Below, piece by piece: positions 1 to 64,000 of a stretch of 64,000 nt of DNA. The DNA lies in NCBI GenBank assembly GCA_005772855.1, contig SXIK01000166.1, positions 1 to 64,000 on the forward strand, in the 5' to 3' direction. The translations under genes were made by a program, and so were the position numbers. Below the pieces are notes generated by a model. The model was not told where the DNA came from, ran no database searches, and saw only the letters and a list, made by a program, of their open reading frames with translations. This DNA is from Planctomycetia bacterium. GTDB taxonomy: Bacteria; Planctomycetota; UBA8108; SXIK01. Each line of letters opens with the position of its first letter. Position 1 is the first letter of the stretch.

Positions 1-456
1 GTGCCTGTCCTTGTCGCCGAGCAGCCTGGCCACTGCGTTGACATTTGACTCGTCGCCGATCTGCCCCAGCCAGTTGAGGGCTTCGCGTCGAACCTTGTCG
101 GCGGTTCCGGTGATGAGGAGTTTCTCGAGTTCGGTTGCGACCGCATTGCGCTCCGTATCGGCCCCCGGTCGGCCTGCCGTGTGCACCAGGCGATCCAGCG
201 CCAGGCGTGCTGTCGTGATGATGTCGAGGCGCAAGCCGTCTTCCTTCACGGAATCGGGAGCTTGACCGCTGAGCCTTCCGAGTGCGGCCACGACGGGCGC
301 TCCGAGAGCTGCGGCCTCCGCGCGCGAGGCCATGCGCACGTCGGCATCCGGAGACGTCACTTTTTCGAGGAGGATTTTCACCTTCGCCTCGTCCTCTGCC
401 AGGGCGAGGGTTGCTGCCGTCAAGAGGAACCAGAGTGCGGTGAGAATTCGTTTCAT
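1..456 (-). CDS. Secreted HEAT-repeat protein, C-terminus cut by window edge
   Basis: Reading leftward from an ATG at 456, an open frame runs off the window after 152 codons. The first 20 residues (MKRILTALWFLLTAATLALA) are a clear signal peptide, so the product is exported. The rest is helical and repeat-like, and the end (residues about 115-150) reads as a HEAT unit with a conserved Asn-Trp-Leu-Gly-Gln-Ile turn. A stretch around AGRPGADTER is closely matched by AGRPGAENER in the HEAT protein at 3217-5757, so the two are paralogues. It lies 62 bp downstream of the Gfo/Idh/MocA gene 519-1793 and is probably co-transcribed with it. HEAT repeats usually bind other proteins; substrate and exact role are unknown. 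Confidence 0.8.
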   Translation of the reverse strand, partial: MKRILTALWFLLTAATLALAEDEAKVKILLEKVTSPDADVRMASRAEAAALGAPVVAALGRLSGQAPDSVKEDGLRLDIITTARLALDRLVHTAGRPGADTERNAVATELEKLLITGTADKVRREALNWLGQIGDESNVNAVARLLGDKDRH

Positions 457-518
457 GGGGTGCCTGCTCTCAGAAGTTCTTGTCAATTCGGGTGCGGTGG
501 AAAGTCGGAGCGCGGAGT

Positions 519-1793
519 CTAGATGTGCCATGGGCTGCGATTTGGCCGGGAAAGGAGCCGATTCGCCTCGGCGTCGCCGACAACACTCTCGTTTGCGGAA
601 TCCCACTGGAGCTTGCGCCCGAGCATATAGGAGATATTGGCGAGGATGCACAACGTACCCACGGCGTGGCCTGCCTCGATCGTCATGATGGGCTTCTGGC
701 GCGTGCGTATGCAGTTCATGAAGTCTTGCTCATGTCCAGGGCTCTTGTAGGGGTGCACACCGTCGGAGGGAGGCTCGTACTCCTTCGCCTTGTCCTCGGT
801 GCCGCAGCCGCCGTCGCCGCCGGTCACGATCAACGTGTCCTTCTCGCCCAGGTATCGGGCGCCGAAGCCTGCACCTCCGTGTGGTTCGCCTGGCTGCCGC
901 CAGTAAAGGACCCAGTCGGGGTCCTTGAACTCGTACTTGACCAGCATGTCGACTGGACAATCCCAGATCCCTTTTTTCGGAGCTGTTCCCGTCGCCTCCA
1001 CGGTCACCGGGCCCTTCGAGTCGGAGTCCATGCACCACATCGCGACCGACATGACGTGAGCCCCGCGGTCCCGGATCTGGCCGCCGCCGAAATCAAGGAA
1101 CCAGCGAAAGTTGAAGTGCACGCGGTCCTCGTTGTAGGGCACGTAGCGGCACGGCCCGAGCCAGAGGTCCCAGTCGAGCTGCGGTGGCGGCTCGCTGTCA
1201 GGCTTGAAGCCGCCTTCGGGGTTTGGGTAGTGCCAGCAGTTGACTTCCTTGACTTTGCCGAGCATCCCGTTCCGGATGTACTGGCACGCCTTGAAGGCGG
1301 CTGGCGTTGAACGACCCTGCGAGCCCACCTGCATGACGCGCCCGCAGCGCTGCGCAGCTTGCACCATCTTGCGTCCTTCCTCAATCGTTACCGAGGCGGG
1401 CTTCTGCACGTAGACATCCTTGCCGGCCTCGCAGGCGAGGATTGCCATCACCCCGTGCCAGTGGTCTGGCGTGGCGATGAAGACCGCGTCGATGTCCCTT
1501 TGGTCGAGGAGAGCCCTGAAATCTTTGTGCAGGGGCACGTATCGGCCAACGTTCTTTGCCGCGCGCTCCAGGTGGCTCCTGTCGACGTCGCAAATCGCGC
1601 CACAACTCTCCTTGAAGTTGTTCAGATGGCTCGATCCCATCCCACCCACGCCGATATGGCCGGTAATGATCTTCTCGTTGGGCGATGCCGCGCCCAGGAA
1701 TCCCTCGTGAAATATGGCTGGAGCCGCGATCGCCCCGGCTCCAATTGCCGCCGTCCGGGCCATGAAGCCACGCCGGGTCGTTGTCGTTGGCAT
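519..1793 (-). CDS. Tat-exported Gfo/Idh/MocA family oxidoreductase
   Basis: A 424-residue NAD(P)-dependent oxidoreductase of the Gfo/Idh/MocA family, which typically acts on sugars, inositols or their derivatives. The ATG at 1793 is chosen over an upstream in-frame start at 1874 because it gives a twin-arginine signal (RRGFMA, residues 7-12) and is preceded by AAGAAAGG. The Rossmann motif GVGGMG is at residues 48-53. The catalytic Lys lies in a VQKP motif near residue 131, where the commoner form is EKP. The C-terminal dimerisation domain contains DRGAH in place of the family's usual DWGAHHxD. The rightward paralogue (1941-3185) keeps EKP and DWGAHHLD, so this copy has probably diverged in substrate. 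It is followed by a secreted HEAT gene, as its paralogue is. Confidence 0.93.
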   Translation of the reverse strand: MPTTTTRRGFMARTAAIGAGAIAAPAIFHEGFLGAASPNEKIITGHIGVGGMGSSHLNNFKESCGAICDVDRSHLERAAKNVGRYVPLHKDFRALLDQRDIDAVFIATPDHWHGVMAILACEAGKDVYVQKPASVTIEEGRKMVQAAQRCGRVMQVGSQGRSTPAAFKACQYIRNGMLGKVKEVNCWHYPNPEGGFKPDSEPPPQLDWDLWLGPCRYVPYNEDRVHFNFRWFLDFGGGQIRDRGAHVMSVAMWCMDSDSKGPVTVEATGTAPKKGIWDCPVDMLVKYEFKDPDWVLYWRQPGEPHGGAGFGARYLGEKDTLIVTGGDGGCGTEDKAKEYEPPSDGVHPYKSPGHEQDFMNCIRTRQKPIMTIEAGHAVGTLCILANISYMLGRKLQWDSANESVVGDAEANRLLSRPNRSPWHI

Positions 1794-1940
1794 GAAGCGC
1801 AACCTTTCTTGTTGTGATGAGCTCACCCAAAGTATGCATTGCGCATTACTTTCGATTGGGATGTGATCGAGCACATGATAAATTCTGAAGCACTTGCTTG
1901 AAGCGCAAAATCACCGAGTTTCCTGCACAGGGAGATCCAC

Positions 1941-3185
1941 ATGAGCCGTCGAGTGACTCGCCGTCGATTCTTGTTCCGTTCCGCACATGCGCTGGGTACT
2001 GGCATGGCTCTGCCGGCGGTCTTGAGGAGCGGCTCGATCGCGTCCGCCGCTGGTCCTTCGGCCAATGACCGCGTCGGCATTGGCTTCATCGGCACCGGCG
2101 GAAGGGGAAGCGACCACCTGAGCGTATACGCCCAAAGCAGGAAGTTTCCAGCCGTCGCGGTCTGTGATGTCGAGGCAGCGAATCGGCAGCGAGCGGCGAA
2201 GTCAGTGGGGCCCGAGTGCGGCCAGCACAATGATTACCGGGAAGTGCTTGAGCGTAAGGACGTTGACGCGGTGGTGATCTCCACCCCGGACCACTGGCAT
2301 GCAATGATGGCCATCCATGCCTGCGAGGCGGGGAAAGATGTCTTCTGCGAGAAGCCTCTGTCGCTCACGATCGTGCAGGCCAGGGCGATGGCCAACGCCG
2401 CGCGGCGTTATGAGCGAGTCTTCCAGACGGGCAGCCAGCAGCGCTCCTCGGGCGAGTTTCGTCGTGCGTGCGAGCTGGTGCGAAGCGGGCGCATTGGGAA
2501 AATCCGGGAAGTGATGGTGAACGTGTGGGGCACGTCGAAGCCGTGCACGCTTCCCGCGGAGGACCCGCCGGCTGGAATGGACTGGGATCGGTGGATCGGT
2601 CCCGCTCCCTGGCGCCCTTTCAACAAGCAGCTTCACCCATATCATTGGCGCAACTATCGAGATTTCTCGGGCGGAAGCATGACGGACTGGGGAGCTCACC
2701 ATCTCGACATCGTCCAGTGGGGGCTAGGCATGGACGATTCGGGGCCTGTTGAGATCCTTCCACCGGAAGGCACCGGGCCCCAGTACGTGACCTACAGGTA
2801 CGCGAACGGTGTTGTCGTCAAGTGTGGAGAGACCGCAGTGCAGGGTGTCCGGTTCGTCGGCGATTATGGAAAAATTAACGTCAACCGTGGCTACTTTCAA
2901 GCCGCTCCGGAGGAAGTGGCCACGGAGCCGCTCGGGCCGGCGGACGTGAATCTCTATCGAAGCCCGGGACACCATGAAGATTGGCAGCAGTGCATCCGAA
3001 CGCGGGGCCGTCCGATCACGGACGTCGAGATCGGCGCTCGCTCCGTGACCGTCTGCCACCTCGGAAACATCGCGATCTGGCTCAATCGGAAGCTCCAGTG
3101 GGACCCTTTCAAGGAGCAGATGGTTGGCGATCCCGAGGCGGCCCGCTGGCTGGATCGACCAACCCGCGCCCCCTATCACCTTTAA
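1941..3185 (+). CDS. Tat-exported Gfo/Idh/MocA family oxidoreductase
   Basis: 414 residues. The ATG follows AGGGAGA at a normal distance. Residues 1-40 form a twin-arginine signal (RRRFLF), so the folded enzyme is exported with its nucleotide. The NAD(P)-binding motif GTGGRG is at residues 51-56, the catalytic EKP at 137-139, and the second-domain signature DWGAHHLD further on. These are the full hallmarks of the family, which dehydrogenates or isomerises sugar-type substrates; the substrate cannot be told. It is divergent from its paralogue at 519-1793 with 147 bp between starts, which must hold both promoters. The HEAT gene at 3217 begins 31 bp after its stop, so the two are very likely co-transcribed. 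Confidence 0.95.
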   Translation: MSRRVTRRRFLFRSAHALGTGMALPAVLRSGSIASAAGPSANDRVGIGFIGTGGRGSDHLSVYAQSRKFPAVAVCDVEAANRQRAAKSVGPECGQHNDYREVLERKDVDAVVISTPDHWHAMMAIHACEAGKDVFCEKPLSLTIVQARAMANAARRYERVFQTGSQQRSSGEFRRACELVRSGRIGKIREVMVNVWGTSKPCTLPAEDPPAGMDWDRWIGPAPWRPFNKQLHPYHWRNYRDFSGGSMTDWGAHHLDIVQWGLGMDDSGPVEILPPEGTGPQYVTYRYANGVVVKCGETAVQGVRFVGDYGKINVNRGYFQAAPEEVATEPLGPADVNLYRSPGHHEDWQQCIRTRGRPITDVEIGARSVTVCHLGNIAIWLNRKLQWDPFKEQMVGDPEAARWLDRPTRAPYHL

Positions 3186-3216
3186 TACTTCCTCTAGCAG
3201 AACCCGAGGTTTCACG

Positions 3217-5757
3217 ATGCTCTCCTTCCTGCTTGCGCTTGTTTTCCTGGCGGCTCCCGAGGTAGGCGTTTCGACCCCCGAAGCTCTTCTGGGCGAGATT
3301 CTTCCTGGCCTTGCAAGCACTGATTCGGCCCAGATCGATGGAGCCTGGAGGGCCCTCGAGCGGGCGTGCTTCGAGGCGGGTCGTCCTGGTGCGGAGAACG
3401 AGCGCAAGGCTCTGTCCCTGGCGATCGCCGCGAAGCTCGGGGCCGATGTGCCCGAGTCGGCGCGCGTCATTTTCCTGCGCGCGCTCGAGATTGTGGGGAA
3501 AGGCGAGGCCGTCCCTGCCCTCGCGAAGCTCATCGCGCCTGGCAATCCCTCTTCGATTCGCGAAGGCGCCCGCAGGGCCCTCGATACCAACCCGCACGTC
3601 AACGCCAAGAAGGCACTGCGGCACGCGCTGGGGCAAGCCGAGGGCTCGCTGCGCGTCGGCGTCATCCATTCGCTGGGCGTTCGCCGAGACTTCCTCGCTA
3701 CTGGTGACCTCATTGGCATTGCCGAGGACAGCGACCTGGCGGCCAAGCTTGCCGCGGTCGAAGCGCTGGCGGAAATCGGAGACGTCTCCGCGGTTCCGGT
3801 CGTGGAGGAGGCGCTCAGCAATCTCAAGGGCCCCGAGCTCGCGGTGGCCCAGCGGGCCTACCTCCGGCTGGCTGATTCGCTCGTGCGCAACGACGAGAGA
3901 GGTCAGGCCCGACGAATCTACGACAAGGCAGCTCGGATTTCTCCAGCGCACAAGGCGGCGGCGTTGATTGGATTTGCCAGGGCAGGGCTCCAGAGCGAGA
4001 TCGAGCGAATCGCGAGCGCTCTTGATGACCCTGACCCGCAGGTTGGAGGTGCGGCTGTTGAGGCCGCCTCCAGGATCACCGGCGACGGCATGACGAAGGC
4101 GCTTCTTGTCAGGCTCGAGCGGGATCCGAGCGTGAAGTTGTTGCGCATCCTGGCCCGGCGGCGTGGGCCGGGAGCGCGAGCGGCGCTGTTGAACGCGGCC
4201 AGGAACACGCAGGCCGCGAATCTGCGCCTTGAGGCCCTCCGATTGTTCGGGGACTTTTCGAGTGACAGGGACGGCAGGGATGCCATCGATCTTCTCCTTT
4301 CCGCACTGGGAGAAGGAGGTGAGGTCGACAGGGTCGTGGAGACGACGCTGTCACGAATGCGAGGGCCCGTGACTGTGACGATCGCCGAGCAACTCGGCAA
4401 GGCATCGGGTGATCGCAAGCTTGCCTTGATCCGCGTCCTGGGGGCCCGAAGGGAAGTCGAAGGCCTCCAGGCGCTTGAGTCCGCAGCCTCCGATGCCTCG
4501 CTCCCTGTGCGAACGGCTGCGCTTCAGGCGATCGGCCAGGTGGGCCAGGCTTCAAGCGTTGCTCTGCTCCTCGGCATCCTTGTCAAGGCCGGTGACGCCG
4601 AACGTGGGGCCGCCATCGGAGCCCTTGCACGCCTCTGCGGCGACGAAAGCTCGACTGCCATCGTTGCCGCCTTCGCCAGGGCCGAAGGTGCCGATCGCGC
4701 GGTGCTTCTTCGCGTGATCGCGCTGCGGCGCGATCCTGGCTCCGTGGATCGTCTCAAGAAAGCCGCCGGGGAGCCGAGCTCGCTGGTGCGCCTGGCTGCC
4801 ATCGAAGGTCTTGGATTTTCCAACGATTTATCTGCCCTGCCGATTCTGCTCGAAGTCATCGAGAAGGGCACCGAGGCGGAGCAGTCCCTCGCCCTGCGGG
4901 GCGCCTTACGTTTTGGCGATCAGATTGCGAGGGACGACCGTTCAAAGGCGCTGGCGATTTATCTCAAGGCGCTCGACATCTCCGAAGATCCGAAGGATCT
5001 CTCCATGGCCTTGCGGGGAATCGCGGAGACATCGGGACCCGAAAATCTCAAGCGTATCCTTCCCCATCTCAAGAAGGGACCCTTGCAGCGTGAGGCTGGC
5101 CGCGCTGCCCTGCGCCTTGCCCAGCGGCTGCCGGAGGATCAACAGGCGGGCGCAAAGGAGGTCTACGAGCTTGTTCTCGCGCTGGACCCCGACCACACGA
5201 CCGCGAGTCAATGTGTGCGGCGTCTACGGCGACTGGGAGTGGATGTCGACCTGGCCCGCAAGAGAGGCTTTGTGACCCGTTGGTGGATTCTGGCTCCATT
5301 CCCCAACCCGCAAGGTTCTTTGTGGGAAAAGGCGCTCCCCCCGGAGAGTGGCGTCGATCTTACAAAGCCCGTCGAAAGCGAGGGTGAGAAGTATGAGTGG
5401 AAGATGTATCACACGCCAAGTCCGCGGGGTGTGATCGATCTGGCGGATGCAGGCTACAGCAGCGAGTTCGCCGGGGCCTACCTCTATGCCGAGATCTCCG
5501 TGAAGAGCGCCTGTGATGCCTTGTTCAAGATGGGGAGCGACGACCAAATCGCCTGCTGGCTCAACGGGGTGAAAGTGCACGCTTACCGCGCGAGCCGGGG
5601 CCTCGAAGTGGACAAGGACACGGTTGAGGTGAAGCTCACGGAGGGCGTGAACCGCATTCTGCTCAAGATCCTGAACGACACGCTAGACTGGGGAGCCTGC
5701 CTCCGAATCACGGACAGGGCCGGTAAACCGCTAGATTTTGCGCAGAAGGAGAGTTGA
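3217..5757 (+). CDS. Secreted HEAT-repeat protein with C-terminal galactose-binding-like domain
   Basis: 846 residues from the ATG at 3217, which gives a short signal peptide (MLSFLLALVFLAAP) behind a GAGGT ribosome site. The open frame extends 31 codons further upstream, but that part overlaps the oxidoreductase gene in another frame and has no signal. Residues about 30-650 are many 30-40 residue helical repeats of HEAT type. Residues about 690-846 form a beta-rich domain with a GSDDQIACWLNG motif and a late NRILLKI strand, the pattern of the galactose-binding-like/GH2 sugar-binding folds appended to planctomycete exoproteins. It pairs with the upstream oxidoreductase and is a paralogue of the truncated protein at 1-456. 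A scaffold or carbohydrate-binding role is inferred. Confidence 0.85.
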   Translation: MLSFLLALVFLAAPEVGVSTPEALLGEILPGLASTDSAQIDGAWRALERACFEAGRPGAENERKALSLAIAAKLGADVPESARVIFLRALEIVGKGEAVPALAKLIAPGNPSSIREGARRALDTNPHVNAKKALRHALGQAEGSLRVGVIHSLGVRRDFLATGDLIGIAEDSDLAAKLAAVEALAEIGDVSAVPVVEEALSNLKGPELAVAQRAYLRLADSLVRNDERGQARRIYDKAARISPAHKAAALIGFARAGLQSEIERIASALDDPDPQVGGAAVEAASRITGDGMTKALLVRLERDPSVKLLRILARRRGPGARAALLNAARNTQAANLRLEALRLFGDFSSDRDGRDAIDLLLSALGEGGEVDRVVETTLSRMRGPVTVTIAEQLGKASGDRKLALIRVLGARREVEGLQALESAASDASLPVRTAALQAIGQVGQASSVALLLGILVKAGDAERGAAIGALARLCGDESSTAIVAAFARAEGADRAVLLRVIALRRDPGSVDRLKKAAGEPSSLVRLAAIEGLGFSNDLSALPILLEVIEKGTEAEQSLALRGALRFGDQIARDDRSKALAIYLKALDISEDPKDLSMALRGIAETSGPENLKRILPHLKKGPLQREAGRAALRLAQRLPEDQQAGAKEVYELVLALDPDHTTASQCVRRLRRLGVDVDLARKRGFVTRWWILAPFPNPQGSLWEKALPPESGVDLTKPVESEGEKYEWKMYHTPSPRGVIDLADAGYSSEFAGAYLYAEISVKSACDALFKMGSDDQIACWLNGVKVHAYRASRGLEVDKDTVEVKLTEGVNRILLKILNDTLDWGACLRITDRAGKPLDFAQKES

Positions 5758-5868
5758 AGAGCCTTTTCAGTACAGGGGCGTTGTCAGGATCCCTAAGGGA
5801 GGGACAGAATCCTGTAAATTCTGCTGTCTCTCTACTGAGCAGTGGGACTTGATGCCGAAAGAGTCTGC

Positions 5869-6213
5869 ATGGACAGTCTGCTGGATTTTGACACGGTTCT
5901 TGCCCGCTCTGACGGTGACAGAGAGGCCCTGCAAGTAGTGGCACAACTCTTCCTTGAAGAGTTTCCGGGCTTGTTGACAGAGATTCGACGGGCGATCGGG
6001 AGCCGCGACGCCAAGGCCCTGCAGCACTGGGCGCACAATTTGAAGGGCGCAGTGAGTAACTTCTCACCCGTGTGTGCCGCCCCACTCATGGAGCTCGAGC
6101 TCATGGCCGGGAGAGGCAGGACCGAAGGGGCCGAGGCGTTTCTTCGAGCGGCCGAAGAGTATCTGGAGGTTCTCTCGGGGGAAATGCTGGTCTTTCTTGT
6201 CCCCACGCCGTAG
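5869..6213 (+). CDS. Stand-alone Hpt (histidine phosphotransfer) domain protein
   Basis: 114 residues from the ATG at 5869, preceded by GAAAGAG; an in-frame GTG at 5842 is the alternative. The motif HNLKGAVSNF around residue 56 is the classic Hpt signature, with His56 as predicted phospho-acceptor. The protein is almost entirely one Hpt four-helix bundle with no kinase or receiver attached. Known Hpt proteins shuttle phosphoryl groups from hybrid kinases to response regulators. No receiver-domain gene lies in this window, so its partners are elsewhere. It stands alone, 111 bp after the HEAT gene and convergent with the SDR gene at 6287-7060. Confidence 0.85.
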   Translation: MDSLLDFDTVLARSDGDREALQVVAQLFLEEFPGLLTEIRRAIGSRDAKALQHWAHNLKGAVSNFSPVCAAPLMELELMAGRGRTEGAEAFLRAAEEYLEVLSGEMLVFLVPTP

Positions 6214-6286
6214 GGCCAAGAGTCCATTGAGCAAGTCTGCCCGGGCAGTGTTGCGAGCCCCAGGGACCCTGCTGCCTTGGTCAGTC

Positions 6287-7060
6287 TCACTCCGGTGTGA
6301 CGTACGCCGCGGTGATTCCGCCGTCCATCAAGAAGGTGCTCCCGGTCAAGAACGAGGAGTCGTCGGAAGCGAGGAAAAGGGCCGCCTTGGCCATCTCCTT
6401 AGCCTCACCGAAGCGACCCATGGGGATGTGGACGAGACGGCGCTGTTTCTTCGCGTCCGTGTTGAGGAAGCTCATGAGAAGCTCTGTTTTGAGGGGTCCA
6501 GGGCAGAGAGCGTTCACGCGGATGTTTTCCTGGGCGTGGATGACCGCTAGCTCCCGGCTCATGGCAAGGACGCCGCCCTTCGACGCCGTGTAGGCAATCT
6601 GTGGGGTGGCGGCCCCCAACACGGCCACAAAGCTCGAGGTGTTGATCACGACGCCTCCGCCGGCTCTCCGCAGCGCCGGTATTCCATACTTGCACCCGAG
6701 GAAGACGCCCTTGAGGTTGATTGCCATCGTGAGGTCCCAGACTTCCTCAGTCGTCGTGATGGCGTCGTCGTCGCTTGCGTGCATGATTCCGGCATTGTTG
6801 AACAGGACGTCAAGCCGGCCGAAGCTTCGCTCGGCCACTTCGACCATGCTCCTGGCGTCCGCGGCCCTTGATACATCGGCGTGCGTGTAGACGGCCTGGC
6901 CCTTCTGCGCCTCGACCATCGCGACCGTTTCCCGCCCGCCCGAGTCGTTGACGTCGACGACGACGATCCGCGCCCCCTCCTTCGAGAAGAGGAGCGCGGT
7001 CTCGCGGCCAATGCCGCTCGAAGCCCCGGTGATGAGGGCGACTTTGTCCTTGAGTCTCAT
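6287..7060 (-). CDS. Short-chain dehydrogenase/reductase (SDR), classical type
   Basis: 257 residues from the ATG at 7060, preceded by GGAGAAG; the longer open frame to 7132 would overlap the upstream gene. The cofactor motif TGASSGIG is at residues 11-18, NNAG at 88-91, and the catalytic Ser142/143, Tyr157 and Lys161 are present (YTASK). An acidic residue after beta-2 (VVVDVND) suggests NAD rather than NADP. The substrate is not readable from sequence. It is the last gene of a leftward set with the PuuD-like amidotransferase (20 bp gap) and the glutamine synthetase-like ligase, so a role in oxidising a product of gamma-glutamylated amine breakdown is inferred only. Confidence 0.92.
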   Translation of the reverse strand: MRLKDKVALITGASSGIGRETALLFSKEGARIVVVDVNDSGGRETVAMVEAQKGQAVYTHADVSRAADARSMVEVAERSFGRLDVLFNNAGIMHASDDDAITTTEEVWDLTMAINLKGVFLGCKYGIPALRRAGGGVVINTSSFVAVLGAATPQIAYTASKGGVLAMSRELAVIHAQENIRVNALCPGPLKTELLMSFLNTDAKKQRRLVHIPMGRFGEAKEMAKAALFLASDDSSFLTGSTFLMDGGITAAYVTPE

Positions 7061-7079
7061 GGTGCTTCTCCGAGGCCTT

Positions 7080-7826
7080 TCATTTTTTCCCCCGCGCTCG
7101 CCTGATTCTGTATTGTGCCGCCGCCTGAACAAACTCGTCGAAAACGCGCTGCTCCGTCGGGTCGACCGCGGCGCGCAGCTCGGAGTGGAACTGGACGGCG
7201 ATCAGCCACGGGTGGCTTGGCATCTCGATGGCCTCGATTGTGCCATCGGGCGCGCGCGCGACGATTCGGAGTCCTTCGGCGGGGCGCTTCACTGCCTGGT
7301 GGTGCCACGATGAAGGCTCGAGCGACGTGGCGCCGAGGACCTCCGCAAGCTTTGAGGCGGGCTCGATCGAGACCGGGTGCCGCGTCGGCTGCCGATCGGG
7401 CGTGCGGTGCGCGACTTGATCTCCCACCGCATCTGGCAAGTGCTCGTGCAGTGTCCCACCGAGGGCAACATTCAGCACTTGCGCGCCGCGGCAGATCCCC
7501 AGCATGGGAACCTGATCCGCCACAACACGCTTCGTCATTGCGATCTCGCTCGAGTCGCGTTCCGCGCTTACATTGTAGATCGTCGCGTGATCCTGGCCGC
7601 CGTAGAGCCTCGGATCAATGTCCCCGCCACCCGAGAGGAGCAGACCGTCGAGGTGATCGAGGATCTCGACCGCTCTGGGATCTCCAGGCGGAATCAGCAG
7701 TGGAATGCCGCCCGCGCGGCGAATGGCCTCAACATACTCGACACGCGCATGGAGCTTGTTCTCCAAGTCCGCAGGGTACGTTGTCAGGCCAATGATGGGC
7801 GTGGGCATGGAACAGAGCGTATGCAT
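7080..7826 (-). CDS. Class I glutamine amidotransferase-like gamma-glutamyl hydrolase (PuuD-like, peptidase C26)
   Basis: About 248 residues. The nucleophile Cys112 lies in GICRGAQ, and His214 and Glu216 in QFHSE complete the triad; the GGGDIDP loop is typical of the PuuD/C26 group. PuuD cleaves gamma-glutamyl-GABA to glutamate and GABA. The neighbour at 7947-9326 is a glutamine synthetase-like ligase, as PuuA is, which supports a gamma-glutamylated amine pathway. The start is uncertain: ATG 7826 has a weak GAGGGT some distance upstream, while ATG 7808 begins right at the conserved MPTPIIGLTTYP but has no visible ribosome site. The open frame reaches 7922. Expected location is the cytoplasm. 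Confidence 0.9.
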   Translation of the reverse strand: MHTLCSMPTPIIGLTTYPADLENKLHARVEYVEAIRRAGGIPLLIPPGDPRAVEILDHLDGLLLSGGGDIDPRLYGGQDHATIYNVSAERDSSEIAMTKRVVADQVPMLGICRGAQVLNVALGGTLHEHLPDAVGDQVAHRTPDRQPTRHPVSIEPASKLAEVLGATSLEPSSWHHQAVKRPAEGLRIVARAPDGTIEAIEMPSHPWLIAVQFHSELRAAVDPTEQRVFDEFVQAAAQYRIRRARGKK

Positions 7827-7946
7827 ATCCAATCCGCGACCCTCGCGCAAGGCTGGCTTCTGCACCCGGTACCGGACGGTACGGCACATGAATGTTGACG
7901 AAACTGGGTGCAAGTGCCCCACCCGGGTGCGCCCGCAAGGTCTTGC

Positions 7947-9326
7947 TCAAATCCTCTCGAAATACCGCCTCCGCTCCCAGTCGGTCACGGCCCTGGCGTA
8001 GGCCTGGTGCTCGGTACGGAAGAAGTGTGTATAGTGCTCGACGACCTCGGAACCAAAAGCCTTCCTCGTGAAGGCGTTCGACTCGAAGAGTTTCGTCGCC
8101 TCCTCGAGGGATGCCGGCACCTGCGGGAGGTCCTTCGCGGCGTACATGTCGCCCTCGAAAGGTTTCGGCGGCTCTGTCTTCTGCTCGATGCCGTCAAGCC
8201 CTGAAGCCAGCGCAGCGGCGAAGGCGAGGTAGGGGTTGCAATCGGCTCCAGGCATGCGGCACTCGATGCGCAGGCTCGAGCCCTTGCCCACGACGCGGAA
8301 GCCGGCAGTGCGGTTGTCGTGGCTCCAGGCGATCCGTGTCGGTGCCCAGGAAGCGGACTGGTAACGCTTGAACGAGTTCACTGTCGGGGCGTAAAAGACC
8401 ATCAATTCGGGCGTGTGAGCGATCCAGCCGCCGAGGAACCACCGGAAGATGTCCGAGCATTCGATGGGGCCCAGCTTTCCTTGCCCGGCGAACACATTCT
8501 CGCCCTCTCTCCAGAGGCTCAAGTGCAAGTGGCAGCTCGATCCGGCCCGATCGGCAGCGAACTTCGCCATGAACGTGACGCTCAGGCTCATCTGGTCGGC
8601 GACCTCCTTCATGCACTGCTTGCATACGGCGTGGCGATCGCACATGGCGAGCACGTCCGTGTACCGCACGTTGAGCTCGTGTTGGCCAAGGCCCCACTCA
8701 CCCTTCGAGCTCTCGACGGGCACGCCCGAGAGCTTCAGGTGCCGTCGTACTGCGCCGTTGAATGGGTCGACTCTCGCCCCCTGCAGCGCGTGGTAGTCTT
8801 CCAGGTACCAACCGGCTGGATCGAGTGACGCGTAACCACTCCTGGCAGCGTCCTTGAAGCTGTTCTGGAACATGTAGTATTCCAGTTCAGAGGCGGCCAT
8901 CACGTCGAAGCCAAGCTTCTTTGCGGCCTCGGCCTGTGTTCGGAGCATTGACCGTGGGGCGACCGCGAGTTGAACGTGCTTCTTCTCATCCTCGACATCG
9001 CAAAGGACGAGAGCGGTCCTTGGAAGCCAGCTCGCAACGCGAAGTGTCGAGAGATCGGGCACGAGGTGAAAGTCACCGTAACCTCGCTCCCAGTTCGCGA
9101 ACTTGTAGCCGGGCACGGGTTCCATCTCCATGTCAGCCGTGAGCAGGTAGTCGCAGGCATGCGTCCCGCCCCTGGCCACCGACTCCAGGAAAAACTCCGC
9201 ATCGAACCGTTTTCCCATGAAGCGGCCGTAGATGTCCGTGAAGACGACGAGGACGGTGTCAAGCTCGCTCGTGCGGACGAGCTCAGATAGATTGTCGAGG
9301 CTCAGCATTCCTGGAGGGGTGGACAT
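7947..9326 (-). CDS. Glutamine synthetase-like gamma-glutamyl amine ligase (PuuA/GlnT-like)
   Basis: 459 residues, ATG at 9326 with AAGAAGAG upstream. The glutamine synthetase fold is clear: the metal-binding motif in SELEYYMF, GQHELNVRY, the ATP-site GSSCHLHLSLW, APTVNSFKRY and the C-terminal RIECRMPGADCNPYLA. It lacks the adenylylation-type tail of classical GlnA and is of the shorter type seen in PuuA (gamma-glutamylputrescine synthetase) and related amine ligases. It is first in a leftward set with the PuuD-like hydrolase (120 bp gap) and the SDR. The inferred role is ATP-dependent coupling of glutamate to an amine as the first step of its catabolism; ordinary ammonia assimilation is less likely but not excluded. 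Confidence 0.9.
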   Translation of the reverse strand: MSTPPGMLSLDNLSELVRTSELDTVLVVFTDIYGRFMGKRFDAEFFLESVARGGTHACDYLLTADMEMEPVPGYKFANWERGYGDFHLVPDLSTLRVASWLPRTALVLCDVEDEKKHVQLAVAPRSMLRTQAEAAKKLGFDVMAASELEYYMFQNSFKDAARSGYASLDPAGWYLEDYHALQGARVDPFNGAVRRHLKLSGVPVESSKGEWGLGQHELNVRYTDVLAMCDRHAVCKQCMKEVADQMSLSVTFMAKFAADRAGSSCHLHLSLWREGENVFAGQGKLGPIECSDIFRWFLGGWIAHTPELMVFYAPTVNSFKRYQSASWAPTRIAWSHDNRTAGFRVVGKGSSLRIECRMPGADCNPYLAFAAALASGLDGIEQKTEPPKPFEGDMYAAKDLPQVPASLEEATKLFESNAFTRKAFGSEVVEHYTHFFRTEHQAYARAVTDWERRRYFERI

Positions 9327-9409
9327 GGCTCTTCTTTATCTCTCACTTGTCCAGGATCCGCGATTCTATTCGCTGAAGCAGCGCTGCCTCCTCCTGTGGC
9401 TCTCGGCTC

Positions 9410-9979
9410 TCACATCGCAGACACGACGACTTCGGGCGACGGTAGACAAGCTGCCGCGGCAGCGAGGACCTCCTCGTCGCGCTGACAGTGGATCGCGAGC
9501 AGAAGATGCTCGATCGTGATGGCCGGATCGGCACCCAGACGATCGACGACGGGCGCGACCTGCTTCTCGAAGCGAAAGGTGCCACTTGGCCAATCGATCA
9601 CAGTTCGGATGACCTGCAAGACTTGGGCTCGGAGCTCGCGACCGATGGTCTCGGAGCAGAGGACATTTGCCTCCACAAGCAAGAACCCGAGCGGCTGGTG
9701 ACTTGAGCCTTGCTTTTGCTTGTCGAGAACACTGCGGATCGCCTCACGAGAAAGCAGGCCATTGTCGATCAGACGATGGCCGAGTCGATCCCGAAAGCCT
9801 GAGGTTGCGAAGGAGACCTTGCCCGCGTGGAAGTAGATCTTGGCGGCCATTGGCAATGCCGGGCCGTGGTCCGACTCGCAGCGTCCTGTGAGAGTCAAGA
9901 GTCCGGTGTGCTTTCCTCGGCTGAGAAACTGAAGCACTTCCGTCAAGTCGAAATCCTGCAAGTTCCCGTTCAGGCTCAT
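9410..9979 (-). CDS. DUF4388 (PatA N-terminal-like) regulatory protein
   Basis: 189 residues, ATG at 9979 behind GAGGT. The opening (SLNGNLQDFDLTEVLQFLS) followed by a GLLTL strand and an IYFHAGKVSFA strand is the signature of DUF4388, a domain of bacterial regulatory proteins first noted at the N-terminus of PatA. The middle contains two elements of the form LGxxLxxxGLL, like the N-terminal domain of type II/IV secretion ATPases; a related element is seen in the C-terminus of the FHA protein at 22105. It is 83 bp upstream of the glutamine synthetase-like gene and on the same strand. The role is unknown; regulation or protein-protein contact is the usual guess. Confidence 0.85.
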   Translation of the reverse strand: MSLNGNLQDFDLTEVLQFLSRGKHTGLLTLTGRCESDHGPALPMAAKIYFHAGKVSFATSGFRDRLGHRLIDNGLLSREAIRSVLDKQKQGSSHQPLGFLLVEANVLCSETIGRELRAQVLQVIRTVIDWPSGTFRFEKQVAPVVDRLGADPAITIEHLLLAIHCQRDEEVLAAAAACLPSPEVVVSAM

Positions 9980-10440
9980 GTTTTACCTCGAAGTTGGGCG
10001 GCGCCGCGCCGCGGAAATCGTCCCTTGCAGATGAGTACCGCAAGGAGGGTGCCCGTTCTGGTCACGAATCCAGGTGGCTGCGCTATCAAGCCACCTATCT
10101 GCTTGGCTCGACACACCCTGAAGGCCTTGCAGCGGGCCCATCCCAGGATGGAATCCTGGGATGGGCCCCTGGTCCGAGGCCGAGCCTGGTTGCTTCCCAT
10201 CGCCAATTTTGGACACCAAGAGCAGCTTTTGGACGTTGTTGGTCTCTCCCTTTCCGGCCCAAGCCCCCTCCTTGTCCCGAAGCGCAGAAAGGTGGACACG
10301 GCGTGCCCGGGGGCGTTTTCAAGCAAGACTGCTGCTATTTGATGATGGCGGGCTCCAGGGAGTCTGCTTTTCTGGCTTGCAGGAGCGACACATCTAGGCG
10401 AAAACTCACCCTTGCTTTGCGTCATGAGTAAGGAGACGTC
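9980..10440. other. Intergenic region with a perfect inverted repeat
   Basis: 461 bp between the divergent DUF4388 and DksA/TraR genes. Open frames here are short on both strands and match nothing I recognise. The only strong structure is the perfect 16-bp inverted repeat at 10134-10168. Both flanking genes must have their promoters in this stretch. Confidence 0.6.
10134..10168. repeat. Perfect 16-bp inverted repeat with 3-nt loop
   Basis: The left arm GGGCCCATCCCAGGAT (10134-10149) and right arm ATCCTGGGATGGGCCC (10153-10168) are exactly reverse complementary around GGA. No T-run follows on either strand, so it is not an ordinary intrinsic terminator. It could be a REP-like element, a transposon end remnant or a structured RNA element between divergent genes. 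Confidence 0.9.
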
Positions 10441-10779
10441 ATGCCATCATTGCGAGAGGTTCGAAAGCAGCTCGAGGAACGCCTCGAAACGTTACGCCGG
10501 CGCGTGGGGAAAATCGAGAAAGACCTTGGGCGAGAATCGAACCCTCTTGACCAGGACTGGAAAGAGTCTGCCACGACGCGAGGGAACGACGAGATTCTGG
10601 ATGCGTTGGAGTCAGAAGGGCTCGAGCAAATCGCCGCTTGCGAGGCCGCCCTCCGGCGTATAGAGGAAGGAAGCTACGGGAAATGCGTTCAATGTGATCA
10701 GCAGATCGCACCCGAGCGCCTCAAGGCGCTGCCGTACGTGATTACCTGTATCGAATGCGCGAGGAAGACGACCGGGTAA
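10441..10779 (+). CDS. DksA/TraR family zinc-finger protein
   Basis: 112 residues, ATG preceded by AAGGAG at optimal distance. The N-terminal 70 residues are a charged coiled coil. The C-terminal zinc finger has all four cysteines (Cys82, Cys85, Cys103, Cys106) in the C-x2-C-x17-C-x2-C spacing, and the GSYGKC lead-in is typical. Proteins of this family enter the RNA polymerase secondary channel and modulate initiation, often with ppGpp. The coiled-coil tip DxxDxA of true DksA is not evident; an NPLDQDWKESA stretch sits there instead, so a DksA/TraR-like paralogue is the safer call. It is followed by a possible hairpin at 10786-10813. Confidence 0.93.
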   Translation: MPSLREVRKQLEERLETLRRRVGKIEKDLGRESNPLDQDWKESATTRGNDEILDALESEGLEQIAACEAALRRIEEGSYGKCVQCDQQIAPERLKALPYVITCIECARKTTG

Positions 10780-10785
10780 TCCCGG

Positions 10786-10813
10786 CCTGACTCGCTTGGC
10801 GAGGAGACTCAGG
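10786..10813 (+). terminator. Possible hairpin after the DksA/TraR gene
   Basis: CTCGC (10791-10795) pairs with GCGAG (10799-10803) around TTG, and CCTGA (10786-10790) can pair with TCAGG (10809-10813) across a 5-nt bulge. It begins 6 bp after the stop codon. There is no U-tract, so termination is only a possibility. Confidence 0.25.
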
Positions 10814-10918
10814 AGGATTTCAGCGGAACGCGGTGCCGCAGGGGGTGTTCACCGAGGGCCGGCTCCTTGAGTTGGCCACTCGCGGCGTGCGGCTGCCCTT
10901 CAAGGCGTTGTCATGCTA

Positions 10919-11017
10919 TGATCCCCGGCGTGAATCGAACTGGCTTCACCACGCTGATGATCAGCCTTGTGCTTTCAACTCCCGGTCGCATTTTCGCCCA
11001 GTGCGTCATGTGACGAG
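10919..11017 (+). CDS. Possible tiny ORF, 32 residues
   Basis: An ATG at 10919 opens a 32-codon frame reading MIPGVNRTGFTTLMISLVLS and ending in AQCVM before TGA. The hydrophobic middle and the AQC ending resemble a signal peptide or a short membrane peptide. No clear ribosome site is seen. It ends 5 bp before the small membrane-protein ORF at 11023. It may be chance. Confidence 0.2.
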
Positions 11018-11022
11018 AGACG

Positions 11023-11226
11023 ATGGCGGCCTCCGGTCGGGGGCCGGGTGAAGGGAACCCTGCTCTCGGGTTTCACGTCGCGATTCTCTTTCTCCTGGGA
11101 ATGCTCTTCCTGCTGGTGGCGGGTGTTGTCGGGCTTTTCCTCCACGCCTCCAGGGGTGTCGCAGTTGTCGCTCCGAGTGTGTCGGAGGTCGTGGCAGGGC
11201 GCGGGAGCGCTGGCAAAGCGCTTTGA
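11023..11226 (+). CDS. Small single-pass membrane protein, hypothetical
   Basis: A 67-residue frame with ATG at 11023 and a weak GAGAG upstream. Residues about 18-45 (from FHVAILFLLGMLFLLVAGVV onward) are one convincing transmembrane helix; the short N-terminus is Gly/Pro-rich and the tail Val/Ser-rich. It stops 34 bp before the sensor kinase ATG at 11261 on the same strand, so it could be a co-transcribed accessory. I recognise no family. Confidence 0.45.
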   Translation: MAASGRGPGEGNPALGFHVAILFLLGMLFLLVAGVVGLFLHASRGVAVVAPSVSEVVAGRGSAGKAL

Positions 11227-11260
11227 TTCCTCCTGACGTTCTGTGCGGTACGATGTGCCC

Positions 11261-14200
11261 ATGTTCCGCTTGGTCTGGACTCGACGCCTTGCTCTGATCC
11301 CCGTCCTCTTGGGCGTTTTCGCGCCCGTCTTGATTAGCGGGCCTCCTGTGGATGCGAGCCCCATCGAAACCTTCGCGGAGAGCTGGCGCTGGCGACTCTT
11401 CGATCGGCGGGAGGGCCTCGCCTCAAGCTCCGTCTCCGCGCTTCACCAGGATCGCCAGGAGTACATTTACGTCGCCACGGAGAGTGGAGTGTCGCGTTAT
11501 GACTTTTGGGAGTGGAGTGTTCTTGAGAATAGCGAACCCTTTGACGACGGCGAGGTGAGCTGCTTCATTGAATCCCCAAGCGCGCTCTTCGCGCTGACCC
11601 AGAACGTGATCTGGAAGGTGCGGGGCGGAGCGACCCTTTCACCCCTGTACCGCGGGGGAGGCTTGCATGCCGCACTGAACGACCTGGGGGACATTTTTGT
11701 GATCGATTCGAAGGCAGGTCATCACCTCGCAATTCACGGGGAGTTGCTTGACCGCCTGGACGATGTTCGTCTCCCCACGGGGAAGGTCTTGAGCTACGAA
11801 ATTGATTCGAGCCGGATTCATTGGCTCGCTACCTCCGACGGCTTGTTCCAGAGAGACCTGGCTCGTCGATCGTGGCGCGAGGTCGAGGAGCGCGACCTCG
11901 GCTCGGGCCTCGCCGATCGAAAGTGTGTCAGCTTCTTTCGGTTGCAGGCTCGCGAGAATCCCCTCAACGAGGCTCAGGATCGAATGGAGGCGAAGAGCTC
12001 CTGGGTGAGCTTGGCGCTTTTTGTTGATCCCAGGTCCTCCGGGCAGATCCTCGCACGGCTTGATGGCTCTACCTGGACTCAAACGGCGGCGCTGAGTGGC
12101 TCCCGTGTGAAGCACATGATGCGAGACACTTTCGGCAATCAAATCGCAAGCACCGAAGATGGCCACTTGCTCCTCTCCCAGGACGCCCACGAATGGAAAG
12201 CGGTCTTGACGTTGGGTGTGGGGCGAACGGAACTCTACGGGGGTCTGCTCGACTCTTCCGGCATTCTCTGGTTTGCCACGAGCGCTGGCGGCGTGGCCTC
12301 GTTCGATGCGAGAAGCCGGGCATGGGAAGCCTTGCCGACGGGCACGAGGGAGGCGTTTCCCAAGGTCTTTTCCATCCTCGAGACGGATTCCGGCGACGTC
12401 TGGGTCGGCATGGCCCGGGGTGTCGCGCGCCTTCGGCAAGGCGAGCCACCGCTCACCTGGGAGCGAGTGCTGGACGTGCCGCTTGAGAAGGTGACGGGCC
12501 TTGCGGTCGATAGTTTGCAGCGGGTCTGGATCTCCTCCGCCGAATCCTTCAACGGTGCTTTTCACTTCGATTCGAGCGGCGAGGAGGGTTGGAGCAAGGA
12601 GGAGCACGATGGCTTCAAGGACCATCCCATCCGCCGGATCGTTGCTGATAGATCCGGCGAGCTTTGGTTTCTGTCCAAGGAGCCGCTGCCAGAAGGAGGC
12701 TACACGATTTACCGCCTTGGCCTCTCGACGGCCCACGAGCTGGCACCGACCGAGGTGCCGCACGGACCTGTCAACGACCTCGTTCAGGCCCACAAGGGCG
12801 GGGTGTGGCTTGCCACCGACGAGGGGTTGATTCACGCAATTCTTGAAGGTGATCGCCTCGTGGCGGACCAGCAGTACACCAACAAGAATGGTCTGCTGTC
12901 GTCGCAGGTGTGGGCGGTGACTGAAGCCGCCGACGGCGCGATCTGGGTCTGCTATCCGAGCTCTGGCGGAGGAGTGACCCGGATCCAGGACGGAGAGGTG
13001 AAGAGCTTTCAATACAGTGACGGCCTCGCGAGCCCGGACGTCTGGTCGATTGCCGCTGTCGGCTCGAGCATCTGGTTTGGGACGGGGCGAGGACTTTCAC
13101 GCTTTGACGGCGAATGCTTCTATAGCCACCCCATCGCGTCGATGGACTTTCGCAGCATCCGCGTGTGGCCCATCACGGCCTCACGACGTGACCCGGACTG
13201 CCTGCTCCTCGGGACGTATGGCCAGGGGGTTTTCAAGTACCGGCAGGAGGACCGCCGCCGACCTCGCTTCATCGCACACCAATTTCCCGCTGAAGTTCCG
13301 AGGTCAGGCAATGTCACCTTCGAGTGGGACGCGAGAGACTACCGAAATCAGACGCCCCATGATCTGCTCCTTTACCGCAACCGGTTGGATGGCGGAGCGT
13401 GGACTCGCTTTGGCGGCGGTCGTGCCCAGGACTTCAAGGGACTGGCTCCAGGCCAACACACGTTCGAGGTTCAGGTGCGTGACTCGGCCGGCAACAGAAA
13501 CCGGGAGGACCTGCTGCACGTCTTCAAAGTAGGTCGAGCTGGCGGAACGGGCTCGATTCTGGCCTGGCTGGGCATTGGTGCCGGCATGGTTGGAGCCGCG
13601 CTGGTGGCTTACTGGATGGTTCGAAGGCTTCGAGGGCTTCGCCGGGCGCAAAGGTATCGACGAGCCTTTACCGACTGCCCGAGCGCGGTTTTTATCGTCG
13701 ACGCTGACGGGCGAATCCTTGAATGGAACGGCAAGGGCAATGAGGTGGTGGGCGTGGACGGGATGAGCGTCACCGACATCCTCGGCCGTCCGCTCTCGCT
13801 CCTCCCGATCTTTTTCGGTGACGATCTCAAGGGAGAGCTCAGGGGCCTCCTCAGGGGCGTGCCCATGCGCAGAAAGAGGCGAGTCCCCGGCCCGGCGGGA
13901 CCCCTCGGCAGGATCGCGGCGATCCAGGGTTTTCCCATCGAGTCTGCTGCGGGGCGGGCCGTGGTGATCGTGGAGGACGAGACCAGCTCGGCTCAAAGGG
14001 AGATCCTGAACGAACGTGAGCGGCGCCTGTCCAGTCTCCGCCATCTGGCGGGTTGGTTCCTTTGCGACTTTGGAGACACACTTGGCAAGGCCCGCAGGGA
14101 TGGCGGGGCGAGCCTGGAACTCGTCGAAGGGCTCGAGCGGCTCGAGACGATTGCCCGAAAGCTCTCGTATTTCGCGGGCGAGATGGCGCCCGAGAGCATG

Positions 14201-14725
14201 AGCACCAACACCTCGGACGTGAGCGGTCTCCTCGAGCGGATCCTCGGTGGCAGTGGCTCGTCACCCACCCTCAGAAGGCCGTCCGGAGTCAAGGTCGACT
14301 ACCGCGCGCAGCCAGGGCTCTGGTCCGTTTCGATGGACGAGGTGCTTCTTGCTGAAGCCTTGCTCGAGGTGCTGCGCAACGCGGTGGACGCCCTTGGCGA
14401 TGGCGGAACTCTCAGCGTTCGCGCGCAAAATATTCGTCTGGAGGACGACCCCGGTCTCCTCTCCCCTGGTGCCTATGTCGAGGTCCTGGTGAAGGACTCT
14501 GGCGTCGGAATGGATCCGGTTCAGCTGGACCGGCTCTTCGAGCCGTTCTATTCGACGAAGCCGCGGACTCAGGCTCTGGGCGTCGGGCTCGCATCTGCCT
14601 ACGGCATCATTCGGGCGCATCGCGGGGATATCCGTGTCGAGTCGAAGACAGGGCAAGGTACGACCGTGCGGATCCTTCTACCAGCGAGCCACAGTGGCCA
14701 AGAACCCCGCGCCTTGCTGGCTTGA
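11261..14725 (+). CDS. Two-component regulator propeller sensor kinase with degenerate phospho-acceptor site
   Basis: 1154 residues from the ATG at 11261 (an in-frame GTG at 11243 is an alternative; neither has a good ribosome site). Order: signal peptide; periplasmic beta-propeller of Reg_prop repeats (about 40-640, repeated W-x-(G/A)T...GL-R-D patterns); Y_Y_Y-like domain (about 670-750); transmembrane helix (about 765-785); PAS-like domain starting RRAFTDCPSAVFIVDADGRI; then a dimerisation helix and HATPase domain. The ATPase N-box (LRNAVDALGDGG), G1 (DSGVGM) and G2 (GVGLASAYGI) are intact. At the place where relatives have LAGGIAHDFNN, this protein has LAGWFLCDFGD, so the acceptor His is Cys935. 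It may not autophosphorylate in the usual way. Confidence 0.9.
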   Translation: MFRLVWTRRLALIPVLLGVFAPVLISGPPVDASPIETFAESWRWRLFDRREGLASSSVSALHQDRQEYIYVATESGVSRYDFWEWSVLENSEPFDDGEVSCFIESPSALFALTQNVIWKVRGGATLSPLYRGGGLHAALNDLGDIFVIDSKAGHHLAIHGELLDRLDDVRLPTGKVLSYEIDSSRIHWLATSDGLFQRDLARRSWREVEERDLGSGLADRKCVSFFRLQARENPLNEAQDRMEAKSSWVSLALFVDPRSSGQILARLDGSTWTQTAALSGSRVKHMMRDTFGNQIASTEDGHLLLSQDAHEWKAVLTLGVGRTELYGGLLDSSGILWFATSAGGVASFDARSRAWEALPTGTREAFPKVFSILETDSGDVWVGMARGVARLRQGEPPLTWERVLDVPLEKVTGLAVDSLQRVWISSAESFNGAFHFDSSGEEGWSKEEHDGFKDHPIRRIVADRSGELWFLSKEPLPEGGYTIYRLGLSTAHELAPTEVPHGPVNDLVQAHKGGVWLATDEGLIHAILEGDRLVADQQYTNKNGLLSSQVWAVTEAADGAIWVCYPSSGGGVTRIQDGEVKSFQYSDGLASPDVWSIAAVGSSIWFGTGRGLSRFDGECFYSHPIASMDFRSIRVWPITASRRDPDCLLLGTYGQGVFKYRQEDRRRPRFIAHQFPAEVPRSGNVTFEWDARDYRNQTPHDLLLYRNRLDGGAWTRFGGGRAQDFKGLAPGQHTFEVQVRDSAGNRNREDLLHVFKVGRAGGTGSILAWLGIGAGMVGAALVAYWMVRRLRGLRRAQRYRRAFTDCPSAVFIVDADGRILEWNGKGNEVVGVDGMSVTDILGRPLSLLPIFFGDDLKGELRGLLRGVPMRRKRRVPGPAGPLGRIAAIQGFPIESAAGRAVVIVEDETSSAQREILNERERRLSSLRHLAGWFLCDFGDTLGKARRDGGASLELVEGLERLETIARKLSYFAGEMAPESMSTNTSDVSGLLERILGGSGSSPTLRRPSGVKVDYRAQPGLWSVSMDEVLLAEALLEVLRNAVDALGDGGTLSVRAQNIRLEDDPGLLSPGAYVEVLVKDSGVGMDPVQLDRLFEPFYSTKPRTQALGVGLASAYGIIRAHRGDIRVESKTGQGTTVRILLPASHSGQEPRALLA

Positions 14726-15196
14726 AGACCCCCGTCGGCCAGTGTTTCACAAGTTGCCGAAGGGGGGAAGGTTACGATTCGGCGACAAAACACAAGAACG
14801 CTGAACCTCGGCGGAGTTTGCCGCAGTTCAGCGTCTTGGGTACGGGTTAGGTAGGACTCTCCCTGGAGGGGGTTAAGCTCCGGGGCAGAGGGTTGAGGAG
14901 GGTTGGGTCTGGAAAGGGTGTTGAGGTTTGGGTTCTTGAGTCTCTTCAGGTCAGGAGGGTTGTGCCTGACTCCTATCGCAGGCTTCGTGCCAACCTTTGC
15001 ACCTTGGATGCGGATCCGTCGCAAAGTGTTCAGGGAATTCGAGAAGAAGATGGAATGCTCCAGGATTCCCCTTGCGGGAGACTTTGGACGAAGTGGTGGA
15101 TTCGCAAGCACTGTGTACAGTAAGGCTACACGGCGGGCTCCTGGCTGGTCCGGTCCCTGGTAATGTTCGAGGCGTGCCATTACGCTCGGGAGCCAC
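14726..15196. other. Intergenic region with hairpin and G-rich stretch
   Basis: 471 bp between the sensor kinase and the DNA methyltransferase. No convincing gene is present. It contains a long hairpin (14793-14838) and a G/T-rich tract (about 14880-14960) with repeated GGG runs. The promoter for the methyltransferase is expected here. Confidence 0.6.
14793..14838. terminator. Two-tier hairpin after the sensor kinase gene
   Basis: CAAGAACGCTGAAC (14793-14806) pairs with GTTCAGCGTCTTG (14826-14838) with one bulged A, and CGGC (14809-14812) pairs with GCCG (14820-14823) inside. It is 68 bp after the kinase stop codon. No U-tract follows on the + strand; read on the - strand it is followed by TGTGTTTTG. 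It could terminate transcription or act as a structured element. Confidence 0.4.
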
Positions 15197-16642
15197 ATGA
15201 GCGAAGAGCCGACGCATCCACGGTTGGAGAAACGATCCAGAGCGCGCCGCAATCCCTCGCCGTCGACGTGGGTCGAGCTAGTTTGGCCAGGCAAGGCGGA
15301 CGCCCTTCGTCCCGGCCTTCTGGGGGGTGGCGGGACCCTTGAAGAGGTCGAGCGACACCCTGGCCATGGGCCCGGGATCCAGGACCGCAAGGAGTGGCGC
15401 AACCTCCTCGTCGCGGGCGACAACTTGCTGGCTGCCCATGCGCTTCAGCCAAGCCTCCAGGGCAAGATGGACGTCGTTTACATCGACCCCCCCTTTGCCA
15501 CGGGCGACGATCAGACCGCTGCGCTCGAGATTGGCGATGGCGGCCAGCGGAGCGCTCGATCCACGGTTGAGCCCATGCCGACGCGCATGGCTTACGCGGA
15601 TCGTTGGGGCCGCGACCTGGCGCCGTACTTGAACATGCTTGCGCCGCGGCTCGTTGCAATTCGGCCGCTTCTTGCGCCCGAGGGCTCGATCCTTGTCCAC
15701 GTCGACCGGCGCGTCGCCGCTTCCGTGAAGCTGCTTCTGGATGAGATCTTTGGCCAGGAGCGGCTCATCAATGAGATTATCTGGTGCTACACCGGCCCAA
15801 GCTCCCCGGGCATGCGGTCGTTCGCGAACAAGCACGACGTCATTTTCTGGTACGCAAACGGACCGCGCTGGACGTTCAACGTCGACTCGGTTCGCCTGCC
15901 CTACAACGCTAGCACCCGGAGAAACGAAGGACGTCGCACTGGCTTTACCACCGGTGACCCCAGCCTGGTTGTCAAACTGAACCCCAAGGGAAAGTTCCCC
16001 GAGGACTGGTGGAACATTCCTGTCGAGGCGCCCGCATCCTCGCGGCGCACGAGCTACCCGACGCAAAAGCCGGAGCGCTTGCTCGAACGCGTGATCCTCG
16101 CCGCGTCCAACGAGGGCGGGATTGTTGCGGACTTCTTTTGCGGCTCAGGAACGACCCTTGCGGTTGCGGAGCGCCTCGGCCGGCGCTGGATGGGCTGTGA
16201 TGCGAGCCCGATCGCCGTCCACACGACTCGCAAGCGCCTCCTGGGGCTCAAGGCCTGTGCGGCTTTCGACGTTCAGCGACTCGTGCCCGACGGCGATCAG
16301 GCTTCCTCGGTGCGAAGCCGTCACGCAGGGAGCTTTTCGTTCGCGCTTTCGGGGCGGACGTTCGAGCTTACCGGCTTTGATCCCGCGGGAGTGGACTTCG
16401 TGCCAGGGTGCGTCCGGTCGAGAATCAGCACCTGGTCGGACTGGATCGATTACTGGTGCGTTGATTGGGACTGGAACGGTGGCCCCGTCGAGCCCGACCT
16501 TGTTGCCTTCCGAACCCGACGCAAGCGAGCGCTGGAGCTCGCTTGTGAGGTGCCTTTCGCTCGAGGGCTCGCCGGGCGAATCGTGGTGAGTGTGGTGGAC
16601 GTGCTCGGGCGCGAGGCGACTCGCGTTATCGAGTCCTCCTGA
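15197..16642 (+). CDS. Orphan beta-class DNA methyltransferase (N6-adenine/N4-cytosine type)
   Basis: 481 residues, ATG behind GGGAG. The catalytic motif IV DPPF is at residues about 97-100 (in VVYIDPPFATG), and the SAM-binding motif I FCGSGT at about 313-318, followed by a GxDxSP-like strand; motif IV before motif I defines the beta class, as in type III Mod subunits and many solitary methyltransferases. The length and the C-terminal extension (about 350-481) fit the Mod-like group. No restriction subunit, helicase or specificity gene is adjacent, so it is an orphan enzyme by context. The usual role would be epigenetic marking or residual protection. The target site cannot be deduced. Confidence 0.9.
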   Translation: MSEEPTHPRLEKRSRARRNPSPSTWVELVWPGKADALRPGLLGGGGTLEEVERHPGHGPGIQDRKEWRNLLVAGDNLLAAHALQPSLQGKMDVVYIDPPFATGDDQTAALEIGDGGQRSARSTVEPMPTRMAYADRWGRDLAPYLNMLAPRLVAIRPLLAPEGSILVHVDRRVAASVKLLLDEIFGQERLINEIIWCYTGPSSPGMRSFANKHDVIFWYANGPRWTFNVDSVRLPYNASTRRNEGRRTGFTTGDPSLVVKLNPKGKFPEDWWNIPVEAPASSRRTSYPTQKPERLLERVILAASNEGGIVADFFCGSGTTLAVAERLGRRWMGCDASPIAVHTTRKRLLGLKACAAFDVQRLVPDGDQASSVRSRHAGSFSFALSGRTFELTGFDPAGVDFVPGCVRSRISTWSDWIDYWCVDWDWNGGPVEPDLVAFRTRRKRALELACEVPFARGLAGRIVVSVVDVLGREATRVIESS

Positions 16643-16755
16643 GTGGTCCGGGGAAGGGGGGCGTTACCATCGTATTGGGGTCGTGTTTCGCCCAGGCTTC
16701 CCGCCTCTCTCGACCCCGGATTTCGACGGACCTGCCGGGCTTCGGGGAAACCCTC

Positions 16756-16785
16756 TTGCCCTCGGCGAGGCGGAGTCTCTATCAT
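16756..16785 (+). promoter_or_regulatory. Possible sigma70-type promoter for the sigma/kinase operon
   Basis: TTGCCC (16756-16761) and TATCAT (16780-16785) are separated by 18 bp, about 66 bp upstream of the ECF sigma ATG at 16852. Four or five of six bases match consensus in each box. This is a sequence match only. Confidence 0.3.
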
Positions 16786-16851
16786 GCTTTTTCCCACGAG
16801 TTTCCTGGGTGAACGGGAGCAATCGGAAAGCGAGCTGGGACAAACGCGCCA

Positions 16852-17439
16852 ATGTCACGGGGTCAAACGACACATGTACTGGTGGAGGCGGCGGCGGGCG
16901 GGGATGTGGACGCCCAGGGGCGGCTGTTGTCCCGCTTCGAGCCGGTACTCAGGAAGGCTGTCCAGAGTTCCCTGGGGCGTGACCGATTCCTCGCCGACGG
17001 GGAGGATCTCCTCCAGGAGATCCGCATGGCCGTCCTGCGTGCGCTTCCCGGGTTTCGCGGCCGCGACCGCGCCTCGTTTATTGCCTGGGTGCGGCAGGTG
17101 TCGACGACCAAGACCATTGATTGGGAGCGTCGGCGGCGGTCCGGGCGCAGGGCTCCGCGCCCCGGGATCGGCAGCCTTTCCGGCACGAATGCGCCCGAGC
17201 CAGCGGCGCGGGGGGACGCTCCCAGCCGGATGATCCTGCTCCGGGAAGAAAAAGAGCGGATCGGGCGCGCCATCGAGGCTGTCCCGGAGCAGTACCGGGA
17301 GGTCCTGCGGCTCATCGTGACCGAGTCTCCCGAGCCCGGAGAGCTTGCCGCGAGGCTGGGGCGCGGGCCCGAAGCTACTCGCAAGTTTGTGTCGCGGGCC
17401 CTGGCGGCGCTGCGCAAGGCCCTGCGCCAGCCGCACTAG
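16852..17439 (+). CDS. ECF-type RNA polymerase sigma factor
   Basis: 195 residues. Region 2 is visible as DGEDLLQEIRMAVLRALPGF followed by a F-I-A-W-V-R helix and a basic DWERRRR end (residues about 45-105). Region 4 is visible as VPEQYREVLRLI followed by an LAARLGRGPEATRKFVSRAL helix-turn-helix (about 145-190). The linker is Gly/Pro-rich. The ribosome site is weak (GGGA). The gene begins an operon with a membrane Ser/Thr kinase 81 bp downstream. ECF factors next to Ser/Thr kinases are known to be switched on by phosphorylation rather than by an anti-sigma factor (for example EcfP with PknT in Vibrio), and that is the inferred mode here. Confidence 0.9.
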   Translation: MSRGQTTHVLVEAAAGGDVDAQGRLLSRFEPVLRKAVQSSLGRDRFLADGEDLLQEIRMAVLRALPGFRGRDRASFIAWVRQVSTTKTIDWERRRRSGRRAPRPGIGSLSGTNAPEPAARGDAPSRMILLREEKERIGRAIEAVPEQYREVLRLIVTESPEPGELAARLGRGPEATRKFVSRALAALRKALRQPH

Positions 17440-17520
17440 CGAACCGAGGGAAAAAGTCTGTCCGGATCGGGCCGCCCCTGCGTCTCTGTCCTTGTGGTTT
17501 CAACCAACGGGTTTCAGTCC

Positions 17521-19236
17521 ATGTTCATGAAGATCCCAGGAGATCCCAACAAACCTTTCCTTCGCAACGGTACGCGGGATGGCTTGACCACGAGCCTCGA
17601 GGAGGTGGTCGGCATACTGGCCTCGAAGTATTGCCCCAGGTGCGGTACGCGCCGCCCGGTGGACGAGGGGGTTTGTCCGACGGACGGGACGGCCCTGCGG
17701 GATCTGTCCATCGCGACGGGGGTCGGCTGGGATTCCACCGGGCTCTCGGAGTTCACGGGGGGCACATCGCCCACGAGCCTCAAGGAGTGGATAGATGACC
17801 ATAATCCCGCGACCCTGCCCCCCGCCGATTTTCAGCTCTCGGAAGTTATCCTGGGCGGCAAGTGGAAGGTGGAGAAGCTCATCGGTGAGGGTTCCTTCGG
17901 CGCCTTCTTCCTGGGGCGCCACGTCACGCTCGGAATGCAGGTGGGGATCAAGATTCTCCGCAAACGGTTCACTCGCAGCGAGGCCGGCCTGCGTCTCTTT
18001 CACAACGAGGCCATGCGGCTCAGCCTGCTACATCACCCCCGGATTGTGCAGGTTCTCGACTACGGCGAAGAGGGTGACCGACCGTACCTGGTCATGGAAT
18101 TCCTCACGGGCACGCCTCTCCACCGCTTCCTCGGCGACAAGGCCTTCACCGTTGACGATGGTGTCGAGGTCCTCCGCCAGGCCGCCGAGGCCCTGATTGC
18201 TGCGCACAGGGGAGTGGGGATCGGCGAGCCGCTCGTGCACCTCGACCTGAAGCCCGAGCACATCTTCCTCGAGAAGATCCAGGGGCGCTGGCACGTCAAG
18301 GTCATCGACTTCGGCATCGCCGAGATCGCCGCGGCCCCCACGGATCCAGCGACCGATGAGCAGGCCGGCAAGTCAAGGAATCGTTTGGCCGGCACCCTGC
18401 CCTACATGGCACCTGAGCGCTGGGAAGGCATTGTTGATCCACGCTGCGACCTGTACTCGCTTGGCATCGTGCTCTATGAGATCGTCGCCGGGAGGAAGCC
18501 GTTCGACGTGTGGGACTCAGAAGCGATGCGAATCTTGCATTCCCGGGAGAAACCCACGCCGCCGAGTCGGCATCGCTTGACCTCCCGCGAGCCCGGGTTG
18601 AGGGAGCTCGATGCGATCGTCCTGTGTCTGCTCGAGAAGGACCCCGCCCGCAGGCCGCAGAGCGCGGAGGAACTGGTGGCGCTGCTTGAGCGGTGGCAAG
18701 AGCGGCCGAAGCTGACGGCGCGGCAGCGGCTTGTGCGAGCCTGTACGGTGCCGGCTGTGGTGCTGGTGTTGGCCCTGGGACTTGTCGCGTGGGGGCCGTG
18801 GGAAAGGATTTCCAAGATTCCGGCAATCCTTCTCGGGCCGGATGGTGCCAGTCTCAGCGTCGAGATCTTCGGCGTGGGCTACAATCGCGCAACGCTCCGG
18901 GTGATGAATACGCAACGAGAAGGCGAGCTCGATCTCGGCCCGATCTTGCCCGGAGATGGTCCCGTCGGCGTTTCGCTTCAACTCGACCAGCTCAAGGAAG
19001 CGATCGGCGCAGGCAGCGACGAGCCCGTTGAGGTCGAACTCAAGGCAAGGTACATGGCCCACGGACCGCTCGGTCGCGATCTCGCCTCGGAGCTAACCAC
19101 GCTCCACCTCGACGACCGCCCCCGGTGCTCCTCGAGATCAACGACCATGTGCCGCCTCAGCCCGGTGGGACGCTTCGACTCCTCAAGAGCGGAGATGGCG
19201 CTGTCAAACTGCGCATTCGGGCGGACGAGCCACTGA
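17521..19236 (+). CDS. Membrane Ser/Thr protein kinase, frame broken near its C-terminus
   Basis: 571 residues as read from the ATG at 17521 (GTG 17494 is an alternative). Order: partial zinc-ribbon with Cys38, Cys41 and Cys52 (fourth position Asp); kinase domain about 110-400 with glycine loop GEGSFG (122-127), Lys144, HLDLKPEH (240-247, HRD written HLD), DFG (263-265) and APE (297-299); one transmembrane helix near 405-430; then a short beta-rich extracytoplasmic part. After residue 533 the frame gives Ser/Arg/Cys-rich sequence of poor quality, whereas the -1 frame continues naturally into the 19125-21074 ORF. A full-length product would have about 1184 residues. Cause: a run of five C at 19119-19123. 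It is part of the sigma/kinase/FHA operon. Confidence 0.9.
   Translation: MFMKIPGDPNKPFLRNGTRDGLTTSLEEVVGILASKYCPRCGTRRPVDEGVCPTDGTALRDLSIATGVGWDSTGLSEFTGGTSPTSLKEWIDDHNPATLPPADFQLSEVILGGKWKVEKLIGEGSFGAFFLGRHVTLGMQVGIKILRKRFTRSEAGLRLFHNEAMRLSLLHHPRIVQVLDYGEEGDRPYLVMEFLTGTPLHRFLGDKAFTVDDGVEVLRQAAEALIAAHRGVGIGEPLVHLDLKPEHIFLEKIQGRWHVKVIDFGIAEIAAAPTDPATDEQAGKSRNRLAGTLPYMAPERWEGIVDPRCDLYSLGIVLYEIVAGRKPFDVWDSEAMRILHSREKPTPPSRHRLTSREPGLRELDAIVLCLLEKDPARRPQSAEELVALLERWQERPKLTARQRLVRACTVPAVVLVLALGLVAWGPWERISKIPAILLGPDGASLSVEIFGVGYNRATLRVMNTQREGELDLGPILPGDGPVGVSLQLDQLKEAIGAGSDEPVEVELKARYMAHGPLGRDLASELTTLHLDDRPRCSSRSTTMCRLSPVGRFDSSRAEMALSNCAFGRTSH
19119..19123 (+). other. Frameshift site in the kinase gene (run of five C)
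   Basis: In the kinase frame the codons are CGC CCC CGG TGC. Slipping back one base after CCC gives CCG GTG CTC CTC GAG, i.e. DDRPPVLLEI, which joins the two ORFs into one smooth beta-sandwich sequence. A single missing C in the assembly would give the same result. The P-site CCC can re-pair perfectly at -1, so true programmed slippage is possible. Confidence 0.7.
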
Positions 19237-21074
19237 ACGCTGGCCTCTGCACGCTCAATGATGTCCTGGCGAAGCCGGATGCGGCGGAGAAGGGTAGCCG
19301 GGATGCGGTCTTCGAGCTTCGGGAGGAAGCGTCCGTGGTGACGGTCCAGCTTTTTGATCGAGTCGGTAACCGTGCGGCCTGGAGCTGGCCGGTGGATTGG
19401 GGCAGCGCGCAAGCGCCGCGCTTGCTGTCGCTGGCCGACCGCCTGACGAACCAGTCAGACTACACGCTGGTCCTCGAATGGAACGAGCCGCCCGGCACGG
19501 TCAAGGTGACCGTCAACGAAGCTACCAGGGCCTTCACGGCCGCCAAGGAGGCCAATTCCCGCTGGCAGCTGAAGGTCCCTGTCGCTTTTGACGGCCGCGA
19601 GGATACGAAGTCTGCGCGCGTTCGGGTCGAGCCACCCGGCGGTGCGCCCTCGGGCGAGGACGAGATCCTGTTGGTGCGCTACTTGAGCCGCGACCTGGCC
19701 GTGAAGGAGGGGGTCGGAGAGAGGACCGAGGACAACCTCCCAGCTCTTTACGCCACCTCCGAGAACAACAAAACACTCAACGAAGACCTACACTGGGAGT
19801 ACCTGGTCATCTGGGAAGGTGGCGGTGGAGCGCACGGCTTCTCGAACAAGAAGCTTCGAGGCCCCGTCTTGCGGCTCGATGCCAGGCGAGACATGGATGA
19901 CAGACGCGGCAAGTTCGTGGTCCTGGCGGAGGTGAGCGACGACTTCGGCAATCGCAGCTCGTCATTCCAGATAGCTTTCGCCCACGGTGTCCAGGAGCCC
20001 ACGATCCAGAGGTTTGGCCTTGAAGACCAGCGCCAGCGCGTCATTCACCACAGGGACTGCCGCCTGAGCCAGGGCCTCCAGGGGAGGATCACATTCGCCT
20101 ACGAGGTCGCCTACGAGTATGGCATGAAGTCCCTCAACCCCGAGCTGTGGCTGGGGGAGCTTCCGCCGCTGGGTACCCCGGTAGTCATCGCCAGGACGGA
20201 AGAACAACCCGATCGGTTGGAGGTTCCGCTTGCAAGGCTGCGGGAGGTCCTCAAGGAAGGGCCCAACTCCCTCTTTTTGGTGGTCACGGACCCGAAGACC
20301 GGTAAGAAGGGTGTGAAGACCTGCACCTTGACCTACGAGGTTGCACCCTCCCTGAAGGTTACGCCCCAGGCGGGGAGGCCGTTGGGAAGTGACGAGGTGC
20401 GCGTCGTTGTCACCCCCGGCGGGTCCGCGGTCTCGACCGTCACGGTCACCGCCAGTGGTCAGCGGGTTCCCCGGCTCGGGCCAGACCTTGTCCATCGAGT
20501 GCCGCTCAACGCAGCAGGCAGGACGAGAGTCTTCGTGGAGGTCGAGTTCAGAAACGGCTGCCGTCTCACGAAAGAGGTCTCCTACTGTCGCGAGCCGATC
20601 GAGGAGCAGACCTATGTTTATGAGCTGGGTGCGGAGCGCCGGAAGCTCGAGCTGACCCATGCCAGGGGGCTGTGGTACACCCGGATGCAGGCGCCGGCCA
20701 CGCTCGCGCAGGCCCGGAATCAGGAGGCGTTGAGGGCCGCGCTCCAGTCCCTCCTCCAGAGCCTTCCCGGGCGCGCCGGGGTCTGGAAGCTCCGTCTCGC
20801 CTCCTTCAAGGAGCTGCAAGAGATCAGCCCAAATTTGCCACCGGGGAACGTTCACAAACAATGGGTGAGGTCGGAAGGACGAGAGTCCGGGGCCGAGCCC
20901 TTCCAGGGGTTCCACCCGTGTGCCGAGTGGAACGGGAGAGGGGTGCTGGAAGGTCGCGAGCTGGTGCGCGAGAAGCTGCCTTACCACCTCGTGCTCGAGG
21001 GTCCGGAGGAAGCCAGCAGGCTCCTTCCGAGCCTCGCAGTCGATAGCCACAAGAAGCAGGGGGGCAAACCATGA
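19125..21074 (+). CDS. Extracytoplasmic C-terminal part of the kinase (second frame)
   Basis: 649 residues from a GTG at 19125, but there is no ribosome site, no signal peptide and no membrane helix, although the sequence is of extracytoplasmic style: repeated beta-sandwich modules (for example around VTVQLFDRVGNRAAWSWPVD and VVLAEVSDDFGNRSSSF). This makes it most likely the continuation of the kinase protein across the frame break at 19119-19123, forming the sensor region outside the membrane. I do not recognise a named domain; the DxxGN patterns resemble Ig-like or PKD-like folds. Its stop codon overlaps the ATG of the lipoprotein gene (ATGA at 21071-21074), so translation is coupled downstream. 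Confidence 0.75.
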   Translation: MLLEINDHVPPQPGGTLRLLKSGDGAVKLRIRADEPLNAGLCTLNDVLAKPDAAEKGSRDAVFELREEASVVTVQLFDRVGNRAAWSWPVDWGSAQAPRLLSLADRLTNQSDYTLVLEWNEPPGTVKVTVNEATRAFTAAKEANSRWQLKVPVAFDGREDTKSARVRVEPPGGAPSGEDEILLVRYLSRDLAVKEGVGERTEDNLPALYATSENNKTLNEDLHWEYLVIWEGGGGAHGFSNKKLRGPVLRLDARRDMDDRRGKFVVLAEVSDDFGNRSSSFQIAFAHGVQEPTIQRFGLEDQRQRVIHHRDCRLSQGLQGRITFAYEVAYEYGMKSLNPELWLGELPPLGTPVVIARTEEQPDRLEVPLARLREVLKEGPNSLFLVVTDPKTGKKGVKTCTLTYEVAPSLKVTPQAGRPLGSDEVRVVVTPGGSAVSTVTVTASGQRVPRLGPDLVHRVPLNAAGRTRVFVEVEFRNGCRLTKEVSYCREPIEEQTYVYELGAERRKLELTHARGLWYTRMQAPATLAQARNQEALRAALQSLLQSLPGRAGVWKLRLASFKELQEISPNLPPGNVHKQWVRSEGRESGAEPFQGFHPCAEWNGRGVLEGRELVREKLPYHLVLEGPEEASRLLPSLAVDSHKKQGGKP

Positions 21075-22108
21075 ACCGTGCCAGCCGAACGTTTCTCTCG
21101 GCGGCCGAACTCCTCCTCGTCGCTGGTCTCCTGGGCTGCGCCTCGATGCCGCTCGAGCGCGCCAGGGTCCAGGGTGCGTCCCAGTTGCCGCCCTCCCTGA
21201 CCCGTTCCGTGGCGGTCACGGTTCAGCTCGACGCCGGGACGGAAAGTTTCTACGGGACAAGGGCCGAGTGGCTGGAGGACATCCACCGCACCCTCGAGGC
21301 GCTTGATGCTTGCGCCCAAGTCGTTCCGGAAGCGCAAGCGAACGAGGCGGACATGAGCGTGGCCGTCCAGCTCTCGCGCTCGGCTCCGGCCGAGCCGGAC
21401 ATTCAGACCACGGGAGCCTTCCTCGACTTTCTCGCCTGGAGCACCCTTCCGCTCCTGCCGCTGTGGATTCCCGACGTCAACGTGCAGCCGGAGCTGCACG
21501 TGCGGGTGACGAGGTCCCTCAGGTCGCTCGAGGGCAAGGCGACGGTTCTTTCGCCTGCGGAACACGATGCGGATCCTGTCTCGACTTCCTACCTCGATCG
21601 GCGTCCGTTCTTCTCCTGGCCGACCCTGGGAGCTATTTTCGTCCCGCCGTTTATCTTTAGCGGTGCGGATGCCGAGCACGTCGAGGGGGAAATTGGTGAA
21701 TGGGTGCGCGAGGCGACGGCGGTCCGGGTGGCCGAGATTGTGCGTGGCTCCCGGCGTGAGGACGGGGAGCTGCTCGAGGGCCTTCGCGTCCAGGGGGACG
21801 GCGCGTCCGGATCCGTTCTCGCCTTCACGTCGGGGCGCGGCCTGCGCAGGGTCGTTGCCCGGGTGGGCGACGAGAAGGTTGGACAAAAGGATCTGAAGCT
21901 CTCCGAGGCCGATGCGGCCCGGCCGACCGTGCACAGGTTGTCCCTGACTTTGAGCACCCGACGCGGCGCTCCCACGCACCTGAGCGTCATCGCCGTTGGC
22001 AACCGGCCCGGGCTGGCTCTGTGCTACACGGTCCGTGTTCCGCGAGAGGCCGTGGCGCCCTTGCGCCCGCGTTCACAACCCCCGGCCACGGAAGTCAGGA
22101 GCCCATGA
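21071..22108 (+). CDS. Predicted lipoprotein of unknown function in the kinase operon
   Basis: 345 residues. The N-terminus is a lipoprotein signal with lipobox LLGC (Cys near residue 23), so the protein is predicted to be lipid-anchored. Residues about 40-220 form an alpha/beta domain with a Trp/Pro-rich hydrophobic stretch (LDFLAWSTLPLLPLWIPDV) of the kind seen in curli/GNA1162-like lipoproteins, though I cannot assign it. The tail (about 235-330) is beta-rich. ATG overlaps the preceding stop (ATGA), and its own stop overlaps the next ATG (22105-22108), so it is locked into the operon and is probably an envelope partner of the kinase. Confidence 0.8.
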   Translation: MNRASRTFLSAAELLLVAGLLGCASMPLERARVQGASQLPPSLTRSVAVTVQLDAGTESFYGTRAEWLEDIHRTLEALDACAQVVPEAQANEADMSVAVQLSRSAPAEPDIQTTGAFLDFLAWSTLPLLPLWIPDVNVQPELHVRVTRSLRSLEGKATVLSPAEHDADPVSTSYLDRRPFFSWPTLGAIFVPPFIFSGADAEHVEGEIGEWVREATAVRVAEIVRGSRREDGELLEGLRVQGDGASGSVLAFTSGRGLRRVVARVGDEKVGQKDLKLSEADAARPTVHRLSLTLSTRRGAPTHLSVIAVGNRPGLALCYTVRVPREAVAPLRPRSQPPATEVRSP

Positions 22109-23022
22109 GGCCGCGATTCATCATTCTCAAGGGCTCGTCCCTGCCGCGGGAGATCGTCCCCGAGGGCGAGATGCTCGAGATCGGCCGGTCGCCGGAGGTC
22201 GGGATCGTCATCGCCGACGAATCGGTCTCGAGGCACCACGCCATCCTGCGGCGCGACGGCGAGGCCATCGTGCTCGAGGACCTTGGCAGCACTTTCGGAA
22301 CCTACGTCAACGAGGAGCCCCTCCCGTCCGGCGGGACCGTGCAACTGCAGGACGGCGACGTGGTCCGCTTCGGCCGGGTTCAAGTCGTCTGTCGTCTCGA
22401 GGACGACGAGAGCGATGCGACGACAGTGGCTTGTGATGCCGCCTTCGCGGCGCAGGCCAACGCCCGGATTGTCCTCCTTGAGGGCGAGCTGGTTCGGCGC
22501 TTTCCCATCGCAAGCCCGCTCACGCGCATCGGCGCCGCGGCCCACTGCGAGGTGCGGCTGCAGGACCGCGCCGGGCCTCTCGAGGCCGCGATCCTGCGCG
22601 CCGTGGGCGGGGCGTTCGAGATCGTCCCGCGCTCACGGACCACCTCGCCAAACCTCAACGAGGAACAGACGCCGATTCTCGAGGCGACGGTGCTCACGTC
22701 GGGCTCGGTGGTCCTGATTGCGCGGGCGCAACTTCTCTTTCTCTACGACTATGCGGCCGGCGGGAAACCCCTTGCCGACCCATTGGCACGGGTGCCGCGC
22801 GGAAAGCTGTTGCGGCACATCGCCGCGCAGACGCGGATTGCCACCCCGGAGCTGAAGCGCCTGGCAAGGTCCTATCATTCCGTGGGGCAGAATTTGGGTG
22901 AGGTTTTGGTCGAAAGGGGGCTGGTGACGCCGCTTTTCTGGCGGGTGCTCTGCTCCCGTTTGTCGGTGAGAGAGAGCCGCAAGGGCTGGTTCCGGTCGTT
23001 GTTTCACGGAGGTAACCGATGA
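22105..23022 (+). CDS. FHA-domain protein with second degenerate FHA and GspE-N-like tail
   Basis: 305 residues from the ATG at 22105 (ATGA overlap with the previous gene). FHA domain 1 (about 1-90) has the full phosphothreonine-binding signature: IGRSPEVG, SRHHA and a GSTFGTYVN loop. Residues about 120-225 look like a second FHA fold (LTRIGAAAHCEVRL...) that has lost the SxxH signature. The C-terminal 70 residues contain LGEVLVERGLVTP, like the N-terminal domain of GspE/PilB ATPases and the middle of the DUF4388 protein at 9410. FHA proteins read out Ser/Thr kinase phosphorylation, so this is the likely cytoplasmic receiver for the kinase encoded upstream. Confidence 0.9.
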   Translation: MRPRFIILKGSSLPREIVPEGEMLEIGRSPEVGIVIADESVSRHHAILRRDGEAIVLEDLGSTFGTYVNEEPLPSGGTVQLQDGDVVRFGRVQVVCRLEDDESDATTVACDAAFAAQANARIVLLEGELVRRFPIASPLTRIGAAAHCEVRLQDRAGPLEAAILRAVGGAFEIVPRSRTTSPNLNEEQTPILEATVLTSGSVVLIARAQLLFLYDYAAGGKPLADPLARVPRGKLLRHIAAQTRIATPELKRLARSYHSVGQNLGEVLVERGLVTPLFWRVLCSRLSVRESRKGWFRSLFHGGNR

Positions 23023-26000
23023 TCCGATGGGCTTCCCGGAAGGAGAGCGTCCCGAGGCGTTGTGTGATTTTGCCTGGACTCTTGGCTGTGCTTGGCGCTC
23101 TTCCCGGGTGTCTGTGGCTCTCGGGCACGATCACGGGGGTCGTTGCCACCCAAAAGAACAAGAGCCACGATCCCACGCCTTCCGAGCCTCTCTTGCCTGA
23201 TCCGGATCCGGTAGAGAGGCGGCCTGGGCCTTTCATACTCCTTGAAGGAAATCCGGTCGCGGTGGCGATTGGGAACTTCGTGGTCGGTGAAGTGGACACG
23301 ACGGAGGACGAGCGTCCGGCGAACGACGTCGCTGTCATCTTCGAGGGTGGCCAGCACATCTCCTTCTTCGAGGGAGACGGCGAGGGCCGTCTAAAACACC
23401 ACTCGTCGGTCCCGTTGAGGACACGCAACTCGGTCGCGATGGCAGTGGTGCCGCCGCTCCCCGGGGAGCCCCAGGGGCTCCTGGTCGCGACCTCACAAGT
23501 GCTTGAGCTTCTGGTGTGGAGCTCGACCGACAAGCGGATCGTTGTCTCATCATCTCTCTTTTTTGAAGGCAAGGCCGACCTCGTGCGTGATGTGATCACT
23601 CTCGACCACGACGCTGATGGGGTTCTTGACGTCGCGGTTTCGAGCCACGCCAACAACTGGGTCGAGTTCTTTCGACTGAGCCCGGATCGACTTCGCCTGG
23701 AGAGAATCTCCTCAGCGATCCTCCAGCTAAAAAACCAGCCGCTTTCCCTCACCGCAGCGGACTTCTTTCACGACGGCCGGGGTCAGAGCGACCTGGCGAT
23801 CCTCGCCGAGGAAGGCGCTCGCACGATCGTGCTTCTTCATTTATCGCGGCCGGGCGGCGTTTGGTGCGAAACCGCGGACGACAAGGCGGTCTTCGGCGAG
23901 CCGGGCCTCGGGCTGGCTCGAGGCGGCGACTATGACGTCGACGGCGACGGGAGCTCCGACATCGTCGCGAGTCGCTCGGACGGGATCGTGGCGGTGAGCG
24001 TCTCGCCACCTGTCGAGCTCGCAGGTTGTGGTCTCCAGAGTGCCACGAAGATCCTTACGGTTCGGGCGGGCTCTCGTCACTTCAGCCCGCGGCCCGCCGG
24101 AGTGGCTGCGTTGCACATGCCGGGTGGACTCCTGGAGACGTGGGACCGAGTGACGGTGGACGAACAGCTCAACGCGCTGGTCTGCTCCTACTATCCGCTG
24201 GGCGGTCGGAGGGCAGCCGCGACGGTCACCTACCCGCTTCCGGGAAAGGGGAGAGCCCTCGCCACGGGTGATCTCAACAGCGACGACATCGAGGACCTCG
24301 TCGCTGTGACCGTGGACCCAGTCGCTCCAGCGCTCTCGGTGCTCTTGGCACAAAGCCGTAAGCCTGTCTCGTTCAACGTGGAGAAAGAGAAGGATCCAGA
24401 GTACGTCTGGCGCCCACTTGTGGCCCCGTTTTACTACCCATTCGGAATCGCGGCCGGCGAGCCTTCGTCGCGGAGGCAGCCTCCCCGTCTCGGCCGCCTC
24501 GCCCACGGGTGGGCAGGCGAAGGTGACTCCGAGCCGTTTCTGGCTGTCGCTGACCGTGCCAATGAGGAGTTGGCCATTTTCTTCTTGGACCCGACGCCGA
24601 GCGATCTCCTGCGTGGCGATCAGGAGCGCTACGGTGGGCTCATCAACAATCCCATCGGCGTCAACGTGGGACATTTCGACGACGAACCTGGCGACGATAT
24701 TTTGGTCGGGGCCGAAAAAACCCTGCACTTTCTGCGCAACCGTGGAGCGGGAACGGAGACGAGGTTCGAGGTCGAGTCGATCCCGTTCGAGGAGCTGCAG
24801 GCCGCGGACCCTCACGTTCGAGATCTCGACTTTGGCGCCGACTTCGAGCTTCAGAACGCCGCCAAGGCGTTCCTCGATGACAACGAGTTTCTCGACGTGG
24901 CGGTCGCATTCAGATACTCCCTGGCAGACACCTTTACTGAAGCGACATGCCTTGAGAAGCCATGCCTGACGGTCCCCTGCGCCTTTCAGCGCGATGGCGA
25001 TGACGCCGATAAGGATGGCGACACTCAAGAGATCCTCCGCAATCCCGACGGATCCATGGTCCGAAAGGAAGCCAAGGCCCCAGTGGACTACGTGATCGTG
25101 ATCTTGAATCTTGGCGCACCGCTCGGGCATCCCGACCACCGCAAGGTGCGTTTCTACCGCGTGCCCAATTCTCCACGCGACCTCGAGCCGGTCAACCTCA
25201 ACGGGGACGTGGCGCTGGACCTGATCGTCGCTTGCGGAGGGGACGAGGTCGAAGGCACGAACGTCGTCTATCAATTGTTCGGGGATCCCGCAAAGCTCGG
25301 CGAGTTTTTCGACGACGCGTCGCCCGACCCCAAGGCGATCCACCCGATCGCGTTGTGCGGGCCCGACGGCGACAACGAGGACAAGTCCAAGGGCGAGACC
25401 GAGGGGATAGCGGACGTGTCCTCGAACAATAGCCCTGTTCAAGCCGCACGGTCCCAAAGCGAGGCGACATGGCCCTTGGTCGAGTGGATCCTCTCGTCGA
25501 ACCTGGGAGCGGTTCATGTCTATCAACGTACCGGCTCGGTTCCCGAGCCGGACGGGCGCTTGTCGCCAATCTTTGGCCGGCCGTTGCGTGTCGCGAGTGG
25601 TGACGATCCAGAGGGCATTTTTGTGTACGACTTCTTCCCGGATTCCGAGGGGCGTCTCGACCTCGCGGTCGACTTCGAGGCCGAAACGACGGGCGTGCTC
25701 TTCCTGCGCAACGACGGGGCCGTTCCGGGGGTAAACCCCTGGAGCGAGTCGGGTGATATTCTGCCCATCGGCGCTCCGCAGCACTTGGAGGTGATTCCGA
25801 GTGTTACCGACGCCCTCACGGTTGCCGTGTCAGGCCGCACGAACCAGCGAGTCGAGATCCTGCAGCAAATCGACTGCCCCGGGCCGTGCTCCTTTACCAA
25901 CATCACGTCGATTCCCCTCCTGCGGCCCAACGTGCCCGGCCACTTCAGCGGCTTCAGCGTCGCTTCGCGATCGAAGGGGGGGCTGGCTCTCGCGCTGCGT

Positions 26001-26996
26001 CTTGAGGACGGCGATCTCATCGGCGGAACGTTTCCGGTCGACGTGGGGCGGTTTCCCAGAGGTGACGAGGTCACACGGGATCGACTGCTTGCTCTGGAGG
26101 CGCTGGACTCCAAAACGTTCTTCCAGCGCGTGCTCATCGAGACGACCGAGAGCCCAAGCGCTGTGTGTCTCGGGAGCTTCTCGGGCTCTGGTCAAGAGGC
26201 TCTCGACCTTCTCGTTGCCGTCGACGGCGGCCGAACGATTCGGTGTCACCGAGGTCAAACGGACCCGAACATCCCCCCGGTCAGTCCCGGCGGAACCAGC
26301 GTGTTGCGGCTCGACGATCCGCTCCTCGACTGGTGCGCGGTCGAGCCCAGCGCGCTTCTTGTGGCGACCGAGGAGCGGGTCGAGCTTCACCAAGTCCAGG
26401 CGCTGTCCGGAACGAGCCAACCTCTCTGGAAATCCGCGGTCTTGGGTCCGCTTCTGCGCGTGGCGAAGGGTTGGACTTCCCCACGGCGCGAGCTTCCGCG
26501 CGACTTCTTCGTGGCCGCGCTCTTGAGCACACTCGTTCGTGTTGTAGCCCCGAGTGGCGCCTCAGTGGAGCTCCTGGCGGGCGCAGAGGAGCTTGGCGCG
26601 CTCGGGGTTGTCGACGTCAACGGCGACGGCCGCGATGACCTCGCCGTCGTCGAGAAGGGCGTGTCCCGGCTGCGGATCTTTCTCCAGAGCGGGCCCGAGG
26701 GTGCAATTGAGTTTACATCGAAGACCGCCGTTGGCTACCCGGGCTTCGCAGAGCCTGTCGACGTCATCGGCCTCGAGGCCAATGGCGACAAATATCGCGA
26801 TGTCGCGTTCGGCGCGAGAACCGGCGAAATCTTCGTGTTTCTTGGGAACGGCGTGGGCTCGTTCCAGCGGCCGGCCGTGATCTTCGCGGGGGCTGAGCTG
26901 GAGGGCCTGCGAGCGCACGATCTCGACGGCGACGGTCTGGACGAGATCCTCGCCGCGGTGGCGCACCCAGGGCTTGTGATTCTCCCGGGACGCTGA
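23019..26996 (+). CDS. Giant FG-GAP/VCBS-repeat lipoprotein
   Basis: 1325 residues; ATGA overlap with the FHA gene. A lipoprotein signal (LGALPGC) begins the protein. The body is made of repeats with calcium-type loops, e.g. DHDADGVLD, DYDVDGDGSSD, DLNSDDIED, DVNGDGRDD and DLDGDGLDE, as in FG-GAP/VCBS proteins that fold into integrin-like beta-propellers. Such proteins are exposed on the cell envelope and bind ligands or other proteins. A short acidic insert (DGDDADKDGD, about residue 660) is also present. As last gene of the sigma/kinase/FHA operon it may be a ligand-binding component or a structural output. Its last repeat (DLDGDGLDEILA...PGLVIL) is echoed in the small ORF at 27169-27498. 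Confidence 0.9.
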   Translation: MIRWASRKESVPRRCVILPGLLAVLGALPGCLWLSGTITGVVATQKNKSHDPTPSEPLLPDPDPVERRPGPFILLEGNPVAVAIGNFVVGEVDTTEDERPANDVAVIFEGGQHISFFEGDGEGRLKHHSSVPLRTRNSVAMAVVPPLPGEPQGLLVATSQVLELLVWSSTDKRIVVSSSLFFEGKADLVRDVITLDHDADGVLDVAVSSHANNWVEFFRLSPDRLRLERISSAILQLKNQPLSLTAADFFHDGRGQSDLAILAEEGARTIVLLHLSRPGGVWCETADDKAVFGEPGLGLARGGDYDVDGDGSSDIVASRSDGIVAVSVSPPVELAGCGLQSATKILTVRAGSRHFSPRPAGVAALHMPGGLLETWDRVTVDEQLNALVCSYYPLGGRRAAATVTYPLPGKGRALATGDLNSDDIEDLVAVTVDPVAPALSVLLAQSRKPVSFNVEKEKDPEYVWRPLVAPFYYPFGIAAGEPSSRRQPPRLGRLAHGWAGEGDSEPFLAVADRANEELAIFFLDPTPSDLLRGDQERYGGLINNPIGVNVGHFDDEPGDDILVGAEKTLHFLRNRGAGTETRFEVESIPFEELQAADPHVRDLDFGADFELQNAAKAFLDDNEFLDVAVAFRYSLADTFTEATCLEKPCLTVPCAFQRDGDDADKDGDTQEILRNPDGSMVRKEAKAPVDYVIVILNLGAPLGHPDHRKVRFYRVPNSPRDLEPVNLNGDVALDLIVACGGDEVEGTNVVYQLFGDPAKLGEFFDDASPDPKAIHPIALCGPDGDNEDKSKGETEGIADVSSNNSPVQAARSQSEATWPLVEWILSSNLGAVHVYQRTGSVPEPDGRLSPIFGRPLRVASGDDPEGIFVYDFFPDSEGRLDLAVDFEAETTGVLFLRNDGAVPGVNPWSESGDILPIGAPQHLEVIPSVTDALTVAVSGRTNQRVEILQQIDCPGPCSFTNITSIPLLRPNVPGHFSGFSVASRSKGGLALALRLEDGDLIGGTFPVDVGRFPRGDEVTRDRLLALEALDSKTFFQRVLIETTESPSAVCLGSFSGSGQEALDLLVAVDGGRTIRCHRGQTDPNIPPVSPGGTSVLRLDDPLLDWCAVEPSALLVATEERVELHQVQALSGTSQPLWKSAVLGPLLRVAKGWTSPRRELPRDFFVAALLSTLVRVVAPSGASVELLAGAEELGALGVVDVNGDGRDDLAVVEKGVSRLRIFLQSGPEGAIEFTSKTAVGYPGFAEPVDVIGLEANGDKYRDVAFGARTGEIFVFLGNGVGSFQRPAVIFAGAELEGLRAHDLDGDGLDEILAAVAHPGLVILPGR

Positions 26997-27168
26997 CAAC
27001 AAACAACCGTCGGAAAGAGAGGGGGTGCCTCGGATTGTAGGAGCGTAAGTTTCGGCGGCAGCCTGTAAGGCAGGAAGACTTTCAACGGCACTTGGTTCTG
27101 CTCCAGTGGGGTACTATCCCGAGGCGTTGCCTCTGACCCCGTGGTGCAGAATAACGCAGGATACTACC

Positions 27169-27498
27169 ATGGATCGAGCTGGCGGGAATCAGCTGGGAAT
27201 TGTGGGGCCCGCACTATTGGCCTTGACGTTGCCTCAGCGGCAAGTGTCCGGTCAGCTCTTCGAGAATCTGGAGGCGTTGGGAAGGCGGCTGGACGTCGGC
27301 CTTACCTCATCGGGTGGGCCGCTCGGGGGTCGCAGGGGAATCTCTGCGGGGGACTCGAACGGCGGCGGCAGGCCGGAGCTCGCGGCGAGCAACCTTGACG
27401 GTGACGGGAGGGATGAGATTCTCGCCACAGGCGGCGTCCCCGGGCTGGTCGCGCTCTCGTGCCGCGGATCCGTGCGCCAGGAAGGCGGCGGCCAGTGA
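27169..27498 (+). CDS. Small FG-GAP-like ORF, possible fragment of the upstream gene
   Basis: 109 residues from an ATG at 27169 with AGGA upstream; the open frame goes back to GTG 27106. The C-terminal part reads NLDGDGRDEILATGGVPGLV, a close echo of DLDGDGLDEILAAVAHPGLV at the end of the FG-GAP lipoprotein 350 bp upstream, preceded by a second motif DSNGGGRPEL. The N-terminal 70 residues are not recognisable and there is no firm signal peptide. Its TGA (27496-27498) overlaps the GTG start of the sigma gene (GTGA), which favours real translation. It may instead be the degenerate end of a duplicated FG-GAP gene. Confidence 0.5.
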   Translation: MDRAGGNQLGIVGPALLALTLPQRQVSGQLFENLEALGRRLDVGLTSSGGPLGGRRGISAGDSNGGGRPELAASNLDGDGRDEILATGGVPGLVALSCRGSVRQEGGGQ

Positions 27499-28073
27499 TC
27501 GGTGGTGTCGACGTCGCGCCCGAGCTGTTCGAACGGCTTTCGCGCGGCGACCCCGAGGCCTTTCGCGAGGTGTATGCGCGCTACGGTGCCCGCGTCGCCG
27601 CCATCGCTCGCCACCGCATCGGACGGCGCTTGCGGGCGCGCCTCGAGACCGTCGACCTGACCCAGGAGGCCTGGGCCGCAGTGGCCTGTGAGGCACCGAA
27701 TGTCGCCTTTGCGAACGAGAGGCAGTTCCTCGGCTGGATCGAGGGCATCGTCGAGCGCCGGGCACTGCGCGAGGCGCGGCGATGGAGCGCCCAACGCCGA
27801 CGTTTCGAACGCGAGGTCGCTGGCACCGACGCTGCCTCGTGTCCCGATGCGCGCGCCGAGCGGCCGAGTCAGGTTTTGCTGGTCAAGGAGGCGACCGCGA
27901 GGGTGTCGGTGGCACTCGCCCGCCTCGAGAGCGACGACCGGCGAGTCGTCGTCTTGCGCCTGTTGCTCGACTTGCCCTGGCGCGAGGTCGCAGCGGCGCT
28001 CGGCGTCGCCGAGGAGTGTGCGCAGATGCGTTTCACGAGAGCGCGGCGGCGGTTAGCAGAGCTCGCAGGCTAA
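27495..28073 (+). CDS. ECF-type RNA polymerase sigma factor
   Basis: 192 residues from the GTG at 27495, chosen because AGGAAGG lies about 10 bp upstream and because it overlaps the preceding stop (GTGA). Region 2: ELFERLSRGDPEAFREVYAR, then VDLTQEAWAAV and FLGWIEGIVERRALREARRW. Region 4: LARLESDDRRVVVLRLLLDL, then WREVAAALGVAEECAQMRFTRARRRL, a helix-turn-helix. It resembles the ECF-like sigma factors that are abundant in Planctomycetota. No anti-sigma gene is adjacent; the next gene encodes an exported phytase-like protein 118 bp downstream. The trigger is unknown. Confidence 0.9.
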   Translation: MIGGVDVAPELFERLSRGDPEAFREVYARYGARVAAIARHRIGRRLRARLETVDLTQEAWAAVACEAPNVAFANERQFLGWIEGIVERRALREARRWSAQRRRFEREVAGTDAASCPDARAERPSQVLLVKEATARVSVALARLESDDRRVVVLRLLLDLPWREVAAALGVAEECAQMRFTRARRRLAELAG

Positions 28074-28191
28074 ATCGTACCGCGCTTTTTTTCGGACCGG
28101 TTGTTGGGTTTTTCGTCTGACGGCGCTTTACCTGCGGGAGCCGCGAATGGAGTTGGCTCCGTGTTCAGGTCTAGAGCAGGAAGGAGCTTGT

Positions 28192-29505
28192 ATGAGACTG
28201 GAGTCTGTCATTTGTCGTGTGCTGTTTTCGGCGGTTCTCGCACCGATCTCCGGGGCGTGGAGTGGGGCGCTTGCGCAGGTGGAGACGTTTCAGGTCGATG
28301 TTTCGAGCCCGCGCTTCACGCTCTACACGGACCCCAACACGGGCCGGGAGCTCAAGCTCGGTGGCTTCTCGGGGCTGACCGCGGTGCCCTCGGACCGCAC
28401 GGGCAGGCTTTTTTACGTGGTCACGGACCGCGGACCTACTGTCGACTTTGGCGCCACCGGCAAGGGTTTCGCAGTGCCCGACCATGCGGTCAGTATTCTC
28501 ACAGTGCAGTTACAGTCGAATGGCTCGGGCAAGGTACTGCGCGTTCTGCCGCTGCGCCGTCCCGGTGGCGAGCCAATTCACGGCGTGCCGAGTGCATGCC
28601 ACCTCGACGAGTCGCCCGTCGTCGACCTGAACGGGAACGAGCTGACGCACGATCCCGACGGTCTCGACTCCGAGGGCCTCGCGGTTCTCTCGCCCGGAGG
28701 GATCTTTTGCATCAGCGACGAGTATCTCCCCAGTGTCCTCTTCGCGGGCCCCGGGGGCCAGGCGCTCCTGCGCCTCGTGCCGCAAGGCGCCGTCTGCGGC
28801 GGCGAAAAAGTCCCGACCCTCGATATTCTGCCTTCCGTCTATCGCCAGCGCATCGCCAACCGCGGGTTCGAGGCCATTGCCGTGACGCGCGAATGGAAGC
28901 TGTACGTGATATCACAGCGCCCGCTCGCGAACCCTGACCGGGCCGCGAGCCAGGCCTCGCGTAACATCCGCGTCCTCGAGCTCAACCTGCCGCGCCTTCT
29001 GACCGGCCACGGCGGCGCCATGCGCCAATTGGTGTACCTCACCGAGGTGAGCTCGCGGCAGGATCGCGTCTACGTCAGCGACCTGGCCTCGCTGGGCGGA
29101 AGCAAGTTGATAGCTTCCGAGCGGCGCACCGACAAGGTCTTCATTCTCGACGTTGCCCAGGCCACGGACATCACGGCGTTCGAGGACTCCAGCGGCCGGC
29201 TGCTCTCGGATCCGACGCGCACGATCGAACAACTCTCGCCGGCAGAGCTGGCCGCGCTGGGCGTCGTCCCTGTAGTGAAGACGCTCCTCCACAGTGGACT
29301 CACGGCCATCGATCCGACACTCGACAAGGTCGAGGGTTTGACCGTCTCGCGCGGCCGCCTTGTCGTCTGCGCCGACAACGACTTTGATCTGCTGGACGGC
29401 GACTACACGACGACCCCGGCGACGCTGTTATTCCAGGAGCCGTCCAACACGCCGCGGATCATCACCATCGCCTTGCCGCCGGGCTCGCTCCCGGCCGGCA
29501 ACTGA
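28192..29505 (+). CDS. Secreted phytase-like esterase (esterase-like activity of phytase family)
   Basis: 437 residues. The ATG at 28192 has AGGAAGGAG upstream and opens a signal peptide ending near GALAQ. The body matches the pattern of the phytase-like esterase family: an early GGFSGL strand, a VVTDRGPTVDF motif, then DSEGLAVLSPGGIFCISDEY and an NRGFEAIAVT strand, consistent with a beta-propeller. Members are thought to hydrolyse phosphate esters, but few have been tested. It is on the same strand as the sigma gene 118 bp upstream and may be controlled by it. No metal site is certain from sequence. Confidence 0.85.
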   Translation: MRLESVICRVLFSAVLAPISGAWSGALAQVETFQVDVSSPRFTLYTDPNTGRELKLGGFSGLTAVPSDRTGRLFYVVTDRGPTVDFGATGKGFAVPDHAVSILTVQLQSNGSGKVLRVLPLRRPGGEPIHGVPSACHLDESPVVDLNGNELTHDPDGLDSEGLAVLSPGGIFCISDEYLPSVLFAGPGGQALLRLVPQGAVCGGEKVPTLDILPSVYRQRIANRGFEAIAVTREWKLYVISQRPLANPDRAASQASRNIRVLELNLPRLLTGHGGAMRQLVYLTEVSSRQDRVYVSDLASLGGSKLIASERRTDKVFILDVAQATDITAFEDSSGRLLSDPTRTIEQLSPAELAALGVVPVVKTLLHSGLTAIDPTLDKVEGLTVSRGRLVVCADNDFDLLDGDYTTTPATLLFQEPSNTPRIITIALPPGSLPAGN

Positions 29506-29556
29506 GTGCCGATCGACCCAAAGGGATGCCGGAAATCTCTCCCGTACCCCGGGTGC

Positions 29557-31416
29557 TCAGTCGAGCTTCAGCTCGAGCGGGGTGAGGAAAAGGATCTTTT
29601 CCTTCGAGGCCTGCAAAATGAGCCAGGTCTTCTCGAGAGCCGCTCGAAGCTCCGGGACGGACAGAAGGGCCCTCCCCTCGACGCCGGTGAGCCCTGCCAT
29701 GCCCGTGAGCTGGGTCATCCCCAGGGACTCCGAGATCGCATCGAGGAAGTTCGGCGCCGCGGGGGACTCGACAATCTCGAGCTTCTCCTCCGGAGGCACC
29801 TTTGCGAGCTCTCTGGCCACCTCAATCGCCCTGCGCAAGCCGCCGAGCTCGTCGACGAGCCCCTTCGCGACGGCATCCTTGCCTGTCCAGACGCGGCCCT
29901 GGGCCACGGCGTGAATCTCGTCGCGCGTTTTCCCTCGGCCCTCGGCGGCCTTGTCCACGAATTGCCAGTAGAAGCCTTCCATGACTTTTCGAAGAGGCTC
30001 GGTCGAGACCTGATCCGGGTCGGTAAACGGGGAGAAGGAGCCGGCGCTCTTGCCCCTGGAGACTCGCTCCACTCGCACGCCGAGGAGGTCCAGGGTCCCG
30101 CTCAGGTTGAGGAACGAGGACACGACGCCGATCGACCCGGTGAGGGTCTCGCTCTGGGCGAGCACCCTGGAGGCCCCCATGGCGATGTAGTAGCCGCCCG
30201 AGCCGGCGACATCCGAGAGGCTCGCCACGACGGGCTTCCTTTCCCTGGCATTGAGCACCGCGCGCCAGATGGCGTCGCTCGCGATCCCGGAGCCGCCGGG
30301 GCTGTTGACGCGGAGCACGATGGCCTTCACAGAGGCGTCATCGGTGGCGGTCTTGAGCGCCTCGATGAGCGTTTCGGATCCGAGCACTTCGGCGTTGCCG
30401 AAAGGGCTCCCCTTGCTCTTGCCGGACAGGATCATGCCGTTTGCGTAGACGATCGCGATCTTCGGTGACGACGATGACCCCCGCCTGGGTGGAGAGAGAG
30501 CCTCCATGACCATCTTGAAGAGGGTGAAGGGGTTTTGAGTGTCGAGATCGACCGATCTGCGGCCGTATTTTGTGAGCACCCTGAGTTTCTGGACGCCGAG
30601 GTCCGCCTTCACATCTGCCCAGAAGTGATCCTTGTGCGCGATCTCGTCGACGAGGCCAAGCGCTTTCATTTCTGCGGCGGAAAGACAGCCGCGATCGATT
30701 GCCTCGACCACCATCTCCCTCGAGATGGCTCGTCCCTGCGAGATAATATCGAGCAGGGTCTGGTAGTTGGCTTCGACCAGGCTTTCAAGCACTTCCCGGT
30801 AGGCCGGGGACATTCCCTTGCGCGCGTAGTTCTCGAACGCGGACTTGTAGTCGCCGATGTGGCTTACCAGGAACTTGATTCCCATGCGGTCGAAGAGCGG
30901 CTTCCAGTAAAGCACCTCGGCGGCCACGCCCGGCAGGATCGTCATGGCCGATTCTGGCATGGTGACTCGGCTCGCCGTCGAGAGGAGGAGCAGGTCGAGC
31001 ATACTGGGCTGTTCACTGTAGGCATAAATCGGCTTGTCGGCCGACTTGAAGTCCTTCAGTGCCGCGATGACTTCCTGGACCCTTGCCAGTCCCATGGAGG
31101 GGGACTCGGGCCGCAAATAGAGCGCCGAGACACTCGAGTCGTTCCTTGCCTTGCGGATCAGTTCGAGCAGGCCCCGGAAGTGGAGCGGACTCGGCCCAAA
31201 GGGGTTTTCCGCGGGCACGGAGTCCTCGTAGAAGCCCTTGAGCACGAGTTCGACGACCGTGCCGGTCTTCTCTTCCTTTCCTGCTTCTTCACCCCGGGGT
31301 TGCTGCTCGCCTGGGGGCACTTTTTCGGGCTCGGAGGCCTTTTTTTCCTCCTGGGCAAGCGCAAGGTAATACGGCGAAAGTACCAAGAAACTCAGCAAGG
31401 CCAGGCGGTGACTCAT
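29557..31416 (-). CDS. sppA: Signal peptide peptidase SppA, long (two S49 domains) form
   Basis: 619 residues from the ATG at 31416, which opens a signal/anchor (MSHRLALLSFLVLSPYYLAL) behind GGGGAG; 100 further upstream codons are out of character. Both S49 domains are present. The catalytic Lys is in the GDYKSAFENYARKGMSP segment (about residue 189) and the Ser nucleophile in VAGSGGYYIA (about residue 405), the same arrangement as Escherichia coli SppA. A low-complexity Glu/Lys linker follows the anchor. The enzyme degrades cleaved signal peptides in the membrane. It is third in a leftward set with the MBL hydrolase (62 bp gap) and lactate permease. Confidence 0.93.
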   Translation of the reverse strand: MSHRLALLSFLVLSPYYLALAQEEKKASEPEKVPPGEQQPRGEEAGKEEKTGTVVELVLKGFYEDSVPAENPFGPSPLHFRGLLELIRKARNDSSVSALYLRPESPSMGLARVQEVIAALKDFKSADKPIYAYSEQPSMLDLLLLSTASRVTMPESAMTILPGVAAEVLYWKPLFDRMGIKFLVSHIGDYKSAFENYARKGMSPAYREVLESLVEANYQTLLDIISQGRAISREMVVEAIDRGCLSAAEMKALGLVDEIAHKDHFWADVKADLGVQKLRVLTKYGRRSVDLDTQNPFTLFKMVMEALSPPRRGSSSSPKIAIVYANGMILSGKSKGSPFGNAEVLGSETLIEALKTATDDASVKAIVLRVNSPGGSGIASDAIWRAVLNARERKPVVASLSDVAGSGGYYIAMGASRVLAQSETLTGSIGVVSSFLNLSGTLDLLGVRVERVSRGKSAGSFSPFTDPDQVSTEPLRKVMEGFYWQFVDKAAEGRGKTRDEIHAVAQGRVWTGKDAVAKGLVDELGGLRRAIEVARELAKVPPEEKLEIVESPAAPNFLDAISESLGMTQLTGMAGLTGVEGRALLSVPELRAALEKTWLILQASKEKILFLTPLELKLD

Positions 31417-31478
31417 GGGTGCTCCCCGGATCAGGTCCTCGTGTTGAGAGAGGGCACAATGGCCCCCAAAAAGCGTCC

Positions 31479-32246
31479 TCAGACGCGCAGCATCATACCA
31501 TCTTCGGCTGCAATCACTCGCGACATGGGGCGCTTCGCAAGCGCCCGGGCGACATCGTTCGACAGGTGCACGAGCACGATGCGCCGGGCGCCAAGTCGCG
31601 ACAGGCCGTTTCGCACCTCCTCGAGCGAGACGTGGGCGTAATCCGGCTTTTTCTTGCAGGTGCATTCGAGGATGAGCAGGTCGCAGCCCCGGCTCAGGTC
31701 CTCGAGGCCCGGGCACCAGCGAGTGTCGCCGGTCACGCCGATCGTGCGGCCCGGGAGCTGGAAGCGGTAGCCCATCGATGTCGGGTGATGCTCGAGAGGA
31801 ATCGTGTCGAAGGTGAAGCCGAGGCCGCTTTCCACGCCGAGACTCTTGCGGACTGGAAGCTCGGTGTGCTGGAGCTCAAAGGCGAGCTTTTGACGGCTCA
31901 CGAGCTCCTCGTAGCAGGCGTTGGCGAGGCCCTCGAGCCGCTTTCGCGTCCCTCGGGGCCCGAACACCCTGAGGGGGCGTGAACGGCGCTCGACGAAGGC
32001 GCCATGAAGGAGAAGGAATGGCCAGCCGCCGATGTGGTCGCCATGAAGATGCGTGAAAAACGTCGCCTCGAGCCGTCCGGGCGCAAGTTTCGCACGCTCC
32101 AGACCCTGAAGGGCGGTGGGGCCGGCATCCACCAGGAAGGGTGGAGAGCTTCCGGGATCGACCCAGACGCATTGCGAGCCTCGCCCATCGGTGTTGAACG
32201 CATTGCCCGTGCCCACGAGGACGACCTTGGTTCTTGGGGACCGCAT
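31479..32246 (-). CDS. Metallo-beta-lactamase-fold hydrolase (RNase Z-like)
   Basis: 255 residues, ATG at 32246 with TAAGGACAG upstream. The zinc motif THLHGDHIGG is at residues 65-74 (His66, His68, Asp70, His71); a GVTGDTRW strand and a late LVHLS histidine provide the further ligands. The opening LVGTGNAF and the overall length match the RNase Z/arylsulfatase-like branch of the MBL fold. It lacks the long exosite arm of true tRNase Z, so a general phosphodiesterase or other hydrolase is equally possible. It lies 16 bp after the lactate permease stop and is co-directional with sppA. Confidence 0.88.
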   Translation of the reverse strand: MRSPRTKVVLVGTGNAFNTDGRGSQCVWVDPGSSPPFLVDAGPTALQGLERAKLAPGRLEATFFTHLHGDHIGGWPFLLLHGAFVERRSRPLRVFGPRGTRKRLEGLANACYEELVSRQKLAFELQHTELPVRKSLGVESGLGFTFDTIPLEHHPTSMGYRFQLPGRTIGVTGDTRWCPGLEDLSRGCDLLILECTCKKKPDYAHVSLEEVRNGLSRLGARRIVLVHLSNDVARALAKRPMSRVIAAEDGMMLRV

Positions 32247-32262
32247 CTCTGTCCTTACGTGA

Positions 32263-33981
32263 TCAAAACCAAAGCCTGACGCCGCTCGGGACCCACCCGG
32301 GAAGGCAGTAGGCGTACACGAAAACCAGGAGGGCCACTATGCTTGTGAGCCCGATCGAATGCCACAGGACGGCGAGCAGGATCTTTCCCTCGCTCCGCGG
32401 CAGGTTCGCGGCGGTTGCGGCCACCACGATGCTTTGAGCATCGATCATCTTTCCCATGACACCGCCTGCAGAGTTCGCCGCGCACATGAGGATCGGGTTT
32501 AGCTTCAGTTGTTCCGCCGTGATACGTTGAAGGCTACCGAAAAGCGCGTTGGAGGACGTGTCGCTGCCGGTCAGGGCCACCCCCAGCCACCCGAGGAAAG
32601 TCCCGAAGAATGGATAGAATATGCCGGTGCGCGTGAAGGCCAGGCCGAGGATCGCATCGAGGCCGCTGTACCGTGTGACATAGGCCAGTCCCAGCATCGG
32701 CGTGATCGCCAGGAGCGGTATCCGCATCCGCCTGGCGGTGCCGAGAAGGCTGTGAAGAAAGGCCCGCGGGCGGTGGCCGAGCAAGATCGACGTCACGATG
32801 CACGCCACGAACACTCCAGTGCCTGCTGCCGAAAGCCACTTGAGCTCGTAGATGGCCTTTTCGGGCTCCATCGCTTTCTCGATGGGCACGACAGGGTAGG
32901 TCCGGAAAACGGCCTCATTTAGCCCGGGCATTGCGAAGTCATACTTCGCCTTGAGCGGGCCGAGCGACCAGTGGTCCATGCCGGCTTTCTCACGCAGGAG
33001 GCCCCAGGAGATCACGGCAATAAAGAGCACGAGAAAAGGGAGCCATGCACGCACGATCTGCACGCTCGAGAGGCTTGGGCCTGATTTCTCGGCGTCCTCT
33101 TCATCCTCGCCGTAGCGCCACGTCGATCGCGGTTTCCAGACCGTCAGGAACCACGCCAGAGAGACCAGGCTGACGATTCCAGAAACAATGTCCACGAGCC
33201 CGACGTTGATATAGTTGCCCCAGACGAACTGCGTGGCCGCAAACGAGACTCCGCAGACGAGCGCCGCGGGCAGGACCTCCAGCGTTTCTTTCCATGGGAC
33301 CATCGAGCGCACCAGCCAAATCGGAACGATTACCGAGGTGATCGGAAGGATCCGCGCGTTCATGGCGCTCAGATCGGCGATGGGAAGGCCACTCACCTTT
33401 TCGAGCATGATGAGCGGAGTGCCGATTGATCCCCACGCCACGGGAGCCGTGTTGGCAATCAAGCAGAGGCATGCCGCGGAGAAGGGCCGGACCCCGAGGC
33501 CCACTAGCAGCGCTGCGCAAATCGCGACCGGCGTACCAAAGCCGGCAGCACCTTCCAGAATGGCGCCGAAGCTGAAGCTGATCATGAGGACCTGGAGTCG
33601 TCGGTCGCTCGTGAGGCGTCCGATCGAGCGCTTCATCACCTCGAACTGCCCGGTGTCGACGGCAATCTGGTAGAGAAAGATCGCCGAGAAGACAATCCAA
33701 CCAATGGGCAGGAGTCCGACGAGGGCACCGAGCGCGAACGATTTGGCTGCCATGTGGAGGGGCATGCCCACCCAGAGCCAGCTCACCAGGAGAGCCGCTC
33801 CAGCTCCGGCTGCGGCTGCCCGGGGCGCGGAGGTCCGTTGGACTGCGAGGCCGTAAAAGAGAACGAGGATGGGAATGGAGGCGATTGCTGCGCAGGCCCA
33901 CCACGGCCAGCCGTGCGGCGCGTAGTTCTGCGTCCAGGTATCTGTGGCTTCGACAAACGAGGGTGAAGCGGCGAGTGTCAA
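32263..33981 (-). CDS. lctP: L-lactate permease family transporter (LctP/LldP)
   Basis: 572 residues, 12-14 hydrophobic segments. The family signatures EGAAGFGTPVAI, NTAPVAWGSIGTP, FGTFLGWLGVALTGSDTSSN and NSAGGVMGKMI are all present, as in LldP/GlcA lactate and glycolate proton symporters. The start is a TTG at 33981: no ATG or GTG is available upstream in frame, and AGGAG sits 8 bp before it. The gene is divergent from the NPCBM protein at 34252 with 270 bp between starts, and is followed closely by the MBL-fold gene. No lactate dehydrogenase gene is in the window. Confidence 0.95.
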   Translation of the reverse strand: MTLAASPSFVEATDTWTQNYAPHGWPWWACAAIASIPILVLFYGLAVQRTSAPRAAAAGAGAALLVSWLWVGMPLHMAAKSFALGALVGLLPIGWIVFSAIFLYQIAVDTGQFEVMKRSIGRLTSDRRLQVLMISFSFGAILEGAAGFGTPVAICAALLVGLGVRPFSAACLCLIANTAPVAWGSIGTPLIMLEKVSGLPIADLSAMNARILPITSVIVPIWLVRSMVPWKETLEVLPAALVCGVSFAATQFVWGNYINVGLVDIVSGIVSLVSLAWFLTVWKPRSTWRYGEDEEDAEKSGPSLSSVQIVRAWLPFLVLFIAVISWGLLREKAGMDHWSLGPLKAKYDFAMPGLNEAVFRTYPVVPIEKAMEPEKAIYELKWLSAAGTGVFVACIVTSILLGHRPRAFLHSLLGTARRMRIPLLAITPMLGLAYVTRYSGLDAILGLAFTRTGIFYPFFGTFLGWLGVALTGSDTSSNALFGSLQRITAEQLKLNPILMCAANSAGGVMGKMIDAQSIVVAATAANLPRSEGKILLAVLWHSIGLTSIVALLVFVYAYCLPGWVPSGVRLWF

Positions 33982-34251
33982 GTGGGCGCTCCTGGGTGGT
34001 GTGACCGTGTGTACGGTTCAGATTGAACGGGAAAACCCTGGCCGAGCGCAAGCGGGCGTCGGTCTGTGGGACGCGGTCGACACGCTCCTCGAACTCCTCC
34101 GGGGTGGTCGCGAGCTGTCTGCGCCCTGGCTGGATGGCTGCGTCACCGTGACTGCCAGACGCAATCTTTCTCCACGATCTGGAGCTGCGCTCTGGTACCA
34201 TTGGTTGGGAGTTTGGGCGGCATTTTACATGAAGTATTGAACCTTTCGTTG

Positions 34252-36504
34252 ATGACAAGCATTCTGTTCCTCTATTCAATTCTTCTTGGCCAGGCCAATC
34301 TGTCCAAGGCCCCAGATCGACGATTTGTCGCGCTCTTCTCGAGCGGCGAGATCGTTCACGGCAAAGAACTGCGATCCTGGAGTGGCCTGAACGCACGGCC
34401 AACGCTGGACAGGAGACTCCTTTTCGATCCAGGAGACCCTGTCCGGTGGGTCATCGACACGAGCTTGAAGCCGGCGTCGCTTCCCCGTGCCTGTATCGAG
34501 CTTCATGGTGGAGATCGCCTGCCTGGACGCGTGATTGCGTATCGAGAGGGCAACGAGTCGCCGTACGAGCAGCAGCTTCCCCACTTGCTTCTCGAACCCC
34601 AGGATTCGCTGGATGGACCGGGAGAGCCTCCCCGTGCCGTGCTGCGAATTTCTGTGCGCTGGGTCCGCCGAATCTTCTGGGAGCGGAGGGGATCCGAGGT
34701 CTATCGCCCGGGCACGCTCTATTTTCGCGACCGAAGAGTGCAGCGGTTTCGTTCGTTGCGATGGGGTGCGTCGTCCTTGCGTCTCCTGCCTGCCGACGGC
34801 GATGCTACCGGCCCCGTGGAGGTCCCGTTCTCGGACATCGCGGAGCTGCATTTGCCTCGGCTCGATTCGTGGGACGCTACCTGTGAGCAGCTTGCCATCC
34901 TCGATCCGGAAGTCCGCTCGGGCATCTTTCAGTTGGTGACCGATGGAGGTCTGCGCGTGACAGGATCGCCAGAGCGATTTCGCGCGCGCTCCTCGGAGAG
35001 TAAGGGCGACCCAGGGACCTGGGTGCACGGCGTGGTGCCAGCCTGGAGCCCCGACGCGCTCTGGATTTACCACCGAACGGTGCGTGTGCGCCGTTACTTC
35101 TTGGCCGGGGAGCTGCCGCTCACGCTGCTGGAGCCGACGACCGTCGAGAGTCGCCACGTCTTTGGCTCAGCGTGGAGCTGGCAGCGAGATCAGGGCTCGC
35201 ACGGCGGGCCACTCAGGGTCGCTGGTCTCGAGCGGGGATTTGGCATCGGCGTGCATGCGCAGGCGAGCCTGGAGTTTGATCTGCCTCCGCTGGCGCTTTC
35301 GTTCCGGACTCTTGTGGGAATTGACGAATTCGTCGGCCGAGGGGGCTGCGCGCGTGCCACCATCGCGGTTCGCTCCGCTCAGACCTCGCCAGCCGAAAGG
35401 ATCCTTTTCCGTAGCCCTCTACTCATGGGCAGCCAGCAGCTTGTGGATTCGCTCTGGCAGGACTTGCAGACCACGGTGAGCGGCTCGAGCGCGAGGAGCC
35501 TCGTTCTCATCGCCGACTCTGCCCAGGACGAGACTCCAGGCGGCGTCGATCCCTTTGACATCCGAGATGCCGTGGACTGGATTGAGCCGACCCTGAGGAT
35601 CGATCAGAGCGAGCTCAAGGCAGAGTGCCGTAACCGCATGGTTCGGCTCGTCGCCGCCTGGCAGGGCTGGAATCTCGACAGCTCCGAGGCATCTCGTGTC
35701 AGTCTCAGAAACCGCATGGCCAGAGACGGACGCCGTTGGTGGATGGACGTCGAGCCAGCATTGCCTTCTCTGAGACTCAAACGCCGACAACGGATCCCGG
35801 AAGGGGCCAGGTGGCTCTGCCTGAGCGTCACGAGGGACATCGACCGCGAGAAGCAAGCTCAAATCAGTCTCTCCGTAAACGGAAAATTGATGGCCACGCA
35901 GGACGTTCCTGGGCGATTCGAACAGTTGCAGTCGGATCCCATGCTGCTTTCTCTCAGGAGCGTTGCTGGAACGGAGGTGGACCTGGAGATCACTGTCTCG
36001 GGCACTCAGCCGCAGGTTGGCATGGAGTGGGCTGGGATTGGAGTGGTCGACTTGCCTCCAGGCCTCGCCCGCCTTCACGCCGGCGCCGAGGAGCCTGGTG
36101 AGCGATCACAGGCCTGTCTCGCAGCCCTTCAGATGCCTATTCGCGAGCGTCCGCTCTTCGGAGAGTACCGTTTTATCCGATTCGAGTGGCGAGCCGTCGA
36201 CTCGGACGAGGTCTCACTCGTTGTTGGGCTCGATGGGCCGGGGAAGTCGGAGCTCGAAAAGACAGGCGGAAAGTTCCGCTACGTTGCGGGCCCGCAGCTG
36301 CCCTTGAAAGGGGAGGGGCTTCGCGTGGAGAACAGCCCTCCGGCTACAACAGGATCTGTGGTGCGCGATCTGTACAAGGACTTGGGCGCCTTCACGCTGA
36401 AGGATCTGGAGTTCCAGGCTCGTAGCGGGCGCGTCTACTTCAAGAATGTATACCTGGCGAGAAGCAAGAAAGACTTCGAATGGTTGAATGGAGACAAGCT
36501 GTGA
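34252..36504 (+). CDS. Secreted NPCBM-domain protein
   Basis: 750 residues from the ATG at 34252, giving a short hydrophobic signal (MTSILFLYSILLGQA); the open frame extends upstream but without signal. Residues about 300-375 contain an NPCBM/NEW2-type carbohydrate-binding domain (RGFGIGVHAQASLEFDLP ... VGIDEFVG), familiar from planctomycete exoproteins. Before it is a beta-rich part with repeated F-x-D-x-x-E-L-x-L-P strands; after it further beta-sandwich parts. The protein likely binds glycans in the envelope. It begins a run of four coupled genes (FMN reductase, sigma factor, giant membrane protein). Confidence 0.8.
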   Translation: MTSILFLYSILLGQANLSKAPDRRFVALFSSGEIVHGKELRSWSGLNARPTLDRRLLFDPGDPVRWVIDTSLKPASLPRACIELHGGDRLPGRVIAYREGNESPYEQQLPHLLLEPQDSLDGPGEPPRAVLRISVRWVRRIFWERRGSEVYRPGTLYFRDRRVQRFRSLRWGASSLRLLPADGDATGPVEVPFSDIAELHLPRLDSWDATCEQLAILDPEVRSGIFQLVTDGGLRVTGSPERFRARSSESKGDPGTWVHGVVPAWSPDALWIYHRTVRVRRYFLAGELPLTLLEPTTVESRHVFGSAWSWQRDQGSHGGPLRVAGLERGFGIGVHAQASLEFDLPPLALSFRTLVGIDEFVGRGGCARATIAVRSAQTSPAERILFRSPLLMGSQQLVDSLWQDLQTTVSGSSARSLVLIADSAQDETPGGVDPFDIRDAVDWIEPTLRIDQSELKAECRNRMVRLVAAWQGWNLDSSEASRVSLRNRMARDGRRWWMDVEPALPSLRLKRRQRIPEGARWLCLSVTRDIDREKQAQISLSVNGKLMATQDVPGRFEQLQSDPMLLSLRSVAGTEVDLEITVSGTQPQVGMEWAGIGVVDLPPGLARLHAGAEEPGERSQACLAALQMPIRERPLFGEYRFIRFEWRAVDSDEVSLVVGLDGPGKSELEKTGGKFRYVAGPQLPLKGEGLRVENSPPATTGSVVRDLYKDLGAFTLKDLEFQARSGRVYFKNVYLARSKKDFEWLNGDKL

Positions 36505-37088
36505 GCACACAACCCAGGGTCCTGGCTCTTGCGGGGAGCACGCGTACGGCCTCGTTCAACAAGAAGTTGGTGAGAATCGCGATGGAGGGCGCAGCCAGAA
36601 AAGGGGCCGCAGTGACTTACCTCGACCTGCGGGACCTGCCCCTGCCTCTGTTCGACGAGGATCTCGAGGCGGCGAAAGGGCTGCCAGAGAACGCTTGCAA
36701 GCTCAAGGCGGCTTTTCTGGCGCACGACGCGCTCCTGATCTCGTCGCCGGAGTACAACAGCTCGATTTCGGCGGTGCTGAAGAACGCGATCGACTGGGTT
36801 TCTCGGCCAGCGCCCGGTGAAGCTCCTCTTGCCTGCTTCGAGGGCAAGATTGCGGCTCTCCTCAGCGCCTCGCCCGGAGCCCTTGGCGGTCTTCGTGGAC
36901 TGGTGCATCTCCGGGCGATCCTTGGAAACATTCGCGTGATCGTGCTCCCCGAACAGATCTCTGTGTCCAGGGCTCATGAGGCATTCGAGCCCGAGGGGCA
37001 CCTGAAGGACGCGAAGTTGAAGGACTCTGTCGAGAGGCTTGGCGGACAACTCGCAACGATCACCGCAAGATTGCGGGCGGGACTGTAG
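36501..37088 (+). CDS. NADPH-dependent FMN reductase family protein
   Basis: 195 residues from the GTG at 36501, which overlaps the previous stop (GTGA) and has GGAG 8 bp upstream; ATG 36480 would overlap by 25 bp. The flavodoxin-like fold is clear: phosphate loop AGSTRTASFNKKL near the N-terminus, then LISSPEYNSSISAVLKNAIDW, the FMN-binding and NADPH-dependent reductase signature, and a late GGLRG loop. Such proteins reduce FMN, quinones, azo dyes or metal ions in the cytoplasm. Why it lies between an NPCBM exoprotein and a sigma factor is unclear; a redox link is speculation. Confidence 0.92.
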   Translation: MSTQPRVLALAGSTRTASFNKKLVRIAMEGAARKGAAVTYLDLRDLPLPLFDEDLEAAKGLPENACKLKAAFLAHDALLISSPEYNSSISAVLKNAIDWVSRPAPGEAPLACFEGKIAALLSASPGALGGLRGLVHLRAILGNIRVIVLPEQISVSRAHEAFEPEGHLKDAKLKDSVERLGGQLATITARLRAGL

Positions 37089-37105
37089 ACCCTGCTCTGG
37101 TGCCC

Positions 37106-37660
37106 ATGAGCGAAAAGGAGCTCAGTTTGGCCTTCAGGAGGGGTGAACGACAGGCCTTCGAAGAGATTGTCCGGGAGCACCAGTTCGTTGTGCATGGCTT
37201 CGTGCGAGCCCGCGTCCTTCAGGCACCGGTTGCCGAAGGCCTCACGCGGGAGGTCTTTCTGAGGTCCTTTGCGGCCAGAAGGAGCTTGACCGCCGAGGCA
37301 AAGCTTCGACCCTGGCTCCTCGGGATCGCTCGCAGCGTGCTGAAGGAGCGAGCGAGGCGCCTTCTTCCACGCAGGGATGCGGTCTGGACAGACCTCTGTC
37401 TGGAGCTGGACGATCTCGTCAGGATGAAGGACTCGACGCTGGATGCCTTGCTTGCCTGCGTTCCTGGTTGTCTCGAGTCGCTCGGACCGCCTGTGCGTCA
37501 GGTTGTCGAGCTTTACTATTCAGGCCATCTTTGTCCACAGGAGATCGGCTCCAGGATTCGGCGAAGCGAGAGCGCCGTGAAGCTCCTGCTTCTCCAGGCT
37601 CGTCAGGCGCTCCTCCTGTGCATTGGCTCCAAGTGCGAGGACCCTGGCCGTGACCGATGA
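37106..37660 (+). CDS. ECF-type RNA polymerase sigma factor (divergent)
   Basis: 184 residues, ATG at 37106 (GTG 37100 alternative). Region 2: AFRRGERQAFEEIVREHQFV, then LTREVFLRSFAARRSL and LRPWLLGIARSVLKERARR. Region 4: LGPPVRQVVELYYSGHLCPQ, then EIGSRIRRSESAVKLLLLQARQALL. The region 2.2 acidic DxxQE motif is degenerate (EGLTREVF). It starts 17 bp after the FMN reductase stop and overlaps the giant membrane protein gene by 11 bp, so the two are translated together. An ECF factor followed by a one-span membrane protein is the usual sigma/anti-sigma pair. Confidence 0.87.
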   Translation: MSEKELSLAFRRGERQAFEEIVREHQFVVHGFVRARVLQAPVAEGLTREVFLRSFAARRSLTAEAKLRPWLLGIARSVLKERARRLLPRRDAVWTDLCLELDDLVRMKDSTLDALLACVPGCLESLGPPVRQVVELYYSGHLCPQEIGSRIRRSESAVKLLLLQARQALLLCIGSKCEDPGRDR

Positions 37661-40600
37661 CGAAATTATCCGTCTTTTCGAGGAGACGGAGGTCGAGGGT
37701 TTGACCGAGCCCACGCTCGAGCTGCTGCGGGAGCGAATGAGGGACTCGCCGCGAGTGCGCGAGGCCCTACGCGGCCGTTTGAGCCTTGAACAGGCTCTGG
37801 CCTCTGTCGCTCAAGACATCCGCCTGCCGGTCGAAGACATCTTTCGCGAGGCACGGAGACGATCGGCTCAACACACAAGATTCCGGGTGATCTGTGTCGG
37901 ATTTCTACTTCTCCTGGGAGGTGTCTGGGTTGGGACTTGCACCTCCGGAAAGTCAGCGAAGGAAGAAAGCTCCGTGGAGGTTGTCGAGGTCGCGGAGGTC
38001 GCTGCGGGTACGAATCCTTGCTTGGAGTCGAGCTCACAGGAGCCTCGGGTCTCGTCGGGTCTGGAGCCCCCTTCGCCGGGGCGTCTTGAAATCGAGGCCG
38101 AAAGTTTTCTTGACGCCAATGTCAACGTGGTGAGATGGGGCCCAGGAGAAGGCATCGGAGTCATCTGCAACGGAGGCAGTGGCGCTAACTATGCTATCTA
38201 CCGGCTGTCGATTCCAAGGGCAGCGCGGTATCAGCTGGAGATTCGGTACGCGGCGCGAAAGCCTCGGCCCTTTACTGTGGCCATCGACGAACGCGTAGTC
38301 TTCGAGAAGGCAGGGCGAGCAACGACAGGTGGCTGGTTTCCTGGCGATCAGCGGTGGATCAAGGTCGGCGTCGTGGCTCTGGAGAGGGGAGAGCACGAGC
38401 TGCGGCTATCGACCCAGAAGATATTCTCCAATATCGACAAACTGGCGTTGACGGAGGTGGAGGCCTTGCGGGAGGTTCCAGGTGTCGCCCTCGGGGGTCG
38501 CGACGCGGCCTCCGAGGTGGTGCCCATGGAGCTGGCCTACGGCGGAGTCCGAAAGGCGTTCGAAGAGACCCTGTACGACGATTTCGACCACGACTCAGCT
38601 TATCCGACGCTCCGGCAGCTTCGCTCCTGGCTCGCCCCCGTCCCGGTCGTGAAGGGCGACATGATCGAACGGAAGGTCGGCGACCGGACCGTGTGCCGAA
38701 TTGCCGGTTTCTTCGAGCTCAGACCGGTCTCCAGCGGCTTGTGGGAGGACGATTGGGTCTTGCGGTTGAACGTGCAGGATCCAAAAGGATTTGGGCTCCA
38801 CCTGTGGGATGGCCATCAGGGCCTCACCATCCAGTATCACTCGGGGGAAGGAGTCTGGGCAGCCCACCGATCCGCTTGTTTCGGAGACTTCTCGCGATCG
38901 GAGAGGCTGGAGCTCCTGGCATCGGATTCCGGCCGCTATCGTCGAGGCGGTGAGGGGACCGTGGAGATTCGTCGGCAAGCCGGCCAGCTTGTCTTGAGCC
39001 GGGGCGGGCTCATGCTGCTTTCGGCGCCTCTCGCAGCGAAGCCTGGCAAGGTCTTCCTTGAGGGGAACATGGTGGTGAAAGGCCTCGCCCTTTACCGTGG
39101 CTCCGCTTTCCCGGACCCGAGCGAGACTCAGCGTCTATCGGTGTGGTCCATTGAATGCGGTTCACCCATGGCATGGCAGTCTCCGGTGAACGCACCCGTC
39201 AGCGTCGAAACACTACTGGACGGATGCTGGCGCCTGGCTGCCCAGGAGAGTCTCGAAAATGCGGCCCATGCGTTCACGCCCGCGGGGTGCAATGCGCCTT
39301 TCGAGGTAGTCTTCCAGATCGATGAGGCGACACCGGGAGTGGGCGTTTACCTGGGCGATGGAGCAGGCCAGCCGCTCGGAGCGGTCGGAGTTTTCAAACG
39401 GGCGTCCACCGGGCACCTTGTTGTGGCCCCCGCGGATCCAAACAGCAGGCAGTCGGAAATTCTCGTGAAAGACGATGACGGCCTCTTGCCGCTGGTTGGT
39501 CGTTCCTTCTGGCTGCGGCTCACCGCATCCCCCTGGGGCTTGCGTGTGAGCTCAAGCTCTGATGGACGCCATTGGGGCGAGGTGCTCTTGCCGCAGAAGC
39601 CGCCTACTCCACCTCGATACGAGACGGTGGGAATCTACGTCGCGAAGGGGGTAAGGGCTGCCGCGCTGAGGGTGCGACGCATCGAGGTGCTGCAACTTCG
39701 TGATCTCACCGAAGTGCTACGCGGCCGGTCGCTGGAAGCGCACAGCGAGGATCTTTTCGAGACGATTCTGGAGTGGGCCTCGGAAAATTCGACCCAAACG
39801 AAGTTTGCCATTGGCGCGATCGAGGGGGCGGCCCTCATCGAGGGCAGGATGGATGGGTTCGACTTGTCGCGAATCGAGCGGGCGCTCGAGTGCCTGGCGG
39901 GAGAGCTTGCGGATGGCGGTTATCCGCCCCCACGGCAACGAATCTTCTCGGCGCTCCTGGGCGCTCGTTTCCCGATCGGCTCACGGTTTGATCCAATCGT
40001 CGAGGGGCTCTTTCGCAGCGAGGCGATCGAATCCGTTTACCTTTGCGACTGGGCCAGAGCCCGTTCGCTCACGAGGTGGTTTGGCATGTGGGCGCTTTGG
40101 GGCAAGCCCACTGACGGCAAGGGGGGCTCAGTTCAAAGTCGAGAAAGTCGATCTCGCTCCAGGGCCATGGCGGCGTGGGCGCAGGGGGTTTGGGTCCAAC
40201 ACTCTCCATCGTCTCCAGTGGACTTGACCCAGCAAGTCATCGTGGCGCAGCATCCACTCATCGCAGAGCCGAGCAAGGAAGGGTACAACGTTCTTGCCGA
40301 GCTCCAGGAAGCTCTCGCGAGCGAATCCTACCGCGACGCCTGCGAGATCCTTGCTGCTGCGGAGGTCCGTGGGGTGGAGGGACTTGTCACGGATTCCAGA
40401 GACGCTGATCTACTGGTGTCGTTTCCCCGCGCTGTCAAGCTCGCCCTGAAGGATAATCCGCCGCTGGAGCGAACGCTGCGCGAGAAGTTTGGGCCGCTAT
40501 CCATGCTGAGATTCCGTGAAGCGAAGGCCGAATCAGACGCGAGTGCCATGAGGCTGATCACACTTGAATTTCTGGGGACGGAGGCCGCGTGCGAGGCCCA

Positions 40601-42095
40601 CGCCTGGCTTGGAGACCGGCTCATGGCTGTCGGTGAATTTGCCGACGCGTTGTCGCATTACGAGAAGGCCCTGGAAGGGCTCTCGGGTCCGAGTCGTCCA
40701 CGGATTTTGGCCCGACTGCGACTCGTGGCTGCCTACCTGGGCGGAAATCTTTCCGCAGAGGCGCTGCCGACCGAAGTGGACCTTGGCGGCGCTCGAATGC
40801 TCGCGGCTTCCATCGAGCAGCTTGTGTCCGGTATCCGCAAGAGCGGAAGCTCGACCGCCGGTCTTGACGCCACCGAGGAGTCGATTCCGCCACCGGGCAA
40901 GTACTCGACACGCTTGTGGGCGCGCGCTGAGCATCTCTGTGAGCTGAAGCCGCGAGGCCTCCCAAAGTGGGCGACTCACTGGATGGAGCGACAGCTAGCC
41001 TTGACCGTGGAGAACGGAATGCGGATTTTTTCGGATCGGTCTCAGGTCATTGCCTGGGAGTTGAGCCGTGGCGAGAGGCTTTGGGCCCTGACTTTGAAGG
41101 AGGACGGTGGGCGGTGGCCGTTCGTGCCCATGGTGCCCAGGCTTGTCGGCGAATCCGTGTTGAGTCGACGTATGACGGCGAACGGCCCGGAGCTTTGCGG
41201 TATTCACGCGAAAACGGGAGCTCTCCTCTGGCGCACACGGCTGGGGAACCACGTGGCCTCGGACCTGCTCGTCTCCCCGCGCGGGGTTTACGTGCTGGCC
41301 GTCGATGCCTCCAACGAACGTCTCCTGGATCTGTCGCTTGTGCAGGTCGAGCCCCGGTCGGGAGAGGTCTTGTCTCGCACTGTGCTGGCGCGGTTTCGAG
41401 ACGTCTGGGACCGGCAGATACCCTGCCGGGCCACCTTGATCGGCAGCGATGGGATCCTTGCGAGCGTTGGTGGTGTGACCCTGCGCGCCAGTTTTTCGGA
41501 CGGCGTGGTCTGGATGCGTAGGCACACGGTTCTGCCTCCGGCGCAGGACCCCTACGGATTTGAATTGGATCCGGCTCCCCCTCTTGTCGATGGAGACCGT
41601 GTTCTTACCCTGCCGGGGGGTGTGCGATGCGTCGAGGCCTTCAATGCGCGCAGTGGGCGGCTCGAGTGGCGCCGTGTTCTGCTCAGAGCGTCAAGGCTTT
41701 GCGGTGTCGCAGGCGGCAACGCCATCGTGAGAGAACCGACATGTGTGGTGGCACTGAAGGCGGTCACGGGTGCCGTTGCGTGGCGCCGGAACATCCAGGG
41801 TCTCGTGCGGGTCGAGCGCGTGGGGATTCAGAGCTCAAGGGCTCCAGGCCAGGTGAGTACGGAGGGCCCCGCACTCGTCCTCTGCATCGTCGAGGAGGGC
41901 TCCGGTTCTCGAATCCCTTGCCTTCTCTGGTTGGATGCCGCCACCGGCGCCGAGGTGGGACGAGCCCCTCTGGCCGAGTTGGCGCATGAGAGTCCGAATT
42001 TGGGGCCGCTCTGCGTTGTAGACGACACGATTTGGGCCCTTTTTCGCCGGGGCCAGAGCCGCGAGATCGAGGTGATGGAGATCGCGCCGAGGTAG
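37650..42095 (+). CDS. Giant single-pass membrane protein, putative anti-sigma/sensor with PQQ-like propeller
   Basis: 1481 residues from a GTG at 37650 (GAGG upstream; overlaps the sigma gene by 11 bp). Residues 1-78 are cytoplasmic, helical, charged; 79-96 are a transmembrane helix; the rest is outside. Outer parts: a CBM6-like beta-sandwich (about 145-265; LEIEAESF ... YAIYRLSIPRAARYQLEIRYA), two laminin-G/DUF1080-like domains (about 305-480 and 510-690), a helical TPR-like zone (about 850-1090) and a C-terminal PQQ-like beta-propeller (about 1115-1480; VIAWELSRGERLWAL, HAKTGALLWRTRLG). The zinc anti-sigma motif is absent. The cytoplasmic segment and context suggest an anti-sigma or sensor role, which is inference. 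Confidence 0.8.
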   Translation: MTDDEIIRLFEETEVEGLTEPTLELLRERMRDSPRVREALRGRLSLEQALASVAQDIRLPVEDIFREARRRSAQHTRFRVICVGFLLLLGGVWVGTCTSGKSAKEESSVEVVEVAEVAAGTNPCLESSSQEPRVSSGLEPPSPGRLEIEAESFLDANVNVVRWGPGEGIGVICNGGSGANYAIYRLSIPRAARYQLEIRYAARKPRPFTVAIDERVVFEKAGRATTGGWFPGDQRWIKVGVVALERGEHELRLSTQKIFSNIDKLALTEVEALREVPGVALGGRDAASEVVPMELAYGGVRKAFEETLYDDFDHDSAYPTLRQLRSWLAPVPVVKGDMIERKVGDRTVCRIAGFFELRPVSSGLWEDDWVLRLNVQDPKGFGLHLWDGHQGLTIQYHSGEGVWAAHRSACFGDFSRSERLELLASDSGRYRRGGEGTVEIRRQAGQLVLSRGGLMLLSAPLAAKPGKVFLEGNMVVKGLALYRGSAFPDPSETQRLSVWSIECGSPMAWQSPVNAPVSVETLLDGCWRLAAQESLENAAHAFTPAGCNAPFEVVFQIDEATPGVGVYLGDGAGQPLGAVGVFKRASTGHLVVAPADPNSRQSEILVKDDDGLLPLVGRSFWLRLTASPWGLRVSSSSDGRHWGEVLLPQKPPTPPRYETVGIYVAKGVRAAALRVRRIEVLQLRDLTEVLRGRSLEAHSEDLFETILEWASENSTQTKFAIGAIEGAALIEGRMDGFDLSRIERALECLAGELADGGYPPPRQRIFSALLGARFPIGSRFDPIVEGLFRSEAIESVYLCDWARARSLTRWFGMWALWGKPTDGKGGSVQSRESRSRSRAMAAWAQGVWVQHSPSSPVDLTQQVIVAQHPLIAEPSKEGYNVLAELQEALASESYRDACEILAAAEVRGVEGLVTDSRDADLLVSFPRAVKLALKDNPPLERTLREKFGPLSMLRFREAKAESDASAMRLITLEFLGTEAACEAHAWLGDRLMAVGEFADALSHYEKALEGLSGPSRPRILARLRLVAAYLGGNLSAEALPTEVDLGGARMLAASIEQLVSGIRKSGSSTAGLDATEESIPPPGKYSTRLWARAEHLCELKPRGLPKWATHWMERQLALTVENGMRIFSDRSQVIAWELSRGERLWALTLKEDGGRWPFVPMVPRLVGESVLSRRMTANGPELCGIHAKTGALLWRTRLGNHVASDLLVSPRGVYVLAVDASNERLLDLSLVQVEPRSGEVLSRTVLARFRDVWDRQIPCRATLIGSDGILASVGGVTLRASFSDGVVWMRRHTVLPPAQDPYGFELDPAPPLVDGDRVLTLPGGVRCVEAFNARSGRLEWRRVLLRASRLCGVAGGNAIVREPTCVVALKAVTGAVAWRRNIQGLVRVERVGIQSSRAPGQVSTEGPALVLCIVEEGSGSRIPCLLWLDAATGAEVGRAPLAELAHESPNLGPLCVVDDTIWALFRRGQSREIEVMEIAPR

Positions 42096-42430
42096 GCGTG
42101 ATCGCGGGGTGGGTAGCTTCCTGCCGCGCCAAGGCCTCACCCTGCGACGCAGTGCGTGTAGCCCTGGCCCTTCTCTCGCTCCGCGACGGTTCAGTGGCCC
42201 TGGCAGTTGGCAGTGCTGCGATGCTCCGGCCAACTTCACGCAGAGAAGTAGCACGCCGTCGGCCCGGGTTTCCAGGCAGCAGAATCCAGCTTTCCACTTG
42301 GGCTGAGGTGCTGCCCTCCGCGCGATCGGTAACACGACGCGGTTCTCGAACCACAGGGCGGCCCCACGGTAGCGCTCAAGTATTCAGAAGCCGACCGCGA
42401 CGAGACCACGGCTCTCTGCGGGAGGATTTC
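42096..42430. other. Intergenic stretch without recognisable gene
   Basis: 335 bp between the giant membrane protein and the methyltransferase remnant. Only overlapping short frames occur. No terminator or promoter could be assigned. Confidence 0.5.
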
Positions 42431-42751
42431 GAACGCCGCACTCGCGTTCAGACGAAGCCTCGCTTCAGCGAGCGTTCTTGCGAGAGCCGTCGGCTCGAAT
42501 CGCGTACTGTGCCCGACGATTCCGTTGAATCGGGTCCACCGCCCGGGGTGAAGCGGCACGCTCAGGAGGGCTTGCCCCAGTAGCCTCAGAAGTCTCCCGA
42601 CCTCGGGAAGGGCCGCGTGCTCGACGACGTCCAGCACGCAAGTGGACTCGATTCGTTCATTGTGAAACGGCAGAGCGTCGATGAGAGACTTGCGTTTCCG
42701 TCCAGGCACTTCCCGGCGACTTGCAAGATCGCCCGCGCGATAACGCTCGCC
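42431..42751 (-). pseudogene. Remnant of a SAM-dependent methyltransferase gene
   Basis: On the - strand, within an open frame 42877-42236, an interior section reads GERYRAGDLAS, then CVLDVVEHAALPEVGRLLRL, then ALLSVPLHPGRWTRF and VGHSTRFEP, followed by LAEARLRLNASAAF. This is the post-motif I half of the common class I methyltransferases (DVVEH..., SVPLHP...RFD..VGH..R(Y/F)EP). The SAM-binding first third is missing, the PGGR turn before ALLSVP is deleted, and an insertion separates AGDLAS from the next strand. The upstream end runs into the divergent helicase gene, so no start is possible. Probably a decayed gene. Confidence 0.55.
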
Positions 42752-42844
42752 CCAACGACAAAAAAAGCGTTGCCCTTTCGTGTCGTGACTGACAGATATT
42801 GTTTCGCCGCGTTCGGTTAACGGGACACAAGGATCCAAACTCTC

Positions 42845-45800
42845 ATGCTCGAAGATGCTCTCAAGCTTTCGCGACATCTGCAGGCAAACCTTGCGCCTGC
42901 TGAGGCCCTCGGCGTCGTGCTGCGCCTCCTGTTGGCACGCAGGCTCGAGCTGGAATTCAAGAAGGCTCGAGGTGAGATCGAAGTCTCATCGGAAGTTCTA
43001 GCAACTCTTCCGGCAACCCAGCGGGAGGAAGCGATTCGATCCCAGTTGAGGGATCGGCTGCCCGCCTACCCGCGCAACGAGGATTCGTTCGAGAGGATTG
43101 CGAGGCTAAAGGAGCCAGCCCGAGGCGAGGCCTGCCTGGCTTTCCTGAGCGACTTCTCTGGATCAGCAGGTGAAAGGCTTCGGGATGCGAGCACACTGGA
43201 GGCCATCCGCCGATTGAGCAGCAGCGACGACTTGGGAGGAGTGCTGGCCGATCTCCTTGAGGCGCGCATCGGGCCCGACGACCACGATGACCGATCCTAC
43301 GAGGCCCTCGAGCGGCGTGTTGTCGCGGACTTGAGCTCATCCCGGTTCGAGGTGGCTGTCTCGGAGGAGTGGGGGCGTTTCAAGGGTCTTCCACTCGAGG
43401 ACAGGGTCTCGACTCTGAGCGTCTCGACGCCGGAGATAAGCGTCGAGGTTGAGCACGTGCGCAAGGTCAACTGGGCCATGGAGCGTAATGGGATTCCGAT
43501 CGTTCAGCAGGCCCGTGTGACGAATCGGGGAGCCACCACGCTGGAAGGCCTGCGCCTCACGCTGCAAGTGGGGCCTGGGCTGAGCGGTGTTTTCGAGGCG
43601 GAGCTACCCACTCTCCCGCCCGGGGCCTCGTTTCAGCTCGATCGGCCCGACCTCCTGCTCGAGGGAGCGCGGCTCAGAAGTGTTCTCGAGCGCGAGCGGG
43701 GTGCGATACACCTGGAGCTCCGAGGGCCGGAAAGGATCTTCGTGTTGGAGTCCCGACCCGTGGAAGTGCTCGCCTACAACGAGTGGGATCATGCAGCGCT
43801 CCCCGAGCTACTGGCTGCCTTCGTCCTTCCCAACGAGCCCGGCGTCGCCCGCCTTCTTGAAACCGCAAGGGACTTGCTCGGGGAGGCGACCGGCGATCCA
43901 ACGCTCTCGGGCTATCAGTCCCGCTCCCGAGAACGAGTGCGAGCCATGGTGGACTCCATTCATCGAGCGATTCAACGTCTTGACGTCACCTACATCAGCC
44001 CTCCGGCGAGCTTTGACCCGGGGAGCCAGAAGGTGCGTTTCCCCGGAGATGTCCTTGAGCACCGCATGGGCACCTGCCTCGACCTGTCCGTGCTGGCCGC
44101 CGCGGCGCTCGAGGCCACCGGACTGAATTCAGTTCTTGCGTTGGTTCGTGGGCATGTTTTCCCGGGTGTTTGGCTCATCGACGATTGGTTGCCAGCGGCG
44201 TCGACGGACGACCCCGTACTCCTCCGCAAGCTTATTCAGGCTGGCGAACTGCTCGTTTTTGACGCCACGCTCGCGACGGCGCGACCTCCAGAGCCTCTGG
44301 TTGCCGCCGAGCGCGCCGCCTCAAATCATCTCGGGGATCCAACAGCCTTTGAGTGCCTGCTCGACCTACGAGCTTGCCGCCTCGCAAAGATTTTTCCGTT
44401 GTCTCTTGGCGGCACTGACGCTGACGCGGCACCCGGAGCCACAGTGGGCGAGCGCGAGCCACGGGGCGCCACGGCGCCCGCGGATGAGGCCGCCGGCCCG
44501 GCCAGCAGGACCAGGGCACAGAAGTTAGCCCCGGAGCGACGAGTCCAGCACCGGCGCATTGCGACCTGGAAGGAGCGATTGCTGGATCTCTCGCTTCGCA
44601 ATCGGCTCCTTAATTTTCGAGAGTCACGCGACAGGACGGTGCTCCTTGACACCCCCGAGCTTCACTTGCTCGATGACCGGATCGTCTCGGGCGAGGTCCT
44701 GAGCCTCGAGCCCAGGGTGGAGCTGGACGAGAACGATCCCCGGGTCGCGGAGCTTCTGAAAACTCGAGGAGCCGACTACCTTATTCGCGCGGAGCGACTA
44801 GAACTCCTCAAGAGTGGACGCGTCCTCACGAAGCACACCGACGATGACCTGTCCCACCGGCTCGTCGCCACGTTCCGAGCGGCGCGGACCGAGGTGGAAG
44901 AGACGGGCTCTTCGACCCTGCACATTGCGATGGGAATGCTTCGCTGGCTTGAAGTCGGCGCAAGCGGTCCGCCAAGACTCGCTCCGATTCTTCTGTACCC
45001 TGTCGAACTGGTGCGCCCAACGGCGCGGGCACGTCTGCGAATGCGGCTCCGAGACGACGAGCCGCGACTCAACGATACGCTGCTGGAGAAACTGAGGATC
45101 GATTTCGGGCTTGAGTTTCCCGAGCTCAGGAGCCTGCCGCTGGATGAAGCCGGCGTCGACGTGAAGACCGTGTTGGCGACGCTGCGCCGCGGTGTGTCGA
45201 GGTTGGAAGGCTTTGATGTGCTGGACGAGGCTTGTCTCTCCTTCTTCTCCTTCGCGAAGTTTCTGATGTGGCGCGACCTTGACCAGCATGATGATGATCT
45301 CCTGAGGAACGAGACAGTCCGTCATCTCGTCGCGTCGCAAGGGGCGGCGTGGTCTGGATCTGCCAATTTCATCGAGCCGGATCGTCTGGATCAGGAGCTC
45401 TCTCCGGCGCAGTCGCGGCTCGTCCTTGACGCCGACTCGAGTCAGCATGTGGCGGTGGATGCTGCACTGAAGGGCCTCTCCTTCGTGCTTCAGGGGCCGC
45501 CCGGAACGGGCAAGTCGCAAACGATCACGAACATCATCGCGGAGTGCCTGGCTGCGGGGAAGCGGGTGCTTTTCGTGGCGGAGAAGCGCGTGGCGCTTGA
45601 CGTCGTCGCCCGGCGTCTGAAGGCCGTCGGCCTGGGTGAATTCTGCCTCGAGCTGCACTCCAGCAAGGCCAACAAGCGTGAGATTGTGCTCGAGCTGGGG
45701 CGAGCGCTCGAGGGTGCGACCCGGGCGACGAGCGCTCCGAGCCCCAGGGTTGCGGAGCGTGTGGCGGAGATGCGGAGGAGCTTGCGGGAGTATGTCGAGG

Positions 45801-48800
45801 TCTTGCATGGGGAGACGCCGCTGGGGCCTTCACTTTTTCGTTGTGGTGCCCGTGGCCTCGAGCTGGGGTCGGCTCCTGGGGTGAAGCTATCGCTGGATGA
45901 TGTGTTGAGCGTAACGCGGGAGCTCCACGAGTCCCGTCTCGAGGCGTTGTCTCAACTCTCGGCGGCCGCCAGCGATTTGCCCACGGTCGTGGGGCACCCA
46001 TTCTGCGCCTGTGATGTCGCGGAGTGGAGCGCATTGAAGGCCAGGGAGTGGGGGGCGCAGTTACGTGCGCTCCAGCAGGCATCGGGCCAATTTGCAACAG
46101 AAGGTGACCGGGCTGCACAGGCTGTTGGGCTTCGGGGGGAGCTCTCCGTGCCCGCCCTCGAAAGCTTGGCGGGGCTCCTTGAGCTGCTCGCGGAAAACGT
46201 GCCCGAGGGGGCTCGAACCTTGCTCTCCAGATCCGATGCCTCGGTGGCGATGGATCGACTTGGCGAATGCGAGAAGCTCGCGAGGGATCGCGTCTCGTCT
46301 CTGGAGAACATTGCAAGGCGATTCGAACCGCGGCTCTTCGAGCTGGACCTGTCGGCTCTTCTCGCCGCATACCGCAAGAATGCGGGCCGATTCGCTCCCT
46401 GGCGTTGGCTTTCGCTGCGTGGGTCCGCGGCCCAGCTCAGAGCGGCCGCGAGGGGGCCCCTGCCCGGTCCGGAGGAAATCGTTCAGATCCTCGAGACGGC
46501 GGAACGATGCCGTGAAACTTCGCACCGCCTCGAGCGAGAGCAGCCATTCCTGCTGGATGTCCTGGGGGACTCGGCCCGGGGAGCGGAGACTCACCTGGAC
46601 GCCATCTCCAGTCTCACGAAGTTTGCTGGCCGATGGCAGGAGCGCTGGAGCAGGGCACCTTCCGAGCTGCGGGCTGCGCTACTTGCGCCCCCTCTTCTGT
46701 CATCAGAGGCTGCCAGAGATGCGAAGGACGCGCTCTCCCGGAGTCTCGATGTTTTTCGCGCGGCGTTCGGTGCTTGCGTTGCGAGCCTCTCCATCGACAC
46801 CTCAAGGGCCTTCGCCGGCCCCGACACATCGTTCTTGCCTGCGCAGGTGAGGGAGCAGTCGGAGCGGTGGATTGCCAACCTTCCGGCCCTGCGGGCCTGG
46901 GCCCGCTTTGTCTCTTCCGAGGCTCGCGTCAAGGTGCTGGGTCTTTCTCCGCTCCTCGAGCCACTGCGCAGTGGCAGTCTGGAGGCTGCGGACCTGGCCC
47001 CGGCGTACGAGCGGGCCTTCCTGGGAGATTGGGTCGACCATGCTGTCGATGCCTCGCCGATCCTGCGCGCGTTCAACGGTAGGGAGCGAGACCGCCTGGT
47101 GGAAGCTTTTCAGGAGCAAGACCGGGAGCTCATCGCCTCCGGCGGCAAGTTGGTGACGGCACTTCTGGCGAAGAGCCGGCCGCAGGCGAACGCCGCGGCG
47201 CCGTCGGCTTCCGAGGTCGGCATCTTGCAGCGTGAGGCAAGAAAGAAGACGCGACACATGAGCGTTCGGAGACTCATGGAGGAGATTCCCAACCTTCTCG
47301 TTCGGCTCAAACCATGTCTCCTGATGAGCCCTCTTTCGATCGCCCAGTACCTGCCGCCGGGCCGGGACCCCTTTGACCTCGTGGTCTTTGACGAGGCCTC
47401 ACAGATCCCGACGCACGACGCCATTGGCGCCATCGCGCGAGGCAAGCAAGTCATTGTGGTTGGGGACTCGAAGCAGCTCCCGCCAACAACTTTCTTTTCG
47501 GTGAGCCTGGATGACGAGGATGGTGAGCCATTGGAGACCGGCGACATGGTCGAGGAGCTGGAGAGCATTCTCGATGAGTGCGTCGCGTCGCACCTGCCAT
47601 CGCTCATGCTGCGATGGCACTACAGGAGCCGTGACGAACGGCTTATCACGTTTTCGAATTGGCACTATTACGAAGGGAAGCTGCTCACCTTTCCGGCCGC
47701 CGAAGCTGGCGTGGAAGGGCTAGGCGTCCGACTCGAGCGTGTCAGCGGCATCTTTGACCGAGCGCGTTCCCGCACGAATCAGATCGAGGCGGAAGCGGTG
47801 GTGCGCTGGGTGATCGATGCCTTGCGCGATCCAGGGAGGCGCTCGAGGTCCATTGGTATCGTGACTTTCAACCAGCCGCAGCAGACCTTGATCGAGGACC
47901 TCCTCGATCAGGCTCGACGAGAGCATCCCGAGATAGAGCCCTATTTCGGTGACCGGGCGCCGGAGCCGGCGTTCGTCAAGAACCTCGAAAACGTGCAGGG
48001 GGATGAGCGCGACGTGGTGCTCTTCTCGGTTACCTATTCGCCAGACGCCGAAGGACGAGTCTGGATGAACTTTGGGGCCCTGAACGTCGAGGGCGGCGAG
48101 CGCCGCCTCAACGTGGCGATCACGCGCGCCCGCCTCCAACTCGTGGTCTTCTCGGGGCTCGAGTCGCAAGACATTGATCTTTCGCGCACGCGGGCGCGGG
48201 GAGTCGAACACCTGAAGAGTTTTTTGAGATACGTCGAGACGGGCGAGCAGGCGATCCCCGGGGGGGCCGTGACCGCCGTGGCTCAAGCTGCGGCTCTCTC
48301 GTCCTTCGAGCTGGACGTCGAGCGTCTGCTCATCGAGCGAGGGCACTCGATCGAGCGGCAAGTCGGCTGCTCGGGCTACAGGATCGACTTGGCCGTGCGG
48401 GACCCGGAGTCTCGGGGCCGTTACCTGCTTGGAATTGAGTGCGACGGAGAGGCTTACCGGAACGCTCCGACCGTTCGAGACCGCGACCGTCTGCGTCAGT
48501 CAGTGCTCGCTGGCCTGGGTTGGCGGCTCCATCGCATCTGGTCGCTGGACTGGTGGCATGATCCCGAGGCGGAGCTCAAGCGCATCGAAGAGGAGATCGT
48601 GAAGGCGATTGCATCGAAGTCGAAAGACAGTGCCACGGCCGGTCTCAACATTGGCTTGAAAGCCTCCCTGGAGGAGTCCGCTCCACTCACGATCCCTCTC
48701 ACGGAGTTGCCGGGTGCAGGCGCTCCTGTAGTCGCCTTGCAAGACGCTCCCCTTCCCTGCGAGCCGCAACGCGAGAGGGTTGTTGAGAGCTACAGCCCAT

Positions 48801-49339
48801 TCCCGATCATGCAGATCGGCACGCCAGAGTCTTTTGAGTCGATGCAGTCCCACGCATCGGCCATCAGCCTTCTGGGACAAATCGCCGAGCACGAGGGGCC
48901 TGTCCACAAGGATACGCTGTTGCGAAGAGCTGCCGAGTGCCATGGTATCCACCGAATTTCGCGCGGCGTCGAGGAGCGGCTTTCCCGGCTTGTTGTGGAG
49001 GCCGTGCAGGCTGGCAAGTTGCGCCTGGAAGGCGAATTCGCCTGGCCGCGGGGAGCGGATATTACGGCCTGGTCTCGATTCCGTGGGCCTTCGCCGGGTG
49101 GCGGGGTACGGGAGCCGGAGCAAGTGGTGCCGGCAGAGATCGCTGCGGCCCTGAAGCATGTGCTCAGGATCTCGGTGGCTCTCTCGAAGACAGACCTGGT
49201 ACGGGGGGCTGCGGCGCTCATGGGCTACCGACGGGTCACCCACCGAGTGCGTGCCGCATTTGAGGCGGCGATCACTTACCTCGAGAAGGGCGGCAGCTGC
49301 ACATTGGAGGGCGATCTTGTGCGGGATCATTGCGCGTAG
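42845..49339 (+). CDS. Giant DUF4011-helicase-nuclease-DUF3320 protein, likely anti-phage defence
   Basis: 2164 residues. Order: N-terminal helical and beta-sandwich part (1-300); transglutaminase/papain-like domain with Cys (GTCLDLSVL, about 409), His (VRGHVFPG, about 435) and Asp (VFDATL, about 472); DUF4011 (about 570-680; WKERLLDLSLRNRLLNF); superfamily 1 helicase with Walker A GPPGTGKS (about 882-889), Walker B VVFDEASQ (about 1514) and GDSKQLPPT; motifs V/VI (GDERDVVLFS, NVAITRAR); MTES_1575/Vsr-like nuclease (about 1820-1930; GIECDGEAY, RDRDRLR, HRIWSLDWW); DUF3320 (about 2005-2060). This layout matches the single-gene DUF4011-helicase-Vsr defence family (Hhe in defence catalogues). 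Cytoplasmic; neighbours are unrelated. Confidence 0.9.
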   Translation: MLEDALKLSRHLQANLAPAEALGVVLRLLLARRLELEFKKARGEIEVSSEVLATLPATQREEAIRSQLRDRLPAYPRNEDSFERIARLKEPARGEACLAFLSDFSGSAGERLRDASTLEAIRRLSSSDDLGGVLADLLEARIGPDDHDDRSYEALERRVVADLSSSRFEVAVSEEWGRFKGLPLEDRVSTLSVSTPEISVEVEHVRKVNWAMERNGIPIVQQARVTNRGATTLEGLRLTLQVGPGLSGVFEAELPTLPPGASFQLDRPDLLLEGARLRSVLERERGAIHLELRGPERIFVLESRPVEVLAYNEWDHAALPELLAAFVLPNEPGVARLLETARDLLGEATGDPTLSGYQSRSRERVRAMVDSIHRAIQRLDVTYISPPASFDPGSQKVRFPGDVLEHRMGTCLDLSVLAAAALEATGLNSVLALVRGHVFPGVWLIDDWLPAASTDDPVLLRKLIQAGELLVFDATLATARPPEPLVAAERAASNHLGDPTAFECLLDLRACRLAKIFPLSLGGTDADAAPGATVGEREPRGATAPADEAAGPASRTRAQKLAPERRVQHRRIATWKERLLDLSLRNRLLNFRESRDRTVLLDTPELHLLDDRIVSGEVLSLEPRVELDENDPRVAELLKTRGADYLIRAERLELLKSGRVLTKHTDDDLSHRLVATFRAARTEVEETGSSTLHIAMGMLRWLEVGASGPPRLAPILLYPVELVRPTARARLRMRLRDDEPRLNDTLLEKLRIDFGLEFPELRSLPLDEAGVDVKTVLATLRRGVSRLEGFDVLDEACLSFFSFAKFLMWRDLDQHDDDLLRNETVRHLVASQGAAWSGSANFIEPDRLDQELSPAQSRLVLDADSSQHVAVDAALKGLSFVLQGPPGTGKSQTITNIIAECLAAGKRVLFVAEKRVALDVVARRLKAVGLGEFCLELHSSKANKREIVLELGRALEGATRATSAPSPRVAERVAEMRRSLREYVEVLHGETPLGPSLFRCGARGLELGSAPGVKLSLDDVLSVTRELHESRLEALSQLSAAASDLPTVVGHPFCACDVAEWSALKAREWGAQLRALQQASGQFATEGDRAAQAVGLRGELSVPALESLAGLLELLAENVPEGARTLLSRSDASVAMDRLGECEKLARDRVSSLENIARRFEPRLFELDLSALLAAYRKNAGRFAPWRWLSLRGSAAQLRAAARGPLPGPEEIVQILETAERCRETSHRLEREQPFLLDVLGDSARGAETHLDAISSLTKFAGRWQERWSRAPSELRAALLAPPLLSSEAARDAKDALSRSLDVFRAAFGACVASLSIDTSRAFAGPDTSFLPAQVREQSERWIANLPALRAWARFVSSEARVKVLGLSPLLEPLRSGSLEAADLAPAYERAFLGDWVDHAVDASPILRAFNGRERDRLVEAFQEQDRELIASGGKLVTALLAKSRPQANAAAPSASEVGILQREARKKTRHMSVRRLMEEIPNLLVRLKPCLLMSPLSIAQYLPPGRDPFDLVVFDEASQIPTHDAIGAIARGKQVIVVGDSKQLPPTTFFSVSLDDEDGEPLETGDMVEELESILDECVASHLPSLMLRWHYRSRDERLITFSNWHYYEGKLLTFPAAEAGVEGLGVRLERVSGIFDRARSRTNQIEAEAVVRWVIDALRDPGRRSRSIGIVTFNQPQQTLIEDLLDQARREHPEIEPYFGDRAPEPAFVKNLENVQGDERDVVLFSVTYSPDAEGRVWMNFGALNVEGGERRLNVAITRARLQLVVFSGLESQDIDLSRTRARGVEHLKSFLRYVETGEQAIPGGAVTAVAQAAALSSFELDVERLLIERGHSIERQVGCSGYRIDLAVRDPESRGRYLLGIECDGEAYRNAPTVRDRDRLRQSVLAGLGWRLHRIWSLDWWHDPEAELKRIEEEIVKAIASKSKDSATAGLNIGLKASLEESAPLTIPLTELPGAGAPVVALQDAPLPCEPQRERVVESYSPFPIMQIGTPESFESMQSHASAISLLGQIAEHEGPVHKDTLLRRAAECHGIHRISRGVEERLSRLVVEAVQAGKLRLEGEFAWPRGADITAWSRFRGPSPGGGVREPEQVVPAEIAAALKHVLRISVALSKTDLVRGAAALMGYRRVTHRVRAAFEAAITYLEKGGSCTLEGDLVRDHCA

Positions 49340-49415
49340 CTTCCCTCGCCTGCCCGCGTTGGTTCTCCATGGCGGGGCGGAACGGGCCGGGCCGGCCCTC
49401 GACGCTTGCCGGCAC

Positions 49416-49429
49416 TTCACAGTTGTGAA
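49416..49429. promoter_or_regulatory. Small palindrome upstream of the polysaccharide cluster
   Basis: TTCACA GT TGTGAA, a 6-2-6 inverted repeat centred about 40 bp before a TTGACA box. It has the size of an operator half-site pair, but may be chance. Confidence 0.25.
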
Positions 49430-49462
49430 CTTGACGGGTCGGTCCCCACACCCCTGGTCCTC

Positions 49463-49492
49463 TTGACAGTGTAGGCTACGCTGGGCGATACT
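49463..49492 (+). promoter_or_regulatory. Possible promoter giving a leaderless transcript
   Basis: A perfect TTGACA (49463-49468) is followed after 18 bp by GATACT (49487-49492). The predicted transcription start near 49499 falls on or next to the GTG codons at 49495 and 49501 that begin the GT9 fusion gene, which lacks a ribosome site. Sequence match only. Confidence 0.4.
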
Positions 49493-49494
49493 CC

Positions 49495-51642
49495 GTGCGC
49501 GTGAAGCTGCCTCCTCGATTTATTCGAAAAGTTATTAGTCCTGGGTTGAAGAGATTTGGACGACAGCTCTCCAGGTTGCTGGAGCCATCCATCCCGCGAC
49601 TTCCGTGCCCCAAGGGACCCCCTGATCCCGCAAAGATTCGTCAAATTGTAGTCATCTCCAAGATGGGCATCGGGAACTTCATTCTCTTCATGCCCGCCTT
49701 GCGTCATCTCCGGTCGGCCTATCCCCAGGCGGAGATTGTGCTCCTGGGGGTTCGGGGCCGCTCGGGGGGGATGGGCCTTCTGCCTCCGGGTACGGTAGAC
49801 CGTGTTCTCGAGCTCGACGGGGGAGCTGGAAATCTGCTGCCGATTCGGAGCCTGTTTCGGTTTTGCAGGAAGAATTCCTTGAAGCCGGACATGGCGGTCG
49901 TCCGGTGGACGGGCCATGCCATTGTCCCGACAATCCTGTCTATTCTCCGCCCTAGCTATCGAGTTGGACACGTTTCCGGGGCTGGGTTCTCGAGCAAGCA
50001 CGATGCGATTTTTAACTTTCCCGTGCCGATCGCCGAGGGACGTCATGAGACGGATCTGAACCTCGACCTCATCCGCGCCCTCGGAATCCCCGTCGGGGAC
50101 GCTCGCCCGGCCATCCACGTGCCAAAAGAAGCGCAGGACCGAGCCGACGGTTTTCTCGCGAAGACTCTGGGGGAAGGACGCCCCTTCGTCGCAATCCAGG
50201 TCGGCACCAGCTCTCTCCAACCCTGGAAACGCTGGAGCATGGAGCGATGGTCTCTCCTCCTCCAGGAACTCATGCAGGCCGGGCACAGCTTGGTGTTACT
50301 TGGCTCGGAAGATGAACGGCCCTTGCTGGAGACACTTTGCCTCCACGAGAGCCGTCCAGGGGGACCCCTCTGCGTCAATGCGGCCGGCCAACTTTCCCTG
50401 GAAGAGTCTGCTCAAGTCGTGGTCCGGAGCAGCCTCCTCGTGTGCGCTGACACCAGCTTGATGCACGTGGCCGCCGCCACTGACAAGCCGCAGGTCATTT
50501 TCTGGGGGCCCACGCAGTTCGACAGGACGCAGCCGCTCTCGGAAAAGAGCATCGTCCTCAGAAAACCGTGCCCCTGCAGCGGCAGCCTCTTCGACCGTGA
50601 GGTTGTCCGGACCATATGGGCCTGCGATCAACCCTGTCTGGCCACCAGCGTCAAGGAAGCCCTGGGGACCATCCGGCCGCTGCTTCCATCAGTGGAGGCT
50701 TCTCCTGGCTCACTGAATCTGGCGGATGGCCGCCTGAATACAGGGGCGGCCTGCCCGCTCTGTGGCGCAGCCGACTCTCGACTGCTCTTCAAGTTCGACT
50801 TCTCCAAGTGGCGAAAGGGCATCTTCGCCTATTTGCGCCGTTGCGAAAGCTGTGATCTTCTTTTTAACTGGCCCCGGCCCACAAGCGAGGAGTTGGCCTC
50901 CTTCTATGGGCCTGATTACTATATCTTTCAGCGAGACGAGGCGGAAACATTCCGGCGCATGCTTCCCATCTACGCCAGGACGGTTCGAATCGTCGAAGGG
51001 CTTGTTCGCAAGAGGAAGTCGCTTGATATTGGTTGCGCTGCGGGCCATTTTCCTGCCCTTCTGCGGTCCCTGGGCTGGGACACCAAGGGGGTGGAGATAT
51101 CCGAGGGGGCTGCCTCACACGCCTCGGAGCGATGGCAGGTTCCCACATTCAAGGGGACTATCGAAGAGTTCAGCGAGCAGGGGCAGCTCTTCCCTCTGGT
51201 GACTGCCATTGACGTCCTCGAGCATGTTCCCGATCCCCACTCCTTCATTCGTGCCATCGCCCGTGTTTGTGAGCCGGGTGCCTTCGTGGTGCTCGACACG
51301 CCGAACGCAGGAGCCTTTCACTTTCGTGCATTCGGAGCCACCTGGCGAGGGTTTAACCCCTTCCACATACAGCTCTTTTCCCCCTGCAATCTGGAAAAGC
51401 TCTTGAAAGAGCATGGGTTCGAAGTCGTGAAGCAGTTCTCCTACAACAATGTTTTTCCCAAGGCAGATCCCCCAGTGTTGAACCTTGCTGGCTGCGACAA
51501 CGGGTCACTCTTGCCAAGGGTCGCGAAGTTAGCTATCCAGTTCCCCTCGTACCCTGCCAGCGAAGATGCCCGATCGCCCCTGGCCGTGCGCTGCCAGGGA
51601 GAAAACTTGGTCGCGATCGCCCGGCGCAGGGATGGTCGTTGA
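49495..51642 (+). CDS. Fusion of GT9 (heptosyltransferase-like) glycosyltransferase and SAM methyltransferase
   Basis: 715 residues from GTG 49495 (GTG 49501 possible; no ribosome site). Residues about 45-390 are glycosyltransferase family 9: IVVISKMGIGNFILFMPAL at the start, VGTSSLQPWKRWSMERW, and the nucleotide-sugar site ADTSLMHVAAATDKPQVIFWGPT. Residues about 420-470 are a zinc ribbon (CPLC ... CESC), and 480-700 a class I methyltransferase (LDIGCAAGHFPALL, VTAIDVLEHVPDPHSF, ATWRGFNPFHIQLFS). GT9 enzymes add heptose to lipopolysaccharide core; methyltransferases with such ribbons methylate sugars. The fusion would add and cap a sugar. It begins the surface-polysaccharide cluster. Confidence 0.9.
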   Translation: MRVKLPPRFIRKVISPGLKRFGRQLSRLLEPSIPRLPCPKGPPDPAKIRQIVVISKMGIGNFILFMPALRHLRSAYPQAEIVLLGVRGRSGGMGLLPPGTVDRVLELDGGAGNLLPIRSLFRFCRKNSLKPDMAVVRWTGHAIVPTILSILRPSYRVGHVSGAGFSSKHDAIFNFPVPIAEGRHETDLNLDLIRALGIPVGDARPAIHVPKEAQDRADGFLAKTLGEGRPFVAIQVGTSSLQPWKRWSMERWSLLLQELMQAGHSLVLLGSEDERPLLETLCLHESRPGGPLCVNAAGQLSLEESAQVVVRSSLLVCADTSLMHVAAATDKPQVIFWGPTQFDRTQPLSEKSIVLRKPCPCSGSLFDREVVRTIWACDQPCLATSVKEALGTIRPLLPSVEASPGSLNLADGRLNTGAACPLCGAADSRLLFKFDFSKWRKGIFAYLRRCESCDLLFNWPRPTSEELASFYGPDYYIFQRDEAETFRRMLPIYARTVRIVEGLVRKRKSLDIGCAAGHFPALLRSLGWDTKGVEISEGAASHASERWQVPTFKGTIEEFSEQGQLFPLVTAIDVLEHVPDPHSFIRAIARVCEPGAFVVLDTPNAGAFHFRAFGATWRGFNPFHIQLFSPCNLEKLLKEHGFEVVKQFSYNNVFPKADPPVLNLAGCDNGSLLPRVAKLAIQFPSYPASEDARSPLAVRCQGENLVAIARRRDGR

Positions 51643-51680
51643 TTTCTGGAGAGTCGTGCCCCATTCACGGAGATCGATCG

Positions 51681-53117
51681 ATGCGGATCCGATTCGATTT
51701 GGGCCAATCCTCCTACAGTAGGCACTTCCTGGGCGTCATCGAGGCTCTGGGGCGGAGGGGGCATGCCGTGGAGACGGAGGCCTTTTGGGACGACGAGGTC
51801 TTTTTGAGGAAGCCCATTGCCACGGCGGACCATCGCCAGATACTGATGCGCAAGGCCAAGGTCCGGGGCGGGTCTCTGGGTCTCCTCGGCTATTTCCTGC
51901 GGTGCGCCCGTGACCGCCTTCTCTACCGCCGGCCCGGCTTTGCGTCCGAATCCCTCGTTGCCCGCCGCATTTCCAATCATCTGACCATGGGTCTTGAGGG
52001 CGAAGACAACGTGTTGGGAATGCAACTGGCCCGCTTCATCGAGAGCCTTTCTTCGGAACAGGCCATGGCATTCGATGGTCTCTTGACGCGGATAGAGAAT
52101 CTTATTCCTCACGACCCTGGACTGGAGCAGGTTCTCTCACCGGAGCCGACCTCCCCGAAAAGATCGAAGAGCCCCTTTGGCTTCAGGGCTTCTCCTCCGG
52201 TGTCTTCCCGGCCAGATGTCTTGTGCATCACGCCCCTCGTGGTAACCCAGATCGGGCAGGCGGAGCTGGTGAAGGCGGCCAAAGCGCTCGGGATTCCGGT
52301 TGTCTTCCTGGCCAACAGCTGGGACAACCTGACCACCAAGGGGACGATTCATGTGAAGCCGGACTGGACCATTGTCTGGAACCAAGTCCAGGCTCGGGAG
52401 GCGGTCGATCTTCACGGTATTCCCGAGGAAAGTATCCTGGTGACCGGCGCGCCACGTTTCGACGACTTTTTTGCCCGCAGGCCGGCCCAGACCCGTGAGG
52501 AGTTCTTCCGAGCTCATCGACTGGATTCATCGCGGCCAGCCATCACTTACCTCGGCTCCTCCAATCTCATCAGCGCAGACGAGACGAGTTTCGTTCGGCA
52601 GTGGATTCAAACAGTGCGCGGTAGCTCCTGCCGTACGCTGTCGCAGGCAAACCTCATTCTGCGCCCGCATCCGAAGTTTCGGACCGGGTGGGAGGAGATC
52701 GGCTCCGAGGGCCAGGGAATCGCAGTGTGTGCCTCCGAAGGGCTCAATAACGATGATTTGCTCTACCACTGCCTGTACCACAGCCAAGCAGTCGTCGGGG
52801 TTAACACGAGCGCGGAGCTGGAGGCTGCAATTCTCCACAAGCCGGTCTTGACCATCAAGGACCCCTCCTTCGACTCAGGCCAAGAGGGCACCATCCATTT
52901 CCATTACCTGCTCAAGGCCCACGGCGGCTTTGTGGAAAAGGCAGAAGGCCTGGCCGAGCACGCGGACCAGCTTGCCAGGGTAGTGTCCGAGGGGGATGTG
53001 CCGGCGCGTAACCGCGAGTTTCTCGAGCGTTTCCTCCGGCCGGGGGGCCTGGAGCGTCCTGCGGCCGAGGTCACGGCGGACGCAATCTGTACCCTGTTGG
53101 AACGGAGCAAGAAATGA
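51681..53117 (+). CDS. Capsule/teichoic-type glycosyltransferase (GT-B fold)
   Basis: 478 residues from the ATG at 51681, with GGAG 7 bp upstream; the frame also opens at TTG 51639, overlapping the previous stop. The N-terminal half has a GHAVETE strand of a GT-B fold. The C-terminal half carries ILRPHPKF and GVNTSAELEAAILHKPVLTI, the pattern of CDP-glycerol glycerophosphotransferase/capsular polysaccharide synthesis enzymes. It is expected to be cytoplasmic or membrane-associated and to add a sugar or polyol phosphate during surface-polymer assembly. The acceptor is unknown. ATGA overlap with the following methyltransferase gene. Confidence 0.75.
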   Translation: MRIRFDLGQSSYSRHFLGVIEALGRRGHAVETEAFWDDEVFLRKPIATADHRQILMRKAKVRGGSLGLLGYFLRCARDRLLYRRPGFASESLVARRISNHLTMGLEGEDNVLGMQLARFIESLSSEQAMAFDGLLTRIENLIPHDPGLEQVLSPEPTSPKRSKSPFGFRASPPVSSRPDVLCITPLVVTQIGQAELVKAAKALGIPVVFLANSWDNLTTKGTIHVKPDWTIVWNQVQAREAVDLHGIPEESILVTGAPRFDDFFARRPAQTREEFFRAHRLDSSRPAITYLGSSNLISADETSFVRQWIQTVRGSSCRTLSQANLILRPHPKFRTGWEEIGSEGQGIAVCASEGLNNDDLLYHCLYHSQAVVGVNTSAELEAAILHKPVLTIKDPSFDSGQEGTIHFHYLLKAHGGFVEKAEGLAEHADQLARVVSEGDVPARNREFLERFLRPGGLERPAAEVTADAICTLLERSKK

Positions 53118-53893
53118 CCGTGGATTTCAAGGAAAGAATCTACAGGGACTACTACCGACTCCACATCTTGCCCCGGAAGGGTCCCTTGACACCGCAGCGG
53201 CTTGCCTCGTCGGCCAAGACCTTCGACTTCCACTTTGGTGAGTTCCTCCCCGTCGAGCGTGGAAGCCCGATCCTCGACGTGGGCTGCGGTAGCGGGGCAC
53301 TGGTCTGGTGGCTTCATTCGAAAGGCTATACCAAGGCAGCGGGCGTTGACCTTTCGCAGGACCAGATCGCGGCGGGCCAGGCCCTGAAAATCCCGCAACT
53401 CTACAACGAGGGGTTGGTTGAGCACCTGGCGCGTTGCGAAGAGCGTTACTCGCTTGTTTTTCTGCGCGACGTCATCGAGCACATTGAGCCGGCCAGCCTC
53501 CTGGACTTCCTGGACCTTGTCCGGTCCGCTCTCGCGCCCGGTGGCAAGCTCATCCTGCAGACGCCCAACGGTGCCTCGCCCACCTTCGGCAGGGTGCTCT
53601 ATGGGGATTTCTCTCACGAGCGGGCCTACACTTCGACGAGCCTTTCGCAGGTCTTGCTCCTCTCCGGGTTCGAGGGGGCAGTCTTCAAGCCATTCGAGCC
53701 TCGCCTTCCCAGATTCAGCTGGCGTACCATCGCCTCGCCTAGACGGTGGAAAGACCTGAAGCGGGCGCTGGCCTGGTCCCTGGTCAAGCGCTTTTACAGG
53801 TTCTTGCTCGAGGCGGAGGTGGGCAAGGGTGACTACATTGTGACGTACAACATCATTGCCTGCGCCACCAGGGGAGATGGGGAACGCCCCTAG
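53114..53893 (+). CDS. Class I SAM-dependent methyltransferase
   Basis: 259 residues, ATG overlapping the previous stop (ATGA at 53114-53117). Motif I ILDVGCGSGALVWWL lies at residues about 53-67, an acidic strand end GVDLS follows, then VFLRDVIEHIEP and LAPGGKLILQTPN, the full UbiE/bifunctional methyltransferase pattern. The N-terminal YRDYYRLHILPRK and the C-terminal GDYIVTYNIIACA are typical of sugar methyltransferases in O-antigen clusters. Predicted to methylate a sugar of the polymer made by the preceding glycosyltransferases. It is the last gene before a possible terminator. Confidence 0.9.
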   Translation: MTVDFKERIYRDYYRLHILPRKGPLTPQRLASSAKTFDFHFGEFLPVERGSPILDVGCGSGALVWWLHSKGYTKAAGVDLSQDQIAAGQALKIPQLYNEGLVEHLARCEERYSLVFLRDVIEHIEPASLLDFLDLVRSALAPGGKLILQTPNGASPTFGRVLYGDFSHERAYTSTSLSQVLLLSGFEGAVFKPFEPRLPRFSWRTIASPRRWKDLKRALAWSLVKRFYRFLLEAEVGKGDYIVTYNIIACATRGDGERP

Positions 53894-53899
53894 TATTCG

Positions 53900-53940
53900 G
53901 AGGCCTCGCCGGACGCCGCAAGGCCGAAAGCCTCTTTGTT
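53900..53940 (+). terminator. Weak possible terminator
   Basis: GAGGC (53900-53904) pairs with GCCTC (53930-53934), followed by TTTGTT. The loop is long with a secondary pairing (GGCC/GGCC). It begins 7 bp after the methyltransferase stop. Confidence 0.25.
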
Positions 53941-54037
53941 GCCATGTTTGGGAAGAAAGCATAAGATCGCAAGGTTGTGCGTGAGAAAACGTTGAGTGGC
54001 AGCAGCCTACTCTCAGGCTTGATTGGTTTTAACTCGA

Positions 54038-54931
54038 ATGTCGACACTCAGTGAGATGGGCAAGTCCCAAAAAGCCTCTGCCGTTTTGCCGGCCCCAGTG
54101 TTGACGCCATTGCCCAGAGAAGTACTCATTCAGCCCCCAAAGGGCTTCGCGCGCCTGGATTTTGCTGATCTTGTGCGGCACCGCGGCATACTGTGGAGAA
54201 GAAGCTCTCACAGGGTGCGGGTTCAGTACGATGACATGTTTCTGGGGTTGTTCTGGGCCGTCGCTCGTCCCCTGATCATGCTCGCTGTGCTCTGGGGTTT
54301 CCGCGGGCTGGCGGCGTCGAGTCTGGGCGTCAGCATTCCTTACCCCTTGTACGTTTACTCGGGACTCGTCGTTTGGTTTTACTTTACCGAGTCGACTCAG
54401 GCGATCGCCAAGAGCCTTCAGAAGGACGCTGGGCTCATCCAAAAAATTTATTTTCCCAGGCTTATCAGCCCGCTCTCCTCGCTTTTGGCCGAGACATACA
54501 ACCTTGGCTTGGCCTTTGTTCCTTTGTCCATCTTGATGTTAATTTTTGGAGTGCCGCCTTGCTGGTACGTGCTTCTCCTGCCCCTTTTGCTCCTGCAGAT
54601 CATGGTCTTCTCTCTGGGCCTTGGGCTTCTCTTCTCCTCCCTCATACTTTGGGGCAAGGACTGGGAGCGCATTTTGAAGTTTCTGCTCTACGTTGGCTTT
54701 TGGCTCTCGCCTGTTTTTTATTCGCCAACCATGATTCCGTCAAAGCTGGCGATCTTGTACTTCTCCAATCCCATGGGAGGATCCCTTCTGGCCATGCGGG
54801 CTGTGCTTTTCAGCGGCTTTGAGTTTCCCTGGTGGTCCTGGCTTTATTCTTCCGTGCTCTCGATTGTGCTTCTTTTTGCGGGTTTAATGCTTTTCCAGCG
54901 AACAGAGGCCTCCATCGCTGATCGGCTATGA
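54038..54931 (+). CDS. ABC-2 type polysaccharide export permease (Wzm-like)
   Basis: 297 residues from ATG 54038 (ATG 54056 possible). Six hydrophobic segments follow an amphipathic N-terminus. The signatures RVRVQYDDMFLGLFWAVARP, then YSGLVVWFYFTESTQ and GLIQKIYFPRLISPLSS, and the late GFWLSPVFYSPTMIP are those of O-antigen/teichoic-acid ABC exporters (Wzm, TagG). It forms the membrane channel with the ATPase encoded immediately downstream (ATGA overlap). It exports lipid-linked polysaccharide across the inner membrane. Confidence 0.95.
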   Translation: MSTLSEMGKSQKASAVLPAPVLTPLPREVLIQPPKGFARLDFADLVRHRGILWRRSSHRVRVQYDDMFLGLFWAVARPLIMLAVLWGFRGLAASSLGVSIPYPLYVYSGLVVWFYFTESTQAIAKSLQKDAGLIQKIYFPRLISPLSSLLAETYNLGLAFVPLSILMLIFGVPPCWYVLLLPLLLLQIMVFSLGLGLLFSSLILWGKDWERILKFLLYVGFWLSPVFYSPTMIPSKLAILYFSNPMGGSLLAMRAVLFSGFEFPWWSWLYSSVLSIVLLFAGLMLFQRTEASIADRL

Positions 54932-56361
54932 CCCCGCACACGGTACTTCAGTCCAATCCAGGTGGAGCGAGCCTTTCTCCGCCCTGCCCACGCCTCCTGG
55001 CCATCAGTGTCAAGGATCTCTGGAAGCGATATCGTATTGAGAAAGTCAGTGCGCAGGCGCCTCATGGCAAGGTTTTCTCGTTCTTGAAGAACCTTGTAAG
55101 CTCTAATGGGCTTGACCCCGGCGCTCAGTACTTTTGGGCCCTTGAATCCGTAAATTTTGAAATCGCCACAGGGGAACGAGTGGCCATTATTGGCCGAAAT
55201 GGCGCCGGCAAGTCGACCCTTCTCAAGATCCTCTCTCGCATCGTGCCTCCAACCCTGGGTGAAGCCAGGATCCGCGGACGCGTTGCCTCACTGCTAGAAG
55301 TTGGCGTCGGCTTTGACGGTAAATTGACTGGACGAGAGAACGTTTTTGTCAACGCCAGCTTGCACGGGTTGAGCAAGGCGGAGACGGCCGAGCGATACGA
55401 TCAGATCGTGGAATTTTCCGGAATCGATCGGAAATTCTTGGAAATGCGGATCAAACACTACTCGAGCGGGATGCGGATGCGATTGGCTTTCAGCGTGGTG
55501 GCGCATCTCGACTCCGACATCCTGATGTTGGACGAGGTACTTGCTGTTGGCGATGCTGCTTTTCAGGAAAAGTGCCTCGAGAGTGTTGAAGGACTCATTC
55601 GGCGCAAGCGCACTCTGCTATTTGTTTCACATAGCATGCCTGCAGTAACACGTTTTTGTGAACGGGCTATTTGGCTTGACCAGGGCCGAGTTGTAATGGA
55701 CGGCGACGCAAAGCAGGTGGCGCAGACCTACACTTCGCACATGGTTGGACCCAATTCCGTCGCGGGCTGGACTCGGGAGCAGGTCGAGCCATCCACGGCC
55801 TCCCTTGCGTCCACGGAGGGGGAAGAGCCTGCCCTGCAAGCAACAAGGTCGACGGTGGCGTCGGAGCCCGAGCTATTGCCGGACGGGACGATCAAGGAGC
55901 CCCCTTGCGCGGATCTGATTTCAGTGCGGCTCATGGCTGTTGATCATTCACCCGTTCAAGTCGTTACCGCCGACCAAACCATCGGCGTCGAGTTCATCTA
56001 TGAGGTACTCCAGCCCGGCAAAGTCGTTTTGCCAGCAGCCAAGTTTTTTAACGAAGAAGGCGTCCAGATCTTTTCAGCCGTCTATACGAATCCCGATTAC
56101 ATGCAGCAGCCCAAGGCAGTCGGCAAGTACCGCTCAGTACTCTGGTTGCCACCGCACCTTCTGAACACCGGGCGCCTTCAAGTGGGGGTCAATCTGACCA
56201 CGCCCACAGTTGCTGGCCTCCAGCGTCACGTGGTGATCGAGCGTGCATTCTCCTTCGAGGTTTTCGAGGTTCCACTTGGGCAGCCGTCAGCCAGAGGAAC
56301 TTACAAGAAGCTCCTGGGCGCGGTGCGTCCCCTGCTCGAGTGGGAGACGTCCGTCGAGTAG
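54928..56361 (+). CDS. ABC transporter ATP-binding protein with Wzt-type C-terminal domain
   Basis: 477 residues. Walker A GRNGAGKS at 89-96, signature motif YSSGMRMRL near 178, Walker B ILMLDEV near 198 and the switch His in FVSHS are all present. Residues about 310-465 are a beta-sandwich of the Wzt C-terminal type (SVRLMAV ... VEFIYEV ... LPAAKFFNEEGVQIF), which in Wzt recognises the chain-terminating group of the O-antigen. A 60-residue acidic linker precedes it. Start overlaps the permease stop (ATGA). A Wzt-type reader alongside several methyltransferases fits a polymer whose length is set by terminal methylation. Confidence 0.95.
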   Translation: MTPHTVLQSNPGGASLSPPCPRLLAISVKDLWKRYRIEKVSAQAPHGKVFSFLKNLVSSNGLDPGAQYFWALESVNFEIATGERVAIIGRNGAGKSTLLKILSRIVPPTLGEARIRGRVASLLEVGVGFDGKLTGRENVFVNASLHGLSKAETAERYDQIVEFSGIDRKFLEMRIKHYSSGMRMRLAFSVVAHLDSDILMLDEVLAVGDAAFQEKCLESVEGLIRRKRTLLFVSHSMPAVTRFCERAIWLDQGRVVMDGDAKQVAQTYTSHMVGPNSVAGWTREQVEPSTASLASTEGEEPALQATRSTVASEPELLPDGTIKEPPCADLISVRLMAVDHSPVQVVTADQTIGVEFIYEVLQPGKVVLPAAKFFNEEGVQIFSAVYTNPDYMQQPKAVGKYRSVLWLPPHLLNTGRLQVGVNLTTPTVAGLQRHVVIERAFSFEVFEVPLGQPSARGTYKKLLGAVRPLLEWETSVE

Positions 56362-56367
56362 TGGTTT

Positions 56368-57318
56368 TTACGCGATAGCCCCGGGCGTTTGATGAATTTC
56401 AGGCCCGAGGTCGCGCTTGGAGAGCTTGCCTTTTCGTCTCGACGCCACCGGGACCTGTTCTGGCGTCACAACCACTGTATCGTCCCCTCGTCGACGGTCG
56501 AAGAAGTAGTTGTACAGCGATCGATGAAGCTGGTGTTTTTCATACGGAACAAGACCTTCGCCGCACATTAATGCGAGTATCTCATTCGCCTCTGCGCTGA
56601 GGTCTTCATTAATTTCAATCAACACTCCGCGCAAGCCGGAGGAGCGCAAGATGCCTCTTGCCCCTTTCAGGATCTCGCACTCCAAGCCATCCACATCAAG
56701 CTTGAGAAGGTTGGGCTTCAAGGCTCCTGAGAGGTTGACAAAATCATCGAGCGAGAGGCCGATCATTTCAAGCTTCGCCGCAGGCTGGAATTCTGAGCCC
56801 GTGTAGTCTATGGATCGGCCGAAAGCATGGAGAGCTCCGCCGGCCTCCAAGTTCTGGTAGTAGAACCAGCTCAAGCCACTTCTGGCACAGACAGGCAGCA
56901 GGAGAGGCGTCACGCACTCCTGGCACTTGTTCAGGATCACGTTTCGGCAGAGCTGATAAAAGTTTTGGAAACTAGGTTCAAACGCATATACTTTTCCCTT
57001 GCAGGAGCTGACCTTTGCAGCCACGAGAGAATATGCGCCTATGTTTGCTCCGATATCATACAAGACATCTCCAGGGCGAAAACTGGACTCGAGCCACTTC
57101 ACTGTCATTGGCTCTTTTGCGCACGAACGCGAGCGTACTTCACGCTCCACTTTCGAGTCGGCCCAAAGCTTGATCGCGTGCGAATCATGGTCGAGCGAAT
57201 AAGCCTCTGAAACTTCTAGACGGATTGCTTCCCGCTCAGCAACGGAAAGCCTGCCGCCAAGACGCTTCAAACAGGCGAGTAAGAATCTTGCTGGCAGGCC
57301 GATTCTTGAGTGATCCAT
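56368..57318 (-). CDS. FkbM family methyltransferase
   Basis: 316 residues from the ATG at 57318 (TTG 57327 gives three more). Motif I DIGANIGAYSLVAAK and KVYAFEPS, then KLDVDGLECEILKGA and a late VLIEINEDL are the FkbM signature; members O-methylate sugars or polyketides. The C-terminal 40 residues are basic and low in complexity. It is convergent with the Wzt gene, only 6 bp between stops, and begins 10 bp after the TylF-like gene stop, with which it is co-directional. A sugar-methylating role in the polysaccharide cluster is inferred. Confidence 0.92.
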   Translation of the reverse strand: MDHSRIGLPARFLLACLKRLGGRLSVAEREAIRLEVSEAYSLDHDSHAIKLWADSKVEREVRSRSCAKEPMTVKWLESSFRPGDVLYDIGANIGAYSLVAAKVSSCKGKVYAFEPSFQNFYQLCRNVILNKCQECVTPLLLPVCARSGLSWFYYQNLEAGGALHAFGRSIDYTGSEFQPAAKLEMIGLSLDDFVNLSGALKPNLLKLDVDGLECEILKGARGILRSSGLRGVLIEINEDLSAEANEILALMCGEGLVPYEKHQLHRSLYNYFFDRRRGDDTVVVTPEQVPVASRRKGKLSKRDLGPEIHQTPGAIA

Positions 57319-57328
57319 GGGGTACAAC

Positions 57329-58996
57329 TCATGACAAGGTGGCGGTTGCTGTCCGGATTAACAAGCACTGTGCGGTTTGAGTATAAATTGCCGTGAGGGG
57401 CACCAGATTGTCTCGGAGCAACTGTTCCACAGCTTGGTGAACACCGGGGCAGGACTTCTTGTTGTAATCGTCCACGCAAATCATGCCGGCGACTGCAAGT
57501 CTTGGGGCAAAGAATTTGAGCGAGTAATACATCGGCTGAAACAGGTCGACGTCGAGATGCACAAAGTGGAACATTTCGTCTTTAAGCATTTCGGAGCAAT
57601 CCTGTATTCGGCTCTTGATCACGGAGACAAATGGGAACTCGGCGAGGAGTGAAACAACGTCGTCAAAGCTTGTCCTCGAAAATACGCCAGGCTCGTGAGT
57701 TCCCTCGGACCTGTCGGAAAAATCCAGGCTACTGTGTCCTTCAAATGTGTCCACGGAGTAGAACTTGGCCTTTCCATTGTGGAGCTTTTGCAATAAAGTA
57801 CACAGGAAATAGCTTGTCCCGCCACGGTAGACTCCAATCTCTGCAACGTTTAATACAGATTTGGGATAAGCTCTGCGCACATTTGAGAGTCCTTGGTAGA
57901 GGTTATAGAGCCGATCATAGTACAGAAAGCTCTTTCCCATCGAGACCACAGGTTCGGCAAGGTCTCGAAAACAGGCATCCTCTCGAATATCAGTGAGGAG
58001 GTGAAAGTTTCTGCCGAAGATGTCCGGAACAATGTGGCACGCGACGTCCGGGGAAACGTCCTTGCTCACCTCGAGGAACTTTTGAATTGCTTTGAGGATC
58101 TGCGTGGGGTCTTCATGCCGAAGAAATTGCAGAAACGGCAGAAGTGTCTTTTTCGTACTCTTGCACTTCAGCTGTTCGACTACGGAGGTCAGAATCTCCC
58201 AGGTTTCCGCGTTCACCTTGGAGGAGCTCTTGAGGAACTTCCAGAAGGCCGTGGAAGCCACTGCTTCCTGATCCAGAATCTTCATACACATCTGGACCCT
58301 CCGAAGCCTGTCCTGCATCGAGGACCGGCCCGTGAGGTCATTCGGAGCGTCGAGGGTGTCCAACGAGCTCGAAAGCAGCTTCAGGAGTTGATGGTCGAGA
58401 GGTTTCCCTGCTTCCAGGGCAGGGTGCTTTTTCCCCGCTGTATGAGGAGCCTGGGCAAGGGTAGCCAGGTGAACGGTGGCGATTTCGTTCAGCGCGGGCT
58501 CCAGTCGCTGCGCGATCGTGCAGAGGCGGCTCAACAGAAGGAAGGCCGTCTCGACTTGCTTTAACTGCTCAAAATGCAGGAACTCATTGGCGCGTTGCGG
58601 AAGGTCGGGCCCCGGGGGGGTAGAGATTCCTCCCGTCGCGTTCATTCCAGAGACGGTCCTGAGAAGGCCCTCGAGGTGGTTCGAAGCGGCCAGTCGGTTT
58701 CCAAGATCTCGAAAAGCAGCCTGTAAAGACGCGCATTCGGCCTCCGTGAGCATTGCACGGTCCTGAGTAGGAAAAGCTTCAACCCCATTCCAGAAGGCGG
58801 CAAGATGTTCGACGGCATCCTTGTCCTTCGGGTTGTTCAGAGCGCTCAGAAGACGATGCATCTTGGCGGCGTTTTCTCCCTGGCTGAAAGCCACCGAGGC
58901 TAGAGTTGCAATGAATTCGAGGCCGCTCTCGAGGCATCGTGCATGGAACCCAGGAGGATTGGGTTTGTCCTCGAGCGGCGAAGAGCTAGTGTCCAT
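57329..58996 (-). CDS. TylF/macrocin-type O-methyltransferase with long helical N-terminus
   Basis: 555 residues. Residues about 345-550 are a TylF-like class I methyltransferase: AEIGVYRGGTSYFLCTLL (SAM site), YSVDTFEGH, FHFVHLDVDLFQPMYYSLKF and MICVDDYN (metal/substrate residues). The N-terminal 330 residues are helical and charged, with repeated Leu-rich segments and no recognisable domain. Single-domain relatives have about 220-260 residues, so this is more than twice the usual length. The extension may tether the enzyme to a glycosyltransferase or to the membrane surface. The ATG at 58996 has no strong ribosome site. Confidence 0.85.
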   Translation of the reverse strand: MDTSSSPLEDKPNPPGFHARCLESGLEFIATLASVAFSQGENAAKMHRLLSALNNPKDKDAVEHLAAFWNGVEAFPTQDRAMLTEAECASLQAAFRDLGNRLAASNHLEGLLRTVSGMNATGGISTPPGPDLPQRANEFLHFEQLKQVETAFLLLSRLCTIAQRLEPALNEIATVHLATLAQAPHTAGKKHPALEAGKPLDHQLLKLLSSSLDTLDAPNDLTGRSSMQDRLRRVQMCMKILDQEAVASTAFWKFLKSSSKVNAETWEILTSVVEQLKCKSTKKTLLPFLQFLRHEDPTQILKAIQKFLEVSKDVSPDVACHIVPDIFGRNFHLLTDIREDACFRDLAEPVVSMGKSFLYYDRLYNLYQGLSNVRRAYPKSVLNVAEIGVYRGGTSYFLCTLLQKLHNGKAKFYSVDTFEGHSSLDFSDRSEGTHEPGVFSRTSFDDVVSLLAEFPFVSVIKSRIQDCSEMLKDEMFHFVHLDVDLFQPMYYSLKFFAPRLAVAGMICVDDYNKKSCPGVHQAVEQLLRDNLVPLTAIYTQTAQCLLIRTATATLS

Positions 58997-59700
58997 CTGT
59001 GTCTCCAGGCATGCTCTGCGCGGAACGGTGCTCTCCCTCGCTATGCAACATAAGTAATCTTGGTACTGTCTCGATGGCTGACCGGTTCGTATTATTCATC
59101 AGGCCCGTGGGACGTGACTATCAACAAAACCCGGACGCTTCAGGATCTCGTCTGGATGCAACTCAATCTCAGGACCGCTGCCGGGACGTTTTCGCTCGGC
59201 AAGAATCGTTGACTTTGTGGCTCGACAGAAGTCGCTTGCCAGGGGAGTGGAGGTCCGTGCCGTGGGAACGCCGTCTGCCGAGGCCGTGTCTTGACGAAAG
59301 CTTCGGATGGCCCAAGGGCTTTGAAAAGGAGTCTTGCCCCGGGTGGAGCTGCAGGGCCTGGCACGCTTTTGAGAGTCGACATTAAGAAAAACTCTAGCCC
59401 AGGCTCTTGAGCGATTCAAGAGGCGGCTCCTTGCTGCTCCGAGGGTCGATGCCAGTTCTTTTTACGCGCGAAGTGAATTTCGGCCTGATTGTGCGTGCCC
59501 CATGCGTCCGGTCCTTCAGCGTTTCGGTGTCTCGCGAGTATTGAACACCCGGCAAAGGGCCTCGCAGCTTCTTCTCCGAGGAGTCCGAAAAGCTGGCAGC
59601 TCTTGCCCCGCACCTCTCGGGGGCAATCCCTCACATTCCCTGGAAGGAGGCGGAAGGAGTTCGCCGCATGTCAGGAGGTGTGCAATCCCTCGTGAATCCA
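58997..59700. other. 700-bp stretch without recognisable gene
   Basis: Between the TylF-like gene and the MFS gene stop. Frames of up to about 130 codons overlap on both strands, but none has a good ribosome site with recognisable sequence. It may hold decayed coding material. The promoter of the leftward TylF/FkbM pair must lie at its left end. Confidence 0.5.
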
Positions 59701-60906
59701 TCAGGCCGATTTGTCGATGGGTTTGGCAGCAACACGCGTCAGGGCAATGGCCGCGATCAGGGCCAGTCCCGCGCCCCACACGAACGCCACTCGGGGCCCA
59801 GCCCACTGATAGAGCGCCCCAAAAATCAGACTGGACGGCAGCGCGGCGATGCCGATGGCGAAGTTGTACCAGCCATACGCCAACCCCCTGCGTTCGGTTC
59901 CGACAAGGTGCGCTACCAAAGCCTTCTCCGCAGGCTCAATCAACCCGCAGACGAGGCCGTAGCCCAGGAACAACGTCCAAACTTCCCAGACGCTTGTCGC
60001 CAACCCGAAGGTGAAGTAGAGGCCTGCAAATGTGAGCCAGCCCAGGAACAGAGCGGGCCGGGAACCGAATTGGTCCACTGCGCGGCCCAGAAAGAAGTTG
60101 CTCGTACTCTTGGCGATGTGGCAGGCGCACCACAGAAGTGGCAACATCGCCGCCGATACACCAAGCTCACCCGCTCGCACCAGCAGAAAGGCATCGCTGG
60201 AACTGCCGAGCGTAAATAGTACCAGCGCCACCAGGTAAACCTTGAAGCTACGGTCGAACGGCTTGAGTGTCAAACGCAAGCGTGCCTTGGGTGGCCGGCT
60301 GACAGGTTTCTCCTTCAGTCCGACGACCAGCAATGCCACGACCAGTAGACCCGGCACAGCAGCGAGGAGGAAGAGTGTTCGTAGTTCCTCCGGCCATAAC
60401 AAGAGGAAACCGGCTGCCAGGAGAGGGCCGATGGCAGCACCCAGATTGTCCATCGCCCTGTGGAATCCGAAGGCTCGGCCCCGGCTGGAATGCTCGGTGG
60501 AGTCGGCAATCAGTGCATCCCGTGGCGAGCTTCGAACCCCCTTGCCGATGCGATCCACGACCCGGATGGCGAAAAGCTGCCAGGAGGCGACGATCAGCCC
60601 GACCAGCGGACGAGCCAGGGCAGGGACGCAATAGCCGAAGACGATGAAGCCCTTTCGCCGTCCCGCTTGATCGGATTGGTCGCCGGACCATAGCTTCACC
60701 AAGCTGGCGACCGAATCGGCGATGCCCTCGATCACACCGAGGTAGAAGAGGTTCCCCCGCAGGACCGTGAGCAGGAATTGGGGCAGGAGCGGATAGATCA
60801 TTTCGCTGGCAGTGTCGTTGAGCAGACTCGCCATTCCCACGACTTTGACGTTGCGCGGAAGTGTCTTGTTGGGTGGGACACTGGCTGTAGTCATGGAGTC
60901 ATTCAC
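59701..60906 (-). CDS. Major facilitator superfamily transporter
   Basis: 401 residues from the GTG at 60906, preceded at ideal spacing by GGAGGTGG; ATG 60894 lies four codons later and is the alternative. Twelve hydrophobic segments. MFS loop motifs are visible: a SGDQSDQAGRRKGF-like motif A after helix 2, DRIGKGVRSSPRDALIADS after helix 4, and GRAVDQFGSRPALF in the second half. The RIGKGVRSSPRDALI signature marks a subgroup of uncharacterised drug/metabolite transporters. The substrate is unknown. It follows a small ORF (60930-61088) and a methyltransferase gene on the same strand. Confidence 0.93.
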   Translation of the reverse strand: MNDSMTTASVPPNKTLPRNVKVVGMASLLNDTASEMIYPLLPQFLLTVLRGNLFYLGVIEGIADSVASLVKLWSGDQSDQAGRRKGFIVFGYCVPALARPLVGLIVASWQLFAIRVVDRIGKGVRSSPRDALIADSTEHSSRGRAFGFHRAMDNLGAAIGPLLAAGFLLLWPEELRTLFLLAAVPGLLVVALLVVGLKEKPVSRPPKARLRLTLKPFDRSFKVYLVALVLFTLGSSSDAFLLVRAGELGVSAAMLPLLWCACHIAKSTSNFFLGRAVDQFGSRPALFLGWLTFAGLYFTFGLATSVWEVWTLFLGYGLVCGLIEPAEKALVAHLVGTERRGLAYGWYNFAIGIAALPSSLIFGALYQWAGPRVAFVWGAGLALIAAIALTRVAAKPIDKSA

Positions 60907-60929
60907 GACGATTCCACCTCCTTGCTTCT

Positions 60930-61088
60930 TCAACTCCCCCGGCAGCTTCCTGGCGAACTCCACCGGCCACGACGCAGCAAGTTGTACCAGGGGGCGACAA
61001 CGAAGTCCCGCTCGAGCAGGAGAGAGTCGGCGACTGTCTGCGCGTGCTTCCAGGTGAATGGGTGTCCGTCGGGGGCGAGGGGGTCCAT
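60930..61088 (-). CDS. Small hypothetical protein, 52 residues
   Basis: ATG at 61088 with GGAG 5 bp upstream opens MDPLAPDGHPFTWKHAQTVA and ends CRGS. Trp/His-rich with basic tail, no membrane helix. Its stop is 23 bp before the MFS GTG start. The MFS reading frame remains open upstream through part of this ORF in another frame, so the end of this protein could be altered by a frameshift. No family recognised. Confidence 0.4.
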   Translation of the reverse strand: MDPLAPDGHPFTWKHAQTVADSLLLERDFVVAPWYNLLRRGRWSSPGSCRGS

Positions 61089-61258
61089 GGTTTCTCCAGC
61101 TTGGCTACGCCTTGCGGCTGCGGAAAGGAGACTGTGAGCAAGGAACCTACACCGCTCGCCAAAGTCGGCCAGGCGAATCATGCGTTTTCCTGGGAGCTCT
61201 TCTCTCCCTGGGTGCTGACGGCGGCGGTCGAGAGTAGACAGCGCAAACTGCGACTTCC

Positions 61259-62014
61259 TCAGAGGTAGCTCGGGTTCTTGACCGCTCTGCACAGTATGAC
61301 AGCACCGCGTGCCGGGGAAACTCGTTGCCCGATGGCCTCGACTCGTTGGTAAAGACTGCGCAATAGAAAAGAGGAAACGGGAGGGAAGTGGACGATGGTG
61401 CGCGCTTCTTGCACCGCTAGACCCGCGGCGTGAATCTGGGATCGTAAATGCTCCATCTTGAAGAAGGAGCCGCGGTAGTAGGATCGGCGGCTGAAGGGTC
61501 GGCGCAGGCGTCGAGCGAACTCCCAGAGACTTCGGCGGTTGAGGACCCCGATGATCGCGACACCCGAAGGGACCAGCACGCGGGCGATCTCTCGAAAGGC
61601 TTCCGCAGGGTTTTCGACGAACTCCAGGCAATTCACGCAGAGAGCCACCTGGAATTGCTCACTGCGAAACGGCAGCGCCTCCACGGACCCAGCAACGGCG
61701 AAGAGAGATCGTCCTCCACTCCGGGCTCGAGCTTTGGCGCGGCGAGCCATTTCAAAGGAGCAATCGGCCCCAACCACTCTTGAGTCGTCGGGAAACAGTC
61801 TCTCCGCCACGAGCCCGGGACCACAGCCTATATCCAGGGCTTTGGTTCGAGGAACCTCGGCAATCCATGGGATGAGAATGCGTTGAATGCACGCGAGGTA
61901 GGCTTGGCCCAAAGGAGACGTGTACCACCGCTCGTAAGCGCTTGGCTCGTTCCAATCTTCCCGGAGATGTTCGGTCCGTGAATCCATGGGCAGGAGTGTA
62001 CCGCCGGGCTGCAT
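61259..62014 (-). CDS. Class I SAM-dependent methyltransferase (UbiE-like)
   Basis: 251 residues from the ATG at 62014, with CGAGG just upstream; the internal ATG 61987 has no ribosome site. Motif I ALDIGCGPGLVAERLF, GADCSFEMARRAK, then GSVEALPFRSEQFQVALCVNCLEFV and LVPSGVAIIGVLN are the standard methyltransferase series. The aromatic DVLEH motif is changed to NCLEF. The N-terminal YERWYTSPLG is typical of small-molecule methyltransferases. The substrate is unknown. It is divergent from the beta-barrel gene at 62227 and co-directional with the MFS gene. Confidence 0.9.
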   Translation of the reverse strand: MQPGGTLLPMDSRTEHLREDWNEPSAYERWYTSPLGQAYLACIQRILIPWIAEVPRTKALDIGCGPGLVAERLFPDDSRVVGADCSFEMARRAKARARSGGRSLFAVAGSVEALPFRSEQFQVALCVNCLEFVENPAEAFREIARVLVPSGVAIIGVLNRRSLWEFARRLRRPFSRRSYYRGSFFKMEHLRSQIHAAGLAVQEARTIVHFPPVSSFLLRSLYQRVEAIGQRVSPARGAVILCRAVKNPSYL

Positions 62015-62226
62015 AAACCTCGCTACCCGACGCCCTCATGGCGCCAGCATCTCGGCGAGAAAAAAACTGTTTAACGTGAGCCTGCGGAGATCGTCAGGCG
62101 CTGGAGGCAGGGTGCTAACGGCAAAACACTTCTCCGATGGCAACGATACGACCGACTGCGCATGGGCGTGCTGGCTGTGAGTGAATAGTTCTCGTCCGCC
62201 CCCGCGTCCAGTAGAATCCAACGCCC

Positions 62227-63528
62227 ATGCTCCCGCTCAGCTTTGCCCCTCGCGCCGCTCTTTTCCTCCTCCCTCTGGCCCGGCTGGCCACTCCTGTGGT
62301 GGCGGACGGTGACGGGACTCTGCGAGCCCTGGAGGCGCCGGGAGAGGCGTACCGCTCGCCGCTGGCAGGTGAGGGGTTTTACACCCGTGTCTTCGGCCGT
62401 GACGTCACTGTCGAGCCGCGCGACCGGCGCAGGGTCAGCGCGTGGGATGCGGGCCTGGTATCAATCGTTCCGCGTGTCGGTGACGTGAATACCTTTCCTT
62501 TCGCCTCGCTCTACCTCTGGCGACGCCCGGACGAAGACACGCTGCTACGAGTGGTGACCATTGGCCTCTACAACGACATCTACTACGCCAAGTCGACGGA
62601 GTCTCTTGGGCCCTTCGAGGGCATCCTGACCCTGAACAGCTTCACTTCGCCCGCGGCGCAGGCGGAGAGCCTCGAAGGCGAGCAGATCGACGACGAGGAG
62701 CTTTACTGGGGCAATATCCGACCTGGCGTTGGTCTTGGCTATCGCAAGAGCCTGGAGTGGCCGGGTCACCAGGACAACATGTTCGCGCTGTCCTTGATCG
62801 GCGAGCCCGGCTTCCTCTACTTCGACTCTGCGCACGAGACCTCGCCCGCGTACATTGAGCCACAGGATACCTTCGAGGGCCGCTTGCGCCTCCTGGCACG
62901 GCTGGATTTGCTCGAGCGAAACTTGCTGGAGCTCCCGCACCGGGGACTGGCGACGGGCGGTGAGCTTGGCCATGGGTACCGCGCCGACTGGGACGACTGG
63001 GGCATCCATGGTCGTGAGTCGGGGAACGATCCTGACTACGTGTACGTCACCGGCTACATCGTCGGCTCCTGCCAGGTTCCGTTTCTCGGGAACGACCGCC
63101 ACCATCTTGTCGGATCCTTTCACGGCGGCGTGGGCGATGGCCTTGACCGCTTCAGCGGACTTCGGATCGGCGGTGGGCCTACCGGAGAGGACTACGAGGC
63201 CATTTCGCGCGCCACCATCCCCGGCGCCACGCTCGATGAGTTTCAGACAGAGCGTTACGCCGTGGCCATTGCCGAGTATCGCTGGGAGCCGATTTTCTTC
63301 ACCTTCCTGAGCGTGCGCGCCTCCGTGGCCCATGTCGATCGTGAACGGCTGAGGGATGGTGGCATCGAGCGCCAGGACGATGTCCTCACCTCCATCGGCT
63401 GTCGGATTACGACGGGTTTCGTCTTCAGCACTCGGTTGCAGCTTGACTACAACTATCAGACGGGTGTCCTCCGAGACGGAGACCACGGTGGCCACGAGGT
63501 GGTCCTGCATCTGTCAGGCAACTTATAG
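62227..63528 (+). CDS. Predicted outer-membrane beta-barrel protein
   Basis: 433 residues. Residues 1-27 are a signal peptide ending PVVADG. The remainder alternates hydrophobic and polar residues in strands of about ten, rich in Tyr, Trp, Phe and Gly (for example LLRVVTIGLYNDIYYA, FALSLIGEPGFLYFD, FVFSTRLQLDYNYQTG), and ends in a strand (EVVLHLSGNL) without the terminal Phe of classical porins. Loops are Asp/Gly-rich. This is the look of a 14-16-stranded outer-membrane barrel; the family is not recognised. Its start has no strong ribosome site. It faces a divergent methyltransferase gene across 212 bp. Confidence 0.7.
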   Translation: MLPLSFAPRAALFLLPLARLATPVVADGDGTLRALEAPGEAYRSPLAGEGFYTRVFGRDVTVEPRDRRRVSAWDAGLVSIVPRVGDVNTFPFASLYLWRRPDEDTLLRVVTIGLYNDIYYAKSTESLGPFEGILTLNSFTSPAAQAESLEGEQIDDEELYWGNIRPGVGLGYRKSLEWPGHQDNMFALSLIGEPGFLYFDSAHETSPAYIEPQDTFEGRLRLLARLDLLERNLLELPHRGLATGGELGHGYRADWDDWGIHGRESGNDPDYVYVTGYIVGSCQVPFLGNDRHHLVGSFHGGVGDGLDRFSGLRIGGGPTGEDYEAISRATIPGATLDEFQTERYAVAIAEYRWEPIFFTFLSVRASVAHVDRERLRDGGIERQDDVLTSIGCRITTGFVFSTRLQLDYNYQTGVLRDGDHGGHEVVLHLSGNL

Positions 63529-63738
63529 CTGCCCGTGCTACAGGTACCTCGGTGGCTCCAGAGCCCAAGCCGATTGCTGCCACGAAGGCAAACTTTCGAT
63601 TTCTTTGGGCGCATGGAACCTTTGTCCGGCTGTTGAATCGTGCAAGTCCGGGCAAATTGGAAGATACTTGGGCTTCACGGGAAGGACTCCATCCTCCCTC
63701 TGTGTGACGATCAACAAACTTGCCCTGGAGGCTTGACC

Positions 63739-64000
63739 ATGAACCGCCGAGAAGCCCTACAGTCTCTTCTTGCAGCCGGAAGCTCGCTCGTGTTGGCCAA
63801 GTCGAAACTGTATGCCGCCGAGACTACCGGCACCCCTCTCTGTTATACCCAGGAATGGAAGCGCAGCCGGCCTGACTACGTCCTTTACCTCCCTCCAGAG
63901 CCTCTCGGCGACGACGGCGACAACGAGCATCTCTTGATCGTTGAAACCCCGAAGGGCGATCTGCTGGCCTTCTGGTGTCAAGGCGAGTACGAAATGTCAC
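63739..64000 (+). CDS. Tat-signal exported protein, sialidase/BNR-like, cut by window edge
   Basis: ATG at 63739 with GGAGG 8 bp upstream; 87 codons are inside the window. The N-terminus MNRREALQSLLAAGSSLVLA is a twin-arginine-type signal, ending near YAAET. The mature start, with YTQEWKRSRPDYVLYLPP and a DNEHLLIVETPKGDLLAFW strand, resembles the first propeller blade of planctomycete sialidase-like (BNR) proteins. The catalytic part lies outside the window, so the assignment is tentative. Confidence 0.6.
   Translation, partial: MNRREALQSLLAAGSSLVLAKSKLYAAETTGTPLCYTQEWKRSRPDYVLYLPPEPLGDDGDNEHLLIVETPKGDLLAFWCQGEYEMS

Follow-up and report, generated by a model that had tools for sequence, protein, structure and literature searches.

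A recurrent planctomycete gene cluster of ECF-type sigma factors, a Ser/Thr kinase, two predicted lipoproteins and an FHA protein

Pairs of ECF sigma factors and Ser/Thr kinases form an established class, whose hallmark is a kinase gene adjoining the sigma gene, several of the groups being planctomycete (PMC8999054, PMC8103513). Direct phosphorylation of the sigma factor has been demonstrated for EcfP and EcfK, and members of ECF43 lack the acidic motif of region 2.2 (DAED) and gain the charge by phosphorylation (PMC8999054, PMC13147305). Kinase-linked groups outside ECF43 may work differently, having the residues for RNA polymerase binding. Because these factors keep such residues, the way in which kinases control them is described as an open question in PMC8999054.

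A locus that bears on this question lies in a stretch of 64,000 nucleotides from the genome of a Planctomycetia bacterium (contig SXIK01000166.1; hereafter the window, meaning the whole stretch analysed). As in ECF43, a sigma gene (sigma1, 16852-17439) adjoins a Hanks-type kinase gene (from 17494). Such pairing is ordinary in this genome, which holds 35 ECF-like matches, 44 kinase matches over the cut-off and ten cases of a sigma and a kinase gene within 3 kb of each other; an FGE domain lies near five of these ten pairs. What the locus adds is the conserved lipoproteins, the FHA protein and a further sigma factor. The cluster, present in uncultured Planctomycetota, is conserved and uncharacterised, a variant on the ECF-sigma/Ser-Thr-kinase theme, and within the open-licence literature no paper on this combination of genes was found. 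It shows how the pairing frequent in this genome can be elaborated, and it offers a candidate link (the FHA adaptor) and, in the pair of lipoproteins, candidate inputs, all open to joint testing.

The operon and its proteins

The preliminary description, made from the DNA letters, had proposed a five-gene operon of sigma factor, kinase, lipoprotein, FHA protein and FG-GAP lipoprotein. The operon is real: the five reading frames lie where they had been placed, all on one strand, and a check of the starts found that the ATG codons at 21071, 22105 and 23019 each overlap the preceding stop as ATGA, just as claimed. The operon, the positions and the domains thus stood; an unbroken kinase frame and the end of the unit at 26996 had to be given up, and a GspE-like tail found no support beyond a short motif. 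The kinase is spread here over two open frames (17494-19236 and 19125-21074), and a second ECF-type sigma gene, sigma2, missed in the first reading, follows at 27495-28073 and begins with a GTG that overlaps the stop before it as GTGA. These ATGA/GTGA overlaps recur in G001 and G012, two of the four further genomes of the class that carry the cluster (G001, G003, G005 and G012), and they imply a predicted single transcript with coupled translation. The features are as follows.

16852-17439, + strand: sigma1, ECF-type sigma factor of 195 aa (Pfam Sigma70_r2, TIGR02937, orthologues)
17494-19123, + strand: Ser/Thr kinase, N-terminal part (Pfam Pkinase 4e-37, motifs, hydropathy; start codon uncertain)
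19119-19123, + strand: run of five C at which the kinase frame breaks (frames on either side; alignment to the single-frame kinase of G001)
19124-21074, + strand: Ser/Thr kinase, C-terminal part, an Ig-like ectodomain with a possible degenerate FGE-like end (tblastn to G001, the second copy of G005 and G012)
21071-22108, + strand: small predicted lipoprotein, whose family has no Pfam model (lipobox-like LLGC, alignments)
22105-23022, + strand: FHA protein with FHA1, a degenerate FHA2 and a short tail (Pfam FHA, invariant columns, hhalign)
23019-26996, + strand: FG-GAP repeat protein of 1325 aa, a predicted lipoprotein (FG-GAP_3, lipobox-like LPGC, homologues in G001, G003, G005 and G012)
27106-27498, + strand: reading frame containing what remains of the C-terminus of a further FG-GAP protein (identity to the terminus of the FG-GAP protein of G005)
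27495-28073, + strand: sigma2, second ECF-type sigma factor (TIGR02937; homologues in the G001, G005 and G012 clusters)

Upstream of the operon lie a Reg_prop beta-propeller/PAS histidine kinase of 1160 aa (11243-14725) and a DNA methylase of the N6_N4_Mtase family (15197-16642), neither of which was seen in the conserved cluster. Farther downstream, the G+C content drops from about 0.63 to 0.55-0.58 between 52000 and 60000, possibly a region of different origin.

Both sigma factors are of the ECF type, with only the sigma2 and sigma4 domains (domain names, distinct from the protein sigma2) and TIGR02937 scores of 62.1 bits for sigma1 and 62.9 bits for sigma2, over the cut-off of 42.9. Sigma1 matches Sigma70_r2 (3e-6), scores 71 bits against the planctomycete subfamily TIGR02984 of NCBIfam (under its cut-off of 184) and is 30-53% identical to its orthologues in G001, G005, G003 and G012. 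Its region 2.2 keeps the acidic residues (DGEDLLQE); G-E-D-L-Q is invariant in four sigma1 proteins, that of G012 reads GDDLLQ, and the loss of the acidic DAED with Thr in its place, typical of ECF43, is absent. Given that region 2.2 is acidic in all five genomes, sigma1 does not fit the EcfP/ECF43 switch, and EcfP-type activation was rejected on this ground. The linker between the sigma2 and sigma4 domains carries a Ser in sigma1 of all five genomes; such a Ser is also frequent in the other ECF factors of the window's genome, so its conservation proves nothing and it was set aside as evidence of a phosphosite. The homologues of sigma2 in the G001, G005 and G012 clusters are 57%, 51% and 31% identical, respectively. 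In the reading frame ahead of sigma2, positions 27391-27459 align with the C-terminus of the FG-GAP protein of G005 (74% identity over 23 residues), and FG-GAP_3 matches weakly (0.007). The sigma2 homologue of G012 (L055 8035-8460), with its frame open, is missing region 2.2, the contact part for the RNA polymerase core, and may have a role other than that of a sigma factor. Elsewhere in the window, at 37154-37615, a third and weaker ECF-like match (40 bits, below the TIGR02937 cut-off) precedes an open reading frame of 1490 residues.

The N-terminal part of the kinase comprises a zinc-ribbon-like motif (CPxCG...CPxDG), the kinase domain, a transmembrane segment and the start of the ectodomain, the one strong hydrophobic segment following the kinase domain. 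Hanks-type features are present, namely the catalytic Lys (VGIK), HxD (HLDLK), DFG and APE. The HRD arginine and the catalytic-loop asparagine are missing, which makes the loop non-RD: it reads HLDLKPEH in the window, G001, both copies of G005 and G012, and HLDLKPEN in G003, so that the usual Asn is replaced by His in all clusters but that of G003. Kinase activity is not assured, given the non-RD loop and the His in place of Asn. The G001 kinase, one unbroken frame of 1251 aa, aligns to 17596-19122 and then, in another frame, to 19158-21053; a programmed frameshift was rejected because the frame is single in the relatives and the site is no more than a run of C.

The C-terminal part of the kinase shows no PF03781 match over the Pfam cut-off, either in the window or in five relatives. 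Against the FGE profile, hhalign gave a local alignment (P 7e-5, probability 63%), and the region aligns to the RLPTEAEWE motif of the FGE domains of this genome, which is suggestive, not proof, of an ectodomain ending in a degenerate FGE-like domain. A Big_13 match (6e-4) falls below the cut-off. The model of the ectodomain is of low confidence (pLDDT 54) and for this reason was left out of the fold search, its better-predicted parts being beta-rich in agreement with the weak Big_13 match; a PDB sequence search found no relative of the ectodomain.

Both lipoproteins are predicted as such from a lipobox-like signal with its cysteine (LLGC in the small one, at its start, and LPGC in the FG-GAP protein) and an N-terminal hydrophobic segment; together with the hydrophobic segment of the kinase, these speak for the envelope reading. 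Were the +2 rule of E. coli to apply in Planctomycetota, both would go to the outer membrane. The small lipoprotein (21071-22108) has no Pfam match, a sequence profile search returned nothing, and among PDB folds none reached E <= 0.001, PelC and LptE appearing only weakly. The FG-GAP protein carries FG-GAP_3 repeats in three stretches (87.8 bits, 7e-25).

In the FHA protein, FHA1 (Pfam FHA, 4e-23) has an intact predicted phosphothreonine-binding site, its residues R28, S42 and N69 being invariant in four orthologues. Pfam matches thus agree with the identities first given to the sigma factor, the kinase, the FHA protein and the FG-GAP protein. Of the two FHA folds proposed earlier, the first is certain, and the second is supported by hhalign (probability 96%, P 1.6e-9, 97 columns) and by two orthologues in which Pfam marks two FHA stretches; FHA2 is degenerate, without the residues that read phosphothreonine. 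The GspE-like tail is not supported beyond a short GExLVExGLVTP motif shared with GspE-type proteins of this genome, with no MshEN match: the tail has no Pfam match to PF05157, and hhalign gave P 0.1 for that domain and P 0.003, probability 10%, for the segment preceding the GspE-type domain.

Recurrence among relatives

Relatives were searched with the FHA protein and with the small lipoprotein as queries, and the order of the five genes turned out not to be confined to the window. It is identical in two other genomes of the order: G001 (sigma1, kinase, lipoprotein, FHA, FG-GAP, followed by sigma2) and G003 (sigma1, kinase, lipoprotein, FHA, FG-GAP). Permuted versions occur in two more genomes of the class, with the FG-GAP gene before sigma1 in G005 (FG-GAP, sigma1, kinase, lipoprotein, FHA, sigma2) and between sigma1 and the kinase in G012, which belongs to another family and has no FHA gene in the cluster (sigma1, FG-GAP, kinase, lipoprotein, sigma2). 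The same gene families thus come together in four other genomes, a recurrence beyond chance, and the identical order in G001 and G003 with the permutations in G005 and G012 makes a functional unit well supported on comparative grounds.

A second locus of G005 consists only of kinase, lipoprotein and FG-GAP protein. Outside the class, in G043 (L056 6467-11000), a kinase that clearly contains an FGE-sulfatase domain (PF03781) is followed by an open frame for a member of the small-lipoprotein family. In every locus seen, including copies without nearby sigma genes, the small lipoprotein lies directly after the kinase; kinase and lipoprotein are the apparent core, and the FHA protein and sigma2 are not universal. 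The lipoprotein is present in four of ten genomes of the order, 5/29 of the class and 6/392 of the phylum. A scan of a named collection with the lipoprotein alignment, which detects only sequences with the chosen peptide patterns, matched only three Planctomycetota MAGs, two of them groundwater by name, and a named-genome scan with the FHA protein gave no match. In G005, a short reading frame (L040 11752-12297) matches the small lipoprotein over its N-terminal part at E 3e-10 and is probably a piece of an additional copy. At another place in the genome of the window (G000:C223), a weak lipoprotein match (E 5e-5) disappeared with a better profile and was dropped.

The FG-GAP protein is the most diverged part (25-32% identity). 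The sigma1, kinase and FG-GAP proteins of G003 are more distant from those of the window than the G012 copies are, yet G003 is the closer relative, and transfer or old duplication in the history of the cluster is therefore possible.

Possible routes from envelope to transcription

What held of the earlier interpretation is the functional unit, with envelope signalling and a sigma factor as output as its natural reading. Its "complete chain" is not obligatory, as the G012 cluster lacks FHA and the second copy of G005 has neither an adjacent sigma gene nor FHA, and "new system" was too strong for a variant of an established pairing. Our leading reading, evenly poised between right and wrong, is a conserved cassette for signalling from the envelope to transcription, of the ECF-sigma/Ser-Thr-kinase type, to which two lipoproteins and an FHA adaptor have been added. 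Sensing across the envelope would fall to the kinase and the small lipoprotein, taken as the core because they occur together in every locus seen, and the more variable FG-GAP lipoprotein would be the outermost, ligand-contacting or surface part, if it is not an output rather than a sensor, as it may be. On a signal, the kinase would phosphorylate itself and/or the sigma and FHA proteins; FHA1 would dock the FHA protein on phosphothreonine, joining kinase and sigma1 or freeing sigma1, which would then direct transcription, possibly including that of its own operon. The acidic core-binding residues being present in sigma1 already, any phosphorylation would act on its availability or on some other step rather than supply a missing charge as in EcfP. 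Coupling of kinase and sigma factor could reasonably be assigned to the FHA adaptor, though not in general, given the G012 cluster, and sigma2 might be a second, less essential output or a modulator. Against this cassette stand the absence of a nearby FHA gene in G012, the non-RD loop and the broken kinase frame of the window. We regard as doubtful the stronger claim of a distinct system, in which the lipoprotein and the FG-GAP protein would be the outer sensor of a non-RD kinase, FHA would couple it to a polymerase-competent ECF sigma factor without charge-supplying phosphorylation, and sigma2 would be a further output.

Another route would be a direct switch, with the kinase phosphorylating sigma1 as in EcfP/PknT and EcfK/PknS and the FHA protein merely a scaffold or a brake on the kinase. 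The adjacency of the sigma and kinase genes and the FHA-less cluster of G012 speak for it, as does the conserved linker Ser of sigma1, since EcfK is also phosphorylated in the sigma2-sigma4 linker (PMC13147305); such a Ser is, however, common among the other ECF factors of this genome, and region 2.2 of sigma1 still has the acidic residues missing from EcfP (PMC8999054), so that we consider this route unlikely, a little more so than the distinct system.

Two further explanations seem less probable still. Both lipoproteins could be products under sigma control, parts of a surface or adhesion structure, with the kinase sensing through its own ectodomain. The mobility of the FG-GAP gene within the cluster and its divergence would accord with this; the fixed place of the small lipoprotein behind the kinase, even without nearby sigma genes, would not, and we hold this explanation to be quite unlikely. 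Most improbable of all is that the system is decaying and non-working in this genome, as the frame break within the kinase and the FG-GAP remnant ahead of sigma2 might suggest: all other frames are long and intact, and a single break in a run of five C, in a draft assembly of 244 contigs, is at a usual site of sequencing or assembly error.

Comparison with described systems

The elaborated cassette shares with EcfP/PknT of Vibrio parahaemolyticus and EcfK/PknS of Xanthomonas citri, both of group ECF43, a sigma gene adjoining that of a Hanks-type kinase that spans the membrane and has a periplasmic part. It differs from ECF43 in the acidic region-2.2 motif, which sigma1 retains, and from EcfP/PknT and EcfK/PknS in its FHA and lipoprotein partners, none being named for those two systems in the parts of the reports considered. 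With kinase/FGE-sulfatase fusion proteins it has in common a kinase, a transmembrane segment and a C-terminal FGE-sulfatase-like part, although in the family of the window this part lies under Pfam detection and is degenerate if real. There is also a likeness to ECF59, ECF61, ECF62 and ECF217 (PMC8999054), in which a sigma gene lies beside a Ser/Thr kinase gene in a planctomycete host; in keeping with these groups, no anti-sigma gene was recognised in the cluster and the acidic region 2.2 is kept. In gene content, the locus goes beyond these four groups by two lipoproteins, one constant and the other of the FG-GAP type, by an FHA protein and, often, by a further sigma factor.
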